Assembly (NCBI GenBank): GCA_029067205.1
Contig: JAIEEY010000079.1
Location: 1-64,000, forward strand
Direction: 5' to 3'
Source: Lachnospiraceae bacterium
GTDB taxonomy: Bacteria; Bacillota; Clostridia; Lachnospirales; Lachnospiraceae
DNA length: 64,000 bases
The notes beneath the pieces were generated by a model that searched no databases, was not told the DNA's origin, and was given only the letters and a program-made list of their open reading frames with translations. Below are positions 1 through 64,000 of the stretch, piece by piece (within the stretch, counting starts at the first letter, position 1; each line of letters begins with the position of its first letter). A program made the position numbers and the translations under genes.

Positions 1-203
1 GAATGCATAGGCTGATGTCCAAGCATGGATAAGTCCAGGATTGACAAACGCCGCTGTGCCATACCGATCTGATATCCATCCCTGCCAGCAAAGATTTCCT
101 CCCCGCTGTCGTTTGGTCCTCTGTGATACATCGTATCATTCATGTTTTTCAGCTGCTCCCGTGTGATGTTTTTCCTTGATACAAAACCACATATCCCGCA
201 CAT
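1..203 (-). CDS. asnB: AsnB-family glutamine amidotransferase / asparagine synthase-like (WbpS-like), N-terminal part, truncated by window edge
   Basis: Not in the ORF track. Minus-strand translation from ATG at 203: MCGICGFVSRKNITREQLKNMNDTMYHRGPNDSGEEIFAGRDGYQIGMAQRRLSILDLSMLGHQPMH; class II GATase signature MCGI.GF, YHRGPND and QRRLSILDLS; SD AGGAGGG upstream. Confidence 0.93.
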   Translation of the reverse strand, partial: MCGICGFVSRKNITREQLKNMNDTMYHRGPNDSGEEIFAGRDGYQIGMAQRRLSILDLSMLGHQPMH

Positions 204-225
204 AAGCCCTATCCCTCCTGTACTT

Positions 226-993
226 TCACAACATAGCCGATCCTAATGGTTCTACAAAATAATCCCGGTACTCCCCGAAATCCTTACATTCATTATCAAT
301 GCTGTCAATCAGTTCAATATATTTTTCCTTCACCAATGCTTTATAATTATCAAAATTATCATAGCCTTTTTTCGTCCATGCAAATGGATGCGTCAGTATC
401 TGCACCTTATCATGTTCCAGTATATTTTCTTCATCAGGATAACCATACCGCCATATATGGTTGGCATCAGACATATATTTTACCGCCAGCACAGAATCCT
501 TTCCTGCATTTTCCGAAAACGTAAAAAACTCATCCTGATATGCATTGATGATGCCTGGCAGCTTAATATTCTCCGCAAGTACGGTCGGTGAGGGACGATG
601 CACGGAAAATTCCGATATCTCAAATCCCAGCATCTCACTCAGCATATGCATTTCCCTGATGATCTGCCGCCGTACCTCCTGCATATCAGTCATTCCATTC
701 AGCGCAAAGTGCAGACCAATATTCTGTCCCCGCTCATGCATATCACAAATCAAATCCCTGTTTTTTCTGGATAACAGATTATATGAATTATTTGTCCACT
801 GGAAAAAGAAAGTCGATGTAAAATCCATGCTGGTTTCCACCTTTGCAAGTGCATATGCGCGCTCCACACTGTATTCCACATCATGCCGCATGATAATAAA
901 CTTATCCTTGTGTAAGGCGCCTGCATAGTCACTCTGCAATCCTGTAGACTTGATAATCCTTATGATTTCCCTGTACTCACTATATGAAAACAT
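226..993 (-). CDS. polysaccharide deacetylase-like (WbmS-like) protein
   Basis: ORF 255 aa; RHDVE motif and later HRPSPT/THP residues typical of the deacetylase-like fold; co-directional in glycan cluster. Confidence 0.6.
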   Translation of the reverse strand: MFSYSEYREIIRIIKSTGLQSDYAGALHKDKFIIMRHDVEYSVERAYALAKVETSMDFTSTFFFQWTNNSYNLLSRKNRDLICDMHERGQNIGLHFALNGMTDMQEVRRQIIREMHMLSEMLGFEISEFSVHRPSPTVLAENIKLPGIINAYQDEFFTFSENAGKDSVLAVKYMSDANHIWRYGYPDEENILEHDKVQILTHPFAWTKKGYDNFDNYKALVKEKYIELIDSIDNECKDFGEYRDYFVEPLGSAML

Positions 994-1011
994 TATCCCT
1001 CTCCCTATCTC

Positions 1012-2139
1012 TCATCCTCTATGCTTTGCACTGCATATTTCTTCAATATAACTCTGCCACTGTTCAAAAATTGCCCGTGCATTGGCTTGCTGTGCAATAT
1101 TCTTCGCTTCTCTTCCCAGCCTCCCTGCATATTCCGGAGCTTCGATCAGCTTGTTGATCCCATCCTCCAGAGCTTTCTGATTCTTGATTGGTATCAGTAA
1201 ACCATTCACACCGTCTTTCATCACCGTCCGCGGTCCCCCACAGGGACAATCTGTGGATACAATCGGCAGCCCCAGTGCCATTGCTTCCAGCAAGGCATTG
1301 GGCAGCCCTTCCCAGTCCGATGAAAACACATACACCGCCGCATCAATCAAATCCCGCTCAAGGGTATCGCTGGCTCCCATCAGCTTAATATAATCCTGCG
1401 CCTTGTTTTCCGCAATGATTTCCTCTAGTATTTCCTTTGTCCCATCAAAGGAATCCCCTCCATAAATTTTCAATACATAATCCGGATGTTTCTCATGCAC
1501 TTTGACAAAAGCCCGCAGCAGCATTGGCTGATTCTTGAAATCCACCAATCTCCCCGACTGTACCACTTCCTTTTTCCGGTGCTGCGGCTCCGGCAGTCCG
1601 ATATATTTGTCATTTATCGGGTTCAAAATGATACGGGAGTTCTTTTGCAGAAACGGAGCAAAAAACTCTTTCTGTCCTTCTGTCTGAAATACACACCCTG
1701 ATGCCCTGGGAAACAATACAGGGATCTGCAGCTTGTCCGACCATGCATCATAATGTCCCACTGGGTCTGTTCGAATCGATATCATTACTGGTACATTGGT
1801 TCCATAAGACGCCATCAGTGCCCTGTAGTTTGCCCTCTGTGCAAAAGCGATCAGTATATCTGGCTTTTCTGTATTCATAAATTGACGCAGATATTTTACC
1901 CTAAGGAAAAACTGCACGATACGATTCTTCTTATCATCACTGTCTTTTAAACCTACATGAATCCTTCTCACACGACGGTCAATCTGAAATTCATTCTCCC
2001 CATACCATTCTGTGGCGATCAGAACCTCGTATCCTTCCTTTACAAACTGGTTTGCCAGATTGGACACCACTCTCTCCGCTCCACCCTGCTCCAGGCAGTT
2101 TAAATGAAATGCTATTTTATGTTTCATATTGACACTCAT
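1012..2139 (-). CDS. glycosyltransferase family 4
   Basis: GGAERVVSNLA N-terminus; SDWEGLPNALLEAMALGLPIVSTDCPCGGP donor-binding motif. Confidence 0.9.
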   Translation of the reverse strand: MSVNMKHKIAFHLNCLEQGGAERVVSNLANQFVKEGYEVLIATEWYGENEFQIDRRVRRIHVGLKDSDDKKNRIVQFFLRVKYLRQFMNTEKPDILIAFAQRANYRALMASYGTNVPVMISIRTDPVGHYDAWSDKLQIPVLFPRASGCVFQTEGQKEFFAPFLQKNSRIILNPINDKYIGLPEPQHRKKEVVQSGRLVDFKNQPMLLRAFVKVHEKHPDYVLKIYGGDSFDGTKEILEEIIAENKAQDYIKLMGASDTLERDLIDAAVYVFSSDWEGLPNALLEAMALGLPIVSTDCPCGGPRTVMKDGVNGLLIPIKNQKALEDGINKLIEAPEYAGRLGREAKNIAQQANARAIFEQWQSYIEEICSAKHRG

Positions 2140-3056
2140 TCCAAAATATCTCCCACTGTCAATTCCCGTTCACTCTCATAACGGTCAATCAGCAATGAGC
2201 CATCCACTGTTCTCACAATGGGCTTTCCATCAAAAATATCCACGATTTCCCCAGGTCTGTAATCCGAAAAATCAATCATTTCATCAAAGGGATGCGCTTC
2301 CCATATCCTTATGGTCTGCTCCCCGCACACTGCAAAAGCTCCTGGAAAAGGCTCTGAAACTCCGCGAATCAAATTGTAAATATTTCTAGTCCGTTCATGA
2401 AAATCAACTTTTCCGTCCGCTGCTGTGCGTTTGCTGTACCACGAATCAAAATCCTTGGATTCTGTCCGCACTGTAATATTCCCCTCCTGATATGCCTTGA
2501 GCAGTTTTCTGATCAAATTCTTCGAACAGATCATATTCTTATACTGCGCCGTGCGGATCGTATCATGGGGAGTGATAGAAAACATTTCTGTGGCAAACAC
2601 ATTAGGACTATCTGCTTTCTCGTCATACTGAAACAGATTCAGATTAAACCGCGTATCCCCCAGTATCATTGACCAGTTCAGTGGTGATCTTCCCCTTCCA
2701 AATGGAAGATAGCCGCTGTTTCCATGAAATCCATACACACCATACACAAATTTGTCCAACACATATTTCGGAATCAGACGCTGCCATCCCATAGAGATTG
2801 CAAGCTCAAACTGATTCTCGTCCATAAACGTCTTTGTTTTCTCATCTGTCAGAAAGTAACTGTCCGCCTCAAATACGGGAATTCCATATCTTTCTGTCAA
2901 TACAGAAAGTCCTTTAAAACCTGATACCTGATTCTTTTTTAACACTTCGCTGTTGATTGTGATCACCAGATCTACTGGACATATCGTCTTGTGAATAAAT
3001 TCCACAATATTCTCCGAAGTATCCTTTACGCCAAAAACGACCACCTTATATTTCAT
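2136..3056 (-). CDS. formyltransferase (Fmt-like; candidate sugar N-formyltransferase)
   Basis: FHGNSGYLPFGRGRSPLNWSMILGD motif of formyl_transferase family plus C-terminal Fmt_C-like region. Confidence 0.8.
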   Translation of the reverse strand: MKYKVVVFGVKDTSENIVEFIHKTICPVDLVITINSEVLKKNQVSGFKGLSVLTERYGIPVFEADSYFLTDEKTKTFMDENQFELAISMGWQRLIPKYVLDKFVYGVYGFHGNSGYLPFGRGRSPLNWSMILGDTRFNLNLFQYDEKADSPNVFATEMFSITPHDTIRTAQYKNMICSKNLIRKLLKAYQEGNITVRTESKDFDSWYSKRTAADGKVDFHERTRNIYNLIRGVSEPFPGAFAVCGEQTIRIWEAHPFDEMIDFSDYRPGEIVDIFDGKPIVRTVDGSLLIDRYESERELTVGDILE

Positions 3057-3095
3057 GTCATATATCTCCTTCTTGCAATTCTGCTGCCAATCTTC

Positions 3096-4493
3096 TTAAA
3101 CTCTTTTCTGTTTCCATCCCTGTATACACATGACTGCCCCTGCCTGATAAAATAGTGCTGTATTATAAAGCATATACCGCATCTGTGGATAAATCGTCAA
3201 AGACGTAAAACATACATTCACAACAATCGCCAGAACAACAAATGCCGCAAAAGGAAGACTGTCCCTTACACCTCTGCGCCTTAAATATAGAAAAAGAACC
3301 ATATATACGCCATAGATCAAAACCGCTGCCCAGTTTAAGAACTTGTGAACCTTCAATATCGTAGTTATCATACCATGAATGACATTGCAGACAAAAAGTT
3401 TCATAAGATCAGGTATGCATGGGACAAATAACTCTTTCATCATACTGCCTGCAATCTCATTATAATCATCATGTCTCTTGTCCTCTGGAACCCCTGTCTT
3501 TTCCTGATGCTCTCTAATCACTGCCATAACCACATCAAATTTAATCCTGTCATAAGACGTGCTGTAGTGCTCTTCTATAACATGCCAGTTCCAAAGAAAA
3601 CTTCCCCGAATCCCATCCAAGCCCTCCTGCCGGGCATAGGCAATGTTATATTCCTGTTCGTCAGTCCGGTTCATGATTTCCCGAAACAATTCCCTGCGCT
3701 CTTCTGTCTCAATATATTTTTCCATATCCTGGTCTGCAAGGTACAGCTCTGTTCCCAATATAAAACTTGAATCTCCTGAATGGGAAGTAAAAATACCCCT
3801 CACTGCATAGTTATAACTGCAGTCAATCAATGTTGTCGCCGCAAGTACTCCTACTCCGCTTAATACAGCGGTTACAAATGCCTTTTTCCAATATTTTTCC
3901 TTCCAGCCCATATAAAATAAACATAAAATCAAAATAACTAATGTGATAAGCATCTGCTTTCTGATCGATATCAGGACAACAGACCACAAAAACGCTGCCG
4001 CAATACTTTTTTTGCTGTGGTCATAAACAATTCCCAGAATACCCAAAAAGAAGAAAATCCATAAGGAATAACACAGCCCCTCCGTCTCAATACTGTTATA
4101 ATAACTATATCTTCTCTGTGCCACAAATCGGTTCAGAAGTGTCACGCCATACTGTATGAAAAGCATCAATAACATTTCTATATCGTTCAAAGAGAACCGC
4201 CTCTTCAATCCCAATGTAATTTCCACGGCAGCCACTGCTGCAACAATACACTGGATGATCACTGCAGCGTGCAGGGCCCCGCTGTCGAATAAAAAACGCA
4301 GTACTGCAAGAAATATACAGTATCCGGGCTCTCTATCACTGGTCATTGTTATATAAGATTGTGCATCCTCTGTAAGAATAATGCCATCCATCCAATACCA
4401 GATCAGGTAAAAAACGACGCTTGCTATAAAGATTCCCAGCCACAAAATCCTGTCTGCACTCTTTTTGTCTTTCCTTTTCAACCATTTCACCAT
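3096..4493 (-). CDS. polytopic membrane protein, GT-C/GT39-like, paralogue of 9468..10907
   Basis: Multiple TM stretches; shared layout with 9468..10907 (REPGYCIFLAVLRF / REPVYALLMQFCRF; TELYLADQD / NVLYVADRED; RYMLYNTALFYQAG / RYMIYNLPLFYMAG). Confidence 0.6.
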   Translation of the reverse strand: MVKWLKRKDKKSADRILWLGIFIASVVFYLIWYWMDGIILTEDAQSYITMTSDREPGYCIFLAVLRFLFDSGALHAAVIIQCIVAAVAAVEITLGLKRRFSLNDIEMLLMLFIQYGVTLLNRFVAQRRYSYYNSIETEGLCYSLWIFFFLGILGIVYDHSKKSIAAAFLWSVVLISIRKQMLITLVILILCLFYMGWKEKYWKKAFVTAVLSGVGVLAATTLIDCSYNYAVRGIFTSHSGDSSFILGTELYLADQDMEKYIETEERRELFREIMNRTDEQEYNIAYARQEGLDGIRGSFLWNWHVIEEHYSTSYDRIKFDVVMAVIREHQEKTGVPEDKRHDDYNEIAGSMMKELFVPCIPDLMKLFVCNVIHGMITTILKVHKFLNWAAVLIYGVYMVLFLYLRRRGVRDSLPFAAFVVLAIVVNVCFTSLTIYPQMRYMLYNTALFYQAGAVMCIQGWKQKRV

Positions 4494-5665
4494 TCTTCTT
4501 CAATCATTTTTACTAGATTTTTGAGATATCCTTCTGTCCCAAACGCTTTGGCTCTCTTTACTGCCATCTCCCTGTAATGCAGATATAAAACATCATCTGT
4601 CAATATTTTTTCCATCTCCTGTGCAAAAATTTCTTCCTCAACAGAAAAGCTGTCAGCTTCCAGATTCTTCTCTCCCTGAAATATTGGCATTAGTATTCCA
4701 TAATCTGCATGATAAACCTTATGCTGGTCAGCGCATACTGTATAATTATCCTGTAAAATTTCAGCTGGTCCTGTCTTACAGTTGACGCTGATACACGGAA
4801 TGCCGCACGCCATAGCCTCGATCAGCGCATTGGGAAATCCTTCGCTCTGAGAGGTCAGCGCATACAGATCAGCCCTTGCCAGCAGAGGAAACGGATTTTG
4901 CAAAATCCCTGTAAACAGAACATCATCTCCAATCCCCAATGCCCCCGCAAGCTCCCCATACGCACTGTAATCGCCATCGCCAATAATCATAAGCTTTAGT
5001 TCCGGGACCTGTTTTTTTACCAGATAAAAGCTTTTGATCAGATGCCAGAAACCTTTTACATCATGTGCTCTTCCCATCGATACGATCGTTTTTCCTGGTC
5101 TCTCCAAAAATGTGCGAAACGGCTCCGACACATTTTGACGGGCAAGCTGTTCAATTCCCGCAAGATCGCAGGGGTTATAGAGCGTGGCGATCCCTTTTGT
5201 GCGAAAAGACTTTGCAATTTCCTGTTCCATAACCCGCGTACAGCTGACCACTCTGTCCGCCAGACTGCAGATCAGTTTCATGGAACCTTTGCTGTCAAGC
5301 GCACCATACCCCCGGATTCCTGCCCATGTAATGTCCTTGTATTTCGATAACACGTTCACAAGGTTCGCTGTCGGCCCAAAACTGTAGCTTAGCTGAATCC
5401 CCAGCTGCTTTTTCAGCTTTTTCACACGCTGCGCTCTCCGGAATACATTGACAGCCTTTCCGATCCTGCCCTCTACTGCTCCCATGTTAAGATCTATCAT
5501 GTCCACCCCTGACACATCATAGATCATACCTGTCGTGTTAAAAACAACCAGATGGACATCATATTCTTTTTTCAAAAGTTGTGCCGTCTCTGCACACACA
5601 CGCTCAAGACCACCCTGGTCCAGCATAGGCACAATCAGCATGATGCGCTTTTTGTTCTTTTCCAA
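4487..5665 (-). CDS. glycosyltransferase family 4
   Basis: DQGGLERVCAETAQLL; SQSEGFPNALIEAMACGIPCISVNCKTGPAEIL. Confidence 0.9.
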   Translation of the reverse strand: MEKNKKRIMLIVPMLDQGGLERVCAETAQLLKKEYDVHLVVFNTTGMIYDVSGVDMIDLNMGAVEGRIGKAVNVFRRAQRVKKLKKQLGIQLSYSFGPTANLVNVLSKYKDITWAGIRGYGALDSKGSMKLICSLADRVVSCTRVMEQEIAKSFRTKGIATLYNPCDLAGIEQLARQNVSEPFRTFLERPGKTIVSMGRAHDVKGFWHLIKSFYLVKKQVPELKLMIIGDGDYSAYGELAGALGIGDDVLFTGILQNPFPLLARADLYALTSQSEGFPNALIEAMACGIPCISVNCKTGPAEILQDNYTVCADQHKVYHADYGILMPIFQGEKNLEADSFSVEEEIFAQEMEKILTDDVLYLHYREMAVKRAKAFGTEGYLKNLVKMIEEEW

Positions 5666-5666
5666 A

Positions 5667-6452
5667 TCAGTTCACTCTCTTCATCGCTTTCATTGCTGTG
5701 ACAGCAAGTTTTCCAAGCAGTGTATTTCCTGCAAACACATTGTAGTACGTAATCTTATCCCCGCCAAATTTCAGCTTAAATTCATCGATCCCATTCGGAT
5801 TTTCAAAATCGGAGATTCCTCCCCAGTCGTATCGCAGCAGTCCTTTTTTCTTGAAATACAGGATATCCTCCCAGTGAAGACGCTTGTTGGCACGGCCGAT
5901 CATGGACTGGTCGGCACTCTCTTCCCGGAAACAGGAGGCAGAATGCAACAATCTGGCGTCTGTGTCATCGCAGATATAGGAGTGGAATACCAGCATCTCA
6001 CCCTCATGCCATACTGCGGAAAACAGAATCCCATCTGCCTCAAGATACTTTCTGATCGCAGATATGTTCAGCTTTGTATCGGATCCCTTTGACTGATACA
6101 TCCGCTCATAAATATCAGCAAAAGCCGCAATCAGTTCTGGTGCCTTCTCTATGTCCGTTTTGGTATAGAAACGTATTTCGATATGATCTTTTTCACTTCT
6201 GCGAAACTGATATCTGACAGCCTTATTGATCGCCGCGAGCATCTCCTCCTCTGCAATCGTGATATCATTCATACAAGTATGATATTCCTGCCATCCCCGA
6301 AACCTGCCTTTCGTCTCTCCGATAGGAACACCGTGCACAAACAGAATGTCCCCCTTTCTCTTCTGGCTTAAAAGTTCCGATATCGCAATATCTCCGGGAT
6401 ACCATATCTGATTCACCTTTAAAAATTTCTTCTGATATGAAATATCAATCAT
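5667..6452 (-). CDS. FemAB/GNAT-like acyltransferase
   Basis: 261 aa; HEGEMLVFHSYICDDTDARLLHSAS...YDWGGIS resembles FemAB-like peptidyl/acyl transferase fold. Confidence 0.5.
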   Translation of the reverse strand: MIDISYQKKFLKVNQIWYPGDIAISELLSQKRKGDILFVHGVPIGETKGRFRGWQEYHTCMNDITIAEEEMLAAINKAVRYQFRRSEKDHIEIRFYTKTDIEKAPELIAAFADIYERMYQSKGSDTKLNISAIRKYLEADGILFSAVWHEGEMLVFHSYICDDTDARLLHSASCFREESADQSMIGRANKRLHWEDILYFKKKGLLRYDWGGISDFENPNGIDEFKLKFGGDKITYYNVFAGNTLLGKLAVTAMKAMKRVN

Positions 6453-6465
6453 AGTTTATACCCCT

Positions 6466-6507
6466 TGCGTGCTCCGGCACGCATACCAATCAATAGTTTG
6501 AAAGTGA
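6466..6507. repeat. copy 1 of 42-bp interspersed hairpin repeat (tgcgtgctccggcacgcataccaatcaatagtttgaaagtga)
   Basis: Near identical to 34516..34557; stem TGCGTGC/GCACGCA; sits immediately upstream of the RBS of the 5667..6452 gene. Confidence 0.85.
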
Positions 6508-6585
6508 CCTTCTTTCAAACTTGCCTTCCCACCAATCTGTACAAAAACGATACCCATTTACGTGTCTCTGCACCATTCCTGTCAA

Positions 6586-7731
6586 TTACCGCGTCACGAC
6601 TCCCGGCGGATTCTCCCCGCTCCTGTAAAATGCTTCCATTTTCACCGCCAGCCCGCGCACGTCAAAATCCTTCTCCGCGATCGCTTCCCGCATATCTTTC
6701 CGCTCCAGTGCCGCTCTGGCGTTTCTCATAATCTCACCTGCCCAGTTTGATGCCGGTTCCTCGATACTTTTGTAAGTTACAAGTTCTGTCAGCGCCGCTT
6801 CCCCTGTAACTTTATCCGAGACAAGACAATGAAGTCCTGACGCCTGTGCCTCCGCCACACTGCCCGGAAGCCCCTCAAAGGTCGACGGGAAGACAAAATA
6901 GTCAAACGCCTGATAATACCGCTCCACATCAAAGCGGCTGCCGAGAAAGAGCACCTTATCTGCAAGTCCCAACACGTTTACTTTTTCCCTGATCTCCTCT
7001 TCCAGCTCACCCTTTCCGATCAGCACCAGCGCCGCATCGTCCCGCATCCTGCAAAGTTCCGCAAAGATATCTATTAAATAATTATGGTTTTTCATAAAAC
7101 CAAACCTGCCTACATGACCAATCACAAATTTTCCGGTAAGTCCAAGCTCTGCACGTACCTGCTCCCGCACTGCGGGATTGTATGCAAACCGCTGCGCATC
7201 AATCGCATTGGGAATGGTTCTTACCTTTCCCTCGTCTATCCACTTTCTTCCATAGACCGCCTCCGCCGCCTCCGCGGAACAGGTAAAGCAATAATCTGCC
7301 CTGTATTTCAGCGGAAAGCGGATCACCTTAGTCGCAAATCCCTTGATGCCTGGATCTACCCCTGCACTCCTAGCATGGGCAATTGTCACGGGGATACCTG
7401 CCTTCTTCGCAATCGGAAGATAGATGGGCGCCGTGCTGGTCATATGCCCCTGTACTGCTGCAAATTCATTATGCTCGCGAAAAAACCTTCGCAACGCCTT
7501 TTGATACGACAGGATATTGTACACCCGAAACCGTGGAACATTGTATATCCTGCCTCCAAGACGCCGTATTTCCTCACCGTACTGACCTTCCTTCTCTGTG
7601 TGCACGAGAAAATCAAACTGCACCTTGTCCCTGTCAAGTGCCCGGTAGAGCTCCATCACCCTGCTCTCCGCACCGCCGAGATCTATCGTTCCAAGCACGT
7701 TCAATACTCTCACCGGATTTGTCTGCATCAT
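6586..7731 (-). CDS. glycosyltransferase family 4/1
   Basis: GGAESRVMELYRAL; HVGRFGFMKNH; PSTFEGLPGSVAEAQASGLHCLVSD. Confidence 0.88.
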   Translation of the reverse strand: MMQTNPVRVLNVLGTIDLGGAESRVMELYRALDRDKVQFDFLVHTEKEGQYGEEIRRLGGRIYNVPRFRVYNILSYQKALRRFFREHNEFAAVQGHMTSTAPIYLPIAKKAGIPVTIAHARSAGVDPGIKGFATKVIRFPLKYRADYCFTCSAEAAEAVYGRKWIDEGKVRTIPNAIDAQRFAYNPAVREQVRAELGLTGKFVIGHVGRFGFMKNHNYLIDIFAELCRMRDDAALVLIGKGELEEEIREKVNVLGLADKVLFLGSRFDVERYYQAFDYFVFPSTFEGLPGSVAEAQASGLHCLVSDKVTGEAALTELVTYKSIEEPASNWAGEIMRNARAALERKDMREAIAEKDFDVRGLAVKMEAFYRSGENPPGVVTR

Positions 7732-8492
7732 ACCTTTAAACCTCTAATACTAACCAGCACAAATTTTGTAAATGCCATCAAGTATTCCCTCACATTTCCA
7801 AACACGCCGCGTTTTCTCGGTGTCAGCTCCAACAGCCCTGCATAGGAAACCAGCCTGTCCCTGTGTGTAGAAAAAATCTGCTCATACCGCTCAAAGTCCT
7901 TGTCATTCATTGTGTTTGCGTGAACGACAAATGTCGTATAGCCCTTTTTTGCCCTGTTTTTCAGGACACTGCTTTGTTTGTACGATATCGGATAAAATAC
8001 CATTCCGAAACGGATATATGGATAGTCTCCAAAGCCATCTGTCAGTCTGCGAAATCCCAGTTTCTTCAACGCCTTTATGGTATTGCGGTCAAAAGAGTGT
8101 GCTGGCGCCATAAAAACATCAGTTCTAATTCCGTGGTCTGTAAGGATTTTTTTGCCCCGCTTCAATGCCTCATACTGCTGCTCATACCCTATTCCTGCAA
8201 ATTCCGAGAGCCTGTTCAGCGGAAAGCAGCCCATCTTTTGGGTGGTGTAAATATGTGTCACGCCATGCTGCGCCATGCACCAGCCATCTTTTTCCAGTTC
8301 TCTCAGATACTGCCAGAAATCACTTACAGGCGCAGTTTCGGGTGCATTCATATGAAGGTTTTCATCCATATTGTCAGGTACTACCCCGATCAGCGGCTTG
8401 ATGTGATACTGGTCACAGAGTGCCTTAAACCGCATAAATTTTGCCCAGTCCATATCCGGCGTGATATCGTCCATCCTTATACTGATCTTCAT
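7728..8492 (-). CDS. DUF2334-type polysaccharide deacetylase
   Basis: N-terminal RMDDITPDMDW, HGVTH and APAHSFD motifs. Confidence 0.72.
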   Translation of the reverse strand: MKISIRMDDITPDMDWAKFMRFKALCDQYHIKPLIGVVPDNMDENLHMNAPETAPVSDFWQYLRELEKDGWCMAQHGVTHIYTTQKMGCFPLNRLSEFAGIGYEQQYEALKRGKKILTDHGIRTDVFMAPAHSFDRNTIKALKKLGFRRLTDGFGDYPYIRFGMVFYPISYKQSSVLKNRAKKGYTTFVVHANTMNDKDFERYEQIFSTHRDRLVSYAGLLELTPRKRGVFGNVREYLMAFTKFVLVSIRGLKV

Positions 8493-9475
8493 AAATTCTC
8501 TTTGTACCAGTCGATTGCAAGTGCAATGCCGCTCTCAAAATCATACTCCGGATTATAACCCAGCATTTCCTTTGCCTTCGAGATATCCGCGTTGGAATGC
8601 TTGATATCCCCAGCGCGGTCCGGACCGAAATGGGGCTCCACTTCCTTGCCGAGCGCTTTGCACAGGTCATAATAGATATCAATCAGATATTCCCTGCCGC
8701 CATACGCAATGTTAAATGCCTGTCCCGCTGCATCGCTCGACGCCTGACACGCTCTTAAGTTTGCCTCGATCACGTTGTCGATGTAGGTGAAATCCCTCGA
8801 TTGTTTCCCATCTCCATTGATCGTCGGAACATCGCCGTCAAGCAGCTGCTTGATAAACTTGGGAATCACTGCCGCATAAGCGCCGTTGGGATCCTGCCTT
8901 CGCCCAAATACATTGAAATAGCGCAAGCCATAGGTGTCAAGGCCATAGAGTTTCTTATAGAGTTTTCCATACTCTTCGTTTGTACGTTTTGTCAGTGCAT
9001 AGGGCGATAACAGATTGCCCTCCTCTCCCTCCTTCTTGGGAAGAACAGGGTGATCACCGTAGACAGAAGAACTCGACGCATATACAAACTTCTTTACGCC
9101 GTTCTGCCTTGCCGCTTCCATCATATTCAGTGTCCCCATAATATTGTTCTGCTCATAAAATAACGGCATCTCGATGCTTCTGGGAACAGAGCCCCACGCC
9201 GCCTGATTTAAAACGTAGTCAACCCCCTCACATGCTTTCATACAGGTGTCGAAGTCTTTGATATCGCCTTTGATAAAGGTATAGTTTGACCTGTCCATAA
9301 ACATCTTCACATTGTCTTCCTTACCAGTGGAGAGATCGTCAAGGCATCTCACCTGATACCCCATATCCGTCAACGCCTCACACAGGTTGGAACCGATAAA
9401 ACCGGCGCCGCCTGTCACAAGAAACACACTGTCCCTGTCAAACTTTAAATCTCTATATCCCATGTTATCAACCAT
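8489..9475 (-). CDS. UDP-GlcNAc(A) 4-epimerase, WbpP/TviC-like SDR
   Basis: VTGGAGFIGSNLCEAL, YASSSSVYGDHPVLPKKE, FNVFGRRQDPNGAYAAVIPKF; adjacent to nucleotide-sugar dehydrogenase. Confidence 0.85.
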   Translation of the reverse strand: MVDNMGYRDLKFDRDSVFLVTGGAGFIGSNLCEALTDMGYQVRCLDDLSTGKEDNVKMFMDRSNYTFIKGDIKDFDTCMKACEGVDYVLNQAAWGSVPRSIEMPLFYEQNNIMGTLNMMEAARQNGVKKFVYASSSSVYGDHPVLPKKEGEEGNLLSPYALTKRTNEEYGKLYKKLYGLDTYGLRYFNVFGRRQDPNGAYAAVIPKFIKQLLDGDVPTINGDGKQSRDFTYIDNVIEANLRACQASSDAAGQAFNIAYGGREYLIDIYYDLCKALGKEVEPHFGPDRAGDIKHSNADISKAKEMLGYNPEYDFESGIALAIDWYKENL

Positions 9476-10907
9476 GCCTTTCCCGATAAATATTTCTGAG
9501 TTCTACGAGTTCCAAAAATCCTGCCATATAAAACAGCGGAAGGTTATATATCATATATCTGGAGATACATTGGATCATCAGTGCTGTCGCACAGACATTT
9601 CCCGTAATCGTGAGCAGCACAACAGCCATAAAAGAGGCTGCCCTGCTCTTTGAATCCCGCTTCCACAGTATGATCGTCAATACCACTGCCGCAATATAAA
9701 TAAATACGGCATACCATGCCAAAAAAACATTTTCATACGCAACAGTCCTGATAAACCCGAGTGCGATCACATTGATATAATTCCCTGCATATCTGCCGAT
9801 CACCTGCGGCATCAGCTCTGCTGAAAGTTCTGCGGCAACCTCATCGACCGCGATCATCAGCTCCTGAAAGCGATCCGGATAGATTCCCTGCTTCTCACCG
9901 ACATATTGTTTTGCCGGTTCCGCAAAATAGGTGAAATTCAGCTCGTCGTGACATTCCTCGTGGTATGCCGCCCTGCCAAGAATCCCAGACGGTGCGTATT
10001 TATAATTCATCTGATCTGCATCTGCACTGTCATATATCTCATAAAACAACGCCCGTAGCCCATCATCGGCAACTGCATCACCGTCCTCCCTGTCTGCAAC
10101 ATACAAAACATTGGCAAACGACATCGCTTTCCCCGACGCAGTATCCACAAATAATCCCTGTTCACAGTAGTTGTACACATGAATCACAATACTTCTCGCC
10201 ACAAATGCAATGACAACTGCTGCCAAAACTGCAATCAATCCCTGTTTTAATATATTTTCTGCCAACACAAATGTATTTTTTTTATCCCGCGTCCTGTGCG
10301 TCACCGCAATGCCATTTTTCACTAACAACACATATGCCACCAGAAACCACACGACAAACAGCACCATCATCTGGCCGCGGATCAATGAGATCAGCAGAAA
10401 GAAAGCAAGCGTGCCAAAACTCTTTTTTCCAACAGGCTTTCCCGACCACATCATATCCAGCAGACTCATAAAAGCCAGCGGATACAGGGAAAACAGGATT
10501 CCCTCCGTCATCAGAGCATTTGTCAGCACTAAATGCGTACTCGCAAACACTGGCGTCATAATGTGCGGTACCAGCAAAATTCCTGTGAATAATAATGACA
10601 CCCCTACATTCAAGACAAAACGTTTTCTTATAAACACAATCGATATTGTGTTTGCCGCCACGGCCAGAATATTTTGGAACAATACGATCAGCCAATATTG
10701 ATTTTCAGGCGATACGAATCGGCAAAACTGCATCAGCAGTGCATAGACCGGCTCCCGCATGATCATTTGGTTTTCATATTGAAAGGTATCTCCTACATAC
10801 ATCGGCTCGCCTGTCATGAGCAAATATCCAAAGAAAACTGTGAATATCCCCAAGAAAACGAAACTCATTCTATCCTTATGCATTCTCTCCAATACTATAG
10901 TCTCCAA
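9468..10907 (-). CDS. polytopic membrane protein, GT-C/GT39-like, paralogue of 3096..4493
   Basis: Multiple TM segments and shared motifs with 3096..4493. Confidence 0.6.
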   Translation of the reverse strand: METIVLERMHKDRMSFVFLGIFTVFFGYLLMTGEPMYVGDTFQYENQMIMREPVYALLMQFCRFVSPENQYWLIVLFQNILAVAANTISIVFIRKRFVLNVGVSLLFTGILLVPHIMTPVFASTHLVLTNALMTEGILFSLYPLAFMSLLDMMWSGKPVGKKSFGTLAFFLLISLIRGQMMVLFVVWFLVAYVLLVKNGIAVTHRTRDKKNTFVLAENILKQGLIAVLAAVVIAFVARSIVIHVYNYCEQGLFVDTASGKAMSFANVLYVADREDGDAVADDGLRALFYEIYDSADADQMNYKYAPSGILGRAAYHEECHDELNFTYFAEPAKQYVGEKQGIYPDRFQELMIAVDEVAAELSAELMPQVIGRYAGNYINVIALGFIRTVAYENVFLAWYAVFIYIAAVVLTIILWKRDSKSRAASFMAVVLLTITGNVCATALMIQCISRYMIYNLPLFYMAGFLELVELRNIYRERHG

Positions 10908-12211
10908 TAAAGATACCCTGCATCCACATACGTTTTTTTATCCAGAATACCCTTTAAGTCAGTCAACACCTTTGCCCTGCCTCTGTCTGCATAGAGCGCA
11001 TCCAAGTCCGCCATGCCAAATGACTTGTAGGACTCATGTGCCACTGCGAGAATCACCGCATCGCAATCCTTAATATCTGTCAACGGCGTAAACTCAATTC
11101 CGTACAGGTGTTTCGCCTCATCAGCGTCAGCATTGTCATCCGTCACCTGTGCTGTAATGCCATACTCTTTCAATTCGTTATAGATATCAATGATCTTGGT
11201 ATTTCTGGTATCCGGGCAGTTCTCCTTGAATGTAAAGCCGAGGATTGCTACCTTGGCACTCTTTACTGGAATATCTGCCTTGATCAGATTCTTGACAAGG
11301 TTCTCTGCCACATATTTGCCCATGTCATCGTTAATACGGCGTCCGGAAAGAATGATCTGAGAGTGATATCCCAGCTGCTCCGCCTTGTAAGTCAGATAAT
11401 ACGGGTCAACACCGATGCAGTGTCCACCGACAAGTCCCGGCTGGAAATTCAGGAAATTCCACTTTGTTCCTGCCGCTTCCAGAACGGACTTTGTGTCAAT
11501 CCCCATCTTGTTAAATATAATGGAAAGTTCATTCATAAATGCTATGTTGATGTCTCTCTGACTGTTCTCGATCACCTTTGCTGCCTCTGCGACCTTGATG
11601 GACTCCGCTCTGTATACGCCAGCCTCAACCACAAGCTCATACACATGTGCAACTTCGTCAAGTGTCTTTGCATCCATACCGGACACAATCTTTGTGATCG
11701 TCTCCAGACGGTGTATCTTATCCCCTGGATTGATACGCTCTGGTGAATAGCCAATCTTAAAGTCCACACCGCACTTTAAACCGGATTCCTTCTCGAGAAT
11801 CGGCACACAGATATCCTCCGTGACACCGGGATACACTGTCGACTCAAACACTACAATAGAACCTTTGGTAAGATTCTGTCCAAGAATACGGCTTGCACCC
11901 TCAACAGGTGTCAGATCCGGCGTGTGGTCATCATTGACCGGTGTTGGAACTGCCACGATATGGAACTTTGCTTCTCTTAACCGGGAAGCGTCAGCAGTAA
12001 ACTCCACCTGTGTGTTCCTGATCACCTCGTCTCCCACTTCATTCGTGGGGTCTATACCCGACTTATAGAGAGCGATCTTTGCCGCATTCAGGTCAAACCC
12101 CACGACTTTGATCTTCCTCGCAAAAGCAACTGCAATCGGCATTCCCACATAGCCAAGCCCAACCAGTGACAATTTCTCTTTTCCGCTCAAAATATCTTCG
12201 TATAAACTCAT
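10895..12211 (-). CDS. nucleotide-sugar 6-dehydrogenase (UDP-HexNAc dehydrogenase, WbpO/TviB-like)
   Basis: GLGYVGMPIAVAFA; VFESTVYPGVTED; GYSPERINPGDK; VGGHCIGVDPYYL; GFTFKENCPDTRNTK. Confidence 0.92.
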   Translation of the reverse strand: MSLYEDILSGKEKLSLVGLGYVGMPIAVAFARKIKVVGFDLNAAKIALYKSGIDPTNEVGDEVIRNTQVEFTADASRLREAKFHIVAVPTPVNDDHTPDLTPVEGASRILGQNLTKGSIVVFESTVYPGVTEDICVPILEKESGLKCGVDFKIGYSPERINPGDKIHRLETITKIVSGMDAKTLDEVAHVYELVVEAGVYRAESIKVAEAAKVIENSQRDINIAFMNELSIIFNKMGIDTKSVLEAAGTKWNFLNFQPGLVGGHCIGVDPYYLTYKAEQLGYHSQIILSGRRINDDMGKYVAENLVKNLIKADIPVKSAKVAILGFTFKENCPDTRNTKIIDIYNELKEYGITAQVTDDNADADEAKHLYGIEFTPLTDIKDCDAVILAVAHESYKSFGMADLDALYADRGRAKVLTDLKGILDKKTYVDAGYLYWRL

Positions 12212-13314
12212 CTTAGATTTTCTCCTTTCATGATCGCATGAATTTCTTCCATATATATTTGTACCACTTTCCTACGGTCAAATTCCTTTTCCATTTTAAC
12301 CCTTGCATTTTTTCCCATCTGAGCACGTTTCTCATAAGGAAGGCTTATAAATTTTCTAAGCGTTTCCAGGAGCGCCTCCCTATCCCTCGGCACAAACCCG
12401 AATCCTGTTATACCGTCCTCGAAACCTTCCTGACAGCCTGGTATCTGCGAAGCCAGCACCGGGCGCCCACTTGCAGCCGCCTCCAAAATGACATTGGACA
12501 TTCCCTCGTGATAACTTGGCATTAATATAGCAGATGCTTCCTGATAATATGGTGTAATATCTTTTTGATAACCAATGTGCTCTACGATTTTCTTTTTTTC
12601 GAATTGCTCTATTTTATACTTATAGTCATCCTCATAATTTCCGACGAGTCTGAATACGACTTCCGGATACTCTTCGCGGATCTCAGCCGCCGCATAGAGC
12701 AGCTCATCAATCCCCTTTTCCTTCATAACTCTGCCCACATAGAGAAAAATCATCCCCCCCTCCTTAGAAGGATATTCCTTAAAACAATGTCTGTCAAGAT
12801 TTACTCCAGAACCAGGTAAAAGTCTCGTCTTTTTTCCCTGAATATGAAACTGCTCAAATATGTCCTGATTCGCCCTGTTCTGAAAAAAAACGCATTTGGC
12901 ATTTTTCAATGCTATTTTATATAAAAAAATTACTATTTTCCGAATCAGATTATCGTTTTCAAAAGCTGAACCCAAGCCCGTGATGTTAGCAAGATATGGT
13001 ATCTTTTGAATCCTGCAGCACAGATTCCCATAAATATTTGGTTTAACCGTATAAGTCAATACAATATCAGGCTTTATTTTGTGCACCATTTTAAAATATT
13101 CACAAAATAATTTGATATCCCGCACAGGATTGATTCCCCGCCTGTCAATCGGCGTATGGATAACCCTGCTCCCCTCTCTGGCAAGCTCTGGCACCTTTTG
13201 CTCGTCTGGAAGGCTTATAAATACCTCATATTCTTTTAAAAGCTCCCTGATCAGCTCGTTTCGAAAATCATATAACCCGCTTGCAGAATTGGCAAGTATC
13301 AATACTTTCCCCAT
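12208..13314 (-). CDS. glycosyltransferase family 4
   Basis: ITGLGSAFE, YVGRVMKEKGIDELL, PSYHEGMSNVILEAAASGRPVLAS; start trimmed to ATG at 13314 (ORF track start 13338). Confidence 0.88.
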   Translation of the reverse strand: MGKVLILANSASGLYDFRNELIRELLKEYEVFISLPDEQKVPELAREGSRVIHTPIDRRGINPVRDIKLFCEYFKMVHKIKPDIVLTYTVKPNIYGNLCCRIQKIPYLANITGLGSAFENDNLIRKIVIFLYKIALKNAKCVFFQNRANQDIFEQFHIQGKKTRLLPGSGVNLDRHCFKEYPSKEGGMIFLYVGRVMKEKGIDELLYAAAEIREEYPEVVFRLVGNYEDDYKYKIEQFEKKKIVEHIGYQKDITPYYQEASAILMPSYHEGMSNVILEAAASGRPVLASQIPGCQEGFEDGITGFGFVPRDREALLETLRKFISLPYEKRAQMGKNARVKMEKEFDRRKVVQIYMEEIHAIMKGENLR

Positions 13315-13315
13315 A

Positions 13316-14299
13316 TCATACATTCCCTTTTGCATCAACTGTATCTACGAGCATGATCTCATTGTATTTCATCATCACCTTTTGTGTCTGATATCCACCG
13401 ACGGCGACAGGGTTTGCCACTCCCAAAAGATTATTTTTGATAAGAGTCATGTGATCTGCTCCACAGGCATATGCATGGGGATATCCGCCGCCAAACCGCG
13501 GATTTACCTCTGAAAAATAATATACGCCATCCTGCTCAAAAATATCAATGTCAATCTGTCCTGTAAACCCGTTTTCTGTCACAAACTTTTTGATCTGTTC
13601 AAATAATTGCTCATCAATAAAAGATATTGCCTTATCGGTCTCCCCTGCCCGCATCACAAGTTTCTTCTTGGTGAAAATGGACACAACCTCCCTGCTGATC
13701 AGATCAATATAGACATCTGCACCAATCTCCTGCCCTGTCATATACTCCTGTATAATCATCTGTTCACCATGCGTGAACAAAAACTCCGCTGTATCCATAT
13801 CATCGGCTTTGGCAATCTGAATGCTCGCACTGCCTTTCATCGGCTTTACAAAAACCGGGAAACTGATCTTTTCAAGCTCCAGATCCCTTTTGAATTCCTC
13901 TATAGCGATATATGTTTTTGCACAAGGATATTCATGTGCTTTCATCCAACAGTACAATTCCCACTTATTTAATGTGCGTTCGCACAGTTCACAGGAAGAG
14001 CCAATGACTGTAACACCAAGGGCTTTAAAATCCTCCTCATGCAATGCGATCAACGAAAGTTCCGGATCAATAAGTGACAGCACACCTGTGACAGATTCTT
14101 TTTTGCAGATATCATATATCACATCGAGATACCCTGGCTCTGTAATCCTTGGCACAATATAATGGGCATCTGCCTCATACAGCGCTGGCGCATAAGGACT
14201 GCAGTCCGTGCAGATTATTTTGCCATCCCTGCCAAAAGATTCTTTAAAATATTGAACCACCTTATCTCTTGTACCACAGCTTAATATCAAAAGATTCAT
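13316..14299 (-). CDS. ATP-grasp domain protein (CarB-like)
   Basis: PVFVKPMKGSASIQI, MIIQEYMTGQEIGADVYID, GQIDIDIFEQDGVYYFSEVNPRFGGGYPHAYACGAD. Confidence 0.85.
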   Translation of the reverse strand: MNLLILSCGTRDKVVQYFKESFGRDGKIICTDCSPYAPALYEADAHYIVPRITEPGYLDVIYDICKKESVTGVLSLIDPELSLIALHEEDFKALGVTVIGSSCELCERTLNKWELYCWMKAHEYPCAKTYIAIEEFKRDLELEKISFPVFVKPMKGSASIQIAKADDMDTAEFLFTHGEQMIIQEYMTGQEIGADVYIDLISREVVSIFTKKKLVMRAGETDKAISFIDEQLFEQIKKFVTENGFTGQIDIDIFEQDGVYYFSEVNPRFGGGYPHAYACGADHMTLIKNNLLGVANPVAVGGYQTQKVMMKYNEIMLVDTVDAKGNV

Positions 14300-14304
14300 T
14301 GCAA

Positions 14305-14931
14305 CTACTCCTTTTTCTGCTTTGCCTTTCTGATCTCAGCAAAATTACCTTCTACCTGATTTGTGTTCACTTCTATATCTTCGTGTGTCAAAACCTTGCA
14401 GATTGTCATGCAAAAAATTTTCACATCCATGACAAATGTAAGATTTCTGACATACTCTACATCTGTCGCAATACGCCTGTCCCAGTCAAGCAGGTTTCTC
14501 CCCCGCACCTGTGCAAGCCCTGTAAGTCCTGGTCTTACACTGTGTCTGAGCCGCTCCTCGTCCGTGTAATATGGAAGATAGCTTACCAAAAGGGGGCGCG
14601 GTCCGATCAGGCTCATATCACCTTTTAGGATATTCCATAACTCGGGAAGTTCATCGAGGCTTGTCGCCCGCAGCATCTTCCCAAATTTCGTCAGCCGAAC
14701 CTCATCCGGCAGCAGTTCGCCGTCAGCACCACGCTCATTTGTCATGGAACGAAATTTGCAGAGTTTAAATACCTTTTCATGATATCCTGGTCTCTCCTGA
14801 TGAAAGATCACTGGCGTACCGAGCTTTACGCGCACCAGCACTGCAACGATCAACAGAACCGGACTCAGTATGATAAGTGCCATGAACGATATGACAATAT
14901 CCAACAACCGTTTTATATATTTCTGATACAT
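14305..14931 (-). CDS. undecaprenyl-phosphate phosphosugar transferase (PglC/WcaJ C-terminal type)
   Basis: KRLLDIVISFMALIILSPVLL; PVIFHQERPGYHEKVFKLCKFRSM; TSLDELPELWNILKGDMSLIGPRPLL. Confidence 0.93.
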   Translation of the reverse strand: MYQKYIKRLLDIVISFMALIILSPVLLIVAVLVRVKLGTPVIFHQERPGYHEKVFKLCKFRSMTNERGADGELLPDEVRLTKFGKMLRATSLDELPELWNILKGDMSLIGPRPLLVSYLPYYTDEERLRHSVRPGLTGLAQVRGRNLLDWDRRIATDVEYVRNLTFVMDVKIFCMTICKVLTHEDIEVNTNQVEGNFAEIRKAKQKKE

Positions 14932-14946
14932 TTTTCCTGGCTCCCA

Positions 14947-16089
14947 CTATTTCTGAAAAAGTCCCCTCACAATGCCGATCACCTTATCCATATCTGCATC
15001 TGTATTCTTAATATCACTCGGCAGACATACACCTCGGTTAAAAATATCCTCACCAACGCTGATTCCGCTCTCATTATGACTCATAAAATCATACGCTGCA
15101 AAGACTGGCTGCAGGTTCATGGGTTTCCAGATCGGACGTGACTCGATGTTCTCAGCTTCTAGTGCATCCATCACCATGTCGGGTGTCACCTTGCTCCCCT
15201 GTTCTATTGTCATACAGGAGAGCCAGTTATTTGCATCCCCTTTTGGATTCAGGGGATTCATGGTAATTGCTGCAATGTCAGCAAATGCCTCCTGATATCT
15301 TTTGTAAATTGCCTTCTTTAACCTCAGATGCTCATCAAGATGCATCAGCTGTCCCCTTCCGATACCTGCATCAATGTTGCTCATCCGATAATTATATCCT
15401 ATCTTAGAGTGCTGATAATGTCTTGCCGCATCTCTCGCCTGTGTCGAAAGTACCCTTGCCTCCTTCACAAGCGCTTCCTCGCCGGACACCATCATCCCAC
15501 CGCCAGAGGTTGTGATGATCTTGTTGCCATTAAACGAATAGATCCCGATGCGTCCAAATGTTCCCGTATGCTTTCCATCATATGTAGAGCCAAGGGACTC
15601 CGCCGCATCCTCCAATATCGGTACCTTGTGCCTCTCACATATATGCATGATCTCATCCATCTTTGCCGGGGTACCATACAGATGAACGACAACGACTGCC
15701 CGTGGATTCGGATATTTTTCAAATGCTTTCTCAAGCGCCTGTGGCGACATATTCCAAGTATCTGGCTCTGCATCGATAAACACTGGTGTCGCTTTCTCAT
15801 ACACGATCGGATTGCAGCTGGCAGAAAATGTGAGTGATGATACGAACACCACATCCCCTTCCCCCACTCCCAATAGCTTTAGCCCCAGATGAATTGCTGC
15901 GGTCCCGGAACTTAACGCCGCGGCATATCCACATCCTGTATACGCTGCAAGCTCTGTCTCGAAATTGTTGACATTGGGTCCCAGCGGCGCCACCCAGTTT
16001 GTGTCAAACGCCTCCGCCACAAAGTGCTGCTCGTCTCCATGCATTGTAGGGCTTGATAGATAAATTCTTTTTTTTGCACTGCTTTCCAT
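14947..16089 (-). CDS. DegT/DnrJ/EryC1 sugar aminotransferase (PglE-like)
   Basis: ALSSGTAAIHLGLKLLGVG; EDAAESLGSTYDGKHTGTFG; SFNGNKIITTSGGGM; NYRMSNIDAGIGRGQL. Confidence 0.92.
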   Translation of the reverse strand: MESSAKKRIYLSSPTMHGDEQHFVAEAFDTNWVAPLGPNVNNFETELAAYTGCGYAAALSSGTAAIHLGLKLLGVGEGDVVFVSSLTFSASCNPIVYEKATPVFIDAEPDTWNMSPQALEKAFEKYPNPRAVVVVHLYGTPAKMDEIMHICERHKVPILEDAAESLGSTYDGKHTGTFGRIGIYSFNGNKIITTSGGGMMVSGEEALVKEARVLSTQARDAARHYQHSKIGYNYRMSNIDAGIGRGQLMHLDEHLRLKKAIYKRYQEAFADIAAITMNPLNPKGDANNWLSCMTIEQGSKVTPDMVMDALEAENIESRPIWKPMNLQPVFAAYDFMSHNESGISVGEDIFNRGVCLPSDIKNTDADMDKVIGIVRGLFQK

Positions 16090-16127
16090 AATATTCCTCC
16101 TCCATCTCTACAGAAACTGCTGTCATG

Positions 16128-18014
16128 TTATACATTCGTTTTTGACTGCTCTGTATCTGAACTTTTGGGCGAATATGTGGGCACGATCTCCTGTATCAAT
16201 GCACGCACATTATCACACTCACTTTCGACTGCCTGTTTTAGTTGATTAAGCTGCACATAAAATAACGTCTCGTCAAACTCGATCGGCTTACCGACATGAA
16301 TCAGCTTATTTTCTGTGTCCGTAAGCCCTTCCTCGCTCATCAGAAGCTCCTCATAGAGCTTTTCGCCTGGTCTTAATCCAGTGAACGCTATCTTGATATC
16401 CTCGTCAACCTTATAGCCAGACAATCGGATCAGGTTCTTTGCCAGATCCAATATTTTGACTGGCTCCCCCATATCAAGGACAAAGATTTCCCCGCCCCTG
16501 GCATAGACACCCGCCTGAAGTACCAGCGATACCGCCTCGGGAATTGTCATAAAATAGCGGATGATATCAGGGTGTGTGACTGTCACAGGACCTCCTGCAG
16601 CAATCTGTTTCTTGAACAGGGGAATCACGCTTCCATTGCTTCCCAGAACATTTCCAAAACGAACTGCCACAAACTCCGTATCATAATGACGATTGTATGT
16701 CTGTATGATCATTTCACAGATCCGTTTGCTTGCCCCCATGATATTCGTGGGATTCACCGCTTTATCGGTCGAAATCAGCACAAATTTCTTCACGCCATTC
16801 TGAACTGCCGCCTGTGCTGTCTTCCAAGTGCCAAATACATTGTTCTTGATCGCCTCATTTGGGCTTACTTCCATCAAGGGTACATGCTTGTGCGCCGCCG
16901 CGTGGTAGATAATATCGGGATGATAATTCTTCATGATGCTGTTGATGCGGTTTGTATTTCTCACAGAAGCAATCAGTACCACCAAGTCTAAATTGGGATA
17001 CTTGTGTTTCAGCTCCTGCTGTATCTCATAGGCATTATTCTCATAAATATCGACAATAATCAGTCTGGCTGGCTTGTGTCCTGCGATCTGCCGGCAGAGC
17101 TCACTGCCGATCGAACCGCCGCCGCCAGTCACCATGATCGTCTGACCTTTGACATAATTCAAAATAGACTCCAGATCGACCTTGATCGGATCGCGCCCCA
17201 GCAGATCCTCGACATCCACATTCCGCAGCTTGCTGACATTGACCTCGCCATTGACAAGCTGATAAATGCCCGGCAGGGTTCTCAGCTTGCAGCTCGTCTC
17301 CTTACAGATCTCGACAAGCGCTTTCATCGTCGCGCGGTTCGCCGACGGTATCGCTATAAAAATCTCGTCAATACCATACAGCGCAGCATATTCCACAATC
17401 CTGTCGCGCCCGCCGACAATCTTGATCCCCTGTATAAATCTGCCCCATTTGTTCTCGTCATCATCGATAATGCACTTGATCGTCATGGTGCTGTAGCTGC
17501 TGTTCGTAATCTCCTTGATCACCGTATTTCCAGCATCTCCGGCACCAATGATCATCACGCGCGTGCCATTTTTCCTGTTCTGTGCCTTATGGCGCATACT
17601 GCGCATAATACGGTAGGAAAACCTGGTACAGGTTGTGATCCCTGTAAGCACCAATGCGTACGTAAAATAATAGCTTCTCGGAATCGGGTACTGCATAAAC
17701 TTCATTCCAAGGAAGTCAAAAATAGCACTTAAGATACAGGCAGCAATGATATTCTGCACCTCCGCTGTCCCCGCAAACGCCCATAAACTGTGATACAGCT
17801 TAAAGACATAGAACACAGCAAGTGTCATGACCACATTGAAGATCATAAAATTCCATGCGGAGTTTAAGTAGACATCTGGAATATCTCTGTAATTTAATTC
17901 AAAGCGAATCCACAATGGCGCGATACTTGCAATACACACTGTCATGATATCAAGTATCACCAACACAATTCTTCTTTGCAGCAACTGTGGATTGATATGA
18001 TTTCCTATTTTCAT
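16128..18014 (-). CDS. membrane-anchored nucleotide-sugar 4,6-dehydratase (PglF/CapD/WbpM family)
   Basis: N-terminal TMs; TGGGGSIGSELCRQI; AAAHKHVPLMEVSPNEAIKNNVFGT; STDKAVNPTNIMGASKRICEM. Confidence 0.94.
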   Translation of the reverse strand: MKIGNHINPQLLQRRIVLVILDIMTVCIASIAPLWIRFELNYRDIPDVYLNSAWNFMIFNVVMTLAVFYVFKLYHSLWAFAGTAEVQNIIAACILSAIFDFLGMKFMQYPIPRSYYFTYALVLTGITTCTRFSYRIMRSMRHKAQNRKNGTRVMIIGAGDAGNTVIKEITNSSYSTMTIKCIIDDDENKWGRFIQGIKIVGGRDRIVEYAALYGIDEIFIAIPSANRATMKALVEICKETSCKLRTLPGIYQLVNGEVNVSKLRNVDVEDLLGRDPIKVDLESILNYVKGQTIMVTGGGGSIGSELCRQIAGHKPARLIIVDIYENNAYEIQQELKHKYPNLDLVVLIASVRNTNRINSIMKNYHPDIIYHAAAHKHVPLMEVSPNEAIKNNVFGTWKTAQAAVQNGVKKFVLISTDKAVNPTNIMGASKRICEMIIQTYNRHYDTEFVAVRFGNVLGSNGSVIPLFKKQIAAGGPVTVTHPDIIRYFMTIPEAVSLVLQAGVYARGGEIFVLDMGEPVKILDLAKNLIRLSGYKVDEDIKIAFTGLRPGEKLYEELLMSEEGLTDTENKLIHVGKPIEFDETLFYVQLNQLKQAVESECDNVRALIQEIVPTYSPKSSDTEQSKTNV

Positions 18015-18040
18015 AATTTTATATCTGCCTCCCGGCCCTT

Positions 18041-20707
18041 CTATCTTCCCTGTGTACTTGTGCGCATCAGAACCATCTGCATCAGTATAAAACTAAAACC
18101 CACTGGAATACATGGATGGTACGCCCACTCTGTCAAGCTGACAAACCCAAACACAACAACCAGCACAAATGGAGTCAACACAATGTTGTATTTTTTCCCG
18201 TGATCCAAAGCAAATTGGACAGAGCGCCACAATGTCAACGCATACAATATAATAAACGCAATTCCTGCAATCACCCCGAAATTATATGCCACTTGTATAA
18301 AAGAATTGTGCGCATGAGCATATTCATTGCCATTTTTATCCTCTGGTCCCATCCATGGATGTCCCTGAAATCCAATTTCTTTTATATAATCGCCAAAGAT
18401 CGCAAACCTTCCATTCGATATGTCATTTTTCTCTCCATCTTCGAGACTGCTTTCTCCATCGCCCTCCATGGAAAACTGTGATCGATTGATTCCCGCCAGA
18501 CCGTCTCCTGTATAGACCAGTTCTCCCGTCTCTTCCAACCAGATTCGCTCGATCTGCCCTGCATCTGCTTCTTCCTCTCCTTCTGACCGAAACCTGCCGA
18601 ATAATGTACTAAAAAAACGGCTTACTGTCATATATTTATCCGAGTCAATCGGATCTCCCTCATAAACCATGAAAGACCGATCCTGAAATTCCAAGTCATA
18701 GCGCACTGGTTCATTCACAACAGCCGGAACCATCCGCACTGCTGTAAAAACCATCGGAAAACTGACCAGACACACCATTGCCAGAACGCCAAGCTCTGAT
18801 ACAATCCTTCTAAAACTTTTGTGATATATGACCGCTGTCAGAACCACAAGCACTGCCACTGTCACTGCTGAAGTCAAAAATGCCGTTCTTGACATCGTAA
18901 GCACGATAAATCCAACCACACATGCTGTCACAAAATACTCTGGCAGACAAAAAACGAGTATATTCTTTCTGGTCTTTAACTTGCCATAGAGTTTTGCAAG
19001 CACTGCCCCAAGCACCACTGCAAGATACATACCAGTACATGCCACCGTATGAAACATTCCACCATACCGATAAAGCATCCAGTAATGATGCGGCCTGTGT
19101 TCGAGGCAGAACATTGTCACCAGAGCAAAGCTTAAAAGGATTCCATTGTTAAAATTCCTTAAAAACCTGCATCGAACCAACAGTGTGTCCGGTGCAAAAA
19201 GAAACGCCAGAAATGGAAGTGTTGCGGTAAATACCCACACCTTCTCATATCGGTTTGCGTACATCAGCAGGCTAAACACACCCCATAAGACCAGATACAC
19301 CGTCTGCTGCTTATGTGCACTCACCTGTCTGGAAATCTTTTTTCCAATATTGTGTAAAAGCTTTTGATCATAAACTGCGCTGGTCCGCACCAGAACAAAA
19401 AGAATATTCAGTGCCAACAGCCCCCACGCCGCCACCACACCACAGGTAAGTCGTGCAAGGAGCAGTTTGTTTTCATCTGTCCCAGCTGTCTTGCAGTAAA
19501 ACACAGATCCGACAAGACCAAGTGCAAGCCATATGGCGCTAAACTTATTGACAAACTGCTTTTCGCTATAGTTCATCAACAGGGCAGCCGCCAGGAAGAT
19601 CAGCATCCATCTGGTGTTCGTGTAATGGTAGAAATCCCTGTCTGCATTGACATACTGACATAATGCACAAAACAACAACCCAAAGCATACCGTCTGAATA
19701 TAGTTTCTCCACACCAGACAGATTTTACTACTGACTGGAAGTTTCGACTGCTGTGCTGGCCGGATTATTCTTGTCCCCCGCCACAGCATGCCAGCCAGCC
19801 AGCCCCATGCAGCTATCATTCCGATTGAAAAAAAGAGTTTGTCCCACACTTCCCCGCCAAAATGCCCCAATACTACAGCATAAACAAACAGTGCGATCAC
19901 TGCAAGGCCGCCAGCTGCACTCATACCAAACCGAAAATATCTGCTAATCTGTCCAGAATAGTATGCCATCTGGCCATCATACCAATATACCGCAATCAGC
20001 AAAAAGAAATATAGGAACACTGCTCCGGCAAGAATCAATGCATAGAGCAAGACAATCTGCACTGCGGAAAGTGGTCTTGTATAGTCAAAATCAGCGACCA
20101 GGCTCAGCTCCTCATTGATAATACCATCAATATATAAGGTGCTGTTCTCCTCCTGTGCAAGCAATTTCCTGTCTGCGACGGGCAATGTATATCCTGCCCG
20201 GCTCTCGTCACTGATCACAATTTCATAATAATATGCTTTCCCTGTCTCCACATCCATATCGGGCTCTGCGTTCAGATACCCATTTTTCTCAATCGTCCGA
20301 CTGTTCTCCTCCTCCTCGTAAATACAGGAAAAGTTCTCATCATACAGCCGAAACAGAACACTTTCCTGCCCAGATTGTTCTGATGAGATCACACATTGCA
20401 TATAGAGTGTTATTTGTTCAATATGCGTTTCTGAAAAAAATAACATCTGAAGTTTTTTATCTTCTGCAGTAAATGAATCTCCTGAAAATGCAGTCTCTGT
20501 GGTCTTCTTATACGCCTGCTGCTTTGACAATGTATGATTTTTTACTACCCCCATCGGAAATACCCGCATCAGCAGAATAAAGGCAGCTGTTGCTACAACG
20601 ATCTGAACTGCTGCATTTCTTTTTGCCTGGATTCTGGCATGTTCACTGTCGGAAAAAGTATAGAAGATCACGTCATTTATATAATGAAAAAAACTATCCA
20701 AATCCAT
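18041..20707 (-). CDS. O-antigen ligase/Wzy-type polymerase with large N-terminal extracytoplasmic module
   Basis: ~900 aa, many TMs; C-terminal AHAHNSFIQVAYNFGVIAGIAFIILYALTLW typical of Wzy_C/O-antigen ligase; start trimmed to MDLDSFF (ORF track 20755). Confidence 0.75.
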   Translation of the reverse strand: MDLDSFFHYINDVIFYTFSDSEHARIQAKRNAAVQIVVATAAFILLMRVFPMGVVKNHTLSKQQAYKKTTETAFSGDSFTAEDKKLQMLFFSETHIEQITLYMQCVISSEQSGQESVLFRLYDENFSCIYEEEENSRTIEKNGYLNAEPDMDVETGKAYYYEIVISDESRAGYTLPVADRKLLAQEENSTLYIDGIINEELSLVADFDYTRPLSAVQIVLLYALILAGAVFLYFFLLIAVYWYDGQMAYYSGQISRYFRFGMSAAGGLAVIALFVYAVVLGHFGGEVWDKLFFSIGMIAAWGWLAGMLWRGTRIIRPAQQSKLPVSSKICLVWRNYIQTVCFGLLFCALCQYVNADRDFYHYTNTRWMLIFLAAALLMNYSEKQFVNKFSAIWLALGLVGSVFYCKTAGTDENKLLLARLTCGVVAAWGLLALNILFVLVRTSAVYDQKLLHNIGKKISRQVSAHKQQTVYLVLWGVFSLLMYANRYEKVWVFTATLPFLAFLFAPDTLLVRCRFLRNFNNGILLSFALVTMFCLEHRPHHYWMLYRYGGMFHTVACTGMYLAVVLGAVLAKLYGKLKTRKNILVFCLPEYFVTACVVGFIVLTMSRTAFLTSAVTVAVLVVLTAVIYHKSFRRIVSELGVLAMVCLVSFPMVFTAVRMVPAVVNEPVRYDLEFQDRSFMVYEGDPIDSDKYMTVSRFFSTLFGRFRSEGEEEADAGQIERIWLEETGELVYTGDGLAGINRSQFSMEGDGESSLEDGEKNDISNGRFAIFGDYIKEIGFQGHPWMGPEDKNGNEYAHAHNSFIQVAYNFGVIAGIAFIILYALTLWRSVQFALDHGKKYNIVLTPFVLVVVFGFVSLTEWAYHPCIPVGFSFILMQMVLMRTSTQGR

Positions 20708-20783
20708 AAACCTCCCAGCAGCATTTCCTATATCTTCCAAGTATAACACAACCAAAACAGCAATACAACCACATCACTTTATC

Positions 20784-21416
20784 TCATAATATCACTAAAG
20801 CGATCAAAATCAATCCAAATACATAATATACAAGATACTCATATATTGCAATGGGAACCGCATAAACAAATGCAGCCTGCAGCGCCGAATGCTCCACATC
20901 CATCCCTGCATAGACCAGATGAAACCCCTTCTGCTCCGCTGATGCCGCAAGCCTGGAATCCAAAAAAGAAATCTTGGGACCATAATCCACGCAATCGACA
21001 CTCTCCAAAACAAGTGTATTGACCTCTCCAGGTGTCAGCTGCACATGAACCGGAACCTCCACCCAGCCATATTGCGGCAGTTCGGAAACGGGAATTGCCA
21101 TAAAAAATATATGTTCTCCATATTGATTCAGAATACTGACCTGCAGCACTCCTACCTCCCTGGCACACTCGGATGCGTCAATATGAACCTTTACAATCTC
21201 CAATGATTCATACTGCGGTATAAAATCCTGTTCCAGCTGATAACCAAATGCCACGGAATCGACCTTCTGCTCATATGCAACTCCGCTCTCCGACACCACT
21301 GCCCTTGTGATCCGCCCAGTGATACAAAGCGTTGTCAATACCATTGCCAGTATGATGCCACTGACAATCACTCCTATCCTTCTCCACTTCTCCAATGTGT
21401 TCCTCCCTCTACTCAT
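20784..21416 (-). CDS. hypothetical two-TM protein with extracytoplasmic beta-rich domain
   Basis: 210 aa; TM at both ends, intervening ~150-aa predicted beta-rich segment. Confidence 0.5.
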   Translation of the reverse strand: MSRGRNTLEKWRRIGVIVSGIILAMVLTTLCITGRITRAVVSESGVAYEQKVDSVAFGYQLEQDFIPQYESLEIVKVHIDASECAREVGVLQVSILNQYGEHIFFMAIPVSELPQYGWVEVPVHVQLTPGEVNTLVLESVDCVDYGPKISFLDSRLAASAEQKGFHLVYAGMDVEHSALQAAFVYAVPIAIYEYLVYYVFGLILIALVIL

Positions 21417-22846
21417 TCCTTATGTTTGATCTGATAGAGTTGAAATTCATTCTGTTCGATCCCTGTTGTCATAACAAATTCCTTTTCCAAACCATTTTGT
21501 TCCAAAACCTGTGCATCAAGCCAAGGTGTCACACAGCTGTCAAAATACCAGACCGAGCCAAAATCGCCCGCAAAGTCCACATCATTTAAAAACGTTACCC
21601 TGTCCTCAAAATAAATATTGTAGATAAATCCATAAATCTCAAAATTGTAGGCAATCAGGTCCTCCGGCTCCAGGTGTTCCTCCATATATGCAAGCAATTC
21701 TTCTGTATGTGTAATGTGATATTCCATCTCAATATTTTTCTGATAGGACTCCAGAACCATAAAAAGCCCAAAGATACCGATCAGAATCTGGACATACTCG
21801 CGCTTTTCCTGAAATGCAAGTGCCAGAAACAATGCAAACAGCCCCATACAGGGCAGCAGATACCTTGCAATAAAAAAGGGAGTAACCAGAACGGATACCA
21901 CGATGCCAATCAGCGCTGTCAGTAGAGGAACCGCAAGCATCATCAGCGCTGTCAAACCTTCCCAATCTCCATCGCTCTTTTTCCTGCACCGATTGATGCA
22001 GACCAGCACTGCGGCACCACACAAAACCAGATACAGCACAGCAGAACCCGGCAGCCGCGATGCAAACAGAAAATCAGGATACTTGCGTATAACCTCCCAG
22101 GTGACAGGTTCAATCCAGTAGTTCTCAATCCGGCTCATTGTCTGCCTAAGCAGAATAACAAGCCATGGAAGGTAACACACCGCCACTGTACTACCTGATA
22201 ACAGACTAACTTTCAACAATATCCAGTCTTTCCTTTTTCTGCACTGCAATAATACACAGACACATAGCAGCATATAAATGCATACACAGCTCAACATTGC
22301 ATAAGTATGCGTATAACATCCCAGTAGACTTGCAGCCGTCAACTGTATGCAGCAGCACTTCCCAATCTGCTTGTCCTCCTTCATACACATTCCATATGCA
22401 CTAAGTCCCGCCCATGTGACAAAAAACAACGCCCAGCTGTACATACGCATCTGCACCACATACTCAAGCACACATGGAATAGCATTGACCATGATCAGGA
22501 ACAACACTGCTGCACGCTCTCCCCACCATGGTCTTATATGGGAAACTGCAAGCAGCATTGTCAGCACCATCGGAATAATGGAAACCGCCTTGTATACCAG
22601 AAAAGTATCGCCAAAAAGAAGCACAAAACATTTCACGATCAGATAATACAACGGGGGATGCACATCATTTGCCGTATTTTGAATAATCCCCCAGAAATGA
22701 TTTTCGCGCACTAATTCCATTGTATAGGCTTCGTCTGTCCATATATTCTTATTAAAGATCAGACTGATATACAATCCAGCAAAAAGCAGAATCAAAACGA
22801 TCAAAACAATCAGACCAATCTTTCTCTCAGTCATTTTTCCCTTCAT
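21413..22846 (-). CDS. GT39/ArnT-like GT-C membrane glycosyltransferase
   Basis: WTDEAYTMELVRENHFWGIIQNTANDVHPPLYYLIVKCFVLLFGDT (DEA..., HPPLYY) typical of PMT/ArnT superfamily. Confidence 0.8.
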   Translation of the reverse strand: MKGKMTERKIGLIVLIVLILLFAGLYISLIFNKNIWTDEAYTMELVRENHFWGIIQNTANDVHPPLYYLIVKCFVLLFGDTFLVYKAVSIIPMVLTMLLAVSHIRPWWGERAAVLFLIMVNAIPCVLEYVVQMRMYSWALFFVTWAGLSAYGMCMKEDKQIGKCCCIQLTAASLLGCYTHTYAMLSCVCIYMLLCVCVLLQCRKRKDWILLKVSLLSGSTVAVCYLPWLVILLRQTMSRIENYWIEPVTWEVIRKYPDFLFASRLPGSAVLYLVLCGAAVLVCINRCRKKSDGDWEGLTALMMLAVPLLTALIGIVVSVLVTPFFIARYLLPCMGLFALFLALAFQEKREYVQILIGIFGLFMVLESYQKNIEMEYHITHTEELLAYMEEHLEPEDLIAYNFEIYGFIYNIYFEDRVTFLNDVDFAGDFGSVWYFDSCVTPWLDAQVLEQNGLEKEFVMTTGIEQNEFQLYQIKHKE

Positions 22847-25169
22847 TTATGAGTCTCCTGTCCTTTGGTAAGCATACGATTCCTGCAATCCCTATTGCTG
22901 TCAAAACGGAAATCACATACGCAATCTTCCACAACACCGGGATAACATACCTCACACCAATAGTACCATCATAGTTTCCTGGAACCTCAATGGCAATTCG
23001 ATTGTTCTGTCCTGCTGTTATGGAAAACTGCTCTCCACTCTGCAGGTCATACGCTTGATAATGGTCATAGCAGAATAGAGGAATTTCGACACGTTTTGGC
23101 GCATTGCTGTCATTCCTGCACGTAAAAGATATCCTTCCACCCTGGCTGACATAATCAGCCGCCTGCACCGTATCATCCTCCAGGATCATATCCCTGCGCA
23201 AACACAACGCTGTCTCTGTTCCTTCCAGCAAATACTCCCCACCATAAATATTGGTAATCGAATCCACACCACTCATAGATGCATACATTTTTGTAGTGAT
23301 AGAGACATCTGCGTACTGCATATAAAAGAGTCCCACATTCAATAGCAGCAGGAAACAGATGCTCCCGCCAGCAAACAGACCATACCGCATTTTCCCGCTC
23401 TCACTGCAGATCGTGATTCCTATAACGGTGACAAACACACACAACACCGTTGCCATGGAAAGATATCTCCACGGAAACTGTATGACAGTTGCTATTTTTA
23501 CGATAGTTTCGCTCACCGCCCCAAGGCTGTCCCACGGAAATATTTGCAGTGAAAAACAAATAGCAATGCCTGCAAGCAGGGAAAATACAGCGCCAGAACG
23601 CATCAGTGCACTTTCCTCCATACCCCAGTCAAATCTTTTGATATAACACCATAAAAAAACACCGATCCCAACTGCAAGACCGAATCCTAAATTGATGGGC
23701 AGATCACCCTGCAGCTCTTCCAATGATTTTCCACTAGGCGTCATAAACATGCCAAAAAGCTGGATCAAATAAGCTCCGGATTCCTGAATGTGCCCAGAAT
23801 TGTTAGACCTCACCAGAATATCCATCTGCATGGAATCCAGCATCGGCACCAAAAAACCAAGATTCAACAGCACTGTCAAGAGCGCTGCCTTCACCAATGC
23901 GATAAAACGATAAGGTTGAAAAGTCTTTTTCAACAAAATAACACATGTTATAATAATAAAAAGTGCTGTGATCTCTGTAGAGATCAAATGACTTTGAAGC
24001 ATCCCTGTCAATCCCAGAACAACAAAGATATAATCCCTGATGCTGATCTGCTTCTGTTTTGTTGTATATATTTTATAAAATCCATATACCACCATTGGCA
24101 TAAACACCATTGCCGTATATTCTCCGACCGCAGCCCTGACATAAACGTTCGTTATCCTGTAAGCGGAAAAAAGATACATCCAGGTTCCCAGAAATGCAAT
24201 GCTGCGATTCTTACAAATCCCTTTGAAACAACAATAACATACTACACTGGTCGCTGCATTTACACAAAATACATATACCTGATAACAAATATGGATCGGA
24301 ACCGCCATATTATATAAAACTGCCGGAAAATATAAGAAAAGCTGTCCGTAAAATAAGGGAGATGCATACCCATAACCATTCATCATATCTGCCTGAATCG
24401 GCGCAATCCATCTGCCCTCTTCGATTGACCGTCCCAGAGATAAAATTCTTGCCAAATGAAACGGTGCATCATGTCCTCCAATGATAAATCCCTGAAAAAC
24501 CGGAAGACTGGACAAAAAGACCATGGCAAGAAAACCAAGGACAATGTGCTTATTCCTATAAGTATTCTTCCTGATGAAATAAAAATAGCAGAAATCAATA
24601 AACAAAAATCCCAGAACCCATGTCAAAATACGGGTAACACGCCAACGCAGCAATTCCCTGACAGTGATCTTTTCTATCTTTAAAATGCCGCTTCCCCCAT
24701 AATAAACTTTAAAGTCCAGATCATCAATATCTGTCACAGATGTGATCCACATCCTGTCCTTTTGGCTTGTCTGCCCCCCTGTCAGTTCTATTGTATTATA
24801 TTTTACACTTGTTGGATTTTTGTACGACCTGATCCGCAGCCATCCTGCCTGATCGGCACAGCTTCCCACTGTGTCCTCCATATTCATGACACTGGAATAC
24901 TGTACCTCCACGTCATACGCCCCCGGTGCAATCCGCATCTTTGCATTTCCAAGAGCAGGATACTCTCCAGCCGACTCCATGTCTGGACTGATATAGTACG
25001 CATCCTCCGGCTCATTATAAATCACATTCTCACGATAAATTTCTGTGTTCTCTGCATTAAAATCATAAATTTTCCGTCTGCCTGCCACGCTTATCATCAG
25101 GAAACACATTACGATTGCCTCAAAGAGAAAAAGCCTTCTTGCTGTTTGATCAAAAGCTGTTATCTTCAT
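22827..25169 (-). CDS. large membrane protein resembling '6-pyruvoyl-tetrahydropterin synthase-related' (PF10131-like) GT-C family
   Basis: 780 aa; GGHDAPFHLARILSLGRSIEEGRWIAPIQADMMNGYGYASPLFYGQLFLYFPAVLY. Confidence 0.65.
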   Translation of the reverse strand: MKITAFDQTARRLFLFEAIVMCFLMISVAGRRKIYDFNAENTEIYRENVIYNEPEDAYYISPDMESAGEYPALGNAKMRIAPGAYDVEVQYSSVMNMEDTVGSCADQAGWLRIRSYKNPTSVKYNTIELTGGQTSQKDRMWITSVTDIDDLDFKVYYGGSGILKIEKITVRELLRWRVTRILTWVLGFLFIDFCYFYFIRKNTYRNKHIVLGFLAMVFLSSLPVFQGFIIGGHDAPFHLARILSLGRSIEEGRWIAPIQADMMNGYGYASPLFYGQLFLYFPAVLYNMAVPIHICYQVYVFCVNAATSVVCYCCFKGICKNRSIAFLGTWMYLFSAYRITNVYVRAAVGEYTAMVFMPMVVYGFYKIYTTKQKQISIRDYIFVVLGLTGMLQSHLISTEITALFIIITCVILLKKTFQPYRFIALVKAALLTVLLNLGFLVPMLDSMQMDILVRSNNSGHIQESGAYLIQLFGMFMTPSGKSLEELQGDLPINLGFGLAVGIGVFLWCYIKRFDWGMEESALMRSGAVFSLLAGIAICFSLQIFPWDSLGAVSETIVKIATVIQFPWRYLSMATVLCVFVTVIGITICSESGKMRYGLFAGGSICFLLLLNVGLFYMQYADVSITTKMYASMSGVDSITNIYGGEYLLEGTETALCLRRDMILEDDTVQAADYVSQGGRISFTCRNDSNAPKRVEIPLFCYDHYQAYDLQSGEQFSITAGQNNRIAIEVPGNYDGTIGVRYVIPVLWKIAYVISVLTAIGIAGIVCLPKDRRLINEGKND

Positions 25170-26106
25170 ATTCTTCCCCTCTGCTCCCCACTTCTTCCTT
25201 GACTACATACTGCGGCGAATTGTTGATACTGATGTAAATACGTCCAATATATTCCCCAATGAGTCCCAGCATGATCATCAGCATACCGCCGATAAACACA
25301 ACTGCCGCCATCAGTGAACTGAACCCCAGCGGCACTTCTGGATTGACAAATTTTTTCACGATCGTATAAATTCCATAGATAAAACCTGCGCCTGCAAAAG
25401 TAACGCCTGTTATTGTAGCAATCCTGAGTGGCAGGATCGAAAACGCCGTAAACCCATTAAACCACAAACCCAGCAGTTTTTTCATTGTATATCCCGATGT
25501 TCCGACCTCACGGCTTCGGTGTTTTACCGGAACATTGGAGATATTTCTGGTGGCGCGCAGCACAAGACCAATAATATAAGGATAACTGTTCTCATATTGG
25601 AGCATGCTGTCCACCACAAAGCGTTTCACTGCAAAATAGCTTGTCAGATGCAGCTCTTTTGGCTTTCCCAGCATCATCCTCGTCATAATATCATTCATCC
25701 ACGTCCCAAAGTTGCGAAAGGCGCTGTGCTGTTTATTTTCGTAGCTCGCATAGACCACATCGCTTCCATTCTCAATACCCTCAAGCAGCTTTCCCACCTC
25801 ATTTGCCGGTGTCTGCCCATCATCGTCAAGACAGACAACAATATCGCCGTCTGACCTGCGAAGTCCTGCCATCAGCGCCGCATGCTGTCCAAAATTCCGT
25901 GCCAGACTGATTCCTGTAATATTGCTGTATTTTGCACACAACGCCTTGATGACCTCATACGTGTCATCCGGTGAACAGTCATTTACCAGAAAAATATCAT
26001 ACACATATTTGGGTATAGATGCCATTGTATCCTGTATCTCTGCTACAACGCTCTCGATTGTCCTTGCGCTTTGATAACAGGGAATGACAAAGCTAATTTT
26101 ACTCAT
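25150..26106 (-). CDS. GT2 polyprenyl-phosphate glycosyltransferase (DPM1/GtrB-like) with C-terminal TMs
   Basis: ISFVIPCYQSARTIESVV; DIFLVNDCSPDDTYEVI; GDIVVCLDDDGQTPANEV; two C-terminal TMs. Confidence 0.88.
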   Translation of the reverse strand: MSKISFVIPCYQSARTIESVVAEIQDTMASIPKYVYDIFLVNDCSPDDTYEVIKALCAKYSNITGISLARNFGQHAALMAGLRRSDGDIVVCLDDDGQTPANEVGKLLEGIENGSDVVYASYENKQHSAFRNFGTWMNDIMTRMMLGKPKELHLTSYFAVKRFVVDSMLQYENSYPYIIGLVLRATRNISNVPVKHRSREVGTSGYTMKKLLGLWFNGFTAFSILPLRIATITGVTFAGAGFIYGIYTIVKKFVNPEVPLGFSSLMAAVVFIGGMLMIMLGLIGEYIGRIYISINNSPQYVVKEEVGSRGEEYEDNSF

Positions 26107-26139
26107 AATCAACTGATATCTCCTTATCACTGTCTGGAA

Positions 26140-26685
26140 TCAATGATCCCTTGGATTAACGGCTCCAAACAATATCAAGTCCTCATATTTTCCCTCCAGA
26201 AAAAGCTCATCCTTCAGATGCGCTTCCTGCACATAACCCGCCTTCTCATGCAGGCGCCTGCTCGCCATGTTATACGCAAGCACACGCGCTGATAATTTAT
26301 GCAGCCCAAGTGTCCCAAAAGCATAGTCTGCCATCAGCTTTACTGCTTCCGTTCCGATTCCTTTTCCGTACACCTGCTCTTCCCCCAGATAAATACCGGA
26401 CTCCGCCCTTTTGTGCTCATCCTCAAAATTCTGCAGATAGACAGATCCCAGCGGCATGGCATCCTCGCTCCTGCATATGATAAACTGATGTACCAATCCC
26501 TTAAAAACCTTATTGGTAAGCCACTCCTCATGATCTTTTCGGCTGACTGGTTTCCGATAGATAAAGTTTTCTACCACTGTCGGCTCATTGCGCCAGCGCA
26601 CTGCCAGCTCCGTATCATCCGCCGTAATCGGTCTCAGATAGATCTGCTGTCCTCTTATCACCAACTCTTTTTTTATAGGTTCCAT
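26140..26685 (-). CDS. GNAT acetyltransferase (RimJ/RimL-like)
   Basis: GKGIGTEAVKLMADYAFGTLGLHKLSARVLAYNMASRRLHEKAGYVQEA. Confidence 0.85.
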   Translation of the reverse strand: MEPIKKELVIRGQQIYLRPITADDTELAVRWRNEPTVVENFIYRKPVSRKDHEEWLTNKVFKGLVHQFIICRSEDAMPLGSVYLQNFEDEHKRAESGIYLGEEQVYGKGIGTEAVKLMADYAFGTLGLHKLSARVLAYNMASRRLHEKAGYVQEAHLKDELFLEGKYEDLILFGAVNPRDH

Positions 26686-26697
26686 ATTTAACTCTCC

Positions 26698-28515
26698 TTA
26701 TTTCTTCGCAAGCTCATACACATCAAATGCCGGTTCCGCTGCACCTGTCTGTATCTGATCCATTCGCCGCAGTTCGACCATTATCCCTCTTTTTTCATAG
26801 TATTGTACCAGCCAGTCAAGATTTTTGTCTGCATTCACCACGAAATACGCTTTTGTCTGTCCCCTTGTCCTGTCACTGCATAGAGCACTCTGAATATCCC
26901 TGAAATGATGCTTCTCCAATTTCTGCCTTGCAAGTGGACTTTTTGCCGCCCACCCTCCACAGAGGTCAAAATTTTTATACGAATTATTCACATCCACAAA
27001 CATTTTTTCTGAGTAGGACGCATTTTGGTAAGAGGTTGAGGAATACACGTCTATTACATAATAATTATTTCCATTTTTTCGGCAATAATCCATCATCGCA
27101 TTCCAGCGCGCATCTGCCGCTGCACGCTTGTTATACTCATCCTGTACTTTCCACAGATTTACCGCAAACGCAGCAAGAACGCCAACAATGCACAAAATAC
27201 CAACCACTGATTTTACGATATGGAAAGCACCGGAATTCTCTCTCCTAGAACAGTCACAGAGAAAAAAGCTTACCAGCATGATAAGTTCCACCATCAGAAG
27301 TGGTATTGTTACCCTGTCAAGCACCCTGTCCACCATGCACAGATACAGCCACAAAACACTCCGCACCGCAAGAACACACAGGATTTTCAGAACTGCCCCC
27401 ACTCGCAGCTTTCCCTTCGCAGGTAATACACACAGGATAAGATACAACAAATACAAGACAATCACTGCAGCGCCGGCAAGAGAAATATTGCTTTGGAGCT
27501 GCGTTCTATACTTCCACAGCGCATCTTTGATACTATTCCTGCTGACAAGTCCAAATGTATAATGAAGTCCCTTTCCCTCCTTTGCCAGCTGCTCCTGATA
27601 TGCCACGATTGCTTCAAGCCTCCATGAGTCAATCGACTCGTCGAGGGCAAAATTGTAATTTTCCAAGAGCGCGTAAGACTCCCTCGACAAGCCGATTGAC
27701 TCATAAAAATCCCTGTTGTCTTCATAACCAGGAATATCATAAAAATCATACAGCTTTGTGCGCGCATCAAAAAAACTCCGGAAACTACTCCATTCACTTC
27801 CCCTGTACGCCACCAGATCAAGGGAGCACATGGCTGCCATACACAAAAGCGCAGACACGATCAACATAATGTATTTTCTGAAATTAACCGCCGTAAAAAC
27901 TCTATCCTCACTGCACCATTTTACAAGCCCTGCAAGCAGCAGAAACGGCATCAGCATAATACAAACTTCTGTTCGAATTGAAAAAGACACTACCACAAGA
28001 ATCAGCGGAATCAGATTTCTTCTGAAAAATATGGATGGCTTGTCTGTTTTCGGTGCTGTAAGAAACAAAAACACCGCTCCTGCCATGCAGATTCCCGAGG
28101 TCACACTGTACTGCACCACCACAAATTCCCGCAGAAACAGCCCAAGCACCAGAGCCGCCTCTGCCGCAAGCGCCACAAATCTTGTTCCTGCCCTTTGCAT
28201 GACCAACAAAAGCCGCACCGCAATCAGAAAAACGACGCCAAACTGACACAGACACAAAAACAAGCCATACCATGGAATTGTCGGAATGGCCTTGTAAAAA
28301 AGCGCAATACACCAAGCTAAAGGATACAACATCTGTATACAATAGCCATTTGGCTGCCCTGTGTAGGCTCCTGATACGATATCCTTTATCATGGTGTCGT
28401 CATTCAAATCATAGTAAAAATCAAATAGGACAGATAAAAGCAGCGAAAGCAAAAAGGTATAAACAAAAGCACCACACACTTTTGCTGCCTTTACTCCTGT
28501 GTGGTCATCCATCAT
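26698..28515 (-). CDS. polytopic membrane protein of unknown function
   Basis: 605 aa, multiple TM stretches; no signature recognised. Confidence 0.6.
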   Translation of the reverse strand: MMDDHTGVKAAKVCGAFVYTFLLSLLLSVLFDFYYDLNDDTMIKDIVSGAYTGQPNGYCIQMLYPLAWCIALFYKAIPTIPWYGLFLCLCQFGVVFLIAVRLLLVMQRAGTRFVALAAEAALVLGLFLREFVVVQYSVTSGICMAGAVFLFLTAPKTDKPSIFFRRNLIPLILVVVSFSIRTEVCIMLMPFLLLAGLVKWCSEDRVFTAVNFRKYIMLIVSALLCMAAMCSLDLVAYRGSEWSSFRSFFDARTKLYDFYDIPGYEDNRDFYESIGLSRESYALLENYNFALDESIDSWRLEAIVAYQEQLAKEGKGLHYTFGLVSRNSIKDALWKYRTQLQSNISLAGAAVIVLYLLYLILCVLPAKGKLRVGAVLKILCVLAVRSVLWLYLCMVDRVLDRVTIPLLMVELIMLVSFFLCDCSRRENSGAFHIVKSVVGILCIVGVLAAFAVNLWKVQDEYNKRAAADARWNAMMDYCRKNGNNYYVIDVYSSTSYQNASYSEKMFVDVNNSYKNFDLCGGWAAKSPLARQKLEKHHFRDIQSALCSDRTRGQTKAYFVVNADKNLDWLVQYYEKRGIMVELRRMDQIQTGAAEPAFDVYELAKK

Positions 28516-29642
28516 ACGTGATAGAACTCCTTCACTTTACTTACAATATAGTCAACCTCAGCAGACGTCAGCGCATAAAACATCGGCAGACGCAGCAGCC
28601 TGTCACTTTCCTTAGTCGTGTACACATCCTCACCGAAAAATCTGCCAAACTTTAATCCCGCCGGCGCAGAATGCAGCGGCACATAGTGAAATACTGCCCA
28701 GATACCATTTTCTTTCAGAAAATCGATGAGTCTTGTGCGCTCCTCCAGATCCTTTGTCTTGACATAGTACATATGACCATTGTGAACACAGCCCTCCGGC
28801 ACATGGGGAAGTTCCAAGATTCCCTGCTCCTGCAGCGGCTGCAACAGTTCGTTATACTGATTCCACAATGCCACTCGCTTTGCAGTGATCTCGTCAATCA
28901 ATTCGATCTGAGCCCACAGATAAGCAGCGTTCATGTCACTTGGAAGATAGGAGGAACCATAGTTCACCCAGCGGTACTTGTCGATCTGTCCCCGATAAAA
29001 CTGTGAACGGTTCGTCCCTTTTTCCCGAATAATCTCTGCATCATTGATAAACTGCTCATCCTGAATCAACAGTGCACCGCCCTCGCCCATGCTCAGATTC
29101 TTGGTCTCATGAAATGAATAACACCCGAAATCTCCGATCGCGCCGAGCTGCCTGCCCTTATATGTCGCCGCAATTCCCTGTGCTGCATCTTCCACCACAA
29201 AAAGCTTGTGACGCTTTGCGATGTCCATAATGGTATCCATCTCACATGCAACACCCGCATAGTGGACAGGAACGATCACCCTTGTCCTGTCTGTGATCGC
29301 CTGTTCGATCAATTTTTCATCAATATTCATGGTATCCGGCCGAATATCGACAAACACTGCCTTTGCGCCGCGAAGCACAAAAGCGTCCGCAGTGGATACA
29401 AAAGTGTAGGAAGGCATGATCACCTCGTCTCCCTCCTTGATATCAATCAGGAGCGCCGCAAGTTCTGTTGCCTGTGTGCAGGAGGGGGTCAGCAGACACT
29501 TCGCCGTACCAGTATACTGTTCAATCCACTCACTGCACTTCTTGGTAAATGGTCCATCCCCACATATTTTCTGATTTTCAACTGCCTTCCTGATATAGTC
29601 CATCTCCCTGCCAGTAAATGGCGGTACATTAAAATTGATCAT
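28512..29642 (-). CDS. rffA: dTDP-4-amino-4,6-dideoxygalactose transaminase-like (RffA/WecE family)
   Basis: MINFNVPPFTGREMDYIRKAV; CGDGPFTKKCSEWIE; LTPSCTQATELAALL; DFGCYSFHETKNLSMGEGGAL; ORF track start 29663 is a GTG, ATG at 29642 preferred. Confidence 0.9.
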   Translation of the reverse strand: MINFNVPPFTGREMDYIRKAVENQKICGDGPFTKKCSEWIEQYTGTAKCLLTPSCTQATELAALLIDIKEGDEVIMPSYTFVSTADAFVLRGAKAVFVDIRPDTMNIDEKLIEQAITDRTRVIVPVHYAGVACEMDTIMDIAKRHKLFVVEDAAQGIAATYKGRQLGAIGDFGCYSFHETKNLSMGEGGALLIQDEQFINDAEIIREKGTNRSQFYRGQIDKYRWVNYGSSYLPSDMNAAYLWAQIELIDEITAKRVALWNQYNELLQPLQEQGILELPHVPEGCVHNGHMYYVKTKDLEERTRLIDFLKENGIWAVFHYVPLHSAPAGLKFGRFFGEDVYTTKESDRLLRLPMFYALTSAEVDYIVSKVKEFYHV

Positions 29643-29697
29643 GCTATAACCATGCCTTTCCACTATTTCCTAATCCTGGAAAACTATTTCTTGCTTT

Positions 29698-29726
29698 ATT
29701 GTACTCTTTTCATAAGATTTTGGCAA
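29698..29726 (-). promoter_or_regulatory. putative sigma-A promoter upstream of rffA-like gene
   Basis: TTGCCA - 17 bp - TACAAT on minus strand, intergenic. Confidence 0.55.
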
Positions 29727-29760
29727 GGTTTTGGGATTAATATTCGACGCATGAGTCCCA

Positions 29761-32664
29761 CTACTTCTGCGGACGAGTAAACAGTAACATATATTCTTCA
29801 TTGCTAAAGCACTGCTGATATCCTTTTTCCTCCGCAAAATCCATGATGAGCCTCAATTTCTGACAAGAAAGTCCATCCGCCTCTGTCAATCCTTCTACAT
29901 AAGGGCGTCCAAATATAATGACTGGAAGTGCATCTGGTGCTGTTTCGGCTGACAGTTGATTCAAGTCTTCTTCCAGTGTATCAATACTGTTTGAATCGAG
30001 ATCCGCCCATGTCGTGAATATTGCCGGCTCCATATCCATCATATATGCTATTGCAGGAATCTCTCCATATAATATCACCTGTTTTTTATTCAGATTGTTC
30101 TGATATAAATACGCATCAAGCTCCTCAAGACTCTTTTTCTTATCCGCTGTCGTCGCAAGCCCTGCGCCTGTATTGCTGCACTGTAGTTCTATATCGATAC
30201 GATTGTTACTTTTCTGCACCCCTCTGTCGTGAAACACAAACCCAATTCCAAACAAAATACTCTGTATTGTTGTGCACACGAGTATAAAACCAAGCGTTAT
30301 CCGAAATGCATAGCTTTTTGAGCCTGCTTTACAGCTTTTCCTGAACAAATCCACAACCATCAATATTGAGACTGGAATCACCAGAAACAGATTGTTGATA
30401 ATCGGATACAATCCATTATTGCTTCCAAGCGGTGTCACAAATATGATAACAAGCAAAAATACTGCCCATAATTTCAAGTCCCTGCTTGCTGTTTTGTAAA
30501 ATAACATACCAATACACAAAGCAATCACAATCAACAGATAGACTGTAACCCACTTATACATGCTAAAATATCTACTATAATCAAAGTCAAACATCCCTCT
30601 GCCATAGCACAAACGAAGTACCACAAGCAATCCCAATGCATATAACGTTTCAAAGATATATGTTATTTTTTTCTTCGCTGCCGTCTGCACGACTTTATCC
30701 AGTATATAGAAAAATAACAGCCCTGCTGCCATATATCCCACAAACAAAAACAGCCATACACTGTAATGAATATAATCCTCAAACATTGCCATGACCATTG
30801 ATATCGGCTTATAATCCGTCGCATGGTCTGTCATACCAAACAGGGAAGAAATCATGTTCGGGTATGCTGTCAATCCATAGCGCACGCAGATCACTGCCAA
30901 CGGCACAAGCAGTCCCGCCAGATAACCGCCAATACAGTACAGCGTGCGTGCTGCCAGCCCACCAAACCATGCATTTTTCTTTGAAGCCATTTCTCCCCTG
31001 CTGCGATTCCAAAAACAGTCACACCATACCGGCAGAATCAGTGCCATATAAGTAATGTTGGGCATTCTCACAGTCACACAGAGTCCTAAAATAACACCCG
31101 CCATAACAAAGTATTTCTTTTTTTCTTTTGTAATTGCCTCAAATAGTATTATAACAGCAATTGTCATCAAAAGATATCCTAAATAGTGATATAAAATAAC
31201 ATTCGGAGCCCAGCATAGTGAGAGTGCTGTCAGCTCAGACACAAACAACAAGACACTAAATAATTTCCATTTCTGTCCATAGCGTTTCCACAAATACAAA
31301 TATACACCTGCTGCTGCTGCTCCAATCAGCAGGCCACAGTATCTATTCATGCCGATCCAACAGTCCCCAAAAGGCAGTTTCGAAATAGCAGAGCCTGCTA
31401 TATTTGCCAGATAAGTTGCCAGCTTCCACATTTGATTCAGCGAATCAAAAAAGCGGTAATTTCCCAGCGCATAGCCCGCATCCATCAGATCAATTCCAAC
31501 ACCTGCATGCCGCAGTGGATACAATAGCAGAATCAGTGCTGGAAGAATTGCCATGCTGCCCTTCTGCCGAATCAGTTCCATCACTGTACAAACCAGATAT
31601 ACACACACAACACTGAGAAGCATATGACACAAAAAAACTGCAGCAGAACTCCCGATCTGTTCCTCACAGTGAAACCACTTTGGCCATACATAGCGTATAT
31701 TGATATGCTCGTGGATCAGGTAAACGCCAAACGATGCCCCGGAAAGCAGTTCAATCGGCTTGCGGAAACGCTCTAACGCCTGTCCTGCTCTTTTTTCAAC
31801 TCTATCTCCATTTAATGCGTTCACTTTATACTCTTTCAATAAAAGAAACAGTCCAACTGCACCTGTATAACAAAACAGGAAATTGTAAGTGTACCCATAG
31901 TGAATCATCGCTTCCAGTTTTCCCGTTCTCAGATAAATCATCCGAATCAGAAAAAAGGAGGCAAACACTGCCATCGTACTACCCAAATACAGTGCTGCTG
32001 CCCTTCCTCTCGTCTTTATGAGCACTATTTCATATCTTCTAAGATATGCTCCTGTCAGATACAAGACAATAAACCACAGACTGTCATATCCGTAATTATC
32101 CCATGGAAGCTGCATCGGAATAATGGTCTTGGAGATACTAAAGAACAACAGAAACCCCATCAACAGACAGCCTGTCTCCTTCTGCTCCAGATAAGAAATA
32201 CCTGCGTTCAAAAATGGCATCATGAGGCATAAAACAACATAGTACGTTGCAAACCAATAGTGCTCCGTCACTAGGGGAAAACAATAGGAAAAAAACTGAT
32301 AGAGGTCAAATTCCTGCGCTCCAATAATGAGCGCACCGCAGCCAAAGAGCATCGAATAAAAGAACACCTGCTTCCATATATTGATCGGTCTTCTCAATAC
32401 TCCCCGCAATGTAATCTTAGTGCTGCCTGACAGACTCCCCCGCGCATCCACACCAAAGTATCCGCTGATGAGCACATATACATTGACCGCCACCAGACAA
32501 AATGCCTCGACCAGCCACGCCGCATATCCTGTTGCTGTCATATCCGCCCTTGCCGGATCGCCGAGCAGCCCACCTTTGCTAAGATAGTGCAGACACACGA
32601 TCATCAGCATCGCTAAGATGCGCAGCAGCTCATAATTCAATTGTCTCTTTTTTCCTGCAGCCAT
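29761..32664 (-). CDS. acyltransferase family 3 domain fused to GT-C-like membrane domain
   Basis: N-term NYELLRILAMLMIVCLHYL...VNVYVLISGYFGV (Acyl_transf_3); second half starts with GIDLMDAGYALGNYRFFD and continues as multi-TM; start trimmed to MAAGKKRQ (ORF track 32688). Confidence 0.75.
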   Translation of the reverse strand: MAAGKKRQLNYELLRILAMLMIVCLHYLSKGGLLGDPARADMTATGYAAWLVEAFCLVAVNVYVLISGYFGVDARGSLSGSTKITLRGVLRRPINIWKQVFFYSMLFGCGALIIGAQEFDLYQFFSYCFPLVTEHYWFATYYVVLCLMMPFLNAGISYLEQKETGCLLMGFLLFFSISKTIIPMQLPWDNYGYDSLWFIVLYLTGAYLRRYEIVLIKTRGRAAALYLGSTMAVFASFFLIRMIYLRTGKLEAMIHYGYTYNFLFCYTGAVGLFLLLKEYKVNALNGDRVEKRAGQALERFRKPIELLSGASFGVYLIHEHINIRYVWPKWFHCEEQIGSSAAVFLCHMLLSVVCVYLVCTVMELIRQKGSMAILPALILLLYPLRHAGVGIDLMDAGYALGNYRFFDSLNQMWKLATYLANIAGSAISKLPFGDCWIGMNRYCGLLIGAAAAGVYLYLWKRYGQKWKLFSVLLFVSELTALSLCWAPNVILYHYLGYLLMTIAVIILFEAITKEKKKYFVMAGVILGLCVTVRMPNITYMALILPVWCDCFWNRSRGEMASKKNAWFGGLAARTLYCIGGYLAGLLVPLAVICVRYGLTAYPNMISSLFGMTDHATDYKPISMVMAMFEDYIHYSVWLFLFVGYMAAGLLFFYILDKVVQTAAKKKITYIFETLYALGLLVVLRLCYGRGMFDFDYSRYFSMYKWVTVYLLIVIALCIGMLFYKTASRDLKLWAVFLLVIIFVTPLGSNNGLYPIINNLFLVIPVSILMVVDLFRKSCKAGSKSYAFRITLGFILVCTTIQSILFGIGFVFHDRGVQKSNNRIDIELQCSNTGAGLATTADKKKSLEELDAYLYQNNLNKKQVILYGEIPAIAYMMDMEPAIFTTWADLDSNSIDTLEEDLNQLSAETAPDALPVIIFGRPYVEGLTEADGLSCQKLRLIMDFAEEKGYQQCFSNEEYMLLFTRPQK

Positions 32665-32668
32665 GCTT

Positions 32669-33790
32669 TTACCTCGTTTCCGCTGCAAGCCTCATCAACT
32701 GCTCTGCGATGCGGCGTGCTCCTTTTCCATCGATCAGTTCTCTTTCCTGACTGTGCAAAAGCTCCCTGTATGACTTGTCTCTGATACAGCGTTTCAATGT
32801 CTCTCTCACGTTGTCTGCTGCCACCTCAGGATTCTTGGCAAAGCAACCCGCATTGACGATATCCGTGAGTTTCTCCAGCGCCTCCGCTCCCTGCCGCTGA
32901 TTTTCGGCAAAATAGAACACAATCATCGGCACACCTAGGGAACTAACCTCATAAATCGTGCTCCCTGTCGCCGTGATGACCACATCACTTTCCAAAAGCA
33001 GACTGCGCATATCCTTTACATTTTCATGGATTGTTATTGTTACTCCGCGCATGCGGGACTGTTCTTTTTTACAGCCATGCCCTTCTTTAACTTCGTCGTG
33101 CTGGTATCTGCGCTTCAGCTCACCTGCAAAGCGGTTAAAAGGTCCACTGATCAAATGCAGGTGTATCCCCTGTTCTGCCAGTGTTCTATCACTGCTCAAA
33201 ACGTCTGCAAAAGCCCCCATTGCAAAATAGGGATCACTTCCGCCTGTTGTTACAATAACATTTGTTACTTTATCATTGACCACATATCCCGCTGGTTCCT
33301 GAAATGCCTTTCGAAGCGGCATATACTCTGCGCCTAACAATACTTCCTGGGGAAATCTGCCGTTTGCCCCACTTTCTGAGTCCTGTTCCTTATAACGTTT
33401 CTCCAAATCTGGCGCATAGATATTGTAATTGATCAGCAAATCAACGGGATACGCCTGCCCCATATCCTCAAAACATGCCACTTTCACAAGCTTCCGCAGC
33501 GCAAGATAATATTCACTGTCCGCCTGATAACTGTCCACAAGCAGCACATCCTGTTTTTGAAACAGCAAGTCCAACTGCCAAAGCTCACTCATCATATCCC
33601 TGTAATCTGTCCCCAGCACAATGACGCGAAACCCCCGCTCCTCAATCAGCGTCCGGCATCCCTCATCTGCTGTAATAAAAACAGGCGGATATACATGGTC
33701 GATATCCGCCGCCGCTTCCGCAACGGAGAGACAGCGCATCACATGCCCCATGCCAATCTCTGTATTGCCGTCTGCACGTATATATAACAT
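32669..33790 (-). CDS. pseG: PseG-like UDP-sugar hydrolase
   Basis: IRADGNTEIGMGHVMRCLSVAEA; NVIVTTGGSDPYFAMGAFADVL; VITATGSTIYEVSSLGVPMIVF. Confidence 0.9.
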   Translation of the reverse strand: MLYIRADGNTEIGMGHVMRCLSVAEAAADIDHVYPPVFITADEGCRTLIEERGFRVIVLGTDYRDMMSELWQLDLLFQKQDVLLVDSYQADSEYYLALRKLVKVACFEDMGQAYPVDLLINYNIYAPDLEKRYKEQDSESGANGRFPQEVLLGAEYMPLRKAFQEPAGYVVNDKVTNVIVTTGGSDPYFAMGAFADVLSSDRTLAEQGIHLHLISGPFNRFAGELKRRYQHDEVKEGHGCKKEQSRMRGVTITIHENVKDMRSLLLESDVVITATGSTIYEVSSLGVPMIVFYFAENQRQGAEALEKLTDIVNAGCFAKNPEVAADNVRETLKRCIRDKSYRELLHSQERELIDGKGARRIAEQLMRLAAETR

Positions 33791-33806
33791 CTCAATCCTC
33801 TACTTC

Positions 33807-34502
33807 CTAACTGTTCCTTATGGTTTTACGTATCAACATAAACGCTTCCGCCCGCTCCATGCCTGCTGCCATGCCGCGCGTTTTTGACAGCACATCCATC
33901 CCTGTCAGACTTCTCGGGTGCGGAAAGCTGCAAAGCTCTGACACATAACAGTTCATCGCCTGCTCCTTCTTGTCATAATAATCGGAGATATCCACAAATA
34001 CATTCGGACAAAAAGCAGACTGTGCACTGTAATCAAAATTCCACTCTGTGGAAGAAAGCGTCTCAAAAGCATAAATCTCCTCCACACTATAGTCACCGAT
34101 CGGTCTTGTCGCCGTGAGTACCGCACGCGCTGTATACTGGTGGTCTACATTCAGATCACCGCTGTAATGTGTATAGATAATCTGTGGCTGTAGTTCCTGT
34201 ATTTTCTGCTCCACTGCTTTTACAATGTCCAGCAGGTCCACATCATCAAAACGATTGTCTGGAAAATCCGCAAAAAATACGTTCTGGAATCCTACTGCCT
34301 TGGCACTCTCCAAAGTGTTTTGATGAAGTTCTTCCACAACCTCCCTGTCTGTATCCTCCCGATGGGTACCGCGCGAGGTCTGCCCCTCCCCCAAAATAAA
34401 GGCATAGACTACATCACCCTCCGCCACATGCCTTGCCACCGTTCCGCCGACTCCGAGAATCTCATCGTCTGGATGCGCCGCCACAACCAAAACTGTTTTC
34501 AT
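33807..34502 (-). CDS. PIG-L/LmbE-family deacetylase
   Basis: VVAAHPDDEILGVGGTVARHVAEGDVVYAFILGEG; YTHYSGDLNVDHQYTARAV. Confidence 0.92.
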   Translation of the reverse strand: MKTVLVVAAHPDDEILGVGGTVARHVAEGDVVYAFILGEGQTSRGTHREDTDREVVEELHQNTLESAKAVGFQNVFFADFPDNRFDDVDLLDIVKAVEQKIQELQPQIIYTHYSGDLNVDHQYTARAVLTATRPIGDYSVEEIYAFETLSSTEWNFDYSAQSAFCPNVFVDISDYYDKKEQAMNCYVSELCSFPHPRSLTGMDVLSKTRGMAAGMERAEAFMLIRKTIRNS

Positions 34503-34515
34503 CTTTTATCCTCCC

Positions 34516-34557
34516 TGCGTGCTCTGGCACGCATACCAATCAATCGTTTGAAAGTGA
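34516..34557. repeat. copy 2 of 42-bp interspersed hairpin repeat (tgcgtgctctggcacgcataccaatcaatcgtttgaaagtga)
   Basis: Near identical to 6466..6507; immediately upstream of RBS GGGAGG of the PIG-L gene. Confidence 0.85.
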
Positions 34558-34561
34558 ATAG

Positions 34562-35284
34562 CTATGATTCTGACTGATCTGACATATGCCGAAAAGTGAC
34601 CTTTGCCGAGAGTTCTTTTTCATTGTTTTCATTGATTAAAAAATCTGCCTGTTCCAGTTCCAATCGATAATCCCCAAACTCTATAAATGCCCTGGGATAA
34701 CCTTCCGCGTCCAGCATTCTGATATAATCATAGATTTGGTCTGTTTTCATATCAGACGTTATATTTCCATCTTCTGGTTTTCTGCGTTTAAACAACACTG
34801 GTTCCCCTTCCTGTGGAATGGGTGCTATTTTCTCACTACCCTCATCCAGAAACTGTGGAATCATTTCCCAAAAAATAATATCCGAACAACGCACAAAAAT
34901 CTCCTGTGCACTTCCTTCCAACGATAACGCATGCTTCATATATATTGGACCGCCATCGAGTTTCTCTGTCATTCTGATCGCAGATATCTTTGTCTCTTTA
35001 TGTCCGCGCACGATCAGATTCTGAAGCGGGCTTCCTCCCCTTCCATATGGCAGATCTGTCATATGAAACACCACACACTCCCAATCGTCCGTTATTTCTT
35101 TGGGCATAATATAGGACCAGTGTGGCAGGAAAATGTAATCAGGTCCAAAATCGCATATGTTCTTCAGCGTAAATTCTTCCTTGCTCGTATAAATTATAAT
35201 CTCATGTACGCCTTCATATTTCTTCTGCAGCTCTCTCGCCCGCTCAATATTCCATGATTTGATTGTCGCAATGATAATCTTCAT
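34562..35284 (-). CDS. formyltransferase-like protein (Fmt family)
   Basis: CVVFHMTDLPYGRGGSPLQNLIVRGHKETKISAIRMTEKLDGGPIYMK. Confidence 0.85.
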   Translation of the reverse strand: MKIIIATIKSWNIERARELQKKYEGVHEIIIYTSKEEFTLKNICDFGPDYIFLPHWSYIMPKEITDDWECVVFHMTDLPYGRGGSPLQNLIVRGHKETKISAIRMTEKLDGGPIYMKHALSLEGSAQEIFVRCSDIIFWEMIPQFLDEGSEKIAPIPQEGEPVLFKRRKPEDGNITSDMKTDQIYDYIRMLDAEGYPRAFIEFGDYRLELEQADFLINENNEKELSAKVTFRHMSDQSES

Positions 35285-35347
35285 TCCATAACATCCTTTA
35301 CATTATTTTCATGCAGCTGCTCGATATCCATATCGTTATAAATGCCT

Positions 35348-35803
35348 TTACTCGATTTCTTTTTCATACTGTGCATAATCTGGCAACTCTTTTTTCAAAA
35401 AACCATTTTTCTCAAAAGCCCTGGCAGAAGCACGATTTTCATACTTTACCTGCCCAACTATCTTTGTGACATGCATGCTTTTCTCTGTGTTCAGCTGTGT
35501 CTGCATCATTTGAAGCATTTCGCTGCCATATCCTTTTCCGCGCTGGTCGCATACTATGCTATAATCAATAACTGCTTCACCACCTTGAACATTGAGCCGA
35601 ATCTGCCCGACTGGCTTCTCGCCCTCGCACAGAATATATAGATATACATCCGCATCCGCCATCACTTTTTCAAACCATTGCACATGATTGTCATAAGAAA
35701 TCTTTTCTGTGTGAAAGGCATTTGCCCTGACAGTATCGTCATTTGCCCATTCAAAAAGCAAATCCATATCATCATAATCCGCCTTCCTCAACCGCAGATT
35801 CAT
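35348..35803 (-). CDS. pseH: PseH-like GNAT acetyltransferase
   Basis: LRLRKADYDDMDLLFEWANDDTVRANAFHTEKISYDNHVQWFEKV; QRGKGYGSEML; in pse cluster. Confidence 0.85.
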   Translation of the reverse strand: MNLRLRKADYDDMDLLFEWANDDTVRANAFHTEKISYDNHVQWFEKVMADADVYLYILCEGEKPVGQIRLNVQGGEAVIDYSIVCDQRGKGYGSEMLQMMQTQLNTEKSMHVTKIVGQVKYENRASARAFEKNGFLKKELPDYAQYEKEIE

Positions 35804-36870
35804 GACTGATACTCCTCCATGCCATCAATATGCTCAAATGCCAGCGGCGTCCCACGCTTCAATTCGCGCTTTGCGGTTTTGCCGAGCACTTCCTTGTAGT
35901 ACTTCGGTTTCAAACCATATGCCGGACGGATACTTCTGATATTCTCTGGTGTAAACGCCTCGCCGGCAGCAATATCCTTCACGGCAAAGAGGGAGCGTCG
36001 AAAACAGGTATTGCTTTCTTCCTGTTCCGAAACACCATAATATACCTTTCCCATCGCTTTCTCCACCTCTCGCACCTGACAAACCATCTCGCGAAACTCC
36101 TCTGGTTCCATAGAAAAGCTCGAATCGGGATTTTTGATCGCACGGCTGATGCAGAAGTGCTTTTCAATGATATTGGCTCCCATTGCAACCGCAGTCGCGG
36201 CACTGAAATACCCCATCGAATGATCAGAAAGCCCTATCGGAATATTAAAGCGTGCCTTTAGATCCCGAATCGTACTGAGGTTCATCTCCTCACTTTTCGC
36301 CGGATAAGCGCTCGAGCACTTCATCAATGCCAGCTGCTTATTTCCAGTGCGGTAGATTGCCGCAACTGCCTCATTGATTTCCTCTAAGGTTCCCATCGCT
36401 GTTGACATGATGATCGGTTTCTTTTTTGAGGCAATGTATTCCAGCAGTGGAATGTCCACCAGTTCAAACGAAGCTATTTTGTAAAAGCCTACACCAAGAT
36501 TCTCCAGGAAATCGACCGAGGTATGGTCAAAAGGTGTTGACAGAAAGTCAATACCCACCTTTGCCGCCTCGTCGCGAAGCTGCTCCTGCCACTCCCATGG
36601 TGTATATGCTTTCTGGTACAGGGAATACAGGTTATCACCCTCCCATGTACCCTTTTCAATCTGAAAATACTCATTGCGGCAGTCAATTGTCATTGTATCC
36701 GGCGTGTAAGTCTGTATCTTAACACAGTCTGCCCCCGCCTCTTTTGCCACATGAATCAATTCCAGCGCACGCTCAATGCTCCCCGCATGATTGGCTGACA
36801 TCTCTGCTATGATATAAGCAGGATTGCCATCTCCCACTGTCCTGCCATTAATATTAAAAGTATCACTCAT
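35800..36870 (-). CDS. pseI: pseudaminic acid synthase
   Basis: PAYIIAEMSANHAGSIERALELIHVAKEAGADCVKIQTYTPDTMTI; FDHTSVDFLENL; C-terminal SAF region; start trimmed to MSDTFNI (ORF track 36948). Confidence 0.94.
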   Translation of the reverse strand: MSDTFNINGRTVGDGNPAYIIAEMSANHAGSIERALELIHVAKEAGADCVKIQTYTPDTMTIDCRNEYFQIEKGTWEGDNLYSLYQKAYTPWEWQEQLRDEAAKVGIDFLSTPFDHTSVDFLENLGVGFYKIASFELVDIPLLEYIASKKKPIIMSTAMGTLEEINEAVAAIYRTGNKQLALMKCSSAYPAKSEEMNLSTIRDLKARFNIPIGLSDHSMGYFSAATAVAMGANIIEKHFCISRAIKNPDSSFSMEPEEFREMVCQVREVEKAMGKVYYGVSEQEESNTCFRRSLFAVKDIAAGEAFTPENIRSIRPAYGLKPKYYKEVLGKTAKRELKRGTPLAFEHIDGMEEYQS

Positions 36871-36881
36871 CTTTCCCTCTC

Positions 36882-37610
36882 CTATTGATTTCCATTCTGC
36901 AGATTTGTGCCCATCATAAGCTGGTACTTCATCTCTGCGATCTCCCAATCTTCTGGTGTATCAATATCCTGCACATATTTTTCGTCCTGTATAAATGGGA
37001 CTGCATTCTCCATCCAGATCGCCTTCTGCCGTCGAAAACTCTCCACATTCAGACAGTAAAACTGTCCACAATCGTGATAGAGAGGTTCCAAATCCTGTGA
37101 GCGCTTTGCCATATTTTCCGGCCACATTGGCGAGAGTCTACCATCATGGACCACAACACCTCTCTGTGGCGGGAAAGAAAATCTTACCACTGGTATCACA
37201 CAATCCGCCCGCCCCTGAGACAGGGGCATTTCCTGCTCTAATAGCATCATGGCTGTCCTGATGGTGTCTGCCGTCACAAACGGCGCTGTGGGATAGATAC
37301 AGCATACCGTATGAAAATTTTTTCCAATCTGCTCATAAGCTTCAATAACCTCTGCAATTACATCCGCTGTCGTGGCAAAATCATTGGACGTCTTATCGCT
37401 TCTGAAAAAAGGAACCTTCGCCCCTGCCCTTTCTGCCGCCTGCGCGATCTCCTCGTCATCTGTCGACACCATAACCTCATCAAACAGATCCGCCCGCAGT
37501 GCTGCCTCAATACTGTACTCAATAATTGGTCTTCCCAGAAATGGCTTGATGTTCTTGCGCGGTATGCGTTTGCTGCCTCCCCTCGCCGTTATGATCGCTG
37601 CACTTTTCAT
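36882..37610 (-). CDS. pseF: CMP-pseudaminic acid cytidylyltransferase
   Basis: AIITARGGSKRIPRKNIKPFLGRPIIEYSIEAAL; VSTDDEEIAQ. Confidence 0.93.
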   Translation of the reverse strand: MKSAAIITARGGSKRIPRKNIKPFLGRPIIEYSIEAALRADLFDEVMVSTDDEEIAQAAERAGAKVPFFRSDKTSNDFATTADVIAEVIEAYEQIGKNFHTVCCIYPTAPFVTADTIRTAMMLLEQEMPLSQGRADCVIPVVRFSFPPQRGVVVHDGRLSPMWPENMAKRSQDLEPLYHDCGQFYCLNVESFRRQKAIWMENAVPFIQDEKYVQDIDTPEDWEIAEMKYQLMMGTNLQNGNQ

Positions 37611-37642
37611 CTTGATCTCCTTACTTCTTCAATCGGTAAAAG

Positions 37643-37706
37643 CTAGGGCGTGTTTGAAAAATGCCTTCTGTCAGATGGCGGGAATGATTTTTCAAACACG
37701 CCCTAG
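37643..37706. repeat. 64-bp perfect inverted repeat (20-bp arms), MITE/REP-like or attenuator
   Basis: ctagggcgtgtttgaaaaat ... atttttcaaacacgccctag between pseC and pseF. Confidence 0.9.
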
Positions 37707-37727
37707 TATATTACTAGGCTTACATTT

Positions 37728-38921
37728 TTACTTTTTGTAATAGTCCACAATCTTCCTGACCGCCATGATCACATCATCGACATCGGGGTCCGTCAGGGAA
37801 TAATAAATCGGCAGACTCATCATCTCCTCATATAGCTTCTCCGCATTAGGACAGAGCCCTTTTTTGTATCCAAGTTTCTCGTAATATGGGTGCCAGTACA
37901 CCGGGATATAGTGTACATTACAGCAGATATTCTCTGCCGCCATCGCGTCAAAAAAGCCCTTGCGGTCGATTGTCAACATCTCTGGTCTGAGCCGCAGTAT
38001 GTAGAGATGTCTCGTCGTATCGGACTCTGGTATCTCCTGCTGTACAAAGAGCTGTGGAATCTGCAAAAACGCCTCATTATAGCGTTCCACGATCTCCCTG
38101 CGTCTTTCTGCAAACTGTGAGAGCTTGTCAATCTGACTTAAGATCAGCGCACACTGAATATCTGTAATTCTGTAATTATATCCTAGGTCAATCTGTTCAT
38201 GATACCATGAACCATGACTCTCATTCACATAAAAAGTCTCATCTTTCGTAATTCCATGGGAACGGTACAGCAGGAGTTTTTCGTATAAATCCTCGCGGTT
38301 TGTGAGCACCGCGCCTCCCTCCCCGCCTGTCACCGTCTTGACAGGGTGAAAACTAAACGTTGTGATATCTGCGATACTTCCAACCGGCTTTCCCTTGTAT
38401 TTTGTACCAATAGAATGCGCCCCATCCTCTATCAATACAATGCCTTTCGTGTGGCATATCTCAAGCAGCTCATCCAGCGGCGCGGCTTGTCCTGTAAAAT
38501 CCACTGCCACTACTGCCTTGGTGTGATCTGTGATCTTCTCCTGCACACTCGCCGGATCAATATTGTAAGTATTCGGATTAATATCTGCAAAAACTGGTCT
38601 TCCACCACAGTAAAGTGCACAGTTTGCAGATGCAGCAAATGTAATTGGTGTTGTGATCAGCTCATCCCCGGATCCTACACCTGCCGCCATCGCCGCGATG
38701 TGAAGCGCCGCAGTGCCATTGCTGACAGCAACTGCATACTTTGCCCCCGTGAGAGCACAGAGCTTTTTTTCAAGCTCCACAACTTTTGGACCACATGTGA
38801 GGTAATCGCTGGTGAGCACTTCCTCCACAGCCTTCGCGTCCGCCTGATCAACAAACTGATGTCCATAATAAAGTTTTGTGTTCCTGACCGGAGAACCTCC
38901 GGCAATCGCTGGTTTTACCAT
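37728..38921 (-). CDS. pseC: UDP-4-keto-6-deoxy-HexNAc aminotransferase
   Basis: YYGHQFVDQADAKAVEEVLTSDYLTCGPKVVELE; EDGAHSIGTKYKGKPVGSIADITTFSFHPVKTVTGGEGG. Confidence 0.95.
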   Translation of the reverse strand: MVKPAIAGGSPVRNTKLYYGHQFVDQADAKAVEEVLTSDYLTCGPKVVELEKKLCALTGAKYAVAVSNGTAALHIAAMAAGVGSGDELITTPITFAASANCALYCGGRPVFADINPNTYNIDPASVQEKITDHTKAVVAVDFTGQAAPLDELLEICHTKGIVLIEDGAHSIGTKYKGKPVGSIADITTFSFHPVKTVTGGEGGAVLTNREDLYEKLLLYRSHGITKDETFYVNESHGSWYHEQIDLGYNYRITDIQCALILSQIDKLSQFAERRREIVERYNEAFLQIPQLFVQQEIPESDTTRHLYILRLRPEMLTIDRKGFFDAMAAENICCNVHYIPVYWHPYYEKLGYKKGLCPNAEKLYEEMMSLPIYYSLTDPDVDDVIMAVRKIVDYYKK

Positions 38922-38930
38922 AAAAACCCC

Positions 38931-39926
38931 CTACTCGTGCAAATCTGTCTTCAAGAGCTCCCGAATCTGTTCTACAGACAGCCACTCCGTATTGTTTCCC
39001 GACGAATAATAGAAGCCCTCTTCCACCTTCCTGCCACTTGGATTCGGACGTTTTGACTCCTGCCAGAACATCTGCGGATAGATGATAAAATTCTTTTCAT
39101 ACTCATACGTCGTCATAGAATCTTCCGCTGTGATCATCACCTCATGAAGCTTCTCACCTGGACGGATACCAACTTCCACCGTCTTCATCCCTGGTGCCAT
39201 CGCCTCCGCAAGATCCGTGATCTTAAACGAAGGAATCCTGCTGATAAAAGTCTCACCGCCTTTCGCCTCCTCGAGTGCCTTGATCACAAGCTCAACCCCC
39301 TGTGTCAGGCTGATCCAGAAGCGCGTCATGCGATAATCCGTAATTGGAAGCTCACTTGCGCCCTCGTCAATCAGCTTTTGAAAAAGCGGAATGATCGATC
39401 CCCTGCTTCCCGCTACATTTCCATATCGCACGATAGAGAAATTCAAGTCTTTCATGCCGCAGTATGCGTTGGCAGCAATAAATAACTTATCTGACACCAA
39501 TTTCGTACCACCATATAAATTCACCGGATTGACTGCCTTGTCTGTAGATAAAGCTACAACCTTTTTAATACCTGTATTTAACGCTGCATCAATGACATTC
39601 TGCGCACCATTGACATTCGTCTTGATCGCCTCGTTCGGATTGTACTCACACGCAGGCACCTGTTTTAACGCCGCCGCATGAATCACATAATCAACGCCCT
39701 CAAACGCACGTTTCATGCGCTCATAATCACGCACATCGCCGATAAAAAAGCGAAGCTTTTCTTTGTACTGTGCAAAATCGTTCGCCATCACCCACTGTTT
39801 ATACTCATCCCTTGAATAAATAATAATCTTTTTGGGGTTGTAATGTGTCAGTACATATTCGGTAAAGCACCTTCCAAAAGAGCCTGTACCGCCTGTGATT
39901 AGTATCGTTTTATCATCTAATATCAT
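38931..39926 (-). CDS. pseB: UDP-GlcNAc 4,6-dehydratase (inverting)
   Basis: ILITGGTGSFGRCFTEYVL; IIIYSRDEYKQWVMA; AAALKQVPACEYNPNEAIKTNVNGAQNVI. Confidence 0.96.
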   Translation of the reverse strand: MILDDKTILITGGTGSFGRCFTEYVLTHYNPKKIIIYSRDEYKQWVMANDFAQYKEKLRFFIGDVRDYERMKRAFEGVDYVIHAAALKQVPACEYNPNEAIKTNVNGAQNVIDAALNTGIKKVVALSTDKAVNPVNLYGGTKLVSDKLFIAANAYCGMKDLNFSIVRYGNVAGSRGSIIPLFQKLIDEGASELPITDYRMTRFWISLTQGVELVIKALEEAKGGETFISRIPSFKITDLAEAMAPGMKTVEVGIRPGEKLHEVMITAEDSMTTYEYEKNFIIYPQMFWQESKRPNPSGRKVEEGFYYSSGNNTEWLSVEQIRELLKTDLHE

Positions 39927-39969
39927 AATAATCCTCCAAATATATATTCAATATACCCAATCTTTTCCA

Positions 39970-39998
39970 ATTCTATCACATTTTTCCCTGTCCGTCAA
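39970..39998 (-). promoter_or_regulatory. putative sigma-A promoter of pse operon
   Basis: TTGACG - 17 bp - TAGAAT on minus strand, 44 bp upstream of pseB ATG. Confidence 0.7.
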
Positions 39999-40019
39999 AA
40001 TAATCAGCCATCTATTTCC

Positions 40020-41384
40020 CTATTCATCAAACACCAGATTTGCCACAACATCTTCTGTCACTTTATCATATACAATAATGTTCCATCTGCTTCCAGCCTG
40101 GAAGTGATTCACATTGTCGACCAAAACCTGATAGAAACCGCCCGTCTTTGCCAGCACAAGCTCACTTTCCCCAATCTGGATATGCCTGATGCCATCGTCC
40201 TGCCACTGTACCTCCAGCGCAATCTCACAATCCTGATACACCCACTGCTGCACCTTTTTGCCGTTTCCAGCTTTCCTATCCGTCACGATCAGAACATAAT
40301 CCGCGTCATTCTGTGTCATCTCCAGACATTCCCTCGCTGTCCGGACTGCCATAAACTCCTGCCATCCGCTCCTTTGTCTGTAACTGCTTGCCGTATCCCA
40401 TGAATTTGGTTTTTCATCCAGTCTCCGGTCCGGCAGGTCATAATTTGCCTTGACATATCCGCCCAGATGGATCGTGACCTTTTTTGCCCCAAAATCATTG
40501 AGATGATCGTCATCCCGGAAATCCGCTGCCGTATCAAGCTCCAGCTCCCCATTCTGGTAAAGTTCATTGTAGTCTACAAATTTCAGACCACGCGCATCCG
40601 CAAGCGCCCTGACTGCCTCCGTCTCATACCGGTGCCAGTTTGCCTTGGGCGATTTGAACAGCAGCAGCTCCACATTTTTTTTGCGGCACAGCTGTACGAT
40701 CTCATCCAGATAGGCAATATTGACTTCCTCGATCCACACCTCTCCCTCAAAATCATATTCATTGAGATTCACAGTGTTCTCTGCCACTTCCTGCGTTTCC
40801 AGATAGCCCTTAGTATAGTTTGTCTTGTCCTGGCTGAAATATGTATAATCCAGCTTACTCAGCTCTTTCCAGCGATCGTGATAGCGAAATACCGGATACA
40901 CATAAGAGAAATATTCCGCATCCACCTTGCCTAGTGACCGATAGATACATTTCAGCTTATCAAATGAAAGCGGAATGTCCGTATACCCCCACCGCAGCCC
41001 CGCTTCATTAATACTGTGAATACTGCCCCCTGTCATCATATTCACCTCCAACGCTACGACCTTTGGCTTCTGTGTCTTCAATGCCTCCTTTATATAGAGC
41101 ACCGAAATGTTCATGGGCTGCGACGAACTGCCAAAATCATATGCTGCTATGCCGTACTCCTCATATAACGTGACCGGATCAACTGTGCAGAAACTGTTGC
41201 TGCTGCCAATCACGATCATATCAATATCATTCTTCTTTTCCGCATAGAAACCATTCACGATCGTTGTGGAATCCCCTATGAATTTTGCACGGACGATCCT
41301 GTCTGTAACCGTGAGTACCAGACTGACAAACAGAATAAAAACCGCCACCGCCGCAATCCTCGAAACCACTGCCTTTTTCGCCAT
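40020..41384 (-). CDS. SGNH/AlgJ-AlgX-like hydrolase/O-acetyl-transfer partner
   Basis: N-terminal TM; MIVIGSSNSFCTVDP; DHLNDFGAKKVTIHL; adjacent to MBOAT; start trimmed to MAKKAV (ORF track 41396). Confidence 0.78.
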   Translation of the reverse strand: MAKKAVVSRIAAVAVFILFVSLVLTVTDRIVRAKFIGDSTTIVNGFYAEKKNDIDMIVIGSSNSFCTVDPVTLYEEYGIAAYDFGSSSQPMNISVLYIKEALKTQKPKVVALEVNMMTGGSIHSINEAGLRWGYTDIPLSFDKLKCIYRSLGKVDAEYFSYVYPVFRYHDRWKELSKLDYTYFSQDKTNYTKGYLETQEVAENTVNLNEYDFEGEVWIEEVNIAYLDEIVQLCRKKNVELLLFKSPKANWHRYETEAVRALADARGLKFVDYNELYQNGELELDTAADFRDDDHLNDFGAKKVTIHLGGYVKANYDLPDRRLDEKPNSWDTASSYRQRSGWQEFMAVRTARECLEMTQNDADYVLIVTDRKAGNGKKVQQWVYQDCEIALEVQWQDDGIRHIQIGESELVLAKTGGFYQVLVDNVNHFQAGSRWNIIVYDKVTEDVVANLVFDE

Positions 41385-41437
41385 TCCAACCTCCATACAT
41401 GTCCCAGTCCTGATTGTCCAATCACAAAAACGTCTGT

Positions 41438-42928
41438 TTAAAATTGGAAGTAAATGAACTGGGACGCATCATAACCTTCACCGTATACACCAAACACAAG
41501 TATCATTACTAGCAGCACAGCCACAAACACATACTGCACTGCAAGGCACTGCTCCTTTACAAGTGCATCAAACAAAGCCTTCTTTCTGACATAATACAGA
41601 TCCACTACCAGCAGAATCAGTATTCCAATCCACATGACACCCATTTCCTTTCTGTCAAGCCCCAGATAGTACATGGATTCATCAAACAGAGACCACACAT
41701 CAAAGGTCATAAAAAGCCGCTGTATATAATAGACTGCATCCTTTACCGTCTCAGCCCGGAAAAATACCATCGACAACGCAAACAGGAAAAAAGTGCATAC
41801 TCCCTGAAATAGCTGATAAACAAAAGTTTTCACACGCACATGAAAAAAGGTCTGAAACCTCGCCTTTACTGGCTTGAGCATATCACCCACAATAATATAC
41901 AACCCTTGTATTGCGCCCCACGCCACAAAATGCCAGCTCGCACCGTGCCAGAATCCGCTCAGTATAAATGTCACCATATTGTTAAAATACATGCGCGGCT
42001 TAGAACATCTGCCGCCGCCCATGGGTATGTAGACATAATCCCGAAACCATGAGCTCAATGACACATGCCAATGTCTCCAAAGTTCCTTGATACTTTTTGA
42101 GAAAAATGGTGCCTCGAAATTAGCCATCAATTCGATTCCCAAGAGCTTTGCCGCCCCCATTGCGATCACGGAATAGCTTGCAAAATCACAGTAGAGCTGC
42201 ACAGAAAACAACACACAGGCAAACAAAAGCGATAGTCCGCTATACATATAATACATCTCAAACACATGATCAACAAGCATTGCTGCCCGGTCCGCGATGA
42301 CCATCTTCATAAAAAAACCCCACAGCATCAGGAGCAGCCCACGTGTTATTTTATCAAAACTCCATGTTTTTTCATGCAGGACTTTCTCAAGCTGTCCCAT
42401 CAGATGACCGCTTCTTTCGATGGGACCCGCCACAAGCTGCGGAAAAAACGAGACGAACAAGGCATATTGAATAAAATTCTTCTCCGCTTTCACTGTCCCC
42501 CGGTAAACGTCAATCGTATATCCCAGCGCCTGAAAAGTATAAAATGAGATTCCGACAGGAAGGATAATATCAAGCCTGGATGCCTCTATCTTAATACCAA
42601 ACATGGCAAAAAACGCTTCCACTGTATCATGCAGAAAGTAAAAATATTTATAAAATACAAGAATCGCAAGATTCACCACAATCCCCGCTGTCAGTAACAA
42701 AAGGCGTTTCCTTCGCTTCTGTTTCCCTATGCGGCCGATGAATATACCACACAGATATGTAATCACTGTTGATATCAAAATCAAGATCGCGTATTTTGCA
42801 TTCCATCCCATATAAAAATAGTAGCTTGCCAGCAATAACCAAAGCTGGCGGAGCTTCCTGGGTATCACATAAAACAACAATACCACAACCGGTAAAAATA
42901 TTAAAAATTCAAAAGAAGTAAACTGCAT
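41438..42928 (-). CDS. MBOAT-family O-acyltransferase (AlgI-like)
   Basis: QFTSFEFLIFLPVVVLLFYVIPRK; FPQLVAGPIERSGHLM; WRHWHVSLSSWFRDYVYIPMGG; FWHGASWHFVAWGAIQG. Confidence 0.95.
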   Translation of the reverse strand: MQFTSFEFLIFLPVVVLLFYVIPRKLRQLWLLLASYYFYMGWNAKYAILILISTVITYLCGIFIGRIGKQKRRKRLLLLTAGIVVNLAILVFYKYFYFLHDTVEAFFAMFGIKIEASRLDIILPVGISFYTFQALGYTIDVYRGTVKAEKNFIQYALFVSFFPQLVAGPIERSGHLMGQLEKVLHEKTWSFDKITRGLLLMLWGFFMKMVIADRAAMLVDHVFEMYYMYSGLSLLFACVLFSVQLYCDFASYSVIAMGAAKLLGIELMANFEAPFFSKSIKELWRHWHVSLSSWFRDYVYIPMGGGRCSKPRMYFNNMVTFILSGFWHGASWHFVAWGAIQGLYIIVGDMLKPVKARFQTFFHVRVKTFVYQLFQGVCTFFLFALSMVFFRAETVKDAVYYIQRLFMTFDVWSLFDESMYYLGLDRKEMGVMWIGILILLVVDLYYVRKKALFDALVKEQCLAVQYVFVAVLLVMILVFGVYGEGYDASQFIYFQF

Positions 42929-42946
42929 ACCTGTCCCTCATATCCT

Positions 42947-43987
42947 TTATGCCCCGCTTTTTCCAGTACTATGGCGTATTTTATTGCGGTAAAAATAAAG
43001 CAGCTGAAAATAAAGCTTGAATTTAAGGGGGGACTGCATGTGCATCGCTGCAAGCTTCTTCTGTTCCTCGTCAAATGTATTCTGGTAATAAATATTATCC
43101 TGAAAATCCGGGAACTCCTGTTTCATTCCATCCGCAATCTCTTTGAGGAACTTTAATCTGGTTTTCCTCACTCCAAGCATATAAGTAAAAAGTGTATTCA
43201 TATAATATATTTTTGAAAAAGCGAACTCAAACTCCTGCCTGTAAGGCTTGTAAATACCGTATCTGCGCGCCTCCTCGATCAGGCGCTTTCCCATTGCAAG
43301 TCTCGCCTCACATTTCTCCACACTGATTTCATGTACTGTGGAAGTCCCATGCTGATAATAATAGTAAAGAGGCTCATCCACTTTCTCGAAGTGCGTAAAG
43401 TGCAGCATCCAGATCGGTGAAGCACAATTATCCTCATAAAAAGACCTCTCCGGAAACCTCAGACCATACGCATCGATCACAGCTTTCAGATATACCTTGA
43501 TCACCATGCTTCCCGGATTCATGACAAGCTTTTTATAACGCTCGTGGTCAAGCACTCCGGTCTGGTCCGTCGTATTGTTGGGCATCAGCTTACCGATATT
43601 CATCGTATGCGTATCAACCATACAGTAATCGCATCCGACAACATCCGCGCCCGTTTTCTCCGCTTTTTTTATCAGCTTTTCATACATGTCAGGTGCAACC
43701 CAATCATCGGAATCGACAAAACCAATCCATCTGCCGCGCGCGATGTCAAGCCCCTTATTGCGCGCGCCGCCCTGCTTGACATTCTCATAGGACTGTACCG
43801 CCTTAAATTTCCATGGATACTTGGACTCATATTCTTTGAGAATCATAAGCGATTCGTCCGTCGAGGCATCGTCTACTGCTATGATCTCATAGTCCGCAAT
43901 CGTCTGATTGATCAGCGAGTCCAGGCAAAATCTGAGCTTATTGTCCGCCGCCATATTGTAAACAGGTACTATTATACTTAGCCTCAT
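42947..43987 (-). CDS. glycosyltransferase family 2
   Basis: LSIIVPVYNMAADNKLRFCLDSLINQTIADYEIIAVDDASTD; GRWIGFVDSDDWV. Confidence 0.93.
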   Translation of the reverse strand: MRLSIIVPVYNMAADNKLRFCLDSLINQTIADYEIIAVDDASTDESLMILKEYESKYPWKFKAVQSYENVKQGGARNKGLDIARGRWIGFVDSDDWVAPDMYEKLIKKAEKTGADVVGCDYCMVDTHTMNIGKLMPNNTTDQTGVLDHERYKKLVMNPGSMVIKVYLKAVIDAYGLRFPERSFYEDNCASPIWMLHFTHFEKVDEPLYYYYQHGTSTVHEISVEKCEARLAMGKRLIEEARRYGIYKPYRQEFEFAFSKIYYMNTLFTYMLGVRKTRLKFLKEIADGMKQEFPDFQDNIYYQNTFDEEQKKLAAMHMQSPLKFKLYFQLLYFYRNKIRHSTGKSGA

Positions 43988-44068
43988 AACCTACCACCAC
44001 TTTCCCTACGCCACGTAACAGTTTTGTATTCGTTTTCCTGTTACCTTCGTGACGATCCGATACCTAAG

Positions 44069-44236
44069 GAACTGTCACGAAATAACCTTTCATTTTGACT
44101 TGTCTAAATTTGGCATGTCTAAATCCACACATGCGTCGTTGTCGTCAATCGGCGTACATCCAGTACACCTCACTCCTCCGCCTAGCCTGTGTGAATTTAT
44201 TCTGCGTCAAAATTGAAAGTTATTTCATGACAGCTC
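44069..44236. repeat. MITE-like element with ~31-bp imperfect terminal inverted repeats
   Basis: gaactgtcacgaaataacctttcattttgac (44069-44099) vs reverse complement of 44206-44236 (gagctgtcatgaaataactttcaattttgac). Confidence 0.75.
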
Positions 44237-44255
44237 CTAACACAATCTGCACTTT

Positions 44256-45995
44256 CTAGCGCTCTCTTACAATACCGCCGTCCTCCACTCTAAATACCAT
44301 ATCACATTTCTCAATTGTCTGTAACCTGTGCGCAATGATAACAAGTGTTTTTTTACCATGCAACCGGTTGATGGACTCCATGATCGCCGCCTCCGTGTCA
44401 TTGTCCAGCGCCGAGGTCGCCTCATCCAGAATCATCACCTCTGGGTCATTGTAAAGTGCCCTCGCAATACCAATTCTCTGACGCTGCCCGCCTGAAAGCC
44501 TGATTCCACGCTCACCAATACCAGTATTCACACCCTCTGGCAGCGTCTTTACAAATTCGTCAAGCTGTGCTTCCTTCAAAGCATACCAAAGCTTTTCATC
44601 ATCAATCTCCTCCTCCGGGACACCAAAGGCAACATTTTTCCTGATATCCGCATCCAGCAAAAAGATCATCTGCGGTATGTAGCCCACATTGGCAAGCCAC
44701 TCCCTGTAATGATCCTGTATATTCACATCATCTGCAAGCACACTGCCGCCCTGCAGCTTTAAGAGCCCTAACAAAATGTCAATAATTGTCGTCTTTCCGG
44801 CGCCGCTCGTCCCCACGATACCGATTGATCTGCCAATTGGAAAAGAAACCGTCGCATGGTCAAAGATCAGCTTGTCCGAATTGGGATAGTGGTACGTAAT
44901 ATCGAACAGTTTTACCTCCCTCGTGACAGGCAGCTTTTCTTTCGCGACAACCGCATAGGAAATGTCTGTGTGTGCCTCGTCCGTCTCCTCGACAAGATTA
45001 TCGCTCACATTAAAGAAAAACGGTTCATTAAATGCCATGCTTGTCATCTGGTTATTAATACGGCTCGCTGCGGGCAAAAGCCTCATCGCCGCAATACCAA
45101 ACGCTGCAAATAAGGAAACCATACCCGATACATCTGTTCCTATCACGATCAGCGCCATAATATAGCCCAGCAGCCCTGCCATACAAACAGTCTCAATTAA
45201 AAGTTTCGGGGTGTTATTAAACAGGCTGAACCGCTCCATTGCCTTCACATAACCTTCTCCGACCTTGCAGTACTCGCCTATAAAATACTGCTCGCGCCCT
45301 GCGACCTTAATTTCCTTGATACCCTGTACAGTCTGTGAAATCCACGCAAACATGGACGCGCCATAGTCTTGATTTTCTTTGCCCGTGCGGTTCATGATCG
45401 GCTTGATGATATTCTTGATGACAACAAGTGTTACTACCAAAAGCACTGCAATCACCACTGTCATGACTGGATCTTTTACAGCAAGCGCCACAACCAGGAA
45501 TACAGCGACAATCACCTCCGATGCGATCTGCAGTACAGACATGATCAACGCGTACATATTGCTGACATCTGCAGTAATACTCCTCTGTATCACAGATGTT
45601 TCTGCATCAAGATAATACTCATATTCGCGCCTGACAAAATTTTTCATCAGGCTTGATGCCGTCTTGAACTGGTTGCTGTACACAAACCGATACAGATTCC
45701 TCTGCAAAAAAAACTGGAACACATTTTTTGCGATATATAATACAATCAAAAACAGAATCGCAAGAACGGAAAACTGTACTGTATTCCGCAAGTGAAGGAT
45801 ATCACATATCACCTGATAATTTTCGCCCTGCTCCAGAGCAACCGGATCCAGAATCAGCTGTACCACATACATTACCATCATCACGGCTCCAGTTTCCAGT
45901 CCCGCCGATATAATCATCATCACAAACAGTCTCGCCATGGCACCTTTTTGTTTTTTATCCATCAAGATATTTATCTTTTTTAATATTTTAAGCAA
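44256..45995 (-). CDS. ABC transporter, fused TMD-NBD exporter (PglK/MsbA-like; possible lipid-linked glycan flippase)
   Basis: VGTSGAGKTTIIDILLGLL; GERGIRLSGGQRQRIGIARALYNDPEVMILDEATSALD. Confidence 0.92.
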   Translation of the reverse strand: MLKILKKINILMDKKQKGAMARLFVMMIISAGLETGAVMMVMYVVQLILDPVALEQGENYQVICDILHLRNTVQFSVLAILFLIVLYIAKNVFQFFLQRNLYRFVYSNQFKTASSLMKNFVRREYEYYLDAETSVIQRSITADVSNMYALIMSVLQIASEVIVAVFLVVALAVKDPVMTVVIAVLLVVTLVVIKNIIKPIMNRTGKENQDYGASMFAWISQTVQGIKEIKVAGREQYFIGEYCKVGEGYVKAMERFSLFNNTPKLLIETVCMAGLLGYIMALIVIGTDVSGMVSLFAAFGIAAMRLLPAASRINNQMTSMAFNEPFFFNVSDNLVEETDEAHTDISYAVVAKEKLPVTREVKLFDITYHYPNSDKLIFDHATVSFPIGRSIGIVGTSGAGKTTIIDILLGLLKLQGGSVLADDVNIQDHYREWLANVGYIPQMIFLLDADIRKNVAFGVPEEEIDDEKLWYALKEAQLDEFVKTLPEGVNTGIGERGIRLSGGQRQRIGIARALYNDPEVMILDEATSALDNDTEAAIMESINRLHGKKTLVIIAHRLQTIEKCDMVFRVEDGGIVRER

Positions 45996-46089
45996 TGCTA
46001 TTGTGTCCTTTCTTTATTTTAATCATAACATACGATATTGATATCGCCCACTATTTTGTGTACCAAAATATGTTAATTCCTTAAAATAT

Positions 46090-46118
46090 AGTATATGTCA
46101 TATTTACGAGAAACACAA
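46090..46118 (-). promoter_or_regulatory. putative promoter of ABC transporter gene
   Basis: TTGTGT - 17 bp - TATACT on minus strand. Confidence 0.5.
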
Positions 46119-46155
46119 CCCAATCAAAAACTTATTTAAAACTTATATTTTTTGC

Positions 46156-46184
46156 TTGTAACCGAATGACTCCGATTATATAAT
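46156..46184 (+). promoter_or_regulatory. putative promoter of AAA-ATPase-like gene
   Basis: TTGTAA - 17 bp - TATAAT on plus strand, followed by GGGAGTG RBS. Confidence 0.6.
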
Positions 46185-46204
46185 GGTAAAAAGGGAGTGA
46201 TATC

Positions 46205-47764
46205 ATGGCTAGATGCTTGAATACGAAATCTGCATACAAGGATTTCCACATGTTGGTCCATGACCGTAACTTTGTCGACAAGTCCGGCATTATTGAATCC
46301 ATCAGCGCCCGAATCAACACCAAGAACCGATATGTCTGCATCACAAAACCCCGCCGCTTTGGGAAGACATCTGTGCTCAACATGCTCGGCGCCTATTATT
46401 GCAAGGCATACGATTCCAGCGCATTGTTTGATGACTTAAAAATCAGCAAAACCAAGACCTACACGACACATCTGAACAAGTACAATGTCATCAATCTGTG
46501 TATGAACAACCTTTCGGATCAAGGAAATACTTATGATGATTATATCAATCTCACCAAGAATGCCATCAGGCGCGATCTTATAAAGAGTTATCCTGAGCTG
46601 AAAGATGATGAATTTGACAGTATTTCCGAGATGCTGGCTGCCACCGATGACGAATTTATCTTTATCATCGATGAATGGGACTATATTTTCAGCCATGAGC
46701 TTTATCAGGAACATTATGGTGATTTTCTGGAGTTTTTGCGAAATCTGTTAAAAGACAAGTCGTATGTGGCTCTGGCATACATGACAGGAGTACTGCCGAT
46801 CAAAAAATACAGCACTGGTTCTGCGCTGAATATGTTCAAGGAATATACCATGCTCAAGGATCCATTTTTTGATGAATATTTTGGTTTTACCGAAGAGGAA
46901 GTTGAAATGTTATGCCAAAGGCAGACGGCACTGACAATAGATGAAATTCGTGACTGGTACAACGGATATCGGACCAGAAATGCTGCACACTTATACAATC
47001 CACGATCTGTAGTATGCGCCTTAGAAGATTCTGTATGTCAGAGCTACTGGACGAGAACAGGCAAAATGGACGAAGTTCTATTTTTCCTGAAATACAATAT
47101 TGGAGAGGTACGTGATGATGTCGTAAAAATGGTCAATGATACACCTGTCATGATCAGTATCGCCGAGGAATATTCTGCTGGTCAGGAAACCATCAGCAAT
47201 AGAGAAGAGATTTATTCTGCCATGGTCATCTACGGTCTGTTATCGTACCATGAAGGAACTATAAAAATTCCGAATAAAGAGCTTATGCTGGAATTTCAAA
47301 AAGCTTTAAAAGACGACGATTTCGGCTATGTGGCAGAACTTGTACGCAATTCGGACGAAATACTGGGCGCCACTTGGGCTAAGAGGGGAGATGTCGTGGC
47401 ATCCTATCTTCACAACATCCACAACAGCGAGCTTCCCATATTGAAATACAACGATGAAAACAGCCTCTCATGCGTCGTAACACTCGCATATCTCTCTGCA
47501 AGAAATAAATACAGAATTGAGAGAGAAGAAAAAAGCGGAAAAGGCTTTGTCGACTTCATCTTTTATCCCCGGCAGAAAGGCCTGCCTGGTATTATTCTTG
47601 AATTAAAAGCGGACAAATCGCCCCAAGACGCGATCGCCCAGATCAAGCAGAAAGAATATAGTGAAAAGTTAAAAAGAGAAAATATTGACAACATACTTGC
47701 AATCGGGCTAAACTATGACACTCACAAAAAAGAACACCAATGCGTGATCGAGGAACTTTCCTGA
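46205..47764 (+). CDS. AAA-ATPase-like / PD-(D/E)XK nuclease-superfamily protein (PF09820/PF08011-like)
   Basis: YVCITKPRRFGKTSVLNMLGAYY Walker A; FIFIIDEWDYIF Walker B; C-terminal GFVDFIFYPRQKGLPGIILELKADKSPQDAIAQIKQKEY PD-(D/E)XK-like motif. Confidence 0.85.
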   Translation: MARCLNTKSAYKDFHMLVHDRNFVDKSGIIESISARINTKNRYVCITKPRRFGKTSVLNMLGAYYCKAYDSSALFDDLKISKTKTYTTHLNKYNVINLCMNNLSDQGNTYDDYINLTKNAIRRDLIKSYPELKDDEFDSISEMLAATDDEFIFIIDEWDYIFSHELYQEHYGDFLEFLRNLLKDKSYVALAYMTGVLPIKKYSTGSALNMFKEYTMLKDPFFDEYFGFTEEEVEMLCQRQTALTIDEIRDWYNGYRTRNAAHLYNPRSVVCALEDSVCQSYWTRTGKMDEVLFFLKYNIGEVRDDVVKMVNDTPVMISIAEEYSAGQETISNREEIYSAMVIYGLLSYHEGTIKIPNKELMLEFQKALKDDDFGYVAELVRNSDEILGATWAKRGDVVASYLHNIHNSELPILKYNDENSLSCVVTLAYLSARNKYRIEREEKSGKGFVDFIFYPRQKGLPGIILELKADKSPQDAIAQIKQKEYSEKLKRENIDNILAIGLNYDTHKKEHQCVIEELS

Positions 47765-47803
47765 CAGATGGGGCTATCGGAAAATCCCTCCTCCGCCAAT
47801 CTG

Positions 47804-48937
47804 CTATTTGTCTGCGAGCGCAAGCCCTGCCTTTTTATTATAAGCGTGCTTTTCCGGATCCTCATAAGCATCCCAGAAGGACGCACCAAGATTTAATTTT
47901 TCATCCACAAAATCCATATTATTCATAGCCGTTGTTACGATCGAAACAGCCTTCCTGATATGAAGCCCCTCAAAGAAATTGAGAACCTCCACTGGAAACC
48001 GCCCGCGGAGCACCACCGCATCGGGACATAGCTCCCCATAATCTATCATATCCCGTGGGTGCGGTTTTATCAAGACGCGATAACCCGCACAGTATTTCTC
48101 AATCACATCGAGGCAGACTTGTTTCCTCGCCTCCACATCAACCGGGTGCGGTTCTGTCAAAAAGCACGCAAACTCCTCTCCTTCATATGACGGCTCTAAC
48201 TGCCTGATCAATTCGTCCGCATCTTCGATAAATGCCTGTATCATCAACTTTTTCTGTTCTGAAGTCAGCTCCCTCTCCAGCGGTTTTCTCGGCTCTTCGA
48301 CAAAGCGCGGACAGTCTGTCGGCACCACACTCCTGTCGTTGATCTCCATATCGATGCAGTACTTTCCCCAACCGTTCATGATAAAGATCAGATTATGGCG
48401 TGAAAACCACGTCTTTAGCTTAAAATGTCCATGGTTTGCGACATAAGCGTCATCGAGATTTTTGAGACAGTCAAGCCCGTCCTCCACCGCATGATAATAA
48501 AGGTGCTTATAATTCAGATAATAACCAATTGGGTCACTGTCACAGAACACATAGATATCCTCATACACAGCAAAATCAATCACTTTCATGTACGGAATCT
48601 CACACTTTGCAAGCTTTTTTGTGAAAATCATGCGGTTTACCATATGTTTTAAAATATTACTATAATTTTTCCTGTACTTTGCAAGCTCTGGAAAAAAATC
48701 CTCACGCTTCTCATCCAGCGTAATCACCTCATGAAAAATCCCTATCCTTGTGAGCCTGTCCCCCAGATTTTCAAAGTTCGTGGAAATGGAACTCAGCGCG
48801 ATGTCCGCTTTCTTATAGTCACTTGCAGGGGTATTCCTCGCAAGTTTCATTTCTTTTAAGATTGCTACATATACATGATAAAACGTGTGGCAGACATATA
48901 TTCTGCTCTTTGTCTTTTTTTTCTTCATTTCCTTCAC
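47804..48937 (-). CDS. GT52/bacterial sialyltransferase-like glycosyltransferase (candidate CMP-nonulosonate transferase)
   Basis: YVCHTFYHVYVAIL N-terminus; YYHAVEDGLDCL (D/E-D/E-G motif) and VLIKPHPRDMIDY (HP motif). Confidence 0.65.
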   Translation of the reverse strand: MKEMKKKKTKSRIYVCHTFYHVYVAILKEMKLARNTPASDYKKADIALSSISTNFENLGDRLTRIGIFHEVITLDEKREDFFPELAKYRKNYSNILKHMVNRMIFTKKLAKCEIPYMKVIDFAVYEDIYVFCDSDPIGYYLNYKHLYYHAVEDGLDCLKNLDDAYVANHGHFKLKTWFSRHNLIFIMNGWGKYCIDMEINDRSVVPTDCPRFVEEPRKPLERELTSEQKKLMIQAFIEDADELIRQLEPSYEGEEFACFLTEPHPVDVEARKQVCLDVIEKYCAGYRVLIKPHPRDMIDYGELCPDAVVLRGRFPVEVLNFFEGLHIRKAVSIVTTAMNNMDFVDEKLNLGASFWDAYEDPEKHAYNKKAGLALADK

Positions 48938-48973
48938 TCCGGGAATCGATCTTTACAGTTTCTTACAGTTTTT

Positions 48974-49002
48974 AGTATATGCTATATTCCAAAGAATCAC
49001 AA
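48974..49002 (-). promoter_or_regulatory. putative promoter of GT52-like gene
   Basis: TTGTGA - 17 bp - TATACT on minus strand. Confidence 0.5.
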
Positions 49003-49034
49003 TATGAATTTTGTCCTATAATAATATCTTATTA

Positions 49035-49063
49035 TTGCGTTTATGCGCTGATTGCCCTATAAT
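49035..49063 (+). promoter_or_regulatory. putative promoter of orphan 161-aa gene
   Basis: TTGCGT - 17 bp - TATAAT on plus strand. Confidence 0.65.
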
Positions 49064-49120
49064 AAATACCGTACTGTTGAAACATTATTTTATTTTTTTA
49101 TTTCATATGGAGGAAACACT

Positions 49121-49606
49121 ATGAAATACCCTGAAATTGATGAGTCAAAACTACCGGAAGTCATGGAAATCATTGACGCTGCCGCAAGCCTTATGGAGGA
49201 AAAGGATTGTGATCAGGACGCCGCGGCAAAGAAAGAACTTGATGCACTCCAAAAACGGCTGCGCGAGATTACCGGAAAGAAAAACCTCCTCATCACGGAG
49301 TACAACGCATACTGGTCCTATACCAGCTTAGAGACTGTTGCGCGCAATGCTATGCATCTGCCTCCCCAAAAGAGCGGCATGACAGACGAACAACTCACCG
49401 AACTGATCCGGAGAATCAGCGAACTGGATTTCGATGTCCCCAAAAACGCCCTGGAGGCTACAAACGATTATTTTCTGCAGGTACTGGAAGTTGAAACCGG
49501 ACTGGACGATGTTTCCGATTACATATACTGGCCTGACCAGATTGGTCTTGACCTGCACGCCAGTCTCAACGAAATCACTGCTAAAATTCTCGCTGACAGA
49601 AAATAG
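49121..49606 (+). CDS. hypothetical acidic protein (161 aa)
   Basis: Start at ATG after TGGAGGAAACACT (ORF track start 49052 not supported by an RBS); own promoter and terminator. Confidence 0.75.
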   Translation: MKYPEIDESKLPEVMEIIDAAASLMEEKDCDQDAAAKKELDALQKRLREITGKKNLLITEYNAYWSYTSLETVARNAMHLPPQKSGMTDEQLTELIRRISELDFDVPKNALEATNDYFLQVLEVETGLDDVSDYIYWPDQIGLDLHASLNEITAKILADRK

Positions 49607-49630
49607 ACGGGGTTCTTTCCCGTCTATTTT
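49600..49630. terminator. bidirectional intrinsic terminator
   Basis: aaaatagacggg-gttcttt-cccgtctatttt: 12-bp perfect stem between convergent genes, flanked by A/T tracts on both sides. Confidence 0.85.
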
Positions 49631-50820
49631 GCATTTCTGGTATACGCATACCCCTTCCGCGGTGCAATCAGCGGTGCAGGGCTCAGCGGTCCTTCCTTTT
49701 CTGGCTCCACTTTTCCGTTTAACAATCCCTCGCAGAAACGATAAAGCCTGTCCGCCGCTGTCTTGGGATTCCATTCGCCTACCATCGTCTGATAGGCTTT
49801 CGTACCAAGTTTCTTTCGCAATGCCTCGTCCCTGCACAGGCTCAGAACCTGCTCCCGAAACTCTTTATAATGTTCATTCTTGTATACCAGCCCGTTCTGC
49901 CCGTGTCTGATCAGGAACGGAACTGCACCGATCCCGCTTCCTGCCACAACTGCACACGCACTGTTCATGGACTCGTTCAAGACCGCCCCCCAGCCCTCCA
50001 GATGATTGCTGGTAAACAGGAAAACGTCAGACTCCTCCATAAATCTGCGCACATTCTGCGGCGGCTGGAACCCATGAAATGTGACTCTCTGTTCCAGATG
50101 CCAGATTTTCACCTGCATCTTCAGCTGTTCCTCCAGCTCCCCGCCGCCTACCATGTTCAGATGAAAGGATATCTGTTGTTGTTCGAGATATTTTGCAGCT
50201 TTGATGGCATACTCCGGATGTTTTAATTTCAGAAAACGCCCTGCCCACAAAATCTTGGTTTCAGACTTTCCATCCTGGTCAAAATGGAGTTTCCGGAAAA
50301 ACAGATTATCAAGATTATAGGTATTCACCTTGGGAAAATATCCCCACATATATTTTTTGTCAGGATATGCGTGCACAATGTTAAAGTCAGACGCCACATA
50401 CGCGCCATGGCACAACAGATATACTGGTGCATCCGCATACTGCGTGTGGTCTTCATACTTTTTCTTTCTGCCGCGCGGAGAAATTGATTTCCACTGCCCC
50501 TCCCGGTAAAGACGCTCACTGGCTCGGATCACGATCTTTCCCGCTCTCAGCCTCGGCTTGATATAGCTCTCGTCCTCAACCCCTCCAAACACAACAATAT
50601 CACTGTCCAAAATCAGCCTTGCACACCGCTCTTCCTCCTCATAGTAAAGCTTTAAGTAGGGAATCGACGAAACCTCACTCCCCCACCCCATCTTAACCCT
50701 GTCTTCCTCCATTCTGGAAGTCTGTATAAATGCAAAGTCCCTGCCGAGTTTTCGATACAGTTCATTGGACATCGGTATCTGATGATGATTGATGTAATTA
50801 GATACAATGGTTAATTTCAT
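49624..50820 (-). CDS. glycosyltransferase family 4
   Basis: MKLTIVSNYINHHQIPMSNELY; FTSNHLEGWGAVLNESMNSACAVVAGSGIGAVPFLI; start trimmed to 50820. Confidence 0.88.
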   Translation of the reverse strand: MKLTIVSNYINHHQIPMSNELYRKLGRDFAFIQTSRMEEDRVKMGWGSEVSSIPYLKLYYEEEERCARLILDSDIVVFGGVEDESYIKPRLRAGKIVIRASERLYREGQWKSISPRGRKKKYEDHTQYADAPVYLLCHGAYVASDFNIVHAYPDKKYMWGYFPKVNTYNLDNLFFRKLHFDQDGKSETKILWAGRFLKLKHPEYAIKAAKYLEQQQISFHLNMVGGGELEEQLKMQVKIWHLEQRVTFHGFQPPQNVRRFMEESDVFLFTSNHLEGWGAVLNESMNSACAVVAGSGIGAVPFLIRHGQNGLVYKNEHYKEFREQVLSLCRDEALRKKLGTKAYQTMVGEWNPKTAADRLYRFCEGLLNGKVEPEKEGPLSPAPLIAPRKGYAYTRNAK

Positions 50821-52099
50821 GATAAATATCCAAAAGCCTCCTATAATTTGTCTCCGGATCATGCGTTCTAAGTGCGTGCGCCCTCGCGTTGGATGACAGT
50901 GACAGCGCAAGCTTGTCATCCTCAAAGATACGCAGGATAGAATCTTTCAGTCGTTTTGGCTTATCCTTCGGATACAGGAATCCATCTTTTCCATCGTTGA
51001 CCAGATTGTGCACACCGCCCACATTGGCTGCAACCACCGGAACACCCAGAAGCATCGCCTCACCGACAGAATTGGGCGAGTTTTCGATTGCAGAAGGGCA
51101 TAAAAATACATGGGATTTTAAAAATCGTGCACACATCTTGTCCGCCTGCAGCTTTCCTACAAACTTGACATGATCCTGCATCCTGCTTTTCTTGATCTGG
51201 TTCAACAAAAACTTTCCATATCCCGACAGCTTGATTTTATCCTTGATGCTGTCATTTGCCGTGATGACATCTCCCGCCACATAGACCACTGTCTCCTCAA
51301 ACTCCTCCACAAGCTCAGGGAGAATATCAATGACATAGTGTAACCCCTTGATCGGATAATTTCCCTGACTTAAGAAAAGGGAATACCGCTCAATCTGGTC
51401 AATCTTCCATTCACCATCATAGAAATCCGTCCGCAGTGTCTCATTCATAAAATGATATTTCGCATCTGGCGCAAACATCTTTGTCATTTCCCTGTCAAAA
51501 TCTGTCCTCCCGGTGACATGACCGGCCATCGAGAGCGCCTCTTTCTCATATGTACCGCGCTTCACGAACTTCGCCTGCTGGTCAAATAATCCGTCCTTTT
51601 TCAAAATATCACGAAATGTCTTTTTCTTCTGCACAGAATAGGGCAGATCTGCCATGTACACCTCTGCGATAGCGGTGCACAACCCCTGTATTCCGATCAA
51701 AGTCCGCGCAGGACGATGGAATGCCTTCACACAGGCAAGCGTATGTGGATATTCTGTGCCAAAAATGTGAATAATATCCGGTCCAAAATCCCTGATCACC
51801 GCGCCAAGGCTCTCCTCCATACCGGCATCATAATGCTCCGGATGAACCGTGTCCTCCCGAAAGATGTAGTAGTCGATTCCCTGCGCCTTATCTTTTACAA
51901 ACAGCGCAGTATCACCCTTTACAAACGCACGGCTCTCTGATTCCGGAAAGCAGATCGCGAGTGTTATGTCATTTCTTTCCTGATTTGCCATCAGCTTGCT
52001 GGCAAGTCCGGAAAGCCACCCCTCCTTGATGATGATCTTCTGCCCCAGACTCTTTGCAATAAACGGGAGCATGATATTACACAACCACAAAACCCTCAT
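50798..52099 (-). CDS. glycosyltransferase family 4
   Basis: CPSAIENSPNSVGEAMLLGVPVVAANVGGVHNLV; start MRVLWLCNIMLP with GGAGG RBS. Confidence 0.88.
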   Translation of the reverse strand: MRVLWLCNIMLPFIAKSLGQKIIIKEGWLSGLASKLMANQERNDITLAICFPESESRAFVKGDTALFVKDKAQGIDYYIFREDTVHPEHYDAGMEESLGAVIRDFGPDIIHIFGTEYPHTLACVKAFHRPARTLIGIQGLCTAIAEVYMADLPYSVQKKKTFRDILKKDGLFDQQAKFVKRGTYEKEALSMAGHVTGRTDFDREMTKMFAPDAKYHFMNETLRTDFYDGEWKIDQIERYSLFLSQGNYPIKGLHYVIDILPELVEEFEETVVYVAGDVITANDSIKDKIKLSGYGKFLLNQIKKSRMQDHVKFVGKLQADKMCARFLKSHVFLCPSAIENSPNSVGEAMLLGVPVVAANVGGVHNLVNDGKDGFLYPKDKPKRLKDSILRIFEDDKLALSLSSNARAHALRTHDPETNYRRLLDIYHEINHCI

Positions 52100-52141
52100 A
52101 TAAATACCTCCAATCAGCCACAAATTTGTGTCTCTACCAAA

Positions 52142-52984
52142 TCACAATACACACTTCACTCGATTCTTTAACTTATATATGGCTGTCTTCATACCATTGT
52201 AAACCACAGATAAATGCCTGTTGTCTGCGATGGCACTGCGCAGCGGCGCTAGTGTCAGCAGCATCACAAGACGATATTTGTCCGCTTTTTTCCTTCCCAT
52301 ATAGTGCACCACGATCTCGCGGTGCTGATCTTGGGAACGCTTTCTATTCTCCTTTGTCTCCGAATATCCGCCACCTTCGTAGGACGCGACCACAACAGGC
52401 ACATACGTGATCACTGCCTTCCGCTCATAATAGCACCACAGAAAATGCTCGTAATCCGCCCTTACATTGTATGCTGCATGATATCCTCTCTCATCAAACA
52501 ATGCACGCTGATAAAAACAGGTCTGATGACAGGGCACATTTCTATAACAGGTAAAATCATTTATTTCAGGCGATGCATAAATGATCGTATTCAGTGCCTT
52601 ATGATACATGTTTCCATAAACGATATCTGCTTTTTTATCTTTTCTCCAAAGCTCCTGTATTTCATATGTTATTTTATTCAGAACTTCCTCATCATAAAAG
52701 CTGTCCCCGCTATTCATGAACAAAAAGTAATCACCCTTTGCCAGCTTCACCGCCTGATTCATCGCATCATAAATACCGCTATCTTTTTGGGTATACACAT
52801 GAACACGTTCATCCCGACACAGATTTATAAACCTCTCAACAGAACCATCCGATGAACCGCCATCCTTTATAACCACCTCGAAATTTCCATAATTCTGCTT
52901 CAGTATACTGTTTAAGGTCTCATACAGCTTTTGTCCTGCATTTAAACAGACCACAATAACGCTGTACATGATATCCTGCTCCAT
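52142..52984 (-). CDS. glycosyltransferase family 2
   Basis: YSVIVVCLNAGQKLYETLNSILKQNYGNFEVVIKDGGSSDGSVE. Confidence 0.92.
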   Translation of the reverse strand: MEQDIMYSVIVVCLNAGQKLYETLNSILKQNYGNFEVVIKDGGSSDGSVERFINLCRDERVHVYTQKDSGIYDAMNQAVKLAKGDYFLFMNSGDSFYDEEVLNKITYEIQELWRKDKKADIVYGNMYHKALNTIIYASPEINDFTCYRNVPCHQTCFYQRALFDERGYHAAYNVRADYEHFLWCYYERKAVITYVPVVVASYEGGGYSETKENRKRSQDQHREIVVHYMGRKKADKYRLVMLLTLAPLRSAIADNRHLSVVYNGMKTAIYKLKNRVKCVL

Positions 52985-53027
52985 CTGCCTGCATCACCTC
53001 CCTGTTTTTACCCATGACAGTTTCGTA

Positions 53028-54188
53028 TTATTTGTACGTATAACGCTCTGTCTCAAATAGCCAGCTTTGATATGGAAGAAGCTTTACCCCATCCTGATGC
53101 GCCTGCAGTAAAAAAAACATAAAGTACAAAATGCACACTGCAAAGATCATAACCGTAACTTTCCTGCGAATCCTTTGTTCTTTTATATTCTGCAGAATCA
53201 GCGGAATCATGAGCAGCTGGGATACCCCAAAGTAATAAGAAATACGTGTCACTACCGGCAAAAAAGAGAAAAATGTCCCCGTAACAAGCGCCAGCAGATT
53301 CAGCTGTCCATAAAACCGAAGCTCACGATACCAGCCCTGCTCCTTTAGCATCTCCCCAGCAGAAACGCCCCAATGGACATAAATGAACCATGCATACAAC
53401 ACAAGCACCGCCAAAGTACGCAATGTACTCGACAGGCTGCCGCCGCCTTCGAGATAAATTGTATTCTTATAGGACGGATACAGCACCAGAGCGAGCTTTA
53501 AGACCAATCCCCTTCCCAGAAAACAGGCTGTACTCACCACCAGCCCTGTCACAATCTGCCATCGTTTCCACCCGAAAGTGGCAATCCAGTACACAGGCAG
53601 CACCAGCAGGACAGATTTGTGAAACAATGCTGCTATACAGATCCAAAACACAAATTTCAAATAATCTTTTTCCAGTACATATTTCATGGAATAAAGTGCA
53701 ATCGAGAGTGCCAGGTAATACCGAACAGTATTAAACGTCTGAAAATACAGCCCCAATGTCATAAACAGGAAAAAAGTCTGCGGGAAACTGACACTCTGTC
53801 TTGCAAATGCCTTTAAGAAAAACAGTATCGTGACAAAGGCAAACACTGCAAACAACAGCTCGTAATACTCGCCGCCCGCAATCCCATACAGCAGCCTCAC
53901 CAGCCAGTTAAATCCCACCTCCGTCACAACATATCCACCTACATAAGCCTCATGGGCAGTCTGTGTATACTGTCTGTAGTCGTTGCCAATATCAAATCGA
54001 AGTGCCATCACCGCAAAAAGTATACAAAAAATTCCCGTGACCACCAGTCTGTTCTGAAAGTTTTTCCTCGTCCTCCGCCCATGATCCCATGCCAGCTCAC
54101 CAGGCTGAAATGGCGAAACCTGCTCTGCCATCCCACAAGTTACCGCCGCGATCAACAGATAAAATAAAATAGAAATGCTCCTCGTCAT
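53028..54188 (-). CDS. EpsG-family polymerase/membrane protein
   Basis: ALRFDIGNDYRQYTQTAHEAY...EVGFNWLVRLLY motif typical of EpsG; start trimmed to MTRSISI (ORF track 54257). Confidence 0.83.
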   Translation of the reverse strand: MTRSISILFYLLIAAVTCGMAEQVSPFQPGELAWDHGRRTRKNFQNRLVVTGIFCILFAVMALRFDIGNDYRQYTQTAHEAYVGGYVVTEVGFNWLVRLLYGIAGGEYYELLFAVFAFVTILFFLKAFARQSVSFPQTFFLFMTLGLYFQTFNTVRYYLALSIALYSMKYVLEKDYLKFVFWICIAALFHKSVLLVLPVYWIATFGWKRWQIVTGLVVSTACFLGRGLVLKLALVLYPSYKNTIYLEGGGSLSSTLRTLAVLVLYAWFIYVHWGVSAGEMLKEQGWYRELRFYGQLNLLALVTGTFFSFLPVVTRISYYFGVSQLLMIPLILQNIKEQRIRRKVTVMIFAVCILYFMFFLLQAHQDGVKLLPYQSWLFETERYTYK

Positions 54189-54979
54189 AATCCCTCTACC
54201 GACTTGATTCCCTTTTTCATCAGTGCCAGCGCATTTTTCCTGGGAATCGTGACACACATAACTTTACCGTGTGCCATGATAAAACGCGCTGCCATCAGAT
54301 AAGCCAGTCCGCCATACAGAAAGTGATACAACACACCCCTGTCAATAAAGAACTTGTCTGTATATCCCTGAAACCATGTGGACTCACGCTCCTGTTCCGC
54401 ACCAATCTCCACTGGCACTGCGTAGACCACAAGACCGTATTTCAGACAATCCTTCAAAAACAGACTGTCCTCCCCGTTACTGTACTTCGCCCCGCCTCCA
54501 AATAAAAGGGAAAATGTAATATGTGCCGCATGCAGTTTTCCGCGCCGCACAGCAAAAGAGTATGTGGGATAACGCCCTGCATTCCATATATGGACTCTAT
54601 GGTACTCTTTAGTATAGTACGTGGCCCGCGTCTCTCCCACACGCATATTAAACAGCAAAAAATCTGCCTCTGGATGCTCCTCAAAAGCATCCAGTACCCG
54701 TTTCTCATATCCTTTATCATAAATGATATCCTCGTCAGAGAACAGAACAATATCACCCTCTGCACGCATCAGTGCACTGTTCCTGCTCAACCCGACCCCC
54801 TTCTCTTTGAACTCGTAACATTGTATCCGCCTGCCATTATGCGTATATTCCTTATGTCCAAAATGGTCTGTCTGGTTGACAATGATCGCATCGCTCTCCA
54901 GATGCATGCGCTCTGCCAACGTTGACACATCCTGATTCACGGCAGATACCAATACCTGCAATTTCATCCTTCCCGTCAC
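54185..54979 (-). CDS. glycosyltransferase family 2-like
   Basis: GVGLSRNSALMRAEGDIVLFSDEDIIYDKGY. Confidence 0.8.
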   Translation of the reverse strand: MTGRMKLQVLVSAVNQDVSTLAERMHLESDAIIVNQTDHFGHKEYTHNGRRIQCYEFKEKGVGLSRNSALMRAEGDIVLFSDEDIIYDKGYEKRVLDAFEEHPEADFLLFNMRVGETRATYYTKEYHRVHIWNAGRYPTYSFAVRRGKLHAAHITFSLLFGGGAKYSNGEDSLFLKDCLKYGLVVYAVPVEIGAEQERESTWFQGYTDKFFIDRGVLYHFLYGGLAYLMAARFIMAHGKVMCVTIPRKNALALMKKGIKSVEGL

Positions 54980-55066
54980 ATCCTTCCTGTCCCCCCTACT
55001 TGCGCGCCGCTGATATGTTACTTCTGCGGCTCGTTTCCTATATGAAAAACGTTCATATATGGTTTT

Positions 55067-56149
55067 TCACATTCGCATTGGCGTGTGCACAGCATGTGCA
55101 TAGTAAATCCGCATCCACGTTCTATCTGCCCCCGTGAGCACTGCTGCAGCAACCCTGCCTCCATGCAGCCGCACATAATCAATCTCATCTGCTATTCTTT
55201 CCCTGTATGATTTTCCAAATGGAATTACCGCTACTACCACAGTATTTTCCTGCCCAAAAAGCTTGATATCCTTCTCTGCATCATAAATCTGAAAATACGA
55301 GGCATCCGGCAATCCCCTGTCCAGAATCTCCTGCTGAAGCAGTGCTGCCTCCTGCCCGTCAGACGCGTCCATCAGCAAAATCCGCGAATATTTTTCCGTC
55401 AGCCTTTTTAAACCTGCCTCCAGTTTCTTTGCCTGCCCCTGCTCCATTGTACTACTTCCCTTGTTACGGTGTCCTTCCCGAAATGTCATTCCATAGGCTG
55501 GAATCCCCAGACGCAGCATGATATCACCTTTCGTATAAAACACAGAACCCATGCAAAAACAAAAGGCAGTCACAAAGATTCCGATCCCCGCCGCAATGAC
55601 AGCGCCCAGAAATGCCGCCCGCCACGCAAAATATGGTATCTCCTCCTGTACGATCCCCTGATCTTCAATCTTTTCGATGGAAGAAAACTCCTCCTTAGCC
55701 ACACCAAACTCATTCAATGCTGTCCCAATGGCATCTTTGATCTCCTCCACCTGTGCGGCATCCTGCCCTTTGACAGTGATCGTCAGATAGCGCACATCCG
55801 ACAGGATATCAGCCTTTAGCATCTCACTGACCTGACTCCGCTCATATCCGTCCCCCAGCAGTTCCATCGCCCTGCCAAGGATTCCGTCTGTTGCAAGAAC
55901 ATCATTCCATGTAAAATCATTGTACCAGTGTCTCGCATCGTCCTGTCCTTTGTCAAATGCGACATAGTACTCCGTCTCCGACACATAACAGCGATTCTGC
56001 AGTTTTACCAAAACCACAAACAAATTAAGACCGCTGCCCAATATGGCACCGGCCACTGCCAAGATAAACAGTTTCGGCAGTTTTATTATGAAAGTTGCAA
56101 ACATTGCCCTGCTGTCAACCCCCTGCTGCATCAATTCAATTTCCTCCAT
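55067..56149 (-). CDS. Wzz/YveK-type chain-length determinant, non-kinase
   Basis: Two TMs flanking an extracytoplasmic region; start trimmed to MEEIELMQQ (ORF track 56260 would overlap upstream gene). Confidence 0.75.
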   Translation of the reverse strand: MEEIELMQQGVDSRAMFATFIIKLPKLFILAVAGAILGSGLNLFVVLVKLQNRCYVSETEYYVAFDKGQDDARHWYNDFTWNDVLATDGILGRAMELLGDGYERSQVSEMLKADILSDVRYLTITVKGQDAAQVEEIKDAIGTALNEFGVAKEEFSSIEKIEDQGIVQEEIPYFAWRAAFLGAVIAAGIGIFVTAFCFCMGSVFYTKGDIMLRLGIPAYGMTFREGHRNKGSSTMEQGQAKKLEAGLKRLTEKYSRILLMDASDGQEAALLQQEILDRGLPDASYFQIYDAEKDIKLFGQENTVVVAVIPFGKSYRERIADEIDYVRLHGGRVAAAVLTGADRTWMRIYYAHAVHTPMRM

Positions 56150-57531
56150 TACTCCTTCTCTTTCTTCATCGCAGTTGTCTGATTCTGCTCTACTCCTTCT
56201 GTACTCTCCGCCTGAAACAGAATTTTGAGTGTCAGAAGCATCAGTTTCAGATCCAGCCATACACTGTAATTCTCAATATAAAATAAATCCAGCTTGAGCT
56301 TGTCATACGGAGTCGTATTGTACTTTCCATACACCTGCGCATATCCTGCAAGCCCCGCTTTCACCTTCGTCCGAAACGTAAACTCCGGCATCTCCTCCTG
56401 ATACTGCCGGATAATCTCAGGACGCTCAGGACGCGGGCCGATAAAGGACATCTCCCCACTCAATATATTAAAAAGCTGTGGCAGTTCATCGATCCTCACT
56501 TTTCTAATAAATCTGCCGACCGGCGTGATACGGCTGTCATTCTTGGAGGCAAGCCTTGCAACACCATCCTTCTCCGCATCTGTCCGCATGCTCCGGAATT
56601 TCAGGATCTGAAACTCCCTCATATCGCGCGTACACCTGACCTGCTTATACAGGACAGGACCGCCGTCATACAGCTTGATCGCAATCGCTGTCACAAGCAT
56701 AAAAGGGGAGGTCAGCACCATCAGGATCAGTGCACAGACAACATCGATCAAACGTTTCACGACACGCTGCTCGATCGTCATCGCATATTCCCTGGTGAGC
56801 AGGATCGGCGTATCAAACAGATGAAGCTGGTCAGCACCTTTGATCATAATATCCGGAATCTTGGGCATCATATATACCCGGATACCCCTGCTGTAACAAA
56901 ATTTCAGGAGCTTATTGCGGAGTGCTGTATCCATATCCCACAGCACAACCCCGTCATAACAGCTCACGATCTCGCGTTCCAGCGCCTCCAGTCCATCGCT
57001 CTGTGCCGCACATTTGATGATATTGTACTTATCCCTGCGCGTCTCAAACTTCTTTAAAATATCCTCTGTCGGCCGCTCACCGCTGATAAACAGCAGATTC
57101 TTCGGTGGAAAAAAGCGCTGGTAAAGCTTGTGGCTTACCAATGTCCACGATGCCGACACTACGATCTGCCCCAGCATCATCAACAATAATGGATAAGGCG
57201 TGACAAGTCCCAGCGACAATAGTGAGATCTGAAAATAAGAGACAATATTTGCACACAATAACGAAATCACCTGAGAGAAAAATACATCCATCGGCTTTAA
57301 GTACCCCACCTTAAGCCCGCCATAAGTCGCCGTAAAAAATAACAGCAATATAAAATAAACGGCTGCCAGAAGCCAGAAGCCCTTTCTGTGAAAGCTTCGC
57401 CACATGCCGCTCTGCATAATGTCATTATACACCTTATACCAGACATAGATATACAATACTGTCTGGAACACAAGCCCGATCAATGACATCTGCAATATAA
57501 TCGTTCTCTTCGCTGCCTCTATCCGTCCCAC
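56149..57531 (-). CDS. polyprenyl glycosylphosphotransferase (WbaP/CpsE-type initiating enzyme)
   Basis: N-terminal TMs; KRLIDVVCALILMVLTSPFMLV; PVLYKQVRCTRDMREFQILKFRSMRTDAE; IDELPQLFNILSGEMSFIGPRPERPE. Confidence 0.94.
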   Translation of the reverse strand: MGRIEAAKRTIILQMSLIGLVFQTVLYIYVWYKVYNDIMQSGMWRSFHRKGFWLLAAVYFILLLFFTATYGGLKVGYLKPMDVFFSQVISLLCANIVSYFQISLLSLGLVTPYPLLLMMLGQIVVSASWTLVSHKLYQRFFPPKNLLFISGERPTEDILKKFETRRDKYNIIKCAAQSDGLEALEREIVSCYDGVVLWDMDTALRNKLLKFCYSRGIRVYMMPKIPDIMIKGADQLHLFDTPILLTREYAMTIEQRVVKRLIDVVCALILMVLTSPFMLVTAIAIKLYDGGPVLYKQVRCTRDMREFQILKFRSMRTDAEKDGVARLASKNDSRITPVGRFIRKVRIDELPQLFNILSGEMSFIGPRPERPEIIRQYQEEMPEFTFRTKVKAGLAGYAQVYGKYNTTPYDKLKLDLFYIENYSVWLDLKLMLLTLKILFQAESTEGVEQNQTTAMKKEKE

Positions 57532-57546
57532 TGTCCAGCCTCCAAC

Positions 57547-58311
57547 CTAAATCCGCCGCAAAACCGCCCTGACTGCCCAAAAACACATATAGTATGCACT
57601 TCTCATGACAGACAGCTGTTCCTGCCTGCGGTACAAATTCCATATTCTCCTGACTGCAGTCAGTTTGTTTGATGACAATGTATCTGCACTTCTTCTATAT
57701 TTAACCAGATTTTCGTCGATGCCATATCCCGCCCCATGCTTTTTGAGAATCCGCCACCATGTCGCTGTATCTTCGCTGGCAATATATGGCATACAGATAT
57801 CCTCATCTGGTATTTTATTCCTGTCGATCATCACTGTCGATGTAAAAATAGTCGTATTTTTCAATGCCTGCCGATACGTAATATGTTCTGGTACATGCAC
57901 CACTTTCCCAAGCCCTGTACCCGACACATCCGCAAACTCATACCCCATAAACACAAATCCCGTATCCGCGTTTTTGATCGATTCCAACTCAATCTTAAGC
58001 TTATCCGGCAGCCAGATGTCATCTGCATCCAGAAAACAGAGATACTGTCCACAGGCCTCTTCAATACCCCGGTTTCTCGCTTTTGCAGCGCCGCCATTTT
58101 CGTCCAATTCGATCAGCCTGATCCGCTTATCCTCTCCACTTTTCCGATTAATGATCTCCCTGCTCTGATCCGTCGAACAGTCGTCCACAAGCAAAAGCTC
58201 CCATTCAGCATAAGTCTGCTTCTGTACATAGCTGATCGTCTCAGCAATAAACCGCTCCGCGTTATACACCGGAACAACGATACTTACAAGTCCAGTCCTT
58301 CTCTCCATCAT
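57547..58311 (-). CDS. glycosyltransferase family 2
   Basis: VSIVVPVYNAERFIAETISYVQKQTYAEWELLLVDDCSTDQS; LCFLDADDIWLPDKL. Confidence 0.93.
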   Translation of the reverse strand: MMERRTGLVSIVVPVYNAERFIAETISYVQKQTYAEWELLLVDDCSTDQSREIINRKSGEDKRIRLIELDENGGAAKARNRGIEEACGQYLCFLDADDIWLPDKLKIELESIKNADTGFVFMGYEFADVSGTGLGKVVHVPEHITYRQALKNTTIFTSTVMIDRNKIPDEDICMPYIASEDTATWWRILKKHGAGYGIDENLVKYRRSADTLSSNKLTAVRRIWNLYRRQEQLSVMRSAYYMCFWAVRAVLRRI

Positions 58312-58318
58312 ACCACAA

Positions 58319-59266
58319 TTAAAACTCCTCTTTAATAAGGTATTTCGGTCTGTCCTTTACTTCCATATACATCTTACTCATATACTGTCCCATAATACCA
58401 AGGCATAGCAGCTGTACACCGCCAATCAGGGAGATAATACACATCATAGATGGCCAGCCTGCCACCGGATCCCCATATATCAAAGCCCTGACGAAGATAA
58501 ATATCATAAACACAAAAGCGATAACGCAGAACAGAATGCCAAACACCGACGCAACGGACAAGGGCGCTGTCGAAAATGCCATAATCCCGTCCAGAGAATA
58601 CAGAAACAGCTTCCAAAACGACCACTTTGTCTCTCCCGCAACTCTTTTTATATTTTCATATTCAATCCATTTGGTCCTGTATCCAACCCATCCAAAAATT
58701 CCCTTGGAAAAGCGGTTATACTCTTTCATAGCCAGAATTGCATCTGTCACCTGTCTTGTCATCAATCGGTAATCCCTTGCACCGTCCACAATCTCTGTCT
58801 TTGAGATCTTGCGCATCAGACCATAGAACCGTCTGGCAAAAAAAGAACGAATAGGCGGCTCCCCTTTTCTGTCCACACGTCTTGTCGCTACCGAATCGTA
58901 CCCCTCTTCAATGTAGCCATACATCTCCGGCAAGATCGCCGGCGGATCCTGCAGGTCCGCATCCATAAGCACTGTAAAGTCCCCGACTGCTTTCTCAAGG
59001 CCTGCAATAATGGCAGCTTCCTTTCCGAAATTGCGGGAAAACGATACAAGATGCACACGCTCATCGCTCTCATGAAGCGCCTTTACAGCTTCCACCGTAC
59101 CATCCTTTGATCCGTCATCCACAAATATAAACTCTAACTCCACATTCTTCTCTCGAAAAAATGTTTCCTGCTTCACTGTCTCTGCATAGAAATGCGGAAC
59201 ACTCTCCTCCTCATTATAGCAGGGCACAATAATGCTCAAAATCTTAGAATCTGCCTTCAACCACAT
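58319..59266 (-). CDS. GT2 polyprenyl-phosphate glycosyltransferase (DPM1/GtrB-like) with C-terminal TMs
   Basis: LSIIVPCYNEEESVPHFY; FIFVDDGSKDGT; FSRNFGKEAAIIAGLEKAVGDFTVLMDADLQDPP. Confidence 0.92.
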   Translation of the reverse strand: MWLKADSKILSIIVPCYNEEESVPHFYAETVKQETFFREKNVELEFIFVDDGSKDGTVEAVKALHESDERVHLVSFSRNFGKEAAIIAGLEKAVGDFTVLMDADLQDPPAILPEMYGYIEEGYDSVATRRVDRKGEPPIRSFFARRFYGLMRKISKTEIVDGARDYRLMTRQVTDAILAMKEYNRFSKGIFGWVGYRTKWIEYENIKRVAGETKWSFWKLFLYSLDGIMAFSTAPLSVASVFGILFCVIAFVFMIFIFVRALIYGDPVAGWPSMMCIISLIGGVQLLCLGIMGQYMSKMYMEVKDRPKYLIKEEF

Positions 59267-59283
59267 TCTCCTCCCATTAAATC

Positions 59284-59664
59284 CTAGGGTGTGTTTCTGA
59301 AAAATCCAACGAACATTTCTATGACCTTCGTATTGGTAGGTCTTATCGTCCCGTCGCCGTAGATTTCTTTAAAAAAAGTTTTCAATGACTCTGGATCTCC
59401 CTTGTTCCACGCAGTCTCGATCGCGTTTCGTATTGCACGTTCCACTTGTTTATCTGTAGTATTAAAACGCTTCGCCACTTCAGGATACAAGCGTTTCGTG
59501 ACTGAGCTTAGGACTTCAGGCTCCTGATAGGCTATCCATACTGCCTCCCGCAGATAACGATAGCCCTTCTGCCTTGCCCGGAATCCACATTTAACCATAT
59601 GGTATGTAGTTCGTCTATAGATATTTACTCTCGAACGCTCATCATCCATATTTACTTTCATCAC
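59284..59664 (-). CDS. stand-alone Spo0A C-terminal DNA-binding-domain protein (no receiver domain)
   Basis: KGYRYLREAVWIAYQEPEVLSSVTKRLYPEVAKRFNTTDKQVERAIRNAIETAWNKGDPESLKTFF...RPTNTKVIEMFV closely follows the Spo0A effector domain. Confidence 0.88.
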   Translation of the reverse strand: MMKVNMDDERSRVNIYRRTTYHMVKCGFRARQKGYRYLREAVWIAYQEPEVLSSVTKRLYPEVAKRFNTTDKQVERAIRNAIETAWNKGDPESLKTFFKEIYGDGTIRPTNTKVIEMFVGFFRNTP

Positions 59665-59674
59665 ACCCTAATTT

Positions 59675-59812
59675 AATTGTTACTGTTCACTCCGTTCCAG
59701 TAACAATTAAAAATCCATGCAAAATTTGCTTCGCAAATGGATTTTTACCTGCTGACTGTACGTTTTCTTACGGACTTAGCAGTAAATGCTAAGTCCTGAT
59801 ATGAACAGTAAC
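59675..59812. repeat. nested inverted-repeat region (4 stems) upstream of Spo0A-C gene
   Basis: aattgttactg/cagtaacaatt; aaaaatccat/atggattttt with inner atttgc/gcaaat; ggacttagca/tgctaagtcc; outer gttactgttca/tgaacagtaac. Confidence 0.85.
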
Positions 59813-59848
59813 ATTTGATTTACCCTGTAGCACTCCTCAGTCATTTCG

Positions 59849-60790
59849 CTATAGTCTGGCGTCTTTCACATTCTCCTTAAACCAGTCGTAGGCAAGCTGC
59901 ACACCCTCCTCAAGTTCTACCTTGTGCGTCCATCCAAGGTTATGAAGCTTTGTCACATCTGTCAGTTTTCGCGGTGTACCATCCGGCATATCCTGATTCC
60001 ATACAATCTCCCCCTGATATCCCACCACACGCTGAACTGTCTCTGCCAGCTCCTTAATTGTCACTTCCTTGCCAGTGCCGATATTTACATGCTGCTCTCC
60101 ATCATAATGTTCCAGCAGGAACACGCAGGCATCCGCCATGTCATCCACATATAAAAACTCGCGAAGCGGTGTTCCCGTCCCCCACAACTCTACGCTCGGA
60201 GCATTGTTTATCTTCGCATCATGAAATTTCCGAATCATCGCCGGCATAACATGGGAGCCCGACAAATCATAATTGTCATACGGTCCATAGAGATTCGTCG
60301 GCATACAGCTGATAAAATCATCACCGTACTGTCTCTTGTAGAATTTGCACATCTCCAGACCAGAGATCTTTGCGATTGCATATGCCTCGTTTGTCTCCTC
60401 CAAAGGTCCCGTAAGCAGTGCATCCTCTGGAATCGGCTGGGGTGCCATCCTTGGATAGATACAAGTGCTTCCAAGGAATAAAAGCTTCTTAACCTGATAG
60501 TCGTGACAACACTTGATCACATTGCACTGAATCTGCATATTCTCGTAGGCAAACTCTGCCGGTGTCGTGTTGTTGGCATTGATTCCACCAACCTTTGCCG
60601 CTGCAAGCACGACCACATCCGGCCGCTCCGTCTCAAAAAATGCTTTCACTGCCTGCTGGTTTGTTAGGTCAAGCTCTATGTGCGTCCTGCCGATCACATT
60701 CGTATATCCCTTTGCTTCAAGGTTTCTCACAATAGCAGAACCCACAAGTCCTCTGTGCCCTGCTATATATATCTTGTCCGACTTATTCAT
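59849..60790 (-). CDS. fcl: GDP-L-fucose synthase
   Basis: [76 protein letters not shown]. Confidence 0.95.
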
Positions 60791-61865
60791 TGCTTCCTCC
60801 GTCCTTGCTGTTTTTATATTGTACACAGGACATTCCCGTGACCGCTCTCATGTCTGCGTCCATCATCATAGACACAAGCCCTTTAAAATCAACCTTTCGT
60901 TTCCAGCCAAGCTCCTTCTCCGCCTTGGCAGGATTTCCCCAGAGGAATTCCACTTCTGCCGGACGGTAAAACTCAGGATTGACATCGACAAGCAGCTTCC
61001 CTGTCCCAGCGTCATATCCCTTCTCGCCAACACCCTCGCCTTCCCAGCGAATGGCAAAACCGAGCTCTGCAAATGCCGCCTCAACAAACTGGCGTACTGT
61101 ATGTGTTTCATTGGTGGCAAGCACATAGTCACCAGGAGTATTCTGCTGAAGCATCAGCCACATTCCTTCCACATAGTCGCCCGCAAACCCCCAGTCTCTC
61201 TTGGCATTCATATTTCCCAGGGAAAGCTTGTCCTGTTTTCCTGCGATGATATTTGCAATGGCGAGTGTAATCTTTCTGGTCACAAAATTCTCACCGCGCC
61301 GCGGCGATTCATGGTTAAACAATATTCCGTTGCACGCAAACATATTGTAAGACTCTCTGTAATTGACCGTAATCCAATAGGAATATAGCTTTGCTACACC
61401 ATAGGGACTCTTGGGATAAAACGGCGTCGTCTCACTCTGCGGCGCTGTCTCTGGAAGCCCTCCAAAAAGCTCTGACGTAGATGCCTGGTAGTATCTGCAG
61501 TTACCGCCATTTACCCGGATCGCCTCCAACAGCTTCAATGTGCTGACACCTGTCGCATCCGCAGTGTACTCTGGAACCTCAAACGACACCCCCACATGCG
61601 ACTGTGCAGCAAGATTATACACTTCAGTCGGTCTGATCTCTCCGATAATCCGCATCAGATTGGAGGAGTCTGTCGTATCTGCAAAATGCAGAAAAAATTT
61701 TACCTTGTAGTACTCTGATTTGATCAGATGATCGATGCGCATCGTGTTTGATATACTGTGCCTTCTGATCAGACCATGCACCTCATATCCCTTCGCAAGC
61801 AGAAACTCTGCCAGATAAGACCCATCCTGCCCCGTGATTCCAGTGATCAATGCTATATTATTCAT
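60783..61865 (-). CDS. gmd: GDP-mannose 4,6-dehydratase
   Basis: [74 protein letters not shown]. Confidence 0.97.
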
Positions 61866-61934
61866 ATCTTACTTGTTTCCTTTCTTATATTTAACCACAA
61901 TATTCCATTTTTCTTTTAGTATACATATAGTTTG

Positions 61935-62807
61935 TCAGAAAGACAAGTCCTTTATATATTCTGCAATTGCCTTTTCCCAATCCGCGAACATATAATCCGT
62001 CGTAAGTTTCAGCATATAGTTTTCCAATACAGAGTATGCTGGTCTGGGCGCAACGACCCCTGCCACATTTTTGTCATACTGCTCTGTCGTGACTGTCTCA
62101 ACCACTGTAGACTTTCCCGCAAGCCGGTAAATCTCCCTCGTGAAATCAGCCCAGTTCGTTATGCCCTCACAGGTACCATGAAACAGACCAAAGTTGTCTG
62201 TCGGAAGCAGATATGCAATCGCCTTTGCAAGTTCATCAGCACTTGTCGGCGATCCAAACTGATCCCCAACCACTGTCACTTTATCATGATTCTCTGACAA
62301 TCCCAGCATCGTTTTGACAAAATTTTTCCCGTCGCCATACAGCCATGCAGTGCGGATAATATAGTATTCCCTTGCAAACTCTTTCACAAAATTTTCACCG
62401 GCAAGCTTTGTCTTTCCATACACAGCCTTTGGATCTGGCGCATCAAACTCTGTATAAGGCGCACTGGCATGTCCATCAAACACATAATCCGTTGAAATAT
62501 GCATCAGCTTTGCATGATATCTTGTGGCTGCAATACTGAGATTCCGCGGTCCGATCGCATTGATTCGGTATGCGTTGTCCACATCCGTCTCACAGCCATT
62601 TACATTGGTGTGCGCTGCGCAGTTAATGATGGCATATGGTTTCACATCAGATACAAACCGATCTACTGCGTCGACTTTCGTAATATCAAGCTCTCTTACA
62701 TCTGTATTCACGCACTCATACTCTGTACTGTCCTGATATATTTTATTGATCGCACGTCCAAGCTGTCCGTTACAGCCTGTGACAATTATTTTTTTCGCCA
62801 TGATCAT
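61935..62807 (-). CDS. rfbD: dTDP-4-dehydrorhamnose reductase
   Basis: IIVTGCNGQLGRAI; INCAAHTNVNGCETDVDNAYRINAIGPRNLSIAA; HISTDYVFDGHASAPYTE. Confidence 0.93.
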   Translation of the reverse strand: MIMAKKIIVTGCNGQLGRAINKIYQDSTEYECVNTDVRELDITKVDAVDRFVSDVKPYAIINCAAHTNVNGCETDVDNAYRINAIGPRNLSIAATRYHAKLMHISTDYVFDGHASAPYTEFDAPDPKAVYGKTKLAGENFVKEFAREYYIIRTAWLYGDGKNFVKTMLGLSENHDKVTVVGDQFGSPTSADELAKAIAYLLPTDNFGLFHGTCEGITNWADFTREIYRLAGKSTVVETVTTEQYDKNVAGVVAPRPAYSVLENYMLKLTTDYMFADWEKAIAEYIKDLSF

Positions 62808-62881
62808 TCTTACCTGTTTCCTTTCCTCATATTGTTATCTTTTCTCATAAAACCAACCTCTATTCATCGGGCAATACCTGC

Positions 62882-62928
62882 TTTACATGAAATTAGTCCG
62901 AAGCTGCTTCGGACTAATTTCATGTAAA
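62882..62928. repeat. 47-bp near-perfect palindrome (23-bp arms)
   Basis: tttacatgaaattagtccgaagc-t-gcttcggactaatttcatgtaaa between HPr and rfbD genes. Confidence 0.9.
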
Positions 62929-62943
62929 AGAACTATCTGTTCC

Positions 62944-63207
62944 TTACTCCCCTAAGCCGTCCTCTATGACTCTTATCATAGTTGACAAAGCCTCTTCTTC
63001 ATCTGAACCTTCACAAAAGACCTCAATCTCGTCGCCACATTTAATGCATGCGCCAAGTACACTGAGCACACTCTTGGCATTTGCCGTATTTCCGCGGAAT
63101 GTAAAGGTTATCAGCGAGTTAAACTCCATCGCTTCCTTACATAAAATTCCTGCCGGACGCAAATGCAGCCCTGTTGGGTTTTTGATAACTACTTTCTGAC
63201 TAACCAT
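62944..63207 (-). CDS. ptsH: phosphocarrier protein HPr
   Basis: GLHLRPAG (His-15 site) and NAKSVLSVLGACIKCGDEIEV (Ser-46 region). Confidence 0.93.
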   Translation of the reverse strand: MVSQKVVIKNPTGLHLRPAGILCKEAMEFNSLITFTFRGNTANAKSVLSVLGACIKCGDEIEVFCEGSDEEEALSTMIRVIEDGLGE

Positions 63208-63257
63208 TCCTCACACCTCCGAATCGTATATTTACATATTTATAATTTACGCATGCA

Positions 63258-64000
63258 TCAAAGCATCACATTCTGTATCAGTTCTGCAAGTTCCCGCGCC
63301 TCTTTCTCGATCAGCTGCTGGTCTTTTCCCTCAATCATTACCCGCACCAAAGGCTCTGTTCCTGAAGGTCTGATCAATACCCTGCCCTCATCTGCAAACT
63401 TTGCACTCACACGTTCGATCGCTGATGCGATCTCCGTATACTCCATATAACTGTTCTTCTTGTGATTGGGCACTTTCGCTCCGACCAGTGCCTGCGGGAG
63501 TACTGTCATAATCGTCGCAAGCTCCGAGAGCGTTTTCTTTGTCTCAACCATTACCTGCAGCAAATGCAGTGCGCTGAGAAGGCCGTCTCCTGTTGTGTTT
63601 TCATCAAGGAAAATAATATGTCCTGACTGCTCTCCGCCAAGGTTTGCCCCAAGCTCAAGCATTCGCTCAAGCACATACCGGTCTCCAACCTTCGTCTGTT
63701 CAATATTGATACCATGTTCCTTTCCCATCAGGAAAAATCCAAGGTTGCTCATCACCGTAGCGACAATTGTATTATCCTTCAACGTACCCTTTGACTTCAT
63801 GTGATTGCCAATGATGGCCATGATTACATCACCGTCAATCTGCTTCCCGTTTTCATCCACTGCGAGAAGCCTGTCGGCATCACCGTCAAACGCAAGTCCT
63901 ACGTCCGCCTTCTCATACACAACGCGCGCCTGAAGCTCTCCCATGTGTGTAGAGCCACAGTTTGCATTGATATTTGTCCCGTCGGGATTATTGTGTATCG
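63258..64000 (-). CDS. glmM: phosphoglucosamine mutase, C-terminal part (5' end outside window)
   Basis: Reading continues to window edge: NPDGTNINANCGSTHMGELQ...VGLAFDGDADRLLAVDENG...GEQSGHIIF...RPSGTEPLVRVMIEG. Confidence 0.95.
   Translation of the reverse strand, partial: IHNNPDGTNINANCGSTHMGELQARVVYEKADVGLAFDGDADRLLAVDENGKQIDGDVIMAIIGNHMKSKGTLKDNTIVATVMSNLGFFLMGKEHGINIEQTKVGDRYVLERMLELGANLGGEQSGHIIFLDENTTGDGLLSALHLLQVMVETKKTLSELATIMTVLPQALVGAKVPNHKKNSYMEYTEIASAIERVSAKFADEGRVLIRPSGTEPLVRVMIEGKDQQLIEKEARELAELIQNVML

Follow-up and report, generated by a model that had tools for sequence, protein, structure and literature searches.

Pseudaminyltransferases and related enzymes

Pseudaminic acid (Pse) is a bacterial cousin of sialic acid, and few pseudaminyltransferases have been assigned so far. 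The Pse5Ac7Ac transferase KpsS1 of A. baumannii is described as a retaining enzyme that defines family GT118 (Walklett 2024, as cited in PMC12887879), and Maf proteins are flagellin pseudaminyltransferases (PMC13317340). In T. forsythia, Pse and Leg transferases have been implicated by knockouts, among them a DXD-containing enzyme for Pse (PMC6388019). Members of family GT52 (PF07922) include LOS alpha-2,3-sialyltransferases, among them NST of N. meningitidis (PDB 2yk4, 2yk6, 2yk7) and WbwA of E. coli O104. In the literature searched, in which subscription papers were thinly covered, no report of a GT52 pseudaminyltransferase was found.

Two short motifs, D/E-D/E-G and (K/R)xHP, are known from bacterial sialyltransferase families. 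The latter is reported to occur in Kdo transferases of the retaining type as well (PMC12887879), and its role has been discussed (PMC12887879, PMC5517516, PMC2169525). The motif residues are E153/H278 in NmB-polyST (PMC2169525) and E153/H291 in the GT38 enzyme MhPST, where E153 is the base, H291 the acid, E323 the ribose ligand and S339 the phosphate ligand (PMC5517516). The counterparts in PmST1 are D141, H311, E338 and S355/S356 (PMC4202792).

A GT52 gene within a Pse cluster

The window, i.e., the 64,000-nucleotide stretch of Lachnospiraceae DNA analysed here, contains an ORF at 47804-48937 that a sequence-only reading had proposed to encode a pseudaminyltransferase. Those coordinates are exact; the ORF reads along the minus strand, begins with GTG and encodes 377 amino acids alignable end to end with relatives, and it looks intact. 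Its match to PF07922, at 42.6 bits (cut-off 26.1, E 5.8e-11), makes the protein a true member of GT52. The GT38 polysialyltransferase profile PF07388 reached 21.4 bits, below its cut-off of 23.3. No NCBIfam model matched the protein, PF01973 (Maf) was not among its Pfam matches, and none of the Pfam capsule-synthesis families was listed for it at E 0.1. A Maf assignment was rejected, as PF01973 was absent from the protein and, by family searches, no Maf gene was found in the window's genome. A GT118 assignment was also rejected, since the defining domain is absent from the Pfam matches.

The same cluster carries, all on the minus strand, PseB (UDP-GlcNAc 4,6-dehydratase, inverting; 38931-39926; TIGR03589, 533 vs 408 bits), the aminotransferase PseC (37728-38921; TIGR03588, 454.7 vs 423.5 bits), the CMP-Pse synthetase PseF (36882-37610; TIGR03584, 283.7 vs 205.7 bits), and the Pse synthase PseI (35800-36948; TIGR03586, 473.3 vs 340.25 bits, with the NeuB model below cut-off), each above its equivalog cut-off. 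The remaining steps have candidates below cut-off: a PseG-like UDP-sugar hydrolase (32669-33790, minus; TIGR03590, 139.7 vs 153.55 bits) falls just short, and both PseH-like GNATs in the window score below theirs, including the weak match at 35348-35803 (minus; TIGR03585, 54.6 vs 93.1 bits). By these profile matches, CMP-Pse is predicted to be available in the cell. Within the Pse run, PIG-L deacetylase and formyltransferase-like genes (33807-35284, minus) are also found, and the sugar made by the cluster may be an N-formyl or otherwise re-acylated (N-acyl) Pse variant.

In addition, the cluster encodes an initiating phosphotransferase, Wzz-like and Wzy-like proteins (our own labels, as NCBIfam gave no match for either), and several GT2 and GT4 enzymes, families known for nucleoside-diphosphate donors. 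These include GT4a (49624-50925, minus; PF00534), a probable acceptor-making partner, and GT2a (42947-43987, minus; PF00535), which by synteny often travels with Pse genes. A PglK/MsbA-like ABC transporter (44256-45995, minus) is probably a lipid-linked glycan flippase, its best NCBIfam match being PglK at 333.7 bits, below the 1000-bit cut-off. This PglK-like gene sits in a Wzy-type cluster, and among the ORFs inspected none stood out as a Wzx flippase. Two genes on the opposite strand interrupt the run: an AAA-ATPase_like/PDDEXK_9 gene (46205-47764, plus) between the GT52 and ABC genes, which is absent from this junction in most relatives, and a small gene (49052-49606, plus) between GT4a and GT52, which only loci L002 and L033 share. 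GT4a and GT52 are adjacent or fused in relatives, whereas in the window they are separated by this small gene.

Co-occurrence with PseF and the choice of donor

Across 397 Lachnospiraceae genomes, GT52 was found in 49 and PseF above cut-off in 75, with 38 carrying both (odds ratio 29, Fisher p = 1.8e-22), a p-value that overstates the case because related genomes are not independent samples. Of the 11 GT52 genomes without a full PseF, seven carry distant GT52-like proteins only and another is a MAG that is 67% complete; in the other three PseF is partial, in two cases because a contig ends there. Among the 42 genomes with core-clade GT52, 38 have a full PseF, three a partial one, and a single incomplete MAG accounts for the last. 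In the window's genus, GT52 occurs in 36/38 genomes and PseF in 38/38, the two genomes lacking GT52 being 85% and 76% complete. The stronger donor argument is provided by genomes with a sole synthetase: in ten of the 42, PseF is the only PF02348 match, and nine of these, the window's genome included, are at least 90% complete. Half of the ten also have a single NeuB-family gene. Together with the gene context, these distributions support CMP-Pse as the predicted donor, in line with the sequence-only reading. Yet co-occurrence is also compatible with a different acceptor or an indirect role, and the genomes are related and the 120 loci compared below were drawn from two overlapping collections, so the counts are not independent.

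The most serious alternative, though an improbable one, is a sialyl- or legionaminyltransferase using CMP-Neu5Ac or CMP-Leg. It draws on the characterised GT52 enzymes, which use CMP-Neu5Ac, on the acceptance of CMP-Leg5Ac7Ac by the N. meningitidis enzyme in vitro (PMC6388019), and on the window's own assembly. Here, contig C29 carries NeuC- and NeuB-like genes with a thiamine-pyrophosphate-type enzyme at the contig edge (L084:1082-5096), near CDP-sugar-like genes, and the organism may have a second nonulosonate pathway; the assembly is a MAG with 8.7% estimated contamination, and both points also weigh against the CMP-Pse reading. For the window, the earlier claim that no CMP-sugar other than CMP-Pse is synthesised is borne out, and family searches of the whole assembly found one CTP_transf_3 gene, which is PseF, but the claim is qualified genome-wide by the NeuB/NeuC-like pair on C29. 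Against CMP-Neu5Ac or CMP-Leg stand the family searches of this genome, which found no second CTP_transf_3 gene, the nine near-complete core-clade genomes in which PseF is the sole synthetase found, and the core-clade loci, which have no adjoining NeuA/NeuB cluster. The one Neu-type association found involves a distant member from a Lachnospiraceae genome: at L172:9416-15191 a polyST/GT52-like protein has NeuB-, NeuC- and NeuA-like genes as neighbours, a candidate Neu5Ac- or Leg-type locus.

Other distant members keep different company. Three distant GT52/polyST-like proteins adjoin KdsB-like cytidylyltransferases (L166:4517-7853, L171:9337-12817, L170:9310-13484). Next in line in L166 and L171 is an HMGL-like (PF00682) enzyme, possibly a sign that an uncommon keto acid sugar is activated with CMP there. 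Another such protein lies beside a divergent CTP_transf_3 (L143), and a 644-aa protein at L126:8481-10415 is a fusion of a GT2 domain with a distant GT52 domain. The partner synthetase thus differs between clades, with the core clade going with PseF. In a quick tree, the core clade was split from the distant members with an SH-aLRT of 100, yet the distant branches are very long, making the placement of the most distant rows unreliable; L171 was placed within the core, but solely on a long branch.

Fold and conserved residues

Searches of PDB sequences with the single protein and with a 38-sequence profile gave no matches, and relatedness to solved sialyltransferases is therefore visible by fold only. 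An AlphaFold2 model built from the 38-sequence alignment (mean pLDDT 90.1, pTM 0.89) is predicted to adopt a GT-B sialyltransferase fold, as anticipated by the sequence-only reading, which a different fold would have refuted: the top Foldseek matches in the PDB were 5wcn (GT38 polysialyltransferase, E 1.6e-8), 2zwi (GT80) and 2yk6 (GT52 NST, E 2e-7). However, TM-scores were moderate (0.36-0.53) and rmsd high, possibly from a different domain opening, and UDP-GlcNAc 2-epimerases, plant UGTs and other GT-B enzymes also match at lower rank. A viral fold search returned generic glycosyltransferases only.

Both motifs named in the sequence-only reading are present, as E152-D153-G154 (48476-48484, minus) and KPHPRD at residues 291-296 (48050-48067, minus), D153 and H293 being spaced by 140 residues. 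Bare motifs were rejected as sufficient evidence after shuffling, as composition-preserving shuffles contained [DE][DE]G in 29%, HP in 44% and both in 13% of cases. The ordered pair [DE][DE]G...[KR]xHP with a spacing of 100-180 residues, by contrast, is remarkable, being present in only 0.3% of shuffles. It is conservation in relatives, assessed in 120 core-clade and nine distant sequences (129 in all), that raises the motif pair above chance. In the core clade, D153, G154, K291, H293, P294, R295 and E317 are identical in 120/120 sequences, and E152 and T335 each vary once (119/120). The distant members also keep K291, H293, P294 and E317, so that K, H and P are found in 129/129. A second HP (residues 264-265, EPHP) is seen in close relatives only and is distinct from the conserved motif. 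By equivalence to E153 of MhPST (PMC5517516), D153 is proposed as the catalytic base, and H293 as the acid or CMP phosphate ligand. E317 and T335 (47933-47989, minus) are proposed as ribose and phosphate ligands, respectively; they are matched by order and spacing to E323/S339 of MhPST and E338/S355 of PmST1, from which we infer equivalence.

These residues also bear on whether the GT52-fold enzyme might use a non-CMP donor such as UDP-Glc. CAZy lists alpha-glucosyltransferase activity in GT52 too, and GT-B UDP-sugar enzymes appear in the Foldseek list, but the invariance of D/E-D/E-G and (K/R)xHP, motifs tied to CMP-ulosonate use, and the link between GT52 presence and PseF leave such a donor very little likelihood. 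Equally slight is the prospect of a polymerase building an oligo- or poly-Pse chain in the manner of GT38 polysialyltransferases. The best structural match and the weak PF07388 hit would fit it, but that hit is below cut-off, the GT4 fusions described below suggest a single added residue, and a cluster with Wzy-like and Wzz-like proteins, an initiating phosphotransferase and several other glycosyltransferases would be expected to make a mixed repeat unit.

Gene order, fusions and proposed function

The genome scan for GT52 relatives gave 79 loci, almost all in Lachnospiraceae, and among 391 genomes sampled across the class GT52 was confined to this family. The gene order GT4b-GT4a-GT52-ABC-GT2a-...-PseB-C-F-I is preserved among close relatives (73-97% identity), and a second group (about 44-50% identity), which includes Eisenbergiella, retains GT52-ABC with PseF and PseI nearby. 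Cultured relatives with the locus include Lachnospiraceae bacterium A4 and COE1 (L013, L016). The ABC gene lies within the flanks in 94/120 relatives, with a median gap to GT52 of 55 bp. In L030, L031 and L132, GT4a and GT52 form one continuous reading frame of 770-803 aa, with each part near full length, which suggests consecutive reactions. Ten neighbours were scored in a sample of relatives: the seven of NeuB type all passed the PseI cut-off and stayed below that for NeuB, and the three cytidylyltransferases all passed the PseF cut-off. Of the 83 core loci flanked by 7.5 kb or more on either side, 23 have neither PseF nor PseI in those flanks, a point against the CMP-Pse reading, although nearly all sampled core-clade genomes carry PseF at another site. 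That another glycosyltransferase of the cluster, e.g., GT2a, transfers Pse and GT52 adds something else is the least probable alternative. In its favour, GT2a is syntenic with Pse genes in many loci and a DXD-containing enzyme is implicated in T. forsythia; against it, GT2 and GT4 are known for nucleoside-diphosphate donors, and of the proteins identified here GT52 alone combines the CMP-ulosonate motifs and the fold.

The likely function of the gene is therefore that of an inverting, CMP-Pse-dependent GT52 enzyme that adds Pse to a Wzy-type repeat unit, probably after a GT4 enzyme. The acceptor for Pse, or for the derivative made by the cluster, would be a sugar in the lipid-linked repeat unit of a surface polysaccharide, with CMP-Pse as the donor of this GT-B enzyme. 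Deprotonation of the acceptor hydroxyl would fall to D153, and binding of CMP and stabilisation of the departing phosphate to K291, H293, E317 and T335, roles that imply an inverting, SN2-like transfer. If CMP-Pse has the alpha configuration, which PMC12887879 implies, beta-linked Pse would result. GT4a probably adds the acceptor sugar directly before GT52 caps it with Pse, and the PglK-like ABC protein probably flips the finished unit for Wzy polymerisation; this order of steps is suggested by the fusions and the short median gap to the ABC gene.

It could be speculated further, and on balance we lean towards this view, that the Lachnospiraceae-wide GT52 clade forms a pseudaminyltransferase subfamily of its own, dedicated and inverting, set apart from both the retaining GT118 and Maf, which places beta-Pse into a surface polysaccharide conserved across the genus, in tandem or sometimes fusion with GT4 and with PglK-like flipping. 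Such an enzyme would attach Pse to a cell-surface sugar chain, and the clade could flag surface polysaccharides that contain Pse in a bacterial family dominant in the gut. Its many apparently CMP-Pse-only genomes would offer ready test enzymes and possible tools for Pse-glycan synthesis. In addition, as distant GT52-like proteins lie beside Neu- or Kdo-type genes, donor specificity is open to study within one fold.

Comparison with known systems

Like NST and WbwA, the protein scores above the GT52 profile cut-off, has a modelled GT-B fold and carries the D/E-D/E-G and HP motifs. However, it is encoded in a polysaccharide locus of a Gram-positive Lachnospiraceae that specifies synthesis of CMP-Pse instead of CMP-Neu5Ac, and identity over the structural alignments is 12-14%. 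The GT38 enzyme MhPST (5wcn) is the best structural match and has the same base-acid motif spacing, but PF07388 stays below cut-off and no sign of homopolymer synthesis was found. With KpsS1 the protein shares the predicted donor and a capsule setting, yet KpsS1 is a retaining KpsC/WbbB homologue, whereas here the match is to GT52 and inversion is predicted. Maf/PseE proteins have the same predicted donor but act on flagellin Ser/Thr, and no PF01973 gene was found in this genome. Going by their description, the GtfS-type enzymes of T. forsythia are likewise implicated in NulO transfer and share the D/E-D/E-G and HP motifs, but they are described as having a DXD motif. Within a family so far known for ordinary sialic acid, the gene very probably encodes an enzyme for Pse, and it belongs to a GT52 clade with predicted CMP-Pse specificity.
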